In this document: one piece after another, positions 1-40,992 of the stretch
Layout: each line of letters opens with the position of its first letter
Numbering within the stretch: the first letter of the stretch is position 1
DNA from: an uncultured bacterium
Lineage (GTDB): Bacteria; UBP6; UBA1177; JAKLFG01
NCBI GenBank assembly: GCA_937871295.1
Contig: CALMRE010000063.1
Span: 1-40,992, forward strand
Direction of reading: 5' to 3'
DNA length: 40,992 nt
The notes under the pieces: model-generated
Seen by the model: only the letters and a program-made list of their open reading frames with translations
The model's database searches: none
Told to the model about the DNA's origin: nothing
Position numbers and translations under genes: made by a program

Positions 1-19
1 TGTCAGTGGGCGAGGAAAA

Positions 20-48
20 TTGACCCCACGGCCGATTTCTGGCACACT
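20..48 (+). promoter_or_regulatory. weak candidate sigma70 promoter for the first lipoprotein gene
   Basis: TTGACC (20-25) and CACACT (43-48) are separated by 17 nt and lie about 35 nt before the start codon. The -35 matches consensus at five of six bases but the -10 at only three of six, so this is a tentative call. The true promoter could lie upstream of the window. Confidence 0.25.
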
Positions 49-82
49 AGGCCGGTAACTTCCCAAAGGGAGGAGGACGATG

Positions 83-1489
83 ATGCGTTTATGGATGCTC
101 TTGACGGCGGCGGCCCTGCTGTTGGCCGCCTGCGAGGGGAACACGGTCAAGACGGTCAAGGACAACGATACGGCGGGCGACGATACCACCGTCGTCGGCG
201 ATGATGACACGGCGGGTAGCGATTTCGCCCCGGTCGACGCCGATTTCGCCGAAAGTTGCGGCGATGGTGCGATCAACAACGGCGAGCCGTGCGACGGTAA
301 CATGGTCAACTGCACCGCCATCGATCCGGTGAAATATACCGGCGGGAAGGCGAAGTGCAACGAGACCTGCACCGGCTACGACACGATCACCTGCGACGAG
401 AATCCGTCGGTCTGCGGCAACGGCATCGTCGAGTCGCCCGAGTTGTGCGACGGGACCATCGACAACTGCGTCGACATCGATCCGTTCATCTTCGCGGCGG
501 GTAAGGCGCGCTGCAAGGAGGACTGTTCCGGCTGGGATACCGAGACCTGCGAAAGTACGGGCGACTACTGCGGCGACGGCATGAAGAGCGAGACCGAATT
601 CTGCGACGGCGACGCGAAGGCCTGCACCGACATCAATCCGGGGCTCTACGAAAGCGGTAACGCGCCGTGCAACCAGTGGTGCAGCGGCTACGATACGACC
701 TCCTGCGTGGTCATCCAGTCGGTCTGCGGCGACGGCACGGTCGAGGGGACCGAGGTCTGCGAGGAGGGGACGCTGGAAGACTGCGTCGACATAGATCCCT
801 TCTCCTACAGCGGCGGCAAGGCCTACTGCCTCGACGACTGTTCCGGCTACGACATCGTCACCTGCGAAGAGAATTCGAGCGGCACGCTCTTCTATGATTC
901 GTTCGAGAACGGCGAGTCGAAATGGCTCCTCGAAAAGGACTGGCAGATAGGGTCGCCCAATTATACCGTGAGCGTCACCGAATCGATAACCGGTGCCTAC
1001 AGCGGCGCAAATGTGCTCGCCACCAACCTCACCGGTCCGTACACCCTCGCCGGAGCGCAAGGGTCCGGTTACACCGAAGCGGCCATTATCGCAAATTCGA
1101 TAACGATACCGACCGGCAAAACGACGACCCTCATGTTCCGCGCTTATGTTTACACCGAATACTACACCTCCACTTCCGACCCCACCCAGAACGCGTGGTA
1201 TGACGGGATGATCGTCGAGTTGTATGAGGACGGGACCAAGCTCGACGATCCGATGCTCGAATCGAATGTAGCATCGCTGGTCGATGTATTTAAAGTCCCC
1301 TCCGCGGGCGGTTATGTCTCAAAGACCGGCATCCGCGGCCACAGCGCCGCCGACACTTATGCCCTCTTCTCGGCCGATCTTTCGGCCTACGCGGGCAAGA
1401 CGGTATCGATCAGTTTCCTGTTCATCAGCGACTACATGGGGAACAATTTCGGCATCGCGATGGACGACGTCACGATAACGGCCGAGTAA
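83..1489 (+). CDS. Cys-rich repeat lipoprotein with C-terminal beta-sandwich-like domain
   Basis: The predicted product is a 468-residue secreted lipoprotein. An N-terminal signal peptide ends in a lipobox (LAAC, Cys17), followed by an Asp/Thr-rich low-complexity spacer (residues 20-55). Four about 52-residue Cys-rich repeats follow (Cys59-104, 111-156, 163-208, 215-261). Each starts CGDG or CGNG, then has ExC(D/E), a Cys followed by xxIxP, and ends CxG(Y/W)Dxxx(C). This resembles the disulfide-rich repeats (DUF4215-like) of Myxococcota surface proteins. Residues about 265-468 begin FYDSFENG and look like a jelly-roll or MAM-type adhesive domain. I chose the ATG at 83 over the one at 80 because AGGAGG (71-76) is 6 nt from 83 but only 3 nt from 80. 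The next lipoprotein gene follows after 40 nt, so the two may be co-transcribed. Function is unknown; a cell-surface binding role is an inference. Confidence 0.8.
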   Translation: MRLWMLLTAAALLLAACEGNTVKTVKDNDTAGDDTTVVGDDDTAGSDFAPVDADFAESCGDGAINNGEPCDGNMVNCTAIDPVKYTGGKAKCNETCTGYDTITCDENPSVCGNGIVESPELCDGTIDNCVDIDPFIFAAGKARCKEDCSGWDTETCESTGDYCGDGMKSETEFCDGDAKACTDINPGLYESGNAPCNQWCSGYDTTSCVVIQSVCGDGTVEGTEVCEEGTLEDCVDIDPFSYSGGKAYCLDDCSGYDIVTCEENSSGTLFYDSFENGESKWLLEKDWQIGSPNYTVSVTESITGAYSGANVLATNLTGPYTLAGAQGSGYTEAAIIANSITIPTGKTTTLMFRAYVYTEYYTSTSDPTQNAWYDGMIVELYEDGTKLDDPMLESNVASLVDVFKVPSAGGYVSKTGIRGHSAADTYALFSADLSAYAGKTVSISFLFISDYMGNNFGIAMDDVTITAE

Positions 1490-1529
1490 CGCGCTTTTTC
1501 AAGTTGTTATTCATAGCGGGGAGGGGCCC

Positions 1530-3644
1530 ATGCGGAAGAACATCTTGGCAATCATTTTCGTGGTGACATTTTTGGTTGCCTGCACCGTCTCCTATGACGA
1601 TACGGAAGACAAACAGGCGGCGACCTATACCGATCCGGTGACCGGACTGATGTGGGAAGGTGCGGGATCCGAGGACGAGTCATATATGGATGCTGCGAAG
1701 AATTATTGCGAAGGACTCGTATTGGAGAATTTTGGTGACTGGCGTTTGCCGACGATAACAGAACTAAGGACACTTATCCACGGTTGCGCTAGTACAGCGA
1801 CCAGCGGCGATTGTGAAGTCGCCGATCCCGATTGTCTGGGGGAAACATGCGGTGATTTGTGCGATTATTGCAACAACAAGAATGGACCGGGCATCGATGG
1901 ATATTATTGGGATCCCGGTGCCGACAAGGCGTTCTGGAACGAAGAGGATAATGACTTCGTTTTCTTGAGTTCCTCGGAGGTTTCCGACGGCGAGGATATG
2001 GTTTGGCTCGTCGATTTTGCCACAGGAGAGGTCTACTATGACGAACTCAACTGGTATGACCAACGCCATAAGACCCATTGTGTGCGGACCACAGCGCCGC
2101 TTGCCGTCGGCGATAAGTGCAGCAAAGGACTCTCCTTCTGTCGCGACAACACGGCGTATGCCTGCAAATCAGGAAAACTGGCGATAGTCGAGGACTGCAC
2201 AAAAAACGACAAGGCCTGCTATTACGAAGGGATCGACACCACGGCAATATGCCTTGACAAGCCGCCGGTGCCGGTCGTGGCCCTTCGCTACCAGAACCCG
2301 TTAGATGGTATTAAAACCCATCGGGTCATAAAGGACAATATCGCGATCATGGTTTCCGCCACATGTCCGATGAAAGAGAATCTTGATGCGGCGACCGAAA
2401 AGAAATGCCGGGACAGCTTGATCGTTGATGCGGCGACCGCAGAGAACACTCTGACGGAGAACAGTTTTGTTCAGCAATGCTGTGCCTCGGATTGGAAAGA
2501 GAAGTATTGCCTCAAATTTCGCTGGGCGACGATCGAAACGCCGACCCCTTATACCGCCGAGACCCGCATCCAGTTGAAGAACATTGCCGGTGCCGAAGAG
2601 GGAGTTTGGTACACGACCTGCGATGGACAGGATCCGACGTTAGCCTTTTTCAAGGCTCACATGCTGACGCCGACCGCCGAGGGAAAGGAGTACAAGGTGC
2701 AGATAGAGGCGGCGACCGTCGATCGGTTGACCGGCGTCGAGAGCGATATCGTGGCAAAGATCGATGCGCCTAACATCATTCCTAATGCCCGCGTGATGGT
2801 TCAGTTGACTTGGAAAGAGGGCTTGCAGAACCGCTCCCAGCTCGATCGACAGGAAGGATTCAGAGTCGATCTCGACCTGCATTTGATCAAAAAGAAGGGA
2901 ATGGATTTCTGTGCGGTCGAATCGGGAACCGATGGACTTCTCTGTACGGCGATGGAAACACCATTGTTTCCCGGGGCGGGAACGGCGACCCATGATGACT
3001 GCCATTTCAATGATGTCGGGGACAATGGCGGCTATTCATGGGCTAACTGCGACAGCGATTTCAAAACCATTTCTTGGCACGCGGCGCTTGACCTGGGCAA
3101 TATGTGGGGCGGTGGTGATTATACGAGCCCCGAAACGATAGACCTCGGTCCGATAGACGACATCGATCCGAAGGACGGACAGCCCGATGTGAATCCCTTC
3201 ACCGACGACTACCTACTTCTGGTCAATTACAACTATTGTCAAAATTTGGAAGAAGGAGGATCGGAAGCCGACTGTGTGGAAGGAGGCGCGAACTACAATG
3301 CCCATGCCCGAATCGATATTTTCGTCGACGGTGTCCGGGTACCGCGCGAAGGAAAGGACGAAGCAACATTGACGAGAAAGGAATTCATTATCCGGCCTTT
3401 TGAGTGGGTTGCGGTCAATCTCATCAGTTGGGATCAATCCAAAAGTGGCCAGTGGTCGGGCGATGCGGTCGTCGCAAATGCGCCGGCGACGCACCAAAAA
3501 GTGTGTCAGTTTTTGATAGAATACTGTCATAACGCCCCAATCTGGGACTGGAACGCATTCGAGACATGGGTTACTTCGGATCCAAATGTCGAACCGTATA
3601 CCGGCGGCTATGGTACCTGTTACACTTACGGTACGCGGCAGTAA
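1530..3644 (+). CDS. DUF1566-domain lipoprotein
   Basis: The 704-residue predicted outer-surface lipoprotein has a signal peptide with lipobox LVAC (Cys18). Residues about 32-188 match the DUF1566 pattern: a start TDPVTGLMW, a WRLPT core, SSS near 148 and a closing HCVR. DUF1566 is related in fold to C-type lectin-like sulfatase-modifying-factor domains. A short Cys-rich stretch (about 197-240) follows. The remainder is a large domain containing VDLDLHLI, a pattern seen in DUF2135/YfaP-like beta-sandwich domains, and many Cys residues that suggest disulfides. A GGGGAGGGG ribosome binding site lies just before the ATG. It probably forms an operon with the preceding lipoprotein gene and ends 7 nt from the converging pgpA stop. 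Substrate and role are unknown. Confidence 0.8.
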   Translation: MRKNILAIIFVVTFLVACTVSYDDTEDKQAATYTDPVTGLMWEGAGSEDESYMDAAKNYCEGLVLENFGDWRLPTITELRTLIHGCASTATSGDCEVADPDCLGETCGDLCDYCNNKNGPGIDGYYWDPGADKAFWNEEDNDFVFLSSSEVSDGEDMVWLVDFATGEVYYDELNWYDQRHKTHCVRTTAPLAVGDKCSKGLSFCRDNTAYACKSGKLAIVEDCTKNDKACYYEGIDTTAICLDKPPVPVVALRYQNPLDGIKTHRVIKDNIAIMVSATCPMKENLDAATEKKCRDSLIVDAATAENTLTENSFVQQCCASDWKEKYCLKFRWATIETPTPYTAETRIQLKNIAGAEEGVWYTTCDGQDPTLAFFKAHMLTPTAEGKEYKVQIEAATVDRLTGVESDIVAKIDAPNIIPNARVMVQLTWKEGLQNRSQLDRQEGFRVDLDLHLIKKKGMDFCAVESGTDGLLCTAMETPLFPGAGTATHDDCHFNDVGDNGGYSWANCDSDFKTISWHAALDLGNMWGGGDYTSPETIDLGPIDDIDPKDGQPDVNPFTDDYLLLVNYNYCQNLEEGGSEADCVEGGANYNAHARIDIFVDGVRVPREGKDEATLTRKEFIIRPFEWVAVNLISWDQSKSGQWSGDAVVANAPATHQKVCQFLIEYCHNAPIWDWNAFETWVTSDPNVEPYTGGYGTCYTYGTRQ

Positions 3645-3651
3645 GCCGGAA

Positions 3652-4164
3652 CTAGGAGATCAGCCCCGCGAGCCATCCCGGCGCGGCCAGTTGGACCGCC
3701 CACAGCACACATCCCGCATAGGCGCCGCTCACCAGATCGTCGAGCAGAATGCCCCATGAACCGTGCAGGTTGCGATCTATCCAGCGAGCCGGTTGTATCT
3801 TGATGATGTCGAGGACGCGGAACAGAAGAAATCCGAAGGTCGCCGCGACGAATGGGTCGCCCTGAAAGACGATGGGGACCATAAGGTATCCGGCGATCTC
3901 GTCGAGGATGAACTGCCCCGGATCGTCGGCCTTCCGCGCCTTGCCGCGCCAGAATTCGACCGCCCACGGCGTCAGGATGTGGTTGAGCCACGAAACGATG
4001 AGGAGACACGCGACGAGCCACGGAACGAGCAGTTCCCACGGCAGAAAATACCAGCCTACGAGGTGCAGTACGACGCCCCAGAGCGCCCCGAACGAACCCG
4101 GCGCGAGCGGCAGAAGTCCCATGTAGCCGCCGGTGGCGATGAATTTTTTCAGATGTTCGGTCAT
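3652..4164 (-). CDS. pgpA: phosphatidylglycerophosphatase A
   Basis: The 170-residue integral membrane enzyme would remove the phosphate from phosphatidylglycerophosphate to give phosphatidylglycerol at the inner membrane. The family signature is visible: GLLPLAPGSFG near the N-terminus and FILDEIAGYLM in the middle (the acidic DE pair is the conserved active-site element), with about four hydrophobic segments. The ATG at 4164 begins MTEHLKK one nucleotide after the pepF stop, so translation is probably coupled. A longer in-frame start at 4242 would lie inside pepF and add 26 atypical residues, so it was rejected. It converges on the lipoprotein gene that ends at 3644, and no terminator is visible in the 7-nt gap. 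Confidence 0.88.
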   Translation of the reverse strand: MTEHLKKFIATGGYMGLLPLAPGSFGALWGVVLHLVGWYFLPWELLVPWLVACLLIVSWLNHILTPWAVEFWRGKARKADDPGQFILDEIAGYLMVPIVFQGDPFVAATFGFLLFRVLDIIKIQPARWIDRNLHGSWGILLDDLVSGAYAGCVLWAVQLAAPGWLAGLIS

Positions 4165-4165
4165 G

Positions 4166-5932
4166 CTACAGCGCGCAGAAGGTATCGATATCCTTGCCGA
4201 CGATGGCGAGCGATCCACGCCAGAAATCGGGCTTGCGGACATCGATCTTCATCAGTTTCGCGACGGTGGCGATATCGTTCTTTCCCGTTTCCTGCAAGAG
4301 CCGGTCATATTCCTTCACGAAGCGGTCGCCGCGCTTCAGATATTCGGCGTAGAGCCCCTTGGCGAAGAGCAGTCCGAAGGCGTAGGGGAAGTTGTAGAAG
4401 TTGTGGTCGGGGTCGTAGTAGTGCGGTTTGCAGAGCCACATGTAGGGATGGAGCGTATCCTTGTCGAGTCCGTCGCCGTAGGCCTCCTTCTGGGCGTTCA
4501 GCATCAACTCTTTGAGGGCGGCCACCGGCACCGACGACCCGGCGCGGTTCTCGAAGAGCGCCGTCTCAAAGAGGAAGCGGCTGTAGATATCGACGATGAC
4601 CTGCGTGGCCCCCTGCAACTGGCTTTCGAGTATCGCCGCCGCGTCGGCCTTCTTGGCGCTCTGTACCGCCGCCTGCGTGATGATGGTCTCGCAGAAGATC
4701 GATGCGGTCTCGGCCAGCGGCATCGGATAGTCGCTGTTGAGGAACGATTCGCCCGTCAGGCAGTGCCCGTGGTAGGCGTGGCCCAGTTCATGGGCGATGG
4801 TGGTGACATTGGTGAAACTGCCGCTGAAGTTCGACAGTATCCGGCTCTCGCCGATGGGATGGATGTTATAGCAGAAGGCGCCGCCCACTTTGCCTTTGCG
4901 CGGTTCGGCGTCTATCCAGTGTTTTTTGAAGGCATTGTCGGCGAATTTGCCCAGCTCGGGGCTGAACGACGAGAAGTTCCGCACGATGAAGGCATGCGCC
5001 GTGTCGTAGGTGAACTGGAGGTCGCTTTTTGCCACCGGGGCGAAGAGATCGTAGAACGGCAAGCCGCCTTTGTGGCCGAGCAGTTTCGCCTTTTTGCGGA
5101 GATATGTACGGAACTGCGGCAGGCTTTCGCGCATCGCCGTGAGGAGCGCGTCAAGCGTCTTTTTGTCCATCCGCGCATGGTGAAGCGTCATGGCGAGCGG
5201 GCTGTCGAACCCGCGCAGGGCGGCGGTGGTGATGACCTCTCCCTTTATCGCGTTGAGGCACGCGGCCGACGATTCTTCGACCTTCGCGTAGGCGGCGAGT
5301 TCGGCCTCGAAGGCCGCCTTGCGGACCTTCCGGTCGCCGTCGTAGGCGAGGTTGCGCGCCGCCGGAAGCGGCAGTTCCTCGGTCTTGTTCCCTATCTTCA
5401 CCGGGACCATGAGGGTCGAGGTGAGGGTGTTCTGGAGCGAGCCCCACGCGGTGGAGCCGGTCATCCGCATCTTGGCGATGAGCACCTCTTCGCGCTCCGA
5501 GAGCATGTGTTTGGTGTTCTCCTGTATCTCGCGGAGGTAGAAGAGATGTTCGCCGATGAGGTCGGACTTCTGCGCCAGCGCGTCGAGGTTCTTCACCCCG
5601 GCGAGCCACTGGGCGAACTTCACGCGGTCCTCGGCCGTTTCGGCGAGCATCCGGTCGATCGCTTCGAGCGCCATCTTGGCGGTGTCGTCGGAGGTGTTGA
5701 CGGCGAACGAGAGGTTGGCGAAGACGCCGAGTTTCTCGTTCAGCGTCGTTAGCGCGATGCGCTGCTTCAGGTATTCTTCGATGGTCGTGACCGGATTTTT
5801 GCCCTTACCGAGCCGCGTGAGCGTCCAGCGGCGCAGGGTGACGATCTCGGCGGCGAGTCGCGCCATGTCCTTCTTGAAGGCGGGTGCGGCGAACGACGGA
5901 TACAATTCTTTCAGGCTCCAGCGCATCTCCAT
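4166..5932 (-). CDS. pepF: M3B family oligoendopeptidase F
   Basis: The 588-residue cytoplasmic zinc metallopeptidase cleaves short peptides and belongs to family M3B. The catalytic HELGH motif is at residues 381-385 inside TIAHELGHAYHGH. A downstream acidic helix (PLAETASIFCE) supplies the third zinc ligand in this family. Length and the N-terminal WSLKELYPSF region fit PepF. A G-rich Shine-Dalgarno sequence (GGGGGGAG) precedes the ATG at 5932; a second ATG two codons in is possible. A candidate promoter lies at 5965-5993. It is followed at 1-nt spacing by pgpA, so both probably share a transcript. The functional pairing is not obvious and may only be positional. Confidence 0.92.
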   Translation of the reverse strand: MEMRWSLKELYPSFAAPAFKKDMARLAAEIVTLRRWTLTRLGKGKNPVTTIEEYLKQRIALTTLNEKLGVFANLSFAVNTSDDTAKMALEAIDRMLAETAEDRVKFAQWLAGVKNLDALAQKSDLIGEHLFYLREIQENTKHMLSEREEVLIAKMRMTGSTAWGSLQNTLTSTLMVPVKIGNKTEELPLPAARNLAYDGDRKVRKAAFEAELAAYAKVEESSAACLNAIKGEVITTAALRGFDSPLAMTLHHARMDKKTLDALLTAMRESLPQFRTYLRKKAKLLGHKGGLPFYDLFAPVAKSDLQFTYDTAHAFIVRNFSSFSPELGKFADNAFKKHWIDAEPRKGKVGGAFCYNIHPIGESRILSNFSGSFTNVTTIAHELGHAYHGHCLTGESFLNSDYPMPLAETASIFCETIITQAAVQSAKKADAAAILESQLQGATQVIVDIYSRFLFETALFENRAGSSVPVAALKELMLNAQKEAYGDGLDKDTLHPYMWLCKPHYYDPDHNFYNFPYAFGLLFAKGLYAEYLKRGDRFVKEYDRLLQETGKNDIATVAKLMKIDVRKPDFWRGSLAIVGKDIDTFCAL

Positions 5933-5964
5933 GGGCTCCCCCCGTGTGAGTTCAATGACGGTGC

Positions 5965-5993
5965 AGTATAGCGCCGGAAATTTTTAAGCGCAA
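5965..5993 (-). promoter_or_regulatory. candidate sigma70 promoter for pepF-pgpA
   Basis: On the minus strand TTGCGC (5993-5988), a 17-nt spacer and TATACT (5970-5965) lie about 30 nt upstream of the pepF start. The -10 matches consensus at five of six bases and the -35 at three of six, with ideal spacing. It is the best promoter candidate in the 109-nt gap before pepF. Confidence 0.5.
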
Positions 5994-6008
5994 GAAATGA
6001 GAAGGAAA

Positions 6009-6040
6009 ATTGTAAAAAAGGGAAACACCGAAAAGAGGTG
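6009..6040 (-). terminator. weak terminator-like hairpin after the small lipoprotein gene
   Basis: Directly after the TAA at 6042-6044 the minus strand reads CACC, a 7-nt loop, then GGTG (6040-6026), followed a few bases later by a run of six T (6019-6014). The stem is only 4 bp plus a possible 2-bp extension across a mismatch. It is listed as a tentative end for the transcript that starts near 6525. Confidence 0.3.
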
Positions 6041-6041
6041 A

Positions 6042-6503
6042 TTACTTGCGACAATCTACTACGCACTTATTTTCGCGACATCTTGCCGCATATTTCTTTT
6101 CGAGACAAAAATGAACCATGTGATCAAAATCAAAGCATTTTCTGTTTTTGCTTATTATTTTTTTTATTTCTTCTTCAGCTTTTCGGTTGACCTCTCTCAC
6201 ATCAAACGAGTCAATAGTTACCAAGATACAATCTTCATCTCTTACGCAAGACAAGTTCTTTTCTCTTACGATGAATGCTTGAATCATCAAATTTTTGCAC
6301 GGGATTGAAACCTCGTCATTATCGATGAGCCCCTTAATTTTTTCATATATGCCTATTTCTTTGGTTTCTTTAATGTGTTGTCGAAGTTCTATCTTCTCAG
6401 GGTCTTTTTCTTCGCATCCGGTGGTATGCATAAGAAAAGCAAGCAGGAGAAATGAAGCGGTGGCAAGGGAAACAGAAAGTTTTTTGTCAGCGTTGTTCAT
6501 CAT
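6042..6503 (-). CDS. small Cys-rich lipoprotein of unknown function
   Basis: The product is a 153-residue predicted lipoprotein: a charged N-terminus, a hydrophobic stretch ending MHTTGC, then an acidic/basic helical segment and several Cys residues. The motif CVRDEDC resembles the CxxDxDC pattern common in small secreted proteins of Myxococcota-like bacteria. I recognise no catalytic domain. A longer ORF starts at 6605, but its first 34 codons run through a promoter and ribosome binding site. The -10 at 6532-6537 puts the transcript start near 6525, and AGGGAAGGGG (6520-6511) is best spaced for the ATG at 6503 or 6500. Its promoter lies in the left copy of the ~100-bp direct repeat, so it shares regulation signals with the nucleotidyltransferase module upstream. 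Confidence 0.7.
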   Translation of the reverse strand: MMNNADKKLSVSLATASFLLLAFLMHTTGCEEKDPEKIELRQHIKETKEIGIYEKIKGLIDNDEVSIPCKNLMIQAFIVREKNLSCVRDEDCILVTIDSFDVREVNRKAEEEIKKIISKNRKCFDFDHMVHFCLEKKYAARCRENKCVVDCRK

Positions 6504-6531
6504 GGTCATGCCCCTTCCCTTCAGACTCCTC

Positions 6532-6560
6532 ATTCTACTTTTTGCCGTCGGACAAGTCAA
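6532..6560 (-). promoter_or_regulatory. sigma70-type promoter of the small lipoprotein gene
   Basis: On the minus strand TTGACT (6560-6555), 17 nt and TAGAAT (6537-6532) match consensus at five of six bases in each hexamer. The predicted transcript start near 6525 leaves a short leader with an AGGGAAGGGG ribosome binding site before the ATG at 6503. The same promoter occurs in the right repeat copy. Confidence 0.75.
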
Positions 6561-6575
6561 CAGCGACGAAAAGAG

Positions 6576-6602
6576 AAAAAATCGCCCCGAAAAACACAGG
6601 AC
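6576..6602 (-). terminator. terminator-like hairpin in left repeat copy
   Basis: On the minus strand GTCCTG (6602-6597) and CGGGGC (6589-6584) can form a 6-bp stem with two G-U pairs, followed by a T6 tract (6581-6576). It lies after the stop of the 79-residue partner gene and before the lipoprotein promoter, where a terminator is expected. It is weaker than the right copy because one C-G pair has become U-G. Confidence 0.45.
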
Positions 6603-6663
6603 CAATTTCCGATGTATCGTAAAACGGTTCTTAACTTTCGCTTAGGTTTTTGCCTTACGGTTG

Positions 6664-6903
6664 CTATTGTCGGTTCAGTCCCAACTTGTCGGCGAACTTG
6701 ATGAACCGCGCCTGCATGAGCACTAGACTCCTCTCCGATTTCGGCTGCTTGAAACGCATTCCCATATCGAGCAACGCATCGACGATACGCCAGTCGTAGG
6801 GCCGATTCGCTAATTCTTCGTCGCGTATACGCTGAAGTTCGGGACCCGCCTTTACCCACTGCTGGACGACCTGACGCTCCTGTTCCCGGGTAATGGTGCT
6901 CAT
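6664..6903 (-). CDS. small helical partner of the nucleotidyltransferase (possible antitoxin or cofactor)
   Basis: The product is 79 residues, charged and predicted mostly helical, beginning MSTITREQERQVV and containing GPELQRIRDEEL. It has no DNA-binding motif I can name and no HEPN RxxxxH motif, so it is not a classical HEPN partner of an MNT antitoxin. Its ATG (6903) overlaps the TGA of the upstream nucleotidyltransferase by 4 nt (ATGA), which indicates translational coupling and suggests a fixed stoichiometric pair. Short proteins with a GPEL-RIR-EEL type helix beside AbiEii-like nucleotidyltransferases are something I recall from other genomes, but I could not verify this. Role as antitoxin, adaptor or neither is unresolved. 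Confidence 0.65.
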   Translation of the reverse strand: MSTITREQERQVVQQWVKAGPELQRIRDEELANRPYDWRIVDALLDMGMRFKQPKSERSLVLMQARFIKFADKLGLNRQ

Positions 6904-7463
6904 TTTTTCACCTTCAATAAGCCCTTGACACGCGGAATGATCTCGTCATCCTCTTTCAAGGCGCAGAGTAGTTCCAACTGACGGAAGATATAGGGATGGT
7001 CAAGTCGCTTGCCCTGCCGCTTGATGATCCCTTCGATATCGCTCCAATCGTGGGGCCGTCCCGCGAATGCCTTTGATACGAGCAGATCTTCGGCGGTGCA
7101 CATCGGTAGAATCAGGCCGGGAGCGAACTCGAAATTCACGGCCCGAGCCAACATCTCTTCTTCGAACGACAGCGCACCGAAGGCGACATCGACAGCGGCA
7201 CCGTTAGGCATGGTGATGAGTAAAACCCGGCTTCGCAGGGAAAATTCAAGCGCGGTTGATATGCGGGGAGCGTAGTGGGTCAGTATCTCCCGCGCAAAAG
7301 TTTCCTCATTGCCAAAACCGGTCAGAAGCGTCAGATCGACATCCTGTGTGGTGCGCGGTTCGCCCCATCTCTGAACAGCAAGTCCGCCGATGATACAGTA
7401 ACGCCAGCCTTTGCTGTCGAAAAACCGGCCGATATCGGCCGCCGCCTCGAATAACAGGTTCAC
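6900..7463 (-). CDS. AbiEii/MNT-like nucleotidyltransferase-fold protein
   Basis: The 187-residue product carries the minimal polymerase-beta nucleotidyltransferase signature: GG at residues 26-27 (IIGGLAV), catalytic acids Asp41 and Asp43 in TTQDVDL, and a third Asp92 in AAVDVAF. A C-terminal helix with AEDLLVSKAF and DWSDI is typical of AbiEii/AbiGii-like and MNT families. Such proteins add nucleotides to tRNA or a partner protein in toxin-antitoxin or phage-defence systems. I chose GTG at 7463: GGGAGG lies 6 nt before it, and the -10 at 7488-7493 puts the transcript start near 7481, downstream of the ATG at 7484. It overlaps the small partner gene by 4 nt. Whether it acts as toxin or antitoxin cannot be told from sequence. 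Confidence 0.75.
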   Translation of the reverse strand: MNLLFEAAADIGRFFDSKGWRYCIIGGLAVQRWGEPRTTQDVDLTLLTGFGNEETFAREILTHYAPRISTALEFSLRSRVLLITMPNGAAVDVAFGALSFEEEMLARAVNFEFAPGLILPMCTAEDLLVSKAFAGRPHDWSDIEGIIKRQGKRLDHPYIFRQLELLCALKEDDEIIPRVKGLLKVKK

Positions 7464-7487
7464 ACCATCCTCCCGAATGAGCATCCC

Positions 7488-7516
7488 ATTCTACTTTTTG
7501 CCGACGGACAAGTCAA
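7488..7516 (-). promoter_or_regulatory. sigma70-type promoter of the nucleotidyltransferase module
   Basis: On the minus strand TTGACT (7516-7511), 17 nt and TAGAAT (7493-7488) form a near-consensus promoter identical in both hexamers to the left repeat copy. The predicted transcript start near 7481 gives a leader of about 18 nt with GGGAGG before the GTG at 7463. Confidence 0.75.
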
Positions 7517-7531
7517 CAGCGATGAAGAGAG

Positions 7532-7557
7532 AAAAAATCGCCCCGAAAAAACGGGAC
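7532..7557 (-). terminator. intrinsic terminator-like hairpin after cvpA, in right repeat copy
   Basis: On the minus strand GTCCCG (7557-7552), a T6 loop and CGGGGC (7545-7540) form a 6-bp stem followed after two bases by a T6 tract (7537-7532). It sits about 55 nt past the cvpA stop and immediately before the next promoter. The short stem makes moderate strength likely. Confidence 0.55.
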
Positions 7558-7612
7558 CAATTTCCGATGTATCGTAAAACGGTCCTGCGAAAAACCAGCA
7601 TTTTTGAGGCAA

Positions 7613-8062
7613 TTAGACGAGGAAATCGAGGATGGCGTTGGCCACCGAGAAGATGAAGGAGTCGTCGAGGTGCCGTTTGGCCTCAGAGAGCATCTGCTTG
7701 GACCAGAGGAACCGGGTGATGTAGGCGGCGAACACCATGAGCAGCGTCGCCTTCACGAAGCCGACGATGACGCCGATACCCTTGTTCATGCTCCCGAGCA
7801 CTCCGTCCTTTGTTTCAATGATACCTTTGAGCATCCATGCCACAAGGATATTGAGCGTGAAATAGACCGCGATGAACGCCACGATGAAGATGCCGTTGGC
7901 GGCGGGTCCGAACTGCAGGAAGAAGGTCTTGACCGACGGCAGCATGAAGAGGATCATCAGCCCGATCATGGCGGTCACCCTGAGTATCTCGCGGAACCCG
8001 CCCGCCAGATAACCGGCAAGCATCGCTCCGACGAATATCAGGGTACAGATGAGATCGACCAT
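7613..8062 (-). CDS. cvpA: CvpA family membrane protein
   Basis: The 149-residue protein has about four hydrophobic segments and the CvpA start MVDLICTLIFVGAMLAGYLAGG, with the Gly-rich turn and FREILR of the family. CvpA (colicin V production) proteins are inner-membrane proteins linked in Enterobacteria to envelope homeostasis and bile tolerance; their molecular activity is not settled. A GAGGTAGG ribosome binding site precedes the ATG at 8062. That site directly abuts the T-run of the terminator after rplQ, so cvpA has almost no leader of its own. It must be transcribed by read-through or from a promoter inside rplQ. Confidence 0.8.
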   Translation of the reverse strand: MVDLICTLIFVGAMLAGYLAGGFREILRVTAMIGLMILFMLPSVKTFFLQFGPAANGIFIVAFIAVYFTLNILVAWMLKGIIETKDGVLGSMNKGIGVIVGFVKATLLMVFAAYITRFLWSKQMLSEAKRHLDDSFIFSVANAILDFLV

Positions 8063-8072
8063 AGCCTACCTC

Positions 8073-8105
8073 AAAAAAAAGACGGGGGACTTGCGATCCC
8101 CCGTC
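8073..8105 (-). terminator. strong intrinsic terminator at the end of the alpha operon
   Basis: On the minus strand a perfect 9-bp stem GACGGGGGA/TCCCCCGTC (8105-8097 with 8089-8081) with a 7-nt loop is followed by eight T (8080-8073). It lies about 25 nt after the rplQ stop and ends the giant ribosomal protein transcript. Its T-run touches the cvpA ribosome binding site. Confidence 0.92.
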
Positions 8106-8130
8106 GGAAAGGCTGTCGCGCTATCGCGGA

Positions 8131-8646
8131 TCATTCTTCTTTTTTCTTGGCGCTCTTCTTCTTGGCAGGCTCCTTCTTGGGGGCCGCCTCTTTCTTGGCG
8201 GGCGCCTTCTTGGCCGCCGGCTTCTTCTCCTTGGCCGGTTTCTCTTCGGCCGAGGTCTCTTCCGCGACCGGCTTGCCCACGATCACTTCGGAGAGGTATT
8301 CAATGATGGCGGTCGGGGCCGCGTCGCCGCGGCGGAAGCCCAGTTTCACCACGCGGGTGTAGCCGCCGTTGCGTTCGGCGAACTTCGGGGCGATCTCTTC
8401 CACCAGTTTCGGGATGAGGATCTCGCGCTCCGATTTGATGTACTTGGTCAACTGTGCGTAGGCGGCCGCGGTGCGGCGCTTCGCGATGGTCACGATGCGG
8501 TCGGCGAGCCGCTGGAGTTCCTTGGCGCGGACGAGCGTCGTGGTGATGCGGCCGTGCTTGATAAGCGACTGCAACAGGTTGGTGAGCATCGCCTCGCGGT
8601 GGGCGGTCGGACGGCCAAGCCGCTTGTTGTCTTTCTTATGTCTCAT
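8131..8646 (-). CDS. rplQ: 50S ribosomal protein L17 with Lys/Ala-rich C-terminal extension
   Basis: Residues 1 to about 120 are a standard bacterial L17, starting MRHKKDNKRLGR, with the conserved HREAMLTNL helix. L17 binds 23S rRNA near the polypeptide exit side of the large subunit. Residues about 125-171 form an extra low-complexity tail rich in Lys, Ala, Pro and Glu (blocks such as AAKKAPAKKE). It is presumably disordered and basic, extending the protein about 50 residues past the usual length. It is the last gene of the alpha operon, just after rpoA and before the terminator at 8073-8105. Confidence 0.96.
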   Translation of the reverse strand: MRHKKDNKRLGRPTAHREAMLTNLLQSLIKHGRITTTLVRAKELQRLADRIVTIAKRRTAAAYAQLTKYIKSEREILIPKLVEEIAPKFAERNGGYTRVVKLGFRRGDAAPTAIIEYLSEVIVGKPVAEETSAEEKPAKEKKPAAKKAPAKKEAAPKKEPAKKKSAKKKEE

Positions 8647-8655
8647 AACGGTCTC

Positions 8656-9672
8656 CTACTTGTTCTCTTTCTTCTTTTCGATCTGATCGATGACCTTCTG
8701 GTCGGGGAAATTGGGCAGTTCCATGCCGAAATACAAGCCCATGTTGAGCAGTATCAGTTTGATCTCGTTGAGCGACTTGCGACCGAAGTTCTTGGTCTTC
8801 AGCATCTCGGCCTCGCTCTTCTTGACCAGTTCGCCCACGTAACGGATATTGGCGTTCTTCAGGCAGTTGTAGGAACGGACCGACAGGTCGAGGTCGTCGA
8901 TGGTCTTGTAGAAGTTCCAGTTGGTGTCCTCGGCGTCGGTGCCGGCGCGATCCTCCGACTCCTCCTCGATGGCGAAGTTGATGAAGAAGCGGGTATGTTC
9001 CCGCAGGATCATCGCGGCATAGGCGAGCGCGTCGCGCGGTGTCACCGAGCCGTCGGTCTCGACCTCAAGGGTGAGTTTATCGTAGTTGAAGTTGTTCTTC
9101 ACGCGGGCGCCGGTGATGGCGTAGTTGACGCGGACGACCGGCGAGAAGAACGAATCGACCGGGATGAAGCCTTCGCTGTAAAGCGACGGTTCATGGTCTT
9201 CCGAAGAGACGTAGCCGCGGCCCGACATGACGAGCAGTTCCATCTCTACTTCGATGTTCTCATCCATCTCGAAGAGGTGGAGGTCCTTGTTGAGTACCTT
9301 GATGGCGGCGGTCTCCGGGATATCGCCGGCGGTCACTTTGCCTTTTCCCTTACGGCGCACCACCAGATGGTGCATCTTGTCCTCGTGACCCACGAAGCGG
9401 ATCTGTTTCAGGTTCAGGAAGACGTTGACCACATCCTCCTTGACGCCCGGGATCGTGGAGAATTCGTGCTCGACCCCTTTGATCTTGACGGCGATGACCG
9501 CCGAACCGCGGATCGAGGAGAGCATTATCCGCCGCAGCGAATTGCCGAGCGTGGTACCGTACCCCTTCATGAGCGGGTCGCACACGAAGCGGGCGTAGGT
9601 GCCGGCCTCGTTCTGCTCCACCACCTTCACTTCCTTGGGCATAATGAGCGTTTTCCAGTTCGAACGATACAT
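8656..9672 (-). CDS. rpoA: DNA-directed RNA polymerase subunit alpha
   Basis: The 338-residue subunit nucleates polymerase assembly and contacts promoter UP elements and activators. The N-terminal dimerisation domain shows [12 protein letters not shown] (residues about 38-49), the hallmark of alpha. The C-terminal domain has the helix-hairpin-helix segments [13 protein letters not shown] and [11 protein letters not shown]. The ATG at 9672 (MYRSNWKTL) fits family starts such as MYRNW. An in-frame GTG at 9681 is too close to the GAGG ribosome binding site to be preferred. It lies between rpsD and rplQ as in most bacterial alpha operons. Confidence 0.97.
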
Positions 9673-9689
9673 CCCTCGCACCTCTTAGT

Positions 9690-10319
9690 TTACTTTGAAT
9701 AAAGCTCGACGATGAGGTTCTCCTTGATGTCGGCGGAGACATCGGAGCGCTCGGGCTCGCGGAGCACCGTCCCTTTGAATGTCTCTTTCTCGAGCTGGAG
9801 CCATGTCGGTATCTGGGTCCGTTCGCCGGCGTACTCGAGGGACGCCTTGAACACGGGACTCGTACGGCTGCGTTCCTTTATCTCTATCACGTCGCCCTGC
9901 TTGAGGATATACGACGGGATATCGGTGGTCTTACCGTTGATGAGGAAATGCCGGTGGTTGATGAGCTGACGCGCCTGCGAACGGCTCGACGCCATGCCGA
10001 GACGGTAGATGACGTTGTCGAGGCGGCGTTCAAGCAGGTTGAGCAGGTTCTCGCCGGTGGCGCCCCTCTTCTTGTTGGCGCGGTCATAGAACAGCCGGAA
10101 CTGGCTTTCCAGCAGACCGTACATGAATTTCACTTTCTGTTTCTCACGCAGCTGCACACGGTAGTCGGTGGTGCGTTTCTTGTCCTTGCCGTGCTGGCCG
10201 GGGCCGAACGGGCGGCGATCATAGGCGCACTTCTCGGAATGACACCGCTCGCCTTTCAGGAAGAGTTTCGCCCCTTCCCGACGGCAGACCTTGCAACTAC
10301 TGTCCTTGTACTTGGCCAA
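9690..10319 (-). CDS. rpsD: 30S ribosomal protein S4, zinc-binding form
   Basis: The 209-residue primary 16S rRNA-binding protein helps start 30S assembly and in many bacteria represses its own operon. It carries four Cys in the N-terminal arm (Cys9, 12, 26, 31), the zinc-binding C+ form. The central S4 RNA-binding domain contains ERRLDNVIYRLG and SRSQARQLINH. The start codon is TTG at 10319, with a perfect AAGGAGG 6 nt upstream and the expected MAKYKDSSCK start. It is part of rpsM-rpsK-rpsD-rpoA-rplQ. Confidence 0.97.
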   Translation of the reverse strand: MAKYKDSSCKVCRREGAKLFLKGERCHSEKCAYDRRPFGPGQHGKDKKRTTDYRVQLREKQKVKFMYGLLESQFRLFYDRANKKRGATGENLLNLLERRLDNVIYRLGMASSRSQARQLINHRHFLINGKTTDIPSYILKQGDVIEIKERSRTSPVFKASLEYAGERTQIPTWLQLEKETFKGTVLREPERSDVSADIKENLIVELYSK

Positions 10320-10360
10320 AGCTTCCTCCTTTTACGACAAAAGTTTACGCTTCGAGTTTA

Positions 10361-10741
10361 TTACACTCTTCTCCGCTTCGACGGCCGGCACCCGTTGTGC
10401 GGGATCGGCGTGATGTCGCGGAGCAGCATGATGTTATACCCGGCGTTCCCGAGTCCGCGGATGGCCGCTTCGCGACCGTTGCCGGGACCCTTCACATACA
10501 CGCTGAGGGTGCGCAGGCCGTATTCCTTGGCCTTTTTGCCCGCATCCTCGGCCGCCATCTGCGCGGCGTACGGGGTCGACTTCTTCGAGCCGCGGAAACC
10601 CTTGAGTCCCGCGCTCGACCAGCCGAGCACATTGCCCGACACGTCGGTGATGGTGACGATCGTGTTGTTGAACGAGCACTGGATGTAGGCCAGCCCCGTC
10701 TGAATATTTTTCCGGACCTTCTTCTTCTTCAGTTCGGCCAT
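10361..10741 (-). CDS. rpsK: 30S ribosomal protein S11
   Basis: The 126-residue S11 lines the platform of the small subunit near the mRNA exit and E site. The family features are visible: [16 protein letters not shown] near the N-terminus, a WSSAG segment, and the C-terminal [12 protein letters not shown] tail that contacts 16S rRNA. ATG start at 10741, 12 nt after rpsM. Length and sequence are normal. Confidence 0.97.
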
Positions 10742-10753
10742 GGCGTCCCCCGC

Positions 10754-11119
10754 TTACTTCTTTTTCATCATGTTGCGGCGCGGTCCCTTGCGGGTGCGGG
10801 CGTTGGTATGCGTCCGCTGGCCCCTCACCGGGAGCCCCTTCCTGTGCCGCAGGCCGCGGTAATTGCCGAGGTCCATGAGCCGCTTGATGTTCATGATGGT
10901 CTCCTTCCGGAGATCGCCCTCAACGGTATGGTCCTGTTCGATGATCTCTCTGATCCTCACCGCCTGCGCTTCCGTCACACCGTCGGACTTGGTGTTGACA
11001 TCGATCCCCGCTTTATCGAGGATCGCACGGGCGCTGGAACGGCCAAGCCCGTAGATGTAGGTCAGCGCGATCTCCATCCGCTTGTTCCGGGGCAGATCGA
11101 CTCCCGCGATACGAACCAA
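10754..11119 (-). CDS. rpsM: 30S ribosomal protein S13
   Basis: The 121-residue S13 sits in the 30S head and bridges to L5 of the 50S subunit. It begins [13 protein letters not shown] and ends in the basic tail [18 protein letters not shown] that reaches toward the P-site tRNA. The start codon is TTG at 11119; an AGGAGG ribosome binding site lies 6 nt before it and no alternative in-frame ATG or GTG is available. It follows rpmJ by 19 nt. Confidence 0.96.
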
Positions 11120-11138
11120 GGTGCACCTCCTATTAAAA

Positions 11139-11252
11139 CTATCCCTGTCTCTGTTTGTGCTTGGGATTTTCGCAGATGACCCGCAGTATCCCGTTCCGTT
11201 TGATGATCTTGCACTTGGTGCAGATCTTCTTGACCGAAGCCCTGACTTTCAT
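11139..11252 (-). CDS. rpmJ: 50S ribosomal protein L36, zinc ribbon form
   Basis: This short gene encodes 37 residues: [11 protein letters not shown], then [15 protein letters not shown], ending HKQRQG. Cys11, Cys14, Cys27 and His32 form the zinc ribbon of the C+ type of L36. The protein stabilises 23S rRNA in the large subunit. ATG at 11252 and TAG at 11139-11141. It lies between infA and rpsM, the standard position. Confidence 0.95.
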
Positions 11253-11262
11253 CTCTTCACCT

Positions 11263-11493
11263 CTAGTCTATGTTCGCTTTCATGCGATGGGTTATCCGGC
11301 CGCGAGTCAGGTCGTACGGCGACAACTCGACCTGTACACGGTCGCCCGGCAGTATCCGGATGAAGTATTTGCGCATCTTGCCCGAAACATGCGCAAGCAC
11401 CTGATGCTTGTTCTCCAGTTCAACGCGGAACATGGCATTGGGCAACGTTTCCACTATCGTCCCTTCAAGAACTATCCCTTCTTCCTTCGCCAT
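11263..11493 (-). CDS. infA: translation initiation factor IF-1
   Basis: The 76-residue single-OB-fold protein occupies the 30S A site during initiation. It begins [15 protein letters not shown] and contains [11 protein letters not shown] and [11 protein letters not shown], all diagnostic of bacterial IF-1. It follows adk by 38 nt and precedes rpmJ by 10 nt. No methionine aminopeptidase gene lies between adk and infA, although map often occupies that position. Confidence 0.97.
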
Positions 11494-11531
11494 TCTATGT
11501 CCTCAACAAAGCACGGGGAATCTACCCATCT

Positions 11532-12236
11532 TCATGGTTTTTTCAAACTGATTTTAGCGCTTATCAGCAACTCTTTGACATCGTTGAAAATATCATCCTC
11601 CGCGCGGGAGGCTTCGATCTCGACGAAATTCCCTTTTTCGTGCGCGGCGATATGTTCGACCATCGGCGCGGTCGCGGCGCGGTACTCGGCGAGCCGGTTG
11701 CGGACGACCGTTTCGTTATCGTCGGAACGGCGTATCAATTTCCCTTTTTTACACTGCGGGCAGGGATCGTTCTCGACAACATCCCCGGCGAGCGTCGAAA
11801 AGGGGGTGAAGCAGGTGTTGCAGGTGAGTCGACCGGTGAAGCGGCGCAGGATATGGTCATCGGCGACAGAAAAATAAAGGAACGAATGCGTTATCGCCTT
11901 TTCGGCGAGATAGCGTTTGACCATCTCATACTGACCGACGGTCCGCGGAAAGCCGTCCACGAGAAAAAGTGTCGTCCCGGTAGTATCCCCCAGATGCTCG
12001 GCGCTGTCGCGGAACAGAGCCATCACGATATCGTCCGAAACGAGTTTCCCCGCATCGATAAGCGCCTTGACCTGTGTGCCGAGCTCGGTCCGGCGGGCGA
12101 TATGGTACTTCAAGGCATCGCCGGTCGAGAAGGAGCGCCCCTCAAAGGTGTCGAGGATGCGCCGTATCTGCGTCCCTTTACCCGATGCCGGCTTACCGAG
12201 AAGAAAAAAGAATCGATGCATACTGTTCTGCGTCAT
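11532..12236 (-). CDS. adk: adenylate kinase
   Basis: The 234-residue kinase interconverts ATP plus AMP with two ADP. The P-loop is GKPASGKGTQ (residues 14-23), where the usual fourth-position Gly of GPPGxGKGT is Ala. AMP-binding FSTGD and the VDGFPRT segment are present. The LID contains four Cys (CxxC, 16 residues, CxxC), a zinc-type LID. The ATG at 12236 begins 7 nt after the secY stop with no clear Shine-Dalgarno, so translation is probably coupled to secY. A second ATG at 12221 is possible. The longer ORF from 12299 runs into secY and was rejected. Confidence 0.93.
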   Translation of the reverse strand: MTQNSMHRFFFLLGKPASGKGTQIRRILDTFEGRSFSTGDALKYHIARRTELGTQVKALIDAGKLVSDDIVMALFRDSAEHLGDTTGTTLFLVDGFPRTVGQYEMVKRYLAEKAITHSFLYFSVADDHILRRFTGRLTCNTCFTPFSTLAGDVVENDPCPQCKKGKLIRRSDDNETVVRNRLAEYRAATAPMVEHIAAHEKGNFVEIEASRAEDDIFNDVKELLISAKISLKKP

Positions 12237-12243
12237 TGCGGGG

Positions 12244-13563
12244 TTATCGGCTTCTGCTTTTGACGAGCGAGCCCTTGCCGCCGATGGAGAAACCCTCATA
12301 GTTGTTGCTGATGAGGTACGACTCTATCTGCGAGGCGGTGTCCATCGCGACGCCGACGACGATGAGTATCGAGGTGCCGCCCATGTAGAACGGCAGACCC
12401 ATCTTGAGCCGGAGCAGGTCAGGTATCATGCAGATGGCCGACAGATAGATGGCGCCGCCGAAGGTGATCTTGGTGAGCACCTTGTTGATATAGTCGACCG
12501 TCTCCTTGCCGGGACGGATGCCCGGTATGTAGCCGCCGTTCTTGTTCAAGTTCTCGGCGACATCCTCGGTCTTGAACTGCACGAAGGTGTAGAAGAAGGC
12601 AAAGAATATGATGAGGAAGATGTAGAGCAGTTCGTAGAGCCAGCCGCCCGGGTTGAGCATCGCCTGCAGGGTCCCCATCCACTCGGCGTTCATGAAGCCG
12701 CCGATGGTCGCGGGGAACACGAGCAGTGCGGAGGCGAAGATCGGCGGGATGACGCCGGAGGTGTTTATCTTGAGCGGCAGATAACTGTTCTGTAGCGAGC
12801 GACCGCCGCTGGTGCGGCGCGCGTATTGTATCGGTATCTTGCGGCGCGAACTTTCGACGAAGACGATGACGGTGAAGGCAAGGACAAGGACCAGCAGGAA
12901 AATGACCAGATGGAACGGCTTGATCATCTCTTCGTTGAGATATTGCACCAGTTGCGCGAACATGGAGGGGAACCGCGCGACGATCGAGGCGAAGATGAGG
13001 AGCGATATGCCGTTGCCGATGCCCCGTTCCGATATCTGTTCGCCGAGCCACATCAGGAACATGGTGCCGGTGGTCAGCGTGATGACCGTCGTGATGCGGA
13101 AGAACCAGCCCGGGTCCTGCACCACCACCTCGCCGGCGCGGCCGGTGAGACTTTCGAGGAATTTCGCCATCATAAGACCCTGGAAGACACACAGGAGCAC
13201 CGTGCCGTAGCGGGTGTACTGGGTGATCTTCTTCTGCCCCTGATCGCCGTCCTTCTGCATCTCCCCTATCTGCGGGATGACGACCGCAAGCAGGGAGAAT
13301 ATGATGGAAGAGCTGATGTAGGGCATGATCCCGAGCGCGAAAATAGAGAGCTGTTCCAGCGCGCCGCCCGAGAACATATTGAACAGACCGAGGATAGTGG
13401 TCGAGCCTTTGGTCGCCATGATGTCGGCCATGATGTTCTTGTCGACACCCGGGGTGGTCACGTAGATACCGAGCCGGTACACGGCGAGAATGAACAGGGA
13501 GAACACCACGCGCTCCCGGAGATCGGGTATTTTGAAGATGTTCGAGAGTATCCTGCTAATCAA
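12244..13563 (-). CDS. secY: preprotein translocase subunit SecY
   Basis: The 439-residue channel subunit of the Sec translocon has about ten transmembrane segments. The start NIFKIPDLRERV, the plug-region TTPGVD and the cytoplasmic loop RRKIPIQYARR (ribosome/SecA-binding) are clear SecY hallmarks. The start codon is TTG at 13563, which overlaps the end of rplO by 8 nt with a GGAGG ribosome binding site inside rplO. It works with SecE, encoded at 38128-38511. Confidence 0.96.
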   Translation of the reverse strand: MISRILSNIFKIPDLRERVVFSLFILAVYRLGIYVTTPGVDKNIMADIMATKGSTTILGLFNMFSGGALEQLSIFALGIMPYISSSIIFSLLAVVIPQIGEMQKDGDQGQKKITQYTRYGTVLLCVFQGLMMAKFLESLTGRAGEVVVQDPGWFFRITTVITLTTGTMFLMWLGEQISERGIGNGISLLIFASIVARFPSMFAQLVQYLNEEMIKPFHLVIFLLVLVLAFTVIVFVESSRRKIPIQYARRTSGGRSLQNSYLPLKINTSGVIPPIFASALLVFPATIGGFMNAEWMGTLQAMLNPGGWLYELLYIFLIIFFAFFYTFVQFKTEDVAENLNKNGGYIPGIRPGKETVDYINKVLTKITFGGAIYLSAICMIPDLLRLKMGLPFYMGGTSILIVVGVAMDTASQIESYLISNNYEGFSIGGKGSLVKSRSR

Positions 13564-14002
13564 GCTTCAGTTCCTCCGCTTTGCCGCCGCTTTTCTCGAT
13601 CGACTCTTTCGCCCCTTTGGTGAACTTGTGGACGATCACCGTGAGCGGATGTTTCAGTTCGATACGACCGATGATCTTGACGCACGCCTCGGTCCCCTTG
13701 CAAAGGCCCATTTCGGTGAGCTTCGCGATATCGACCGTGGTGCCCGCCGCCAGTTTCTCGAGATAACGGATGTTGACCTCGGCAACCTCGGTGCGGAATA
13801 TATTGAAGAAGCCTCTCTTGGGAAGCCGTCTGACCAGCGGCATCTGGCCGCCTTCGAAGCCTCTGCGGACCGAACGACCGGCGCGCGAACGTTGACCCTT
13901 GTGTCCCTTGGTCGAGGTGCGGCCATGTCCCGAACCGGCGCCGCGGCCGATTATTTTCTTCGATCTGAGTCCTTCGGGTTTTTTCAATGCATGGAGACGC
14001 AT
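13556..14002 (-). CDS. rplO: 50S ribosomal protein L15
   Basis: The 148-residue L15 is a late large-subunit assembly protein. It starts MRLHALKKPEGLRSKK and contains the glycine-rich GRGAGSGHGRTSTKGHKGQ stretch typical of the family. Only 10 nt separate it from rpsE upstream, so the usual rpmD (L30) between S5 and L15 is absent. It overlaps the secY start by 8 nt. Confidence 0.96.
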   Translation of the reverse strand: MRLHALKKPEGLRSKKIIGRGAGSGHGRTSTKGHKGQRSRAGRSVRRGFEGGQMPLVRRLPKRGFFNIFRTEVAEVNIRYLEKLAAGTTVDIAKLTEMGLCKGTEACVKIIGRIELKHPLTVIVHKFTKGAKESIEKSGGKAEELKLD

Positions 14003-14012
14003 GTGCTACTCC

Positions 14013-14531
14013 CTATTTTTTCAACTGATAGTCGGTTACCGTGATATTCCTTTTCGCCTGCACATCGTCCAGCGTTTCCATCGAAAGGAGCGCCTGCAAT
14101 GTCGCCTTGGCCATATTGTGCGGGTTGCTCGAGCCGATGCTCTTGGTCAGGATGTCGGTCACTCCGATCACTTCAAGGACCGAGCGGACCGCCGAGCCGG
14201 CGATGACGCCGGTGCCATTCGCGGCGGGGCGCAGGAAGACGCGGCCGGCGCCGAATTCGCCCATAACCTCATGAGGAATGGTGCCGCCGGTGAGGGTGAT
14301 GTGACACAGGTTCTTCCGGGCGCGGGCGATACCTTTCTTGATCGCTTCGGGAACCTCGCGCGCTTTGCCGAGCCCCAGCCCGACATGACCGTGACCGTCA
14401 CCGACAACCATCAGCGCGGCGAAACTGAAGTTCTTGCCGCCCTTGACGACCTTCGCGACGCGGTTCACGAAGATGAGTTTTTCGTGAAGATCCAATCCGT
14501 CCGGATTGATCGGCGTATGCTTCTCTTTCAT
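14013..14531 (-). CDS. rpsE: 30S ribosomal protein S5
   Basis: The 172-residue S5 helps fix decoding accuracy and mRNA unwinding. The N-terminal double-stranded RNA-binding domain shows [20 protein letters not shown] and [18 protein letters not shown]. The C-terminal domain has [17 protein letters not shown] at 14531. It follows rplR by 24 nt. Confidence 0.97.
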
Positions 14532-14555
14532 CCTGCTGCCTCGTATCGTTCTTCG

Positions 14556-14915
14556 TTAAAATTCCAGTCCGCCCTTGCGCGCCGCCTCGGCAAGCGCCTT
14601 GACGCGGCCGTGGTACAGGTATCCGTTCCTGTCGAACACGACCGTCGTGATCCCTTTGGCCTTGCATTTCATCGCGATGAGTTCGCCCACCCGTGCGGCG
14701 TCGGCTTTTTTGTCGCCTTCGCCGTCGTGGTAATCCTTGCCCAAGGTCGAGGCGGACACCAGCGTTTTACCCAGCACATCGTCGATGACCTGCGCATAGA
14801 TATTCTTGCCGCTGCGGAACACCGTCATGCGGGGCCGCGCGCCGGAGCCTTCTATCTTTTTGCGGATCGATGACTTCCGTTTGTCGTGCCGTTCTATCTT
14901 TCTCTTGCTGTTCAT
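14556..14915 (-). CDS. rplR: 50S ribosomal protein L18
   Basis: The 119-residue 5S rRNA-binding protein of the central protuberance has a basic start ([20 protein letters not shown]), [20 protein letters not shown], and the C-terminal [20 protein letters not shown] that typifies L18. It works with L5 to bring 5S rRNA into the 50S subunit. ATG at 14915, 14 nt after rplF. Confidence 0.97.
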
Positions 14916-14929
14916 ATCGGGTTCCTCCC

Positions 14930-15466
14930 TTACTTACCGGCAGCCTTGCCGGCCTTCCGTCTGATGACCTGCCCGCGGTAACTGACGCCCTTGCCTTTGT
15001 AGGGCTCCACCGGACGCAGCGCCTTTACCTTTGCCGCAAAATCGCCGAGCTGCTGCTTGTCGGCAGCGGTCAGGGTAAGTTCGTTGGGTTTCACCTCGGC
15101 GGTGATCCCCTTCGGCAGTTCCATCTCCACCGGATGAGAGAACCCGAGCGCAAAAGCGAGCTTGTTCCCCTTCAGTTCAAACTTGTAGCCGGTCCCCTTC
15201 ACGTCGAGCACTTTGGTGAAGCCGGTGGTGACACCGACGACCATGTTGCTGAGGAGCATGCGGAACAGACCGTGCAATGCCTTGCTTTCCTTTTCTTCGT
15301 CTTTGCGTTCCACGATGATGGTGTTGTTCTCTATGCGCACCGAAATTTTCGGATGCACCGTCCGTTCGAGGGTGCCTTTCGGGCCCTTGACCCGGAGCAC
15401 ATCCCCCTTCAGCGATACCTCGACCTTGCTGTCAAAGGGTATCGGTCTTTTGCCTATTCTCGACAC
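14930..15466 (-). CDS. rplF: 50S ribosomal protein L6
   Basis: The 178-residue L6 lies near the sarcin-ricin loop and the GTPase centre. It starts [11 protein letters not shown] and ends with [19 protein letters not shown], the family C-terminal signature. The start is GTG at 15466, with AAGGAGG 6 nt upstream. The longer reading to an ATG at 15526 adds 20 residues from the rpsH coding region and is rejected. Confidence 0.96.
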
Positions 15467-15482
15467 GGTTGTCCTCCTTATG

Positions 15483-15875
15483 CTACCAGACGTTACAAAG
15501 CAGTTCGCCGCCGATATTGAGTTCACGCGCCTTTTTGTCGGTCAATATCCCCTTGGAGGTCGACACGACGCAGACACCGAGCCCCGAGCGGACGTGCGGG
15601 ATCTCCTTTGCCGGCATATAGACACGGCACCCCGGCTTGCTGACCCGCTCGACATGCGATATGACCGGCTTCCCGCGATGATAGCGGATATCGACCGCGA
15701 TCGTTTTCTTGGCGCCGACCATGGTGACCCGGAAATCGCTGATGTAGCCCTCATCCTTGAGCACCTGGCTGATCCCCTCGACGATACGGGACGACGGGAT
15801 ACCGACGACCGTTTCGTGCTGGGCCCGCATCGCGTTGCGTATCCGGGTGAGATAATTGGATATCAGATCGTTCAT
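15483..15875 (-). CDS. rpsH: 30S ribosomal protein S8
   Basis: The 130-residue primary 16S rRNA-binding protein starts MNDLISNYLTRIRNA and ends with GGELLCNVW; it contains STSKGILTDKKAREL. In E. coli it represses the spc operon by binding mRNA near rplE. The ATG at 15875 has a GGGAGG site 7 nt upstream; an in-frame ATG at 15956 lies inside rpsN and is rejected. Confidence 0.97.
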   Translation of the reverse strand: MNDLISNYLTRIRNAMRAQHETVVGIPSSRIVEGISQVLKDEGYISDFRVTMVGAKKTIAVDIRYHRGKPVISHVERVSKPGCRVYMPAKEIPHVRSGLGVCVVSTSKGILTDKKARELNIGGELLCNVW

Positions 15876-15886
15876 GTATTCCTCCC

Positions 15887-16072
15887 TTACCAGCTCGACT
15901 TGGTGACGCCGGGGATAAGCCCGTTGGTCGCCAGCTTGCGGAAACAGAGCCGGCACATGTCGAATTTCCTAATGTAGGCGCGGGCACGGCCGCACAGCGG
16001 ACAGCGATTATGGAACCGCGTCGGGAACGCCGGCTTTTTGACCGCCTTGAGCCTCATCGTCAATCTGGCCAC
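15887..16072 (-). CDS. rpsN: 30S ribosomal protein S14, type Z
   Basis: This is the short, 61-residue zinc-binding form of S14, with CxxC pairs at residues 24/27 and 40/43. It begins [16 protein letters not shown] and ends [11 protein letters not shown], typical of type Z. S14 is in the 30S head. It lies between rplE and rpsH as expected. Confidence 0.97.
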
Positions 16073-16101
16073 TGATCGTCCTCCTTAAAAATATCGTTCC
16101 T

Positions 16102-16755
16102 TCAGTTGTTGAAAGGCATGTTGAACATCTTGAGCAGCGCCTTCGCCTCCTGATCGTTGCGGGCGGTGGTGCAGATCGTGACGTTAAGTCCCTTGGTCGT
16201 TTCGACCTTGTTGAAATCGATCTCGGGGAATATCATGAAGTCCTTGATGCCGAGCGTGTAGTTGCCGCGGCCGTCGAACGCCTTCCCGGAGATGCCGCGG
16301 AAGTCCTTGACGCGGGGAAGCGCAACCGATATCAGCCGGTCGAGGAAATCGTACATCCGGTCCTTGCGGAGGATGACCGAAGTACCGATGGGCATCCCTT
16401 CCCGGAGTTTGAAGGTCGCGATCGACTTGCGCGCCTTGTTGATGACCGGCTTCTGGCCGGCGATGGCGGTGAGTTCCTTGACCGCATCCTCCAGTATCTT
16501 CTTATTGGTTATCGCCTCGCCGACGCCCATATTCAGGACGATCTTCTCGACGCGCGGGATGGCCATCGGATTGGTGATGTTCAGTTCCTTCGCGAGCGCG
16601 GGGCGGACCTCCTGTTCATAGTAGGTGCGCATCCGGCTGACGTACTTCGGCTGTTTCTCGGCCGCCGGGGCCGCTTTTTCCTTCGGCGCCTTCTGCTGTT
16701 TCTCGGCCGCCGGGGCCTTCTTTTCCTTGGCCTCTTTCTGCTGCTTCTCAGCCAT
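16102..16755 (-). CDS. rplE: 50S ribosomal protein L5 with N-terminal repeat extension
   Basis: Residues about 38-217 are a normal L5, including [33 protein letters not shown] and [10 protein letters not shown]5 binds 5S rRNA and contacts P-site tRNA and S13. The first 37 residues are an unusual low-complexity extension built of two imperfect 15-residue units rich in Glu, Lys, Gln, Ala and Pro. The ATG at 16755 starts the extension. An internal start at Met42 (MRTYYEQEV) would give the canonical length, but no good ribosome binding site is visible before it. The tail resembles the L17 extension in composition. Confidence 0.95.
16660..16749 (-). repeat. two 45-bp imperfect tandem repeats inside rplE
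   Basis: Units 16660-16704 and 16705-16749 are in frame, 15 codons each, and encode EKQQKxxKEKxAPAA-type peptides. They begin with the same GGCCGCCGGGGCC sequence on the plus strand and differ at several positions. A partial third unit (EKQPK) follows on the protein side. This is a within-gene expansion of a ribosomal protein N-terminus. Confidence 0.9.
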
Positions 16756-16767
16756 TGATCGTCTCCA

Positions 16768-17088
16768 CTATTCTATGGTTTCGCCGCATTTGCGGCAGAA
16801 GCGGACCCGTTTGCCGTCGCCGAGTTCTTTGCGCCGGAACGAGGTCGCTTCGGAGCACTTGGGACAGATGGCCCGCACGTTCGAGATATGGATGGGCATC
16901 GCCTTGTCGACGATCCCCGCCTCGCGGTTCGGCCCCTGCTTCTGGTGCTTCTTGTACACATTGATGTTCTCGACGACCACTTTCTCGTTCTTGGTGAGGA
17001 CGCGGAGGACCTTACCGGCCTTCCCCTTGTCCTTGCCGGTGAGGACGCGGACCGTGTCGTTCTTCTTGATATTCGCCATCGTAGTCAT
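16768..17088 (-). CDS. rplX: 50S ribosomal protein L24
   Basis: The 106-residue assembly initiator of the 50S subunit has a KOW motif in [21 protein letters not shown] and the conserved NVYKKHQK. The C-terminal CPKC...CRKCG forms a zinc-ribbon-like element found in many bacterial L24 proteins. ATG at 17088 with GGGAGA upstream; an internal ATG at 17079 is also possible. It is followed by rplE. Confidence 0.96.
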
Positions 17089-17098
17089 GGTATTCTCC

Positions 17099-17467
17099 CT
17101 ACAGGACCTCGGGCGCGAGCGAGATGATCTTCATAAAACCCTTCGTCCGGAGTTCGCGCGCCACCGGGCCGAAAACACGGGTGCCAACCGGTTCATAGTA
17201 GTCATCGAGAATGACCACCGCGTTATCGTCAAAGCGAATGTACGAACCATCCTCGCGCTTGAGCTCCTTGGCCTGCCGCACGATGACCGCCCGTTTCACT
17301 TCGCCCTTTTTCACCTTGCCTTTCGGTTCGGCGTCCTTGATGGAAACGACTATGATATCGCCGATGCCGGCATAGCGCCGCTTGGAGCCGCCGTACACCT
17401 TGATGCACTGCGCCTCTTTGGCGCCCGAATTGTCGGCGACCGCCAGTCTGGTCTGTTCCTGTATCAT
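17099..17467 (-). CDS. rplN: 50S ribosomal protein L14
   Basis: The 122-residue L14 forms intersubunit bridges and is the docking site of RsfS. It starts [19 protein letters not shown] and ends with [12 protein letters not shown], which match the family throughout. Its ATG overlaps the rpsQ stop by 4 nt (ATGA), indicating coupled translation. Confidence 0.98.
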
Positions 17468-17727
17468 GACTTGCCCCCCTCACGCTCGATCTTGCTGACG
17501 ACGAGCCACCGCTTCCGCGCGCTGACCGGAGCGCATTCGCTGATGCGGACACGGTCGCCGCTCTTGCAGAGGTTCTGTTCGTCGTGCGCCATGTATTTCT
17601 TGCGCGCGGTGACCATTTTCTTATAGAGCGGGTGCTTGTAGCGGCGCGTTACCATGACGGTCACGGTCTTGTCGGCCTTGTCGCTCACCACCACGCCCGT
17701 CAGTATCCTTTTATGGCTTGTTTTCAT
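17464..17727 (-). CDS. rpsQ: 30S ribosomal protein S17
   Basis: The 87-residue OB-fold 16S rRNA-binding protein carries [19 protein letters not shown] and [18 protein letters not shown], the PROSITE-type signature of S17. ATG at 17727, 5 nt after rpmC. Standard position in the S10-spc junction. Confidence 0.97.
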
Positions 17728-17732
17728 CGTTC

Positions 17733-17933
17733 CTACCTCTTATCCGTAGCCGTGTTCTCGGTGAGGAAGGTATGGACGCGGGCGATGTCCTTCCTGACCA
17801 GCCTGATGCGGGATGAGTTCTGGAGCTGGCCCATGGCCTTCTGGACGCGCAGGTTGAAATGCTCCTCCTCCAGAGTGTGGAGCATCTCCTTGAGCTCCTC
17901 CGCGTTCTTTTTCTTCAGTTCCGTTGTCTTCAT
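17733..17933 (-). CDS. rpmC: 50S ribosomal protein L29
   Basis: The 66-residue helical hairpin at the exit tunnel helps dock trigger factor and SRP. It contains [21 protein letters not shown] and [12 protein letters not shown], the family core. The ATG at 17933 overlaps the rplP stop by 4 nt. Confidence 0.95.
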
Positions 17934-18349
17934 TTTATCTCGTCTCCCTTCGCAACGACCTTGGTCCTGACCGGAAGCTTATAGGCGGCGAGGCGCAACG
18001 CCTCCTTGGCGGCGGCATCATCCAGATCGCCGAGTTCGAACAGGATACGGCCCGGCTTGACCACGCAGACCCACTCTTCGGGGTTGCCCTTACCTTTGCC
18101 CATTCTGGTTTCCTGCGGCTTCTTGGTGATCGGTTTGTCGGGGAACACCCTTATCCACATGCGGCCGCCTTTTCGGGCGATACGCATGATGGCGACACGC
18201 GCCGCCTCGATCTGACGGCTGGTGAGCCAGCCGCTCTCGAGCGCCTTGAGCGCGTATTCACCGAAATCTATGGCATTGCAGGAGGTCGAGATGCCGGCCA
18301 TGCGGCCTTTCATCATCTTCCTATATTTTACCTTGTTCGGCATCAACAT
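17930..18349 (-). CDS. rplP: 50S ribosomal protein L16
   Basis: The 139-residue L16 contacts the A-site tRNA elbow and is a late 50S assembly protein. It begins [11 protein letters not shown] and contains [17 protein letters not shown] and [13 protein letters not shown], all diagnostic. ATG at 18349. The stop overlaps the rpmC start. Confidence 0.97.
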
Positions 18350-18371
18350 GACGGTTACCTATCGCTTCAGG

Positions 18372-19040
18372 TTAATTCTTCTTGGCGCCTTTCCGCTTGG
18401 CCTCGAACCGTTTCGAGACCTCGCCTTTGTATATCCAGACCTTGATGCCGATCGTGCCGTAGGTGGTACGGGCGACCGCGTGTCCGTATTCGATGTTGGC
18501 GCGCAGGGTATGGAGCGGGGTGCGGCCCTCGTGATAACGCTCGACCCGCGCGATCTCGTTGCCGCCCAGACGGCCGCCGACCTGCACCTTGATCCCCTCG
18601 ATGCCGCTTTTGATCGCGTTGCCCATGGCGCGCTTCATGACGCGGCGGAAGTGGGCCCGCTTTTCGATCTGCTCGGCAATGCTCTCGGAAACGAGCTGCG
18701 CGTCGATCTCAGGCTTCTTGACCTCTTCGGGCTGCACGAATATCTCCTGCGAACCCTTGGCGAGCTTGGCGACGATCTGCTTTATCTTCTCGATGCCCGC
18801 CCCCTGTTTGCCCACGATGATCCCCGGCTTGGCGGCGAACAGCGTGACCTTCAGTTTATCGCCCGAACGCTCGATGTTGAGATTTGAAAGTCCGGCGGCG
18901 TAGAATTCCTTCTTGATCGCCGTGCGGATCTTGAGATCCTCGTGAAGCCACTTCGCGTAGTTCCGGTGCGAATACCACACCGAATTCCACGTTCTCGTGA
19001 TACCGAGCCGCAGACCGACGGGATTGACTTTCTGACCCAA
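18372..19040 (-). CDS. rpsC: 30S ribosomal protein S3
   Basis: The 222-residue protein lies at the mRNA entry of the 30S subunit and contributes to helicase activity. It starts GQKVNPVGLRLG, contains the KH-type element GIIVGKQGAGIEKIK and ends in the S3 C-terminal domain (YGTIGIKVWIYKGEV). The start codon is TTG at 19040; AGGAGG lies about 6 nt upstream and no other in-frame start is plausible. Confidence 0.97.
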   Translation of the reverse strand: MGQKVNPVGLRLGITRTWNSVWYSHRNYAKWLHEDLKIRTAIKKEFYAAGLSNLNIERSGDKLKVTLFAAKPGIIVGKQGAGIEKIKQIVAKLAKGSQEIFVQPEEVKKPEIDAQLVSESIAEQIEKRAHFRRVMKRAMGNAIKSGIEGIKVQVGGRLGGNEIARVERYHEGRTPLHTLRANIEYGHAVARTTYGTIGIKVWIYKGEVSKRFEAKRKGAKKN

Positions 19041-19053
19041 GCGACACCTCCTG

Positions 19054-19410
19054 TTATGCTACTTTTTCGCTCTTTTCGCCCAGTTCGATCGTCACGTGGC
19101 TGGTCCGCTTGACGATACGACTCGCGCGACCGTGCGACTTGGTGACGAAACGCTTCCACATGGGACCCTCATCGACCGCGATCACGGTGACGTACAGTTT
19201 GTCCGGGTCAAGGCTGAAATTATTCTCCGCGTTGGCGATAGCCGAATTGAGGAGTTTTTTCAGCGCGACGGCGGCGCGACGATTAGTGAAATCAAGGAGG
19301 TTCTGTGCCTCCTCTGCCCGTTTGCCGCGAATGATATCGGCTACTTCCCGGACGCGGCGCGGGCTCATCCGGTAATATTTCAAGGTGGCCTTTACGACTT
19401 TTGTTTCCAT
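19054..19410 (-). CDS. rplV: 50S ribosomal protein L22
   Basis: The 118-residue protein sends a beta-hairpin into the exit tunnel. The start YYRMSPRRVREVADIIRGK and the C-terminal KSHGRASRIVKRTSHVTIEL are typical. ATG at 19410. The 65-nt gap to rpsS is the largest inside the S10 part and holds no convincing promoter. Confidence 0.96.
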   Translation of the reverse strand: METKVVKATLKYYRMSPRRVREVADIIRGKRAEEAQNLLDFTNRRAAVALKKLLNSAIANAENNFSLDPDKLYVTVIAVDEGPMWKRFVTKSHGRASRIVKRTSHVTIELGEKSEKVA

Positions 19411-19475
19411 TGCCTCTCTCCAGCTCGCAAGAAATAAAGCGGGGGTACTCTATTCATTTTCCTCAGTTTTGCAAC

Positions 19476-19745
19476 TTATTTTTTCTGCGCACCGGCATGG
19501 CTCCGGAAGGTCCGCGTGGGAGAGAACTCGCCCAGTTTGAACCCGACCATCTCCTCGGTGACGAAGACCGGAATGAACTTCTGCCCGTTATGCACGGCGA
19601 AGGTGAGTCCCACCATCTCGGGTACTATCGTCGAACGGCGCGACCAGGTCTTTATCGGTTTCCGGTCTCCCGAATCGATCGATTTGACGACCTTTTTCCA
19701 GAGGTGTTCGTCAACGAACGGCCCCTTTTTGATTGAGCGCGGCAT
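19476..19745 (-). CDS. rpsS: 30S ribosomal protein S19
   Basis: The 89-residue 30S head protein pairs with S13. It begins [15 protein letters not shown] and contains [15 protein letters not shown] and [12 protein letters not shown], all conserved. ATG at 19745. The 65 nt following it before rplV show no clear hairpin. Confidence 0.97.
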
Positions 19746-19781
19746 GTATCCTCCCTCGTTCTCGCGGTTTATCCTATTGTA

Positions 19782-20612
19782 TTACTTTTTTCCACGCCGA
19801 CGGATCCGGAAGCGGTCGGTCCGCTTGCTGTTGCGCGTCTTGTAGCCTCTGGTCGGCACGCCCCACGGCGTTACCGGGTGGCGGCCGCCCGCGGTCTTGC
19901 CTTCACCGCCGCCGTGCGGATGGTCGATCGGGTTCATGACCACGCCGCGGACCTTCGGCCGCCGGCCGAGCCAGCGGGTCTTGCCTGCTTTTCCGATACG
20001 GGTGTTCGCCGCTTCGCTGTTGCCGACCTGTCCGATCGTGGCGCGACACTCGAGGTTGATGAGCCGGATCTCGCCCGACGGCATACGGACGGTGGCATAG
20101 TCACCCTCTTTGCCGAGAAGCTGCAACCCGGCCGCCGCGGCACGCGCGATCTGGCCGCCTTTGCCGATCTTGAGTTCGACATTGTGGATGAAGGTGCCCA
20201 CCGGCACATAGCGAAGTTTCATCGCATTGCCCGGACGGACATCGGCTTCCTTGTCGGTACTGACGATCATATCGCCGACAGCGATCTTCTCGGGCGCGAT
20301 GATGTAGCGTTTTTCGCCGTCGAGATAATTGATGAGCGCGATGCGGGCGTTGCGGTTCGGATCGTACTCGATCGCCGCCACCTTGCCGGGAACGTCGATC
20401 TTATCGCGCCGGAAATCGATGATACGGTATTGCCGCTTGTTGCCGCCGCCGCGATGGCGTGTGGTGATCCGGCCGTGAGCATTGCGACCGCCCGACTTCT
20501 TCATGGAGCGGGTCAGCCCCTTCTCCGGACGTTTACTCGACAGCTCGGCGTGATCGGCCACCGACATATTACGCCGGCCCGCCGATGTGGGGTTGTAGAC
20601 CTTGATACCCAT
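19782..20612 (-). CDS. rplB: 50S ribosomal protein L2
   Basis: The 276-residue primary 23S rRNA-binding protein is needed for subunit association and peptidyl transfer. Conserved parts include [19 protein letters not shown], the C-terminal [14 protein letters not shown] (with the histidine implicated near the peptidyl-transferase centre), and [18 protein letters not shown] at 20612, 19 nt after rplW. Confidence 0.98.
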
Positions 20613-20631
20613 CTGCTATGCCCCCTTGTGG

Positions 20632-20931
20632 TTATACACCCTGAATAAAGTTGATACTGTAGCCCTTCTGCAGGGTCACATAGGCCTTTTTCCGGTTGTT
20701 GCGTTTGCCGGTGACCCGCTTCACCTGCTTGACCTTGCCCCGCACGATAACGGTGTTGACCTCTTTGACCTTTACATCAAAAAGATTCTCGATCGCCTCT
20801 TTTATCTCTTCCTTGTTGGCATCGATGGCCACTTCGAAGAGATACCCCTTGTCCTCGCCGCGCGAGAGCGCCGTCGATTTCTCGGTGATGATGGGGCGCT
20901 TGACGATGCCGAAATACTGTAGTTTTTTCAT
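20632..20931 (-). CDS. rplW: 50S ribosomal protein L23
   Basis: The 99-residue exit-tunnel protein is the docking site for trigger factor and SRP. It contains VKRPIITEKSTAL at the start, VAIDANKEEIKEAIENLF, and KQVKRVTGKRNNRKKAYVTL. The ATG overlaps the rplD stop by 4 nt. Confidence 0.96.
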   Translation of the reverse strand: MKKLQYFGIVKRPIITEKSTALSRGEDKGYLFEVAIDANKEEIKEAIENLFDVKVKEVNTVIVRGKVKQVKRVTGKRNNRKKAYVTLQKGYSINFIQGV

Positions 20932-21560
20932 GACGCGTAGACCTCGTTGATGTAAGCCGCCGCCTCTTCGGTCATGATGATGGTCTTGTAGGCGACTATG
21001 TCATACAGGTTGACCTGCGTGAAATGCAGCACCAGATATTCGGGGATATTGCGCACGCTCATGACGAAGTTGTCCTCGCCGTCGCCGGTGAGAATGATCG
21101 CCTCGGGGATGTTCCATGTCTTTTTAAGGAGCGTGGATGCCGCTCTGGTCTGGATTTTCTCGAAGTTGAAGCCCTTCACGACGAACAGGTTCCCGCTCTC
21201 GAGGCGTTCCGAAAGGACCGCCTTGACCGCCAGACGACGCTTCTTGGTCGGCACCGTATAGGAATAATCGCGCGGCTGAGGACCGAGGATGACGTAACCG
21301 CCGCGGCAGATGCCGGCACGGGTAGTGCCGCGACGGGCGCGGCCGGTACCTTTTTGCTTGAACGGCTTGGCGCCGCCGCCCGACACGGTGGAAGAGGTCT
21401 TGGTCGCATGGGTGCCGGAACGCCAGCCGGCGGTCTGCATGCGGACGACCTCGTAGACCGCGACCTGCTTTTCCTTCCACGCGATCGAGAATACTTTGTC
21501 GTTCAGCTCAAGGCTGCCGACTTTTTTCTTGTCGCGATCGAACACATCTATTACGGGCAT
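20928..21560 (-). CDS. rplD: 50S ribosomal protein L4
   Basis: The 210-residue protein has a tunnel-constricting loop around KPFKQKGTGRARRGTTRAG and a globular domain with TKKRRLAVKAVLSER. In E. coli L4 represses the S10 operon. The ATG at 21560 (MPVIDVFD) has GGAGG upstream; the longer ORF reaching 21803 continues into rplC in another frame and was rejected. It overlaps rplW by 4 nt. Confidence 0.96.
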   Translation of the reverse strand: MPVIDVFDRDKKKVGSLELNDKVFSIAWKEKQVAVYEVVRMQTAGWRSGTHATKTSSTVSGGGAKPFKQKGTGRARRGTTRAGICRGGYVILGPQPRDYSYTVPTKKRRLAVKAVLSERLESGNLFVVKGFNFEKIQTRAASTLLKKTWNIPEAIILTGDGEDNFVMSVRNIPEYLVLHFTQVNLYDIVAYKTIIMTEEAAAYINEVYAS

Positions 21561-21571
21561 CTCGGCCTCCG

Positions 21572-22198
21572 TTACTTGCTTCTCTTGATGTATACTACGC
21601 CGCCGGCCGCGCCGGGAACGGCACCTTTCACGAGAATGAGGTTCTTCTCGGGGTAGATCTTGACCACCTCGAGATTTTTCACCGTCACCTGCTCGTTGCC
21701 GTACCTGCCGGCCATATGCTTGCCCTTCCATATTTTGCCCGGGTGGACATTCTGACCGACCGAACCGCCCTTGCGGTGGAATTTCGAACCGTGGGCATCG
21801 CACCCGCCGGAGAAGTTCCAGCGTTTCACCACGCCGGTGAAGCCGCGGCCTTTCGTGAAACCGGTGATCTTGACCTTTTCGCCGACCTTGAACAGATCGG
21901 CCTTCAGTTCGTCGCCGAGATTGAGCGCGCCCAGATCGGCGTCGCTCACACGGAATTCCTTGAGCCGCCGGTATATCCCCTTCCCGGCTGCCTTGAAGTG
22001 CCCCGCCTCCGGCTTCAGCACATTCTTTTCCTTCTTTTCGAAACCGAGCTGGACCGCCGAGTAGCCGTCCTTGTCCATGCTTTTCTTCTGTATGATGAAG
22101 CAGGGGCCGGCCTCGATCACGGTCACGGGTATCGACACGCCGTCTTCGCTGAAGATCTGTGTCATCCCGACCTTTTTTCCAATTAGTCCTGCGGTCAT
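21572..22198 (-). CDS. rplC: 50S ribosomal protein L3
   Basis: The 208-residue early assembly protein has a loop that reaches the peptidyl-transferase centre. It begins [14 protein letters not shown] and contains [31 protein letters not shown] and [15 protein letters not shown], all conserved. ATG at 22198, 37 nt after rpsJ. Confidence 0.97.
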
Positions 22199-22235
22199 GG
22201 TATCCCTCTCCGTTTAAACTCTCTTTTCGGGCACC

Positions 22236-22544
<309 letters not shown>

Positions 22545-22563
22545 GATACACCTCTCTATCTGG

Positions 22564-23773
<1,210 letters not shown>

Positions 23774-23774
23774 C

Positions 23775-25859
23775 TTAATAATATGCGAACAGCTGAGACC
23801 TTATACTCTCGGGTAGCTCCCGATAGAACGCGAACTGCATCGTGTAGGTGGCGCGGCCCTGCGAACGGGAACGGAGGTCGGTCGAATAGCCGAACATCTC
23901 CGAAAGCGGGACCTGCGCGCGGACTATCTTCGCCTTCGCGCCACGGCCTTCGTTCATGCCGACCACTTCGCCGCGACGGCTCCGCAGATCGCCGAGCACA
24001 TCGCCGAGGTAATCGTCGGGAGTCGTTATCTCGACATCCATGACCGGTTCAAGTATGCGCGGCGCCCCTTTTTCCAGCGCCTCGCGGAAACAGGTGGAGG
24101 CGGCAACGCGGAACGCGATGTCTGACGAATCGACCTCGTGGGACGAACCGTCGACCAGCGTCACCTTCACATCAACCACCGGGAACCCGTGTTTTCCGCT
24201 CGTGGAGGCCGCCTCGACACCCTTCTTTATCGAACTGAAATACTCGTTGGGAATGACCCCGCCCTTCGTCTTTTCCTCGAACTGCATGCCGCTACCGGGC
24301 GCGAGCGGTTCGAGCGAGAAAACGACATGAGCGTACTGGCCCCGGCCGCCGGTCTGCTTGACATGCTTGTATTCGTGGCGGACCGCTTTTGTGATGGTCT
24401 CGCGGTAGCTCACCTGCGGCTTGCCGACATTCGCGTCGACCTTGAATTCGCGGCGGAGCCGTTCCACGAGCACCTCAAGGTGCAACTCGCCCATGCCCGA
24501 GATGATCGTCTGGCCCGTCTCCTGATCGGTGCGGACCTTGAAGCTCGGGTCTTCCTTCGAAAGTTTTTGAAGCGAATAACCGAGTTTCTCCTCGTCCGCT
24601 TTGGTCTTCGGTTCTATCGCGACCGAGATGACCGGATCGGGGAAATTCATCGGCTCGAAAACGACCGGCTTGGCCTTCTCGCACAGCGTCGAGCCGGTGG
24701 TTCCGTATTTAAGGCCGACTATCGCACCGATGTTGCCGGCGCGGATGACATCGACATCCTCGCGCTTGTTGGCGTGCATGCGGAGCAGTCTGCCGATGCG
24801 TTCCTGCTGATCGGCCGTCGCGTTGTAGACGAGCTGACCGTTCTGCAGTTCGCCCGAATAGACGCGGACATAGTTGAGCTCACCGACATACGGGTCGCTC
24901 ATGATCTTGAATATGTAGGCACCCAGTTCCTTGTCCTCGGGACGGCGCAGTATATCGGCGCCGGTCTTCGGATGGATCCCCTTGGCGGGCGGCACATCGT
25001 CGGGCGCGGGAAGATAATCGATGACCGCGTCGAGAAGCGGCTGAATCCCCTTGTTCTTGAAGGCCGAGCCGCAGAGGACCGGGAATATCGCGGAACTGAC
25101 CACTCCCTTGCGGAGCGCCGCCTTGAGCGTCGCCGCGTCGGGATCGTGGCCCTCAAGGAACCCTTTCATGATGGCGTCGTCGAACTCCGAGACCGCCTCG
25201 ATGAGCTTCTCGCGCGCCTGCCCGGTCTTTTCGATGAGCGCCGACGGTATCTCCGTTTCGAGACGATACTTCGCGCCGAGCATGTCGTTATCATAGTAGT
25301 AAGCGACCCGCTCGACCACATCGATTATGCCGAGAAAGTTCTCCTCTGCGCCGATGGGGAGCTGTATCGCCACTGCGTTCGCGCCGAGCCGTTCACGCAT
25401 CATCGACACGACATTGTCGAAATCGGCGCCGGTACGGTCCATCTTGTTGACAAAGGCGATGCGCGGTACATTGTAGCGGTCGGCCTGACGCCAGACCGTT
25501 TCGGACTGCGGCTGAACGCCGGCGACGGCGCAGAAGACCGCCACCGCACCGTCGAGCACCCGCAGCGACCGTTCCACCTCGACGGTGAAGTCGACATGAC
25601 CGGGGGTATCGATGATATTGATGCGTTTTTCTTTCCAGTGGCAGGTGGTCGCGGCGCTGGTGATGGTGATGCCGCGCTCCTGTTCCTGATCCATCCAATC
25701 CATGACGGCGGTCCCTTCGTGGACCTCGCCCATCTTGTACGAAACGCCGGTGTAGAAGAGGATGCGCTCGGTCGTCGTGGTCTTGCCCGCGTCGATGTGC
25801 GCCGCTATCCCGATGTTCCGGATATCGGCGAGCGCTATGTTCTTTTCCTTCACCGCCAT
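23775..25859 (-). CDS. fusA: elongation factor G
   Basis: The 694-residue translocase GTPase drives tRNA-mRNA movement and, with RRF, ribosome recycling. G1 is [15 protein letters not shown] near residue 20; [18 protein letters not shown] is the G3 region; NKMDR is G4. The C-terminal domains IV-V contain [11 protein letters not shown] and [20 protein letters not shown] at 25859. It lies between rpsG and tuf. Confidence 0.98.
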
Positions 25860-25877
25860 GGGGACACTATCTCTCCA

Positions 25878-26348
25878 CTACCACTTGAAGTGGGCGAAGG
25901 CTTTATTGGCTTCGGCCATCTTGTGGGTCTCATCCATCTTCTTGAATGCGTTGCCTCGTTTGTTGAAGGCGTCGTCCAGCTCCGAAGAGAGCCGCTCGAT
26001 TATCCCTTTCTCGGAACGGTTGCGGGCCGCGGTGAGTATCCATTTCATCCCGATCGACTGGCTCTTCTCGAGCGTGACCTCGGTGGGCACCTGATAGTTG
26101 GCGCCGCCGATACGGGTCGATTTGACCATGACCTTCGGCCGGATGTTCTCGAGGGCGCGGCGGAACAGCTCGACGGGGCCGTCGTTCTTGCCCTTGGCCG
26201 CCTTTTCAAGCGCGCCGTAGACGATACTCTCGGCAACCGACTTCTCGCCTTTCAGCATGACCTTGTTGATGAATTTCTGGATGAGCACTTCGCCGTACTT
26301 CGAATCGGGAAGTATCTCTCTGTGCGATATGAACGCTTTTCTCGGCAT
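25878..26348 (-). CDS. rpsG: 30S ribosomal protein S7
   Basis: The 156-residue primary 16S rRNA-binding head protein represses the str operon in E. coli. It contains KFINKVMLKGEKSVAESIVYGAL, VKSTRIGGANYQVPTEV and the C-terminal KMAEANKAFAHFKW. ATG at 26348, 14 nt after rpsL. Confidence 0.98.
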   Translation of the reverse strand: MPRKAFISHREILPDSKYGEVLIQKFINKVMLKGEKSVAESIVYGALEKAAKGKNDGPVELFRRALENIRPKVMVKSTRIGGANYQVPTEVTLEKSQSIGMKWILTAARNRSEKGIIERLSSELDDAFNKRGNAFKKMDETHKMAEANKAFAHFKW

Positions 26349-26362
26349 GACTTTCCCCCTCT

Positions 26363-26734
26363 TTACTTAGGTCTCTTCGCGCCGTACTTCGAACGGCTCT
26401 GACGACGGCCATCGACCCCTGAAGTGTCGAACGTGCCGCGGACGATGTGATAGCGAACGCCGGGAAGGTCCTTGACGCGGCCGCCTCTCACGAGGACGAC
26501 GCTGTGCTCCTGCAGGTTGTGGCCCTCGCCGGGGATGTAGCAGGTGACCTCGAAGCCGCTTGTCAGCCGCACACGGGCCACTTTACGCAGCGCCGAGTTG
26601 GGTTTTTTCGGCGTCGTGGTGTAGACGCGGACACATACCCCCTTGCGCTGAGGGCACGAGACCAGCGCGGGACACTTGCTCTTGTACTTGATCGCCTCTC
26701 TTCCTTTTCTGACCAACTGGTTGATCGTCGGCAT
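26363..26734 (-). CDS. rpsL: 30S ribosomal protein S12
   Basis: The 123-residue decoding-centre protein begins [13 protein letters not shown]. Segments [19 protein letters not shown] and [17 protein letters not shown] carry the Lys residues corresponding to E. coli Lys42 and Lys87, so the sequence is of the streptomycin-susceptible type. The ATG at 26734 has GGGGAG upstream. The longer reading to 26920 passes through the promoter and was rejected. It is the first gene of the long str-to-alpha transcript. Confidence 0.97.
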
Positions 26735-26787
26735 CCTTGTTCTCCCCTTGTCTCTCCTGTTATAGACTGAGCAAAAAAACGTGGCCG

Positions 26788-26815
26788 ATTGTAGTGTAGG
26801 GTCTTCGGCTGTCAA
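26788..26815 (-). promoter_or_regulatory. strong sigma70-type promoter of the str-S10-spc-alpha superoperon
   Basis: On the minus strand TTGACA (26815-26810), a 16-nt spacer and TACAAT (26793-26788) give a perfect -35 and a five-of-six -10. It lies about 54 nt before rpsL and after the rpoC terminator, exactly where the str operon promoter belongs. The predicted start is near 26780, giving a leader of about 45 nt. Confidence 0.85.
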
Positions 26816-26856
26816 AGATTTTTTCCCTAGTGGAGATAACAGCTGATAATCAGAGG

Positions 26857-26886
26857 AAAAAAAAAGCGGCGCCCGGAGGCGCCGCC
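26857..26886 (-). terminator. intrinsic terminator after rpoC
   Basis: On the minus strand GCGGCGCC, loop TCCG and GGCGCCGC form an 8-bp GC stem (26885-26866), followed by nine T (26865-26857). It begins about 30 nt past the rpoC stop and separates the rpoBC transcript from the promoter at 26788-26815. Confidence 0.95.
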
Positions 26887-26916
26887 ATAGGATGAATCGC
26901 CCTTTTCGGGGCCCGC

Positions 26917-31092
<4,176 letters not shown>

Positions 31093-31104
31093 GGGAGCCT
31101 CCCT

Positions 31105-34100
31105 TTACTGCTGATTCTCTTCGACCAGGGTCACATCGAGACACAGACTCTGCATCTCCTTCACGAGGACCGAGAACGAGGCCGGCACGCCGATATCGTA
31201 TTTGTGCTTGCCGCGCACGATCGCCTCGTAGAGTTTCTTGCGCCCCTCGACATCGTCCGACTTCACCGTCAGGAACTCCTGCAGACAGTAAGCCGCGCCG
31301 TAGGCCTCGAGCGCCCAGACCTCCATCTCGCCCAGCCGCTGACCGCCGAACTGCGCCTTGCCGCCGAGCGGCTGCTGCGTGACCAGCGAGTAGGGCCCGG
31401 TGCTGCGGGCGTGGACCTTCTCGTCGACCAGATGGTGGAGCTTCAGGAAATACATGATCCCCACCGTGACATCCGATTCAAAAGTATCGCCCGTCCGTCC
31501 GTCGAACAGCGTTACCTTGCCCTGCTCCGGCTGGTCGGCGTAAGTAAGCAATTCACGGATATCCTCTTCCTTCGCGCCGTCGAAGACCGGAGAGGCCATA
31601 TAAACGCCGCCTTTCATCGATTTGATGAACGAGTGGACATCGTCGTCGTCGGCCTCGTCGATGAGTTTGGATACCGCCGCCGACGGTGCAAGTATCTTTT
31701 TCAACTCGGCCCGGAGCTTGGCGCCCGACCAGTTCTGTTCGACATACTTGTTTATCTTTTCACCGATACGGCGCGCCGCGAGTCCCAGATGGACCTCGAG
31801 GATCTGGCCGATGTTCATGCGTGAGGGGACGCCGAGCGGATTGAGGACTATGTCTACCGTACGGCCGTCCTGCATATAGGGCATATCCTCTTCGGGCAGC
31901 AGGAGCGACACGACGCCCTTATTGCCGTGACGGCCCGACATCTTGTCGCCTACCGACAGTTTACGCTTGATGGCGACGAAGACCTTGACCGACTTGATGA
32001 CGCCGGGGGCGAGATCGTCGTTCTTGGTCACCTGCTTCATCTTGTTGTCGTATATCCGGCGGATCGTTTCCAGTTTACGACGCAGAGACAGCAGGTGCTC
32101 CTTTACCTGTTTCATCGTATTGCGGTCGGCGACGCTGACCCGGTCCAGATAGGTTTCGGGTATCTTCGCGACGCTGTCGGCGGTCAATTTCTCCCCTTTC
32201 TTGAGAAGAGACTGTCCCTTGTCGTGCTTCAGCTCCGCATCGGTGGTCTTGCCGGTGATCAATTTACGGATGATGTCGTATGTGTAGACCTCTATGATGC
32301 GGATCTCGTCGTCGCGATTCCGCTTGAGAATATCGAGCTGTTCCTTTTCCTGCTCCTTCATCCGGCCGTCCTTCTTGGTCCCCTTGCGGGCAAAGATGCG
32401 GGCGTCGATGACGACCCCCTCGACCCCCGGCGGCACATACAGCGAACTATCCTTCACATCGCCCGCCTTCTCGCCGAAGATGGCGCGAAGCAGTTTTTCT
32501 TCGGGAGAAAGCACCGTCTCTCCCTTGGGCGTCACTTTACCGATGAGGATATCGCCCGCCTTGACCTTCTGGCCGATGCGGATGATGCCCGACTCGTCGA
32601 GTTTGCGGAGCACCTCGTCGGGGGCGTTCGGGATATCGGCCGTTATCTCCTCCGGCCCGCGCTTGGTGTCGCGCGCCTCGCAGACGAATTCCTCTATATG
32701 GACGGAGGTGAAGGTGTCCTCCTTCAGAAGCCGTTCGTTGACGAGTATCGAATCCTCGAAGTTATAGCCGCTCCACGGCATGAAGGCGATGAGAATATTG
32801 CGGCCGAGCGCCAATTCGCCGCGATTTATGGCGGGACCATCGGCCAGCGTATCGCCCTTCGCCACGCGGTCTCCCACATTCACCACGGGCCGCTGGTCCA
32901 CTTCCGTGTTCTGGTTCGAACGACGGTGCTTGACCAGATTGTAGATATCGACATCAACCATTTCATCGGTCTCCGCCTCATCCACCTTTATCACGACGCG
33001 GGTCGCGTCGACCTTGACCACTTCGCCGCTCCGTTTCGCATATATCGTGTAGCCCGAATCGCGGGCGACGTACCGTTCCATGCCTGATCCGATCAGCGGC
33101 GCATCGGTGCGTATCAGAGGAACCGCCTGACGCTGCATATTCGAACCCATCAGCGCGCGGTTGGCGTCATCATGCTCAAGGAATGGGATGAGCGCCGCGG
33201 AGACCGACACGATCTGCACCGGGGTGAGATCCATCAGCGTCACCTCTTCGCGGGGAAGGCGCACGATATCGCCTCTCTCGCGAGCATTGAGATATTCATC
33301 CTTCAGCAGGTTCTTCTCGACCACCGTGGAGGAGGGAGCGATCTTGTGCTTCTGCTCTTCGATGGCATCAAGGTAGACTATTTTGGAGGTCAGTTTATTC
33401 TTCTCGACGACCCGGTAGGGGGTCTCTATATACCCGAATTCATTGATGCGGGCGAAAGTGGTCAACGATACGATAAGACCGACGTTCGGACCTTCCGGCG
33501 TCTCGACCGGACAGATGCGGCCGTAATGGGTCTTGTGGACATCGCGCACTTCGAAACTGGCGTGTTCACGCGCCAAGCCGCCGGGACCGAGCGCCGACAG
33601 ACGCCGTTTGTGGGTCATCTCCGACAGCAGGTTGGTCTGATCCATGAATTGCGACAACTGGCCGCCGGCGAAGAATTCCTTGAGAACCGCGGTCACCTGC
33701 TTGTAACTGATGACCTCATAGGGGGTCAGCGTCTCGATGGCCGAACCGGCGAGTTTCTCCTTGATGCTGTGCGCCATGCGCAAAAGACCGGTCTTGAAGA
33801 CATCCTCCAGCAGTTCTCCCACCAGACGGACGCGGCGGTTGCCGAGATGGTCGATGTCGTCGGCCACACCGCGACCATCGCTCAGATTGAGCAGGTAAAG
33901 GACCGTGTTGAACACATCCTCTCGACGCAGCAGACGATATCCGAGGTCGACGTTCTCGCCGAATTTATGGTTCATCCGGAGCCGACCGACCGAACTGAGA
34001 TCGTAGTTCTCCGGGTTGAGGAACAGATTCTTGAAATAATTCTCGGCCACTTCGAGATTGACCGGGTTGGAGGGGACCATGATCTTGTATATCTCGACAT

Positions 34101-35217
34101 AGGCCTCTTCGCGGGTCTTGACCTTGTCGACCTTGAGGGTATCGGACAGATGCGACGAATACTTCATGTTCTCGATGTAGATGGTCTCGATGGGGCCGGC
34201 CGCCTTTTTCGATAGATCATCGAGCAGGGTCGCCGTGATCTCGTCGTTCACATCGGCCAGCAACGCGCCGCTCTTGTCGAATACCGCGCGATAGAGCCGT
34301 TTTCCGACGAGATGTTCCGGATCGACCAGTATCTCGTCGATACCCAGTTTCTTGAGCCGGGCCAGAACGCCGGTCTGAAACACCTTCCCCTCGTGGGCGA
34401 TGATGGCGCCGTCCTTGTCGAGTATATCGACCGGGATCTTCTGGTTCTTGAGACTTTCGACATCTTTCTCATGATCGAGCACCTTGACGGCGCCGCGCTT
34501 GGTGAACGCGAACTTTTCCGATATATAGTAACTTGAGATTATATCCTCTTTCGTGTAGCCCCACGCTTTCAGGAAGATCGTAGCGGGGAACTTCTTTTTG
34601 CGATCTATCTTGACATACAGCAGATTCTTCGAGTCGAACTCCAGATCAAGCCACGATCCATGGTACGGGATAAGGCGCGACATGAAGATATCGGACCCGG
34701 TGGATGAGCGGGTCTTGTCGTAATCGAAGAAGGTGCCGGGCGAACGGTGGAGCTGATTGACGATGACCCGTTCGGTGCCGTTGATGATGAAGGTGCCGTA
34801 TTCGGTCATATGGGGAATAGAGCCGAAATGGATGTCCTGCTCCTTGATATCGTTAAGTCCCTTGCGGGCCCCGGTCTGATCTATCTCATAGGAGGCGAGC
34901 GCCACCTTTATCTTGAGCGGCAGTTCATAGGTCGCACCGCGCAGTTTGCACTCCTCGACATCGTAGAGCGGTTCGCCGAGCGTGTAGCCGCCGAAGGTGA
35001 GTTCGATGGCATTGTTGAAGCTGGTGATCGGGAACACCGCCTTGAACGCCGATTCAAGCCCGGTCACGGTCCGGTCAGACGGAGCCGCGTCCCGTTGCAG
35101 GAACTGGACGAACGAATTTTTCTGGACCTGCAGCAGATCGGGCACCGCCTCGACCTGTTTGGTGATCTTCCCGAACCACCGCCGTGTCCTGAAATTGGCC
35201 TGACCAAGGATACCCAT
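31105..35217 (-). CDS. rpoB: DNA-directed RNA polymerase subunit beta
   Basis: The 1370-residue subunit contains the rifampicin pocket as LSQFMDQTNLLSEMTHKRR followed by LSALGPGG. Residues equivalent to E. coli Gln513, Asp516, His526, Arg529, Ser531 and Leu533 are retained; Asn518 is Thr and Pro520 is Leu. The C-terminal part has GDKMSGRHGNKGVVS and GGQRLGEMEVWALEAYGA. ATG at 35217. A hairpin lies between rplL and this gene at 35273-35302. Confidence 0.98.
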   Translation of the reverse strand: MGILGQANFRTRRWFGKITKQVEAVPDLLQVQKNSFVQFLQRDAAPSDRTVTGLESAFKAVFPITSFNNAIELTFGGYTLGEPLYDVEECKLRGATYELPLKIKVALASYEIDQTGARKGLNDIKEQDIHFGSIPHMTEYGTFIINGTERVIVNQLHRSPGTFFDYDKTRSSTGSDIFMSRLIPYHGSWLDLEFDSKNLLYVKIDRKKKFPATIFLKAWGYTKEDIISSYYISEKFAFTKRGAVKVLDHEKDVESLKNQKIPVDILDKDGAIIAHEGKVFQTGVLARLKKLGIDEILVDPEHLVGKRLYRAVFDKSGALLADVNDEITATLLDDLSKKAAGPIETIYIENMKYSSHLSDTLKVDKVKTREEAYVEIYKIMVPSNPVNLEVAENYFKNLFLNPENYDLSSVGRLRMNHKFGENVDLGYRLLRREDVFNTVLYLLNLSDGRGVADDIDHLGNRRVRLVGELLEDVFKTGLLRMAHSIKEKLAGSAIETLTPYEVISYKQVTAVLKEFFAGGQLSQFMDQTNLLSEMTHKRRLSALGPGGLAREHASFEVRDVHKTHYGRICPVETPEGPNVGLIVSLTTFARINEFGYIETPYRVVEKNKLTSKIVYLDAIEEQKHKIAPSSTVVEKNLLKDEYLNARERGDIVRLPREEVTLMDLTPVQIVSVSAALIPFLEHDDANRALMGSNMQRQAVPLIRTDAPLIGSGMERYVARDSGYTIYAKRSGEVVKVDATRVVIKVDEAETDEMVDVDIYNLVKHRRSNQNTEVDQRPVVNVGDRVAKGDTLADGPAINRGELALGRNILIAFMPWSGYNFEDSILVNERLLKEDTFTSVHIEEFVCEARDTKRGPEEITADIPNAPDEVLRKLDESGIIRIGQKVKAGDILIGKVTPKGETVLSPEEKLLRAIFGEKAGDVKDSSLYVPPGVEGVVIDARIFARKGTKKDGRMKEQEKEQLDILKRNRDDEIRIIEVYTYDIIRKLITGKTTDAELKHDKGQSLLKKGEKLTADSVAKIPETYLDRVSVADRNTMKQVKEHLLSLRRKLETIRRIYDNKMKQVTKNDDLAPGVIKSVKVFVAIKRKLSVGDKMSGRHGNKGVVSLLLPEEDMPYMQDGRTVDIVLNPLGVPSRMNIGQILEVHLGLAARRIGEKINKYVEQNWSGAKLRAELKKILAPSAAVSKLIDEADDDDVHSFIKSMKGGVYMASPVFDGAKEEDIRELLTYADQPEQGKVTLFDGRTGDTFESDVTVGIMYFLKLHHLVDEKVHARSTGPYSLVTQQPLGGKAQFGGQRLGEMEVWALEAYGAAYCLQEFLTVKSDDVEGRKKLYEAIVRGKHKYDIGVPASFSVLVKEMQSLCLDVTLVEENQQ

Positions 35218-35272
35218 TGCGACCTCTCTTATGTTGGTTGCCGCTACCTTCTACCCAATACAACGAAAAACG

Positions 35273-35302
35273 GGTAAGGCAGTATAAACCTACTGCCTTA
35301 CC
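35273..35302 (-). promoter_or_regulatory. perfect 12-bp hairpin between rplL and rpoB (attenuator-like)
   Basis: The minus strand reads GGTAAGGCAGTA, loop GGTTTA, TACTGCCTTACC, then CGTTTTTCG. The stem is perfect over 12 bp and is followed after two bases by five T, which suits partial termination or an RNA processing site. In E. coli the rplL-rpoB gap also holds an attenuator and an RNase III site. The gap of 122 nt shows no convincing promoter. Confidence 0.75.
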
Positions 35303-35339
35303 TACGATCAACGCAAACTGTACAAAGGACCGGAGCCGA

Positions 35340-35708
35340 TTACTTGATCTCGACCTCGGCGCCCGCTGCGACCAGCTTTTCCTTTATTTTATTCGCTTCT
35401 TCCTTGTTGACGCCCTCTTTCACGGTCTTCGGCGCGCCGTCAACGAGATCCTTGGCCTCCTTCAGCCCCAGATTCGTGATGGTGCGTATCTCCTTGATGA
35501 CCTCGAGCTTCTTCGCGCCCGCCGCCTTGAGGATGACGTCGAATTCGGTCTTTTCCTCAACCGCCGCCGCCGGAGCCGCCGCCGCCGCAACGGCCACCGG
35601 AGCCGCCGCGCTGACACCCAGTTCGGTCTCAAGTTCCTTGATGAGCTCGGCGAGCTCGAGAACGGTCATACCCTTGATGAATTCCTTCACTTCTGCTTTG
35701 GTAGCCAT
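35340..35708 (-). CDS. rplL: 50S ribosomal protein L7/L12
   Basis: The 122-residue stalk protein recruits translational GTPases. The N-terminal dimerisation helix pair ([16 protein letters not shown]) is joined by an Ala-rich hinge (about residues 34-48) to the C-terminal domain with [27 protein letters not shown] at 35708. It follows rplJ by 30 nt. Confidence 0.97.
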
Positions 35709-35738
35709 GTCTTTCTCCTCTCTGATTAGGTTGTTGGC

Positions 35739-36266
35739 TCAGTTCCCTTGTTCCTTCTTGTCCTTGTACGCCGCGAGCACCCGCAGGAACGACTGCGGCA
35801 CCGCCGCAAGCAGGCACACGAACTTCTGCGGTACCGCCTGCATCGTGCCGAGCAGCTTGGCCTGCAGTTCAGGCTTTCCGGGCATCTCCGAAAGCATCTT
35901 CACGTCACTTGCCGTGAGTAATCTTCCGTCGATCATGCCGCCCTTGACGACGAAACCCTTGTCCTTCTCGACGTACTTTTTCAAGATCTTGGCGCCGACC
36001 GTCTGGTCGTCCAACGTCGTTACGACAAGCGATGTCATCCCCTTGAAAAGTTTCGCCATGCCGGCATACTGGGTCTCCTGCAGGGCGATCTTTGCAAGGG
36101 TGTTCTTTACGACAAGGATCTTGACGCCGCTCTTCGCGCACTCCTTACGGATGGGCGTGAAGGTCGTCATCGGAACCTTGCCGAAGTCCATGGCGATGCA
36201 TGAGGAAGCGCCCGAAAGAAGCTTCTTGATCTCTGCGACCACCTGTTCTTTCTTGACTCTTTCCAT
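35739..36266 (-). CDS. rplJ: 50S ribosomal protein L10
   Basis: The 175-residue stalk base protein binds L7/L12 dimers through its C-terminal helix. The N-terminal domain contains KKEQVVAEIKKLLSGASS and FTPIRKECAKSGVKILVVKNTLAKIAL. The ATG at 36266 is preferred over an in-frame TTG at 36269; AAGGAGAG lies upstream. An L10-leader-like RNA precedes it, which indicates autoregulation by the L10(L12) complex. Confidence 0.96.
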   Translation of the reverse strand: MERVKKEQVVAEIKKLLSGASSCIAMDFGKVPMTTFTPIRKECAKSGVKILVVKNTLAKIALQETQYAGMAKLFKGMTSLVVTTLDDQTVGAKILKKYVEKDKGFVVKGGMIDGRLLTASDVKMLSEMPGKPELQAKLLGTMQAVPQKFVCLLAAVPQSFLRVLAAYKDKKEQGN

Positions 36267-36283
36267 CAACTTCTCTCCTTAAT

Positions 36284-36375
36284 TCTGCTGGCCCGCGAAG
36301 ACAGAAGCGACATGTCTCCGGCAGGAGATTAAGCCGACCTAATCGGCACCCGCCTTCTCAGACCAGAACCGTTTC
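36284..36375 (-). promoter_or_regulatory. L10 leader-like autoregulatory RNA
   Basis: The rplA-rplJ gap on the minus strand reads GGTGCC (36350-36345), then GGCTTAAT (36335-36328), followed by CTCCTGCCGG. This matches the hallmark order GGUGCC ... GGCUUAAU ... CCUGCCGAGG that I know from L10 leaders, where a kink-turn binds L10(L12)4. A complementary GGAGACA/TGTCTTC pair lies closer to the gene. The assignment rests on motif recall, not on a covariance search. Confidence 0.75.
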
Positions 36376-36380
36376 AACTC

Positions 36381-37088
36381 CTATTTTGCCTGATCCAGGA
36401 TCTCCGTCTCATCCAGTTTGACGCCGGGCCCCATGGTGCTCGACATCGATATCTTTCTGATGAAGGAACCCTTCGCGGTCGAAGGCTTCAACTTCACCAG
36501 ATTCCGGAACAATTCCAGCGCGTTTTCGTACAGCTTCTGCGAACCGAAGCTCACCTTGCCGATCGGGACGCACAGAACGCCGGTCTTGCTGACCTTGAAC
36601 TCGCCCTTGCCCGCTTTCGCCAGTTTCACCGCGCCGGCGATGTCGTTGGTGACGGTGCCGACCTTCGGGTTGGGCATAAGGCCGCGGCGCCCGAGGATCT
36701 TGCCGAGTTTGCCGACCTTGCCCATCATGGCGGGGGTCGTCAACAGTTTGTCGTAATCGACCCAGCTTTCCTTTTCGATCTTTTCGATCATTTCATCGCC
36801 GCCTGCGAAGTCGGCGCCGGCGGCTTTGGCCTCCTCGACCTTGTCGGGGGGGACGATCGCCAGCACGCGGACCACTTTACCCAGACCGTGCGGGTAGACG
36901 CAGGTGCCGCGAACCATCTGGTCGGACTTTTTCGGATCAATACCGAGATTTATCGCCAGATCGACCGTTTCGTCGAATTTCTTGGAGGCACCCTTGGTCA
37001 TGAAACCGAAGGCCTCCTCAAAGCGGTACTTTTTCGCGCTGTCATACAGCTTGACGGTGTCCGCGAGCCTTTTTGCAAGATGCGCCAT
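36381..37088 (-). CDS. rplA: 50S ribosomal protein L1
   Basis: The 235-residue L1 stalk protein helps release deacylated tRNA from the E site and represses rplKA in many bacteria. It contains [34 protein letters not shown] and the closing [18 protein letters not shown] at 37088, 16 nt after rplK. Confidence 0.98.
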
Positions 37089-37104
37089 AACAGAACTCCC
37101 TTTG

Positions 37105-37527
37105 TTACTCGACCGTGATGCCCATGCTTTTGGCAGTTCCCGCTACGGACCTCTTGGCAGCCTCAAGATCGGTCGTGTTCAGGTCCTCCAGTTTTGTTCT
37201 CGCGATCTCTTCGACCGCTTTGACGGAGACCGTTCCGACCTTCTTCTTGTTGGGCTCCCCGGATCCCTTCTCCTTGTTGGCCGCCTTGAGCAGCAGCTGC
37301 GACGTCGGAGGAGTCTTGGTCACAAACGAGAAGGAACGATCGGCATACACCGTGATGACCACGGGGATGATGAAGCCCTTCTGAGCCTGTGTCTTTGCAT
37401 TGTACTGCTTACAGAACTCCATGATGTTGACGCCGTGCTGACCGAGCGCGGGACCAACGGGCGGAGCAGGGTTCGCCTGGCCGGCAGGAATTTGCAGTTT
37501 GATACTTGCGATGACCTTTTTAGCCAT
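37105..37527 (-). CDS. rplK: 50S ribosomal protein L11
   Basis: The 140-residue protein of the GTPase-associated centre is the site of thiostrepton binding with 23S rRNA. It shows [21 protein letters not shown] (Pro-rich N-terminal domain) and the C-terminal [21 protein letters not shown] at 37527, 15 nt after nusG, leaving no room for a classical L1 control site in the gap. Confidence 0.98.
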
Positions 37528-37542
37528 GACCTTCTCCTTACG

Positions 37543-38103
37543 TTAATCCTCGATCTTCTCGACTTGCGAGAAGCTCAGTTCGACGGGTGTTGAACGCCCA
37601 AATATATTCACCAGAACATCTAACCTTTCCTTGCCTTCCTTGACATCGTCGATGACCGCCTTGAAACCCGCGAAGGCCCCGTCCTTTATCAGGATCATCT
37701 CGCCCTTTTCGAAGGTTATCTCTCTGGCGGTCTTGATCTCGCCGTCCAGCATCATCTTGCGGATGCGCTCGATCTCGAGCGCCGTTATCGGGGTCGGCTT
37801 GACGCCGGCATCCTTGTCGAAACGCTTCCGTTCGCCGACGAAAGCCGGTTTGCGGATGAAGGCGACGCTCTTGATGAGCAACCACGCATCGTCGGAGTAT
37901 TCCATCTGGATGAAGACATACCCCGGGTAAAGGTTCTTCTTGACCTTGCGTTTCTTTTCTCCCTTCTTTTCCTCTATCTCTATCTCGGGAACGATGATCT
38001 CGCCGAAATGGGCCTGCATCTTGCGGTCCTCGACTATCTTGAGGATAGCCGTGCGGAGTTTGTTCTCCTGACCCGATTGCGTATGGATCGCGTACCACTT
38101 CAT
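37543..38103 (-). CDS. nusG: transcription termination/antitermination factor NusG
   Basis: The 186-residue factor bridges RNA polymerase and Rho or S10. The NGN domain begins MKWYAIHTQSGQE and contains LYPGYVFIQMEY; the KOW domain contains FEKGEMILIKDGAFAGFKAVI. The ATG at 38103 fits the family; an in-frame GTG at 38118 adds five residues and is a possible alternative. The NGN domain has a lysine/glutamate-rich insertion (about residues 41-57). Confidence 0.96.
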   Translation of the reverse strand: MKWYAIHTQSGQENKLRTAILKIVEDRKMQAHFGEIIVPEIEIEEKKGEKKRKVKKNLYPGYVFIQMEYSDDAWLLIKSVAFIRKPAFVGERKRFDKDAGVKPTPITALEIERIRKMMLDGEIKTAREITFEKGEMILIKDGAFAGFKAVIDDVKEGKERLDVLVNIFGRSTPVELSFSQVEKIED

Positions 38104-38127
38104 GCCGTTACCTGCCACCCCTGTCCA

Positions 38128-38511
38128 TCAGTAAATGAGAAGCGTGAAGTTCGACCAGATGAGGTCGAGCACGAAGAAGACGACCACCATGATACCGACG
38201 AAGACGAAGACCGATATGGTCGTTACCCGCGTCTCGTCCTTGGTCGGCGTGGTCACTTTTTTGATCTCCTCTATCACCTCGTCGAGTTCGGCCCGGTAGT
38301 GCCCCTTCTTGCCGGCCCACAGGAACCATGTGATCGCCGCCGATAGGAACAGGCCGACGAGCGCCTTGAGCGGCAGGAAGCCGGCCAGCTGGTAATCGGC
38401 CAGATCGATCCGGCGGATGCCCAGCACCGCGTCGGCCATCGAGACGGCGAAATAAGTGACTGCGGCGAAAAACACCGCATAGGCGATAAGGATAAGTTTC
38501 CCGTTCTTCAT
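38128..38511 (-). CDS. secE: preprotein translocase subunit SecE
   Basis: The 127-residue clamp of SecY has three predicted membrane segments (about 5-29, 44-65 and 97-120), like the E. coli form rather than the one-segment form. The conserved cytoplasmic amphipathic helix and hinge appear as ELDEVIEEIKKVTTPTKDET. ATG at 38511. It lies between tRNA-Trp and nusG, the classic arrangement. Confidence 0.93.
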   Translation of the reverse strand: MKNGKLILIAYAVFFAAVTYFAVSMADAVLGIRRIDLADYQLAGFLPLKALVGLFLSAAITWFLWAGKKGHYRAELDEVIEEIKKVTTPTKDETRVTTISVFVFVGIMVVVFFVLDLIWSNFTLLIY

Positions 38512-38546
38512 CTATGGTCGCTCCGGTTATCCTTTATAAACAGAAA

Positions 38547-38622
38547 TGGCAGGCCAGGCAGGACTTGAACCCGCAGCCCTCGGTTTTGGAGACCGATGCT
38601 CTACCAGTTGAGCTACTGACCT
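38547..38622 (-). tRNA. tRNA-Trp(CCA)
   Basis: On the minus strand AGGTCAG (38622-38616) pairs with CTGGCCT (38557-38551) with one G-U pair. The anticodon loop has CCA, the T arm holds GGTTCAA, and the discriminator G and the 3' CCA are encoded. It lies between rpmG and secE. Confidence 0.97.
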
Positions 38623-38641
38623 GCATGCATGCCGACATGGA

Positions 38642-38818
38642 TTATACCTTCCCCTCTTTGTGCGGGGTGTGTTTGCGGTCGTGCGAACAATACTTGCTGA
38701 TCTCGACCTTGTCGGCCGTGTTCTTCTTGTTCTTGGTGGTCGTATAGTTCTTCCGTTTGCACTCCGAACAGACCAGCGTGATCTTTATCCGGTTGCCGCC
38801 TTTCTTTTTAGAAGCCAT
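38642..38818 (-). CDS. rpmG: 50S ribosomal protein L33 with one altered zinc ligand
   Basis: The 58-residue protein begins [17 protein letters not shown] and contains [20 protein letters not shown] and HTPHKEGKV. The first Cys pair (Cys17, Cys20) is intact, but the second pair reads YCSHD, so the usual fourth Cys is Asp. It may use the neighbouring His or Asp, or may have lost tight zinc binding. ATG at 38818. It lies between tuf copy 2 and tRNA-Trp. Confidence 0.95.
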
Positions 38819-38835
38819 GGTTCACTCTCTCTTTT

Positions 38836-40045
<1,210 letters not shown>

Positions 40046-40098
40046 TAAGGTTGTTAGCGTTGCCTCTTGCCTGTATACTTTTCCTCTTTCAAAAAACA

Positions 40099-40175
40099 TG
40101 GAGCCCACGGTCGGACTCGAACCGACGACCTCGTCCTTACCAAGGACGCGCTCTAGCCGCCTGAGCTACGAGGGC
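40099..40175 (-). tRNA. tRNA-Thr(GGU)
   Basis: On the minus strand the gene starts GCCCTCG (40175-40169) and ends CGTGGGC plus discriminator T and encoded CCA. The anticodon is GGT in loop CTTGGTAA, and the T arm contains GGTTCGAGTCC. The acceptor stem has one apparent U-U mismatch at the 5-68 pair. Confidence 0.95.
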
Positions 40176-40183
40176 TCGTAACA

Positions 40184-40260
40184 TGGAGCGGGAAACGGGA
40201 TTCGAACCCGCGACCCTTAGCTTGGAAGGCTAATGCTCTAGCCAGCTGAGCTATTCCCGC
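40184..40260 (-). tRNA. tRNA-Gly(UCC)
   Basis: The acceptor GCGGGAA (40260-40254) pairs fully with TTCCCGC (40194-40188). The anticodon loop CTTCCAA gives TCC; CCA is encoded. It is the third tRNA of the operon. Confidence 0.97.
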
Positions 40261-40280
40261 GCAGAAAAACAGAAAACGGA

Positions 40281-40366
40281 TGGTGGAGAGGGGAGGTTTC
40301 GAACCTCCGTAGTCGTATGACAACAGATTTACAGTCTGCCCCCTTTAGCCACTCGGGAACCTCTCC
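40281..40366 (-). tRNA. tRNA-Tyr(GUA)
   Basis: The acceptor GGAGAGG (40366-40360) pairs with CCTCTCC (40291-40285). The anticodon is GTA and a long variable arm marks a class II tRNA, as expected for bacterial tRNA-Tyr. Discriminator A and CCA are encoded. Confidence 0.97.
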
Positions 40367-40382
40367 ACATATATACATAATA

Positions 40383-40458
40383 TGGAGCTAGCGATGGGAC
40401 TCGAACCCGCAACCTACCGATTACAAATCGGTGGCTCTGCCAATTGAGCTACGCTAGC
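40383..40458 (-). tRNA. tRNA-Thr(UGU)
   Basis: The acceptor GCTAGCG (40458-40452) pairs fully with CGCTAGC (40393-40387). The anticodon stem ACCGA/TCGGT encloses TTTGTAA, giving TGT. CCA is encoded. It is the first gene of the tRNA-tufB operon. Confidence 0.97.
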
Positions 40459-40501
40459 GTGCGTGTCTCTTCGGTTGTCAAAAAACCTTAAAAGCAGGCA
40501 G

Positions 40502-40529
40502 AATATACACAGTGGGGGGGCGATGTCAA
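40502..40529 (-). promoter_or_regulatory. promoter of the tRNA-tufB operon
   Basis: On the minus strand TTGACA (40529-40524), 16 nt and TATATT (40507-40502) make a near-consensus promoter, preceded by an A-rich tract (about 40531-40538 and beyond) that could act as an UP element. The predicted start near 40494 lies about 36 nt before the first tRNA. Confidence 0.82.
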
Positions 40530-40613
40530 ACTTTTTTTTCCGGCTTCAAAAAAAGTGAATAGGGTTTGCGCAGGCGGGTCACCTACTGTCGGTGAACTTT
40601 TTTGAGAGCAAAC

Positions 40614-40641
40614 TTGACAACCGCACGTTTGGTGTTACCAT
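40614..40641 (+). promoter_or_regulatory. promoter of the right-edge lipoprotein gene
   Basis: TTGACA (40614-40619), 16 nt and TACCAT (40636-40641) precede the ATG at 40704. The predicted start near 40648 leaves a leader of about 56 nt. It diverges from the tRNA-tufB promoter; the 84 nt between them hold A/T tracts and a weak inverted repeat (40579-40595). Confidence 0.65.
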
Positions 40642-40703
40642 GCCCATTAACATTTTTTGTGTTCCTTGGCTTTTATTAACCTGTCTCTGGAGGTAAAACA
40701 GAG

Positions 40704-40992
40704 ATGAAAAAGCTTTTCCTTCTCATGCTTGCTTTCATGTTCGCCATGCTGATCGTCAGCTGCGGCGACGAGAAAGAGGATCCGGTGGACAACGAACCCG
40801 AGGTCGACGACACCGTGACCCCCGATGACGCCACCACCCCGACCGATGAGACCGTTACCGAAGAAGAACCCGACACCGACGGCGCCGAACCGGTCGCCTG
40901 CAAACTCGAAGACACCTTCTTCGAGGCTCAGCCGGAAGAATGGACCGCCTTCTTCACCATGAAGATGTCGGGCCTCATCAACGACGCCGCCA
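40704..40992 (+). CDS. lipoprotein with acidic spacer, truncated by window edge
   Basis: Ninety-six codons are visible. The product begins MKKLFLLMLAFMFAMLIVSC, a lipoprotein signal peptide with lipobox IVSC at Cys20. An Asp/Glu/Thr/Pro-rich spacer follows (about residues 21-63), like the spacer of the lipoprotein at 83-1489. The mature domain begins around CKLEDTFFEAQPEEW. GGAGG at 40689-40693 serves the ATG. The gene continues beyond the window, so its domain cannot be named. Confidence 0.8.
   Translation, partial: MKKLFLLMLAFMFAMLIVSCGDEKEDPVDNEPEVDDTVTPDDATTPTDETVTEEEPDTDGAEPVACKLEDTFFEAQPEEWTAFFTMKMSGLINDAA

What the first reader, a model, noticed from the sequence alone, without database searches (positions are those of the whole stretch)
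6531..7586. A terminator-promoter unit duplicated as direct repeats around a two-gene nucleotidyltransferase cassette
Seen: two ~100-bp blocks (6531-6631, 7487-7586), roughly 93 percent identical with one gap, lie in the same orientation. Each ends at a TTGACT-17-TAGAAT promoter that feeds a different gene (lipoprotein or nucleotidyltransferase). Between them lies only an 855-bp two-gene module. Inference: the module arrived with, or inserted by homology into, a portable terminator-promoter unit, so that insertion leaves both neighbours insulated and expressed. Repeated units of this kind could be a cassette insertion platform in this genome.
Basis: partly seen in the sequence, partly recalled or inferred. 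Interest (0 to 1): 0.75.

Follow-up and report, generated by a model that had tools for sequence, protein, structure and literature searches.

The report
Toxin-like gene inserted with duplicated promoter
A MenT-like nucleotidyltransferase gene pair sits in this genome between two copies of the ~100-base control region it landed in; this is one case of a recurrent way in which single defence-type genes enter this bacterial genus, not a portable promoter unit.

Summary
The repeat is real. Copies B (7487-7586) and A (6531-6631), minus strand, are 94% identical with one gap. They flank only a MenT1-like nucleotidyltransferase gene and a 79-aa gene. The portable-unit idea fails: the genome has no third copy, and of 96 other genomes searched only one congener has the repeat, once, upstream of pepF as here. 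That congener is the nearest thing to an empty site: one repeat, no cassette, and the same left border as copy B.

About 1 Mb of stretches from the two congeners held about ten more accessory genes between direct repeats of 28-107 bp. Arms are gene 3' ends, a gene start, promoters or a tRNA end. At aroD the congener shows an undivided single copy, and the displaced copy carries an in-frame stop. [quoted passage not shown] Whether the second copy was made at insertion or arrived with the insert is open.

The left half of the repeat is a palindrome of a kind found, usually in tandem, upstream of AAA_14/DUF4143 ATPase genes in several phyla; here that gene is absent. Units of this gene family sit at different loci in the two congeners, so they look mobile.

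The parts
7487..7586 (-). repeat copy B, upstream of the nucleotidyltransferase gene
   Evidence: 94% identical to copy A; 94/98 identical to the congener's copy
7587..7609 (-). left extension of copy B, shared with the congener's single copy and absent from copy A
7554..7585 (-). 32-bp imperfect palindrome of copy B, AAA_14/DUF4143 operator type
7540..7557 (-). terminator-like stem of copy B, T-run follows
   Evidence: fold z -2.4
7488..7516 (-). predicted promoter TTGACT-17-TAGAAT of copy B
   Evidence: prediction only
6900..7484 (-). MenT1-like nucleotidyltransferase gene; likely start GTG 7463
   Evidence: 8an4 E 2.9e-10; weak AbiEii/DUF2204
6664..6903 (-). 79-aa gene overlapping the end of the nucleotidyltransferase gene; candidate partner or antitoxin
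   Evidence: no family found; role inferred from position
6531..6631 (-). repeat copy A, upstream of the lipoprotein-like gene
   Evidence: carries all inferred A/B changes
6599..6630 (-). 32-bp imperfect palindrome of copy A
6532..6560 (-). predicted promoter TTGACT-17-TAGAAT of copy A
   Evidence: prediction only
6042..6509 (-). lipoprotein-like gene downstream of copy A
   Evidence: no family
7613..8062 (-). cvpA, left neighbour; rearrangement breakpoint lies just after its stop codon
4166..5932 (-). pepF (M3 peptidase), right neighbour; also follows the repeat in the congener

Best explanation
The MenT-like gene pair was inserted into an existing ~100-bp control region (palindrome, terminator-like stem, promoter) that lay upstream of an accessory gene next to pepF. 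The event left a direct duplication of that region on both sides: insertion with long target duplication. Because the duplicated segment happened to be a whole promoter unit, both the inserted pair and the old downstream gene keep a promoter. Shown: the repeat, its restriction to this locus, the single-copy state in the congener, and the same insertion pattern at about ten other genes of the two congeners, one with a clear unoccupied site. Inferred: that this module entered by that route, and that the promoters work. Not decided: whether the second copy was made by fill-in or template switching at insertion, or came with the insert by homologous recombination.
For: Only two copies in the genome, one in the congener, none in 95 others. 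The congener has one repeat and no cassette, and its left flank matches that of copy B at 23 of 24 bases but not that of copy A. A and B are sisters relative to the congener's copy: 5, 9 and 4 differences over 98 positions for A-B, A-congener, B-congener, and both have one palindrome where the congener has two. About ten further accessory genes lie between direct repeats in ~1 Mb of the two congeners. At aroD the congener has an undivided 3' end, while in the window genome a displaced second copy with an in-frame stop lies beyond the insert. Published precedent: long, variable (order of 100 bp) target duplications around restriction-modification genes, often with rearrangements (PMC1643837, PMC3874152); here a rearrangement breakpoint lies at the left edge of copy B.
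Against: The congener's site is rearranged and carries other downstream genes, and its right flank does not match that of copy A significantly (p 0.35), so the empty site is incomplete. No intraspecific empty site was available. All A/B change falls on A (5 against 0), which is marginally unexpected for two copies made at one moment. No held relative has the cassette elsewhere, so its own ends are not defined independently.
Confidence: 0.6

Rival explanations
1. A circular or linear donor DNA that already carried the same control region next to the nucleotidyltransferase pair integrated by homologous recombination (single crossover or one-sided homology). The two copies are then a resident and an imported allele. 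This is the homology half of the first reader's idea.
For: All A/B change is on A. In other cases of the pattern both arms look like functional alleles: malQ, L235 and L190 ends keep reading frames and amino acids, and 22.5 of 46 changes are silent against ~24% expected without constraint.
Against: Counts are small and two of the five alignments are imperfect; an attached constrained copy plus a displaced neutral copy would already give roughly 38% silent changes. Some arms are identical (L222), and 28-46 bp is short for homologous recombination. A and B are sisters relative to the congener's copy.
Confidence: 0.25
2. One local duplication of the control region, followed by replacement of the DNA between the copies; no insertion of a unit.
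For: The repeat is confined to this locus; the sequence alone does not show order of events.
Against: Needs two events where one suffices; the same layout recurs around unrelated single genes, with an unoccupied site at aroD.
Confidence: 0.08
3. A portable terminator-promoter unit that spreads in this genome and serves as a cassette insertion platform.
For: The repeat is a self-contained control region, and different genes follow it in the two congeners.
Against: No other copy in the genome; one copy in one of 96 other genomes, near the same pepF gene. No match in plasmids or viral contigs.
Confidence: 0.03
4. Assembly artefact joining different loci at the repeat.
For: The genome is in 271 contigs, and the cvpA/repeat junction differs from all relatives.
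Against: The longest identical stretch between the copies is 30 bp, and the rearrangement has its reciprocal junction, argS/ilvE, on another contig of the same genome.
Confidence: 0.04

Closest known systems
Insertion with long target duplication of restriction-modification genes in Helicobacter pylori (Nobusato et al. 2000, cited in PMC1643837; reviewed in PMC3874152)
   Same: One small selfish-type gene module between direct repeats of about 100 bp of target DNA, without a recombinase gene, next to a genome rearrangement.
   Different: The cargo is a MenT-like nucleotidyltransferase pair (elsewhere in the genus AAA_14, YhcG, LRR and other genes), and the duplicated target here is a promoter region; comparison is between species, not strains.
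MenAT1 toxin-antitoxin system of Mycobacterium tuberculosis (8an4; PMC10435456)
   Same: Nucleotidyltransferase of the same family with the catalytic positions conserved, paired with a small protein gene.
   Different: The small gene lies downstream, not upstream, and does not resemble MenA1.
Tandem palindrome upstream of AAA_14/DUF4143 ATPase genes (PADLOC PDC-S01)
   Same: The repeat holds the same type of 32-bp palindrome, in tandem in the congener with the GTC-NN-GAC junction.
   Different: No AAA_14/DUF4143 gene follows it here or in the congener.
Integron gene cassettes with attC sites
   Same: Same-orientation repeats around a promoterless-size one- or two-gene unit.
   Different: No attC core motifs, only two copies, and the repeat carries a promoter.

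Membership tests
Insertion with long target duplication | Direct repeat of target DNA, tens to hundreds of bp, on both sides of the inserted genes | tested here: met
   101 columns, 94% identity
[quoted passage not shown]
   The congener has one copy and no insert; left flank matches copy B, right flank does not match copy A significantly. Met fully only for the aroD case
Insertion with long target duplication | No recombinase or inverted ends in the insert | tested here: met
   855 bp with two ORFs, neither a recombinase
Portable repeat element or insertion platform | Several copies in the genome or at different loci in relatives | tested here: not met
   Two copies here, one in one congener near the same gene
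Integron cassette | attC core motifs GTTRRRY and RYYYAAC in the repeat | tested here: not met
   Neither occurs in copy A or B
AAA_14/DUF4143 operator | 32-bp palindromes in tandem with a GTC-NN-GAC junction | tested here: inconclusive
   Tandem in the congener's copy; a single palindrome in window copies A and B
AAA_14/DUF4143 operator | AAA_14/DUF4143 gene directly downstream | tested here: not met
   Other genes follow in both congeners
MenAT toxin-antitoxin system | MenT-type nucleotidyltransferase with catalytic residues | tested here: met
   8an4 E 2.9e-10 over residues 27-156, with the DxD, Lys and Asp positions aligned
MenAT toxin-antitoxin system | Cognate MenA antitoxin that neutralises toxicity | not testable with these tools
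   79-aa neighbour has no MenA1 similarity; needs expression tests

The most novel reading that the evidence does not exclude
AAA_14/DUF4143 ATPase genes (PADLOC PDC-S01) are one-gene mobile elements. Their ends are a 5' repeat operator and a point just past the stop codon; they move without any other recombinase and enter with long, variable target duplications. The window's repeat is the operator left behind by such an element, taken over as a promoter region and then duplicated when a toxin-like pair used the same entry route.
Probability: 0.3. Interest if true: 0.78.

Novelty: new member of a known kind. Interest (0 to 1): 0.5.

Why it matters
How single defence and toxin genes without recombinases move is an open question. 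This genus offers paired examples in two species, at least one with a clear unoccupied site, so the fill-in and homology models can be told apart. The AAA_14/DUF4143 observation, a widespread gene family with a conserved operator and units that change place between congeners, gives a specific family on which to test one-gene mobility.

Tried and rejected
IS21-like end: suspected from the look of the palindrome, but the motif scan led to AAA_14 genes instead. Palindromes as two-sided element ends: found only on the 5' side of AAA_14 genes. Integron attC: core motifs absent. Plasmid and viral matches to the repeat, and plasmid matches to the nucleotidyltransferase: none. Structure of the nucleotidyltransferase from a single sequence: pLDDT 41, not used. 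Homology of the right flanks of copy A and the congener's copy: not significant. Silent versus replacement changes between repeat arms: suggestive, not decisive; two of the five alignments are imperfect (an indel in L228, and the script chose a wrong frame for L235). A first control run returned no loci because of an id format and was repeated.

Full report
What is there. On the minus strand the order is rpoA, rplQ, cvpA, repeat B, a nucleotidyltransferase gene, a 79-aa gene, repeat A, a lipoprotein-like gene, pepF, pgpA (rpoA and rplQ named from their sequences). The repeats are 6531-6631 and 7487-7586, 94% identical with one gap, far beyond chance. Each holds, in order, a 32-bp palindrome, a short terminator-like stem with a T-run, and TTGACT-17-TAGAAT. 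The terminator is only weakly supported: copy B folds better than shuffles, copy A does not. The -10 box ends four bases before the ATG of the nucleotidyltransferase ORF, so GTG 7463, with GGGAGG upstream, is the likely start.

The cargo. The nucleotidyltransferase matches the M. tuberculosis toxin MenT1 (8an4, E 2.9e-10), with the D-x-D, Lys and Asp positions conserved in the alignment. PMC10435456 reports that changing D41, K137 or D152 abolishes MenT1 toxicity. The 79-aa gene starts inside the end of the first, as in a translationally coupled pair; it does not resemble MenA1. A toxin-antitoxin function is therefore inference.

The repeat is not portable. The genome has these two copies and nothing else below E 0.3. 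Among 96 other genomes (one congener, three of the same family, others more distant) only congener G001 (GenBank contig JAKLIW010000006) has the repeat, once. It lies between argS and two other accessory genes that precede pepF. G001's copy has two palindromes in tandem; the window copies have one. Pairwise differences (A-B 5, A-G001 9, B-G001 4 over 98 positions) place all A/B change on A and make A and B sisters. The identity of 91-96% is ordinary for control regions between these species: the stretches just upstream of argS, pepF and ilvE and between rplQ and cvpA are similarly conserved. No recent transfer of the repeat needs to be assumed.

Position and rearrangement. In same-family genomes G002 and G004 cvpA is followed directly by ilvE, and pepF is preceded by a gene that I take from its sequence to be ahcY. 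In G001 cvpA is followed by a KilA-N-like gene, an ankyrin-like lipoprotein gene and ilvE. In the window genome cvpA joins repeat B and pepF, while argS joins ilvE on another contig. That reciprocal change has one breakpoint at the left edge of repeat B.

Same pattern elsewhere. In about 1 Mb of stretches from the two congeners I looked for direct repeats around one or two complete genes. Besides the window there are about ten: AAA_14 genes in L214 (28 bp), L222 (35 bp, identical), L262 (43 bp) and L265 (60 bp, containing what looks like a tRNA 3' end); a YhcG/DUF1016 nuclease in L220 (96 bp, 3' end of the upstream gene); a gene behind malQ in L228 (107 bp); an AAA_16 ATPase in L235 (61 bp); an LRR lipoprotein behind aroD in L231 (46 bp); a serpin in L207 (45 bp, intergenic); and L256 (about 79 bp, promoter plus gene start). 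Domains are, arm sequences; malQ and aroD are named from sequence. The stretches were partly chosen because they hold AAA_14 genes, so the count is not a genome-wide rate. Some hits in the raw list are internal repeats of long genes or paralogues and were set aside by eye.

The best-documented case is aroD. Congener G001 has one 3' end, TAPGQIDLATAKKLWKESKS*. The window genome has an attached copy, TAPGQLDLATAKKLL, that now runs into the insert, and 1 kb downstream a displaced copy, TAPG*IDLATAKKLLKK*, with its own stop codon and a new in-frame stop. That is the expected result of insertion with duplication of the target.

AAA_14/DUF4143 units. The palindrome pattern of the repeat was sought in 85,462 genomes. 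Eleven stretches matched: several, in Desulfobacteraceae, Parachlamydiaceae and Verrucomicrobiota, have it directly before an AAA_14/DUF4143 ATPase gene; two are isolated copies, one is the congener itself, and two look like chance. Starting instead from the protein (384 genomes), 16 of 31 upstream regions carry the tandem junction [AT]GTCNNGAC[CT], against 0.19 expected from shuffles and 1% of control stretches. Same-order genomes G014 and G015 have nearly the window's version. Four or five AAA_14-type units of 1.2-1.5 kb sit at different loci in the two congeners, with 80-95% nucleotide identity that stops near the upstream repeats on one side and at about the stop codon on the other. For one pair (L272/L255) my script did not recover the ATPase motif, although one search lists the gene as AAA_14. 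Only two of these units have recognisable flanking repeats. Over all AAA_14 loci, 9 of about 55 genes have flanking repeats, against 0 of 49 core-gene loci and 9 of 304 random windows. PADLOC lists this family as defence candidate PDC-S01 and the YhcG family as PDC-S02. The held papers say almost nothing on DUF4143 or COG1373. That DUF4143 is a PD-(D/E)XK-type nuclease domain is my reading of a sequence motif, not tested.

Interpretation. [quoted passage not shown] pylori (PMC1643837; PMC3874152 adds that such duplications are of the order of 100 bp and that movement goes with rearrangements). How the duplicate arises stays open: several arm pairs look like diverged alleles, which would favour import by homology, but the counts are small.

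Limits. The window genome and its congener are fragmented assemblies, and no reads were available. Promoters, terminators and operator binding are predicted, not measured. The congener's site is rearranged, and only its left flank matches. No strain-level sibling of the window species was available.

Noticed in passing
upstream regions in L164-L205; window 7554-7585 and 6599-6630: AAA_14/DUF4143 ATPase genes in several phyla have tandem 32-bp palindromes (GAC..GTC) flush with their promoter: 16 of 31 show the tandem junction against 0.19 expected.
   Followed up: partly
L267/L253, L268/L243, L269/L254, L272/L255, L261/L249: AAA_14-type one-gene units of 1.2-1.5 kb, 80-95% identical, lie at different loci in the two congeners, with homology ending near the operator and the stop codon.
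   Followed up: partly
L265 4889-4948 and 6234-6293: An AAA_14 gene lies between 60-bp repeats (98%) that contain what looks like a tRNA 3' end, as at integrase attachment sites, but without an integrase gene in the insert.
   Followed up: no
L037 6520-8290: In the congener, the KilA-N-like and ankyrin-like genes after cvpA each start with a similar TCCTTGACATT promoter stretch, possibly another duplicated promoter.
   Followed up: no
L110 2514-2570 and L101 5250-5310: Isolated copies of the tandem palindrome without an AAA_14 gene next to them, in other bacteria.
   Followed up: no
window 22564-22863 and 38836-39135: A 300-bp stretch is repeated with 100% identity 16 kb apart, possibly parts of two copies of one gene.
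   Followed up: no
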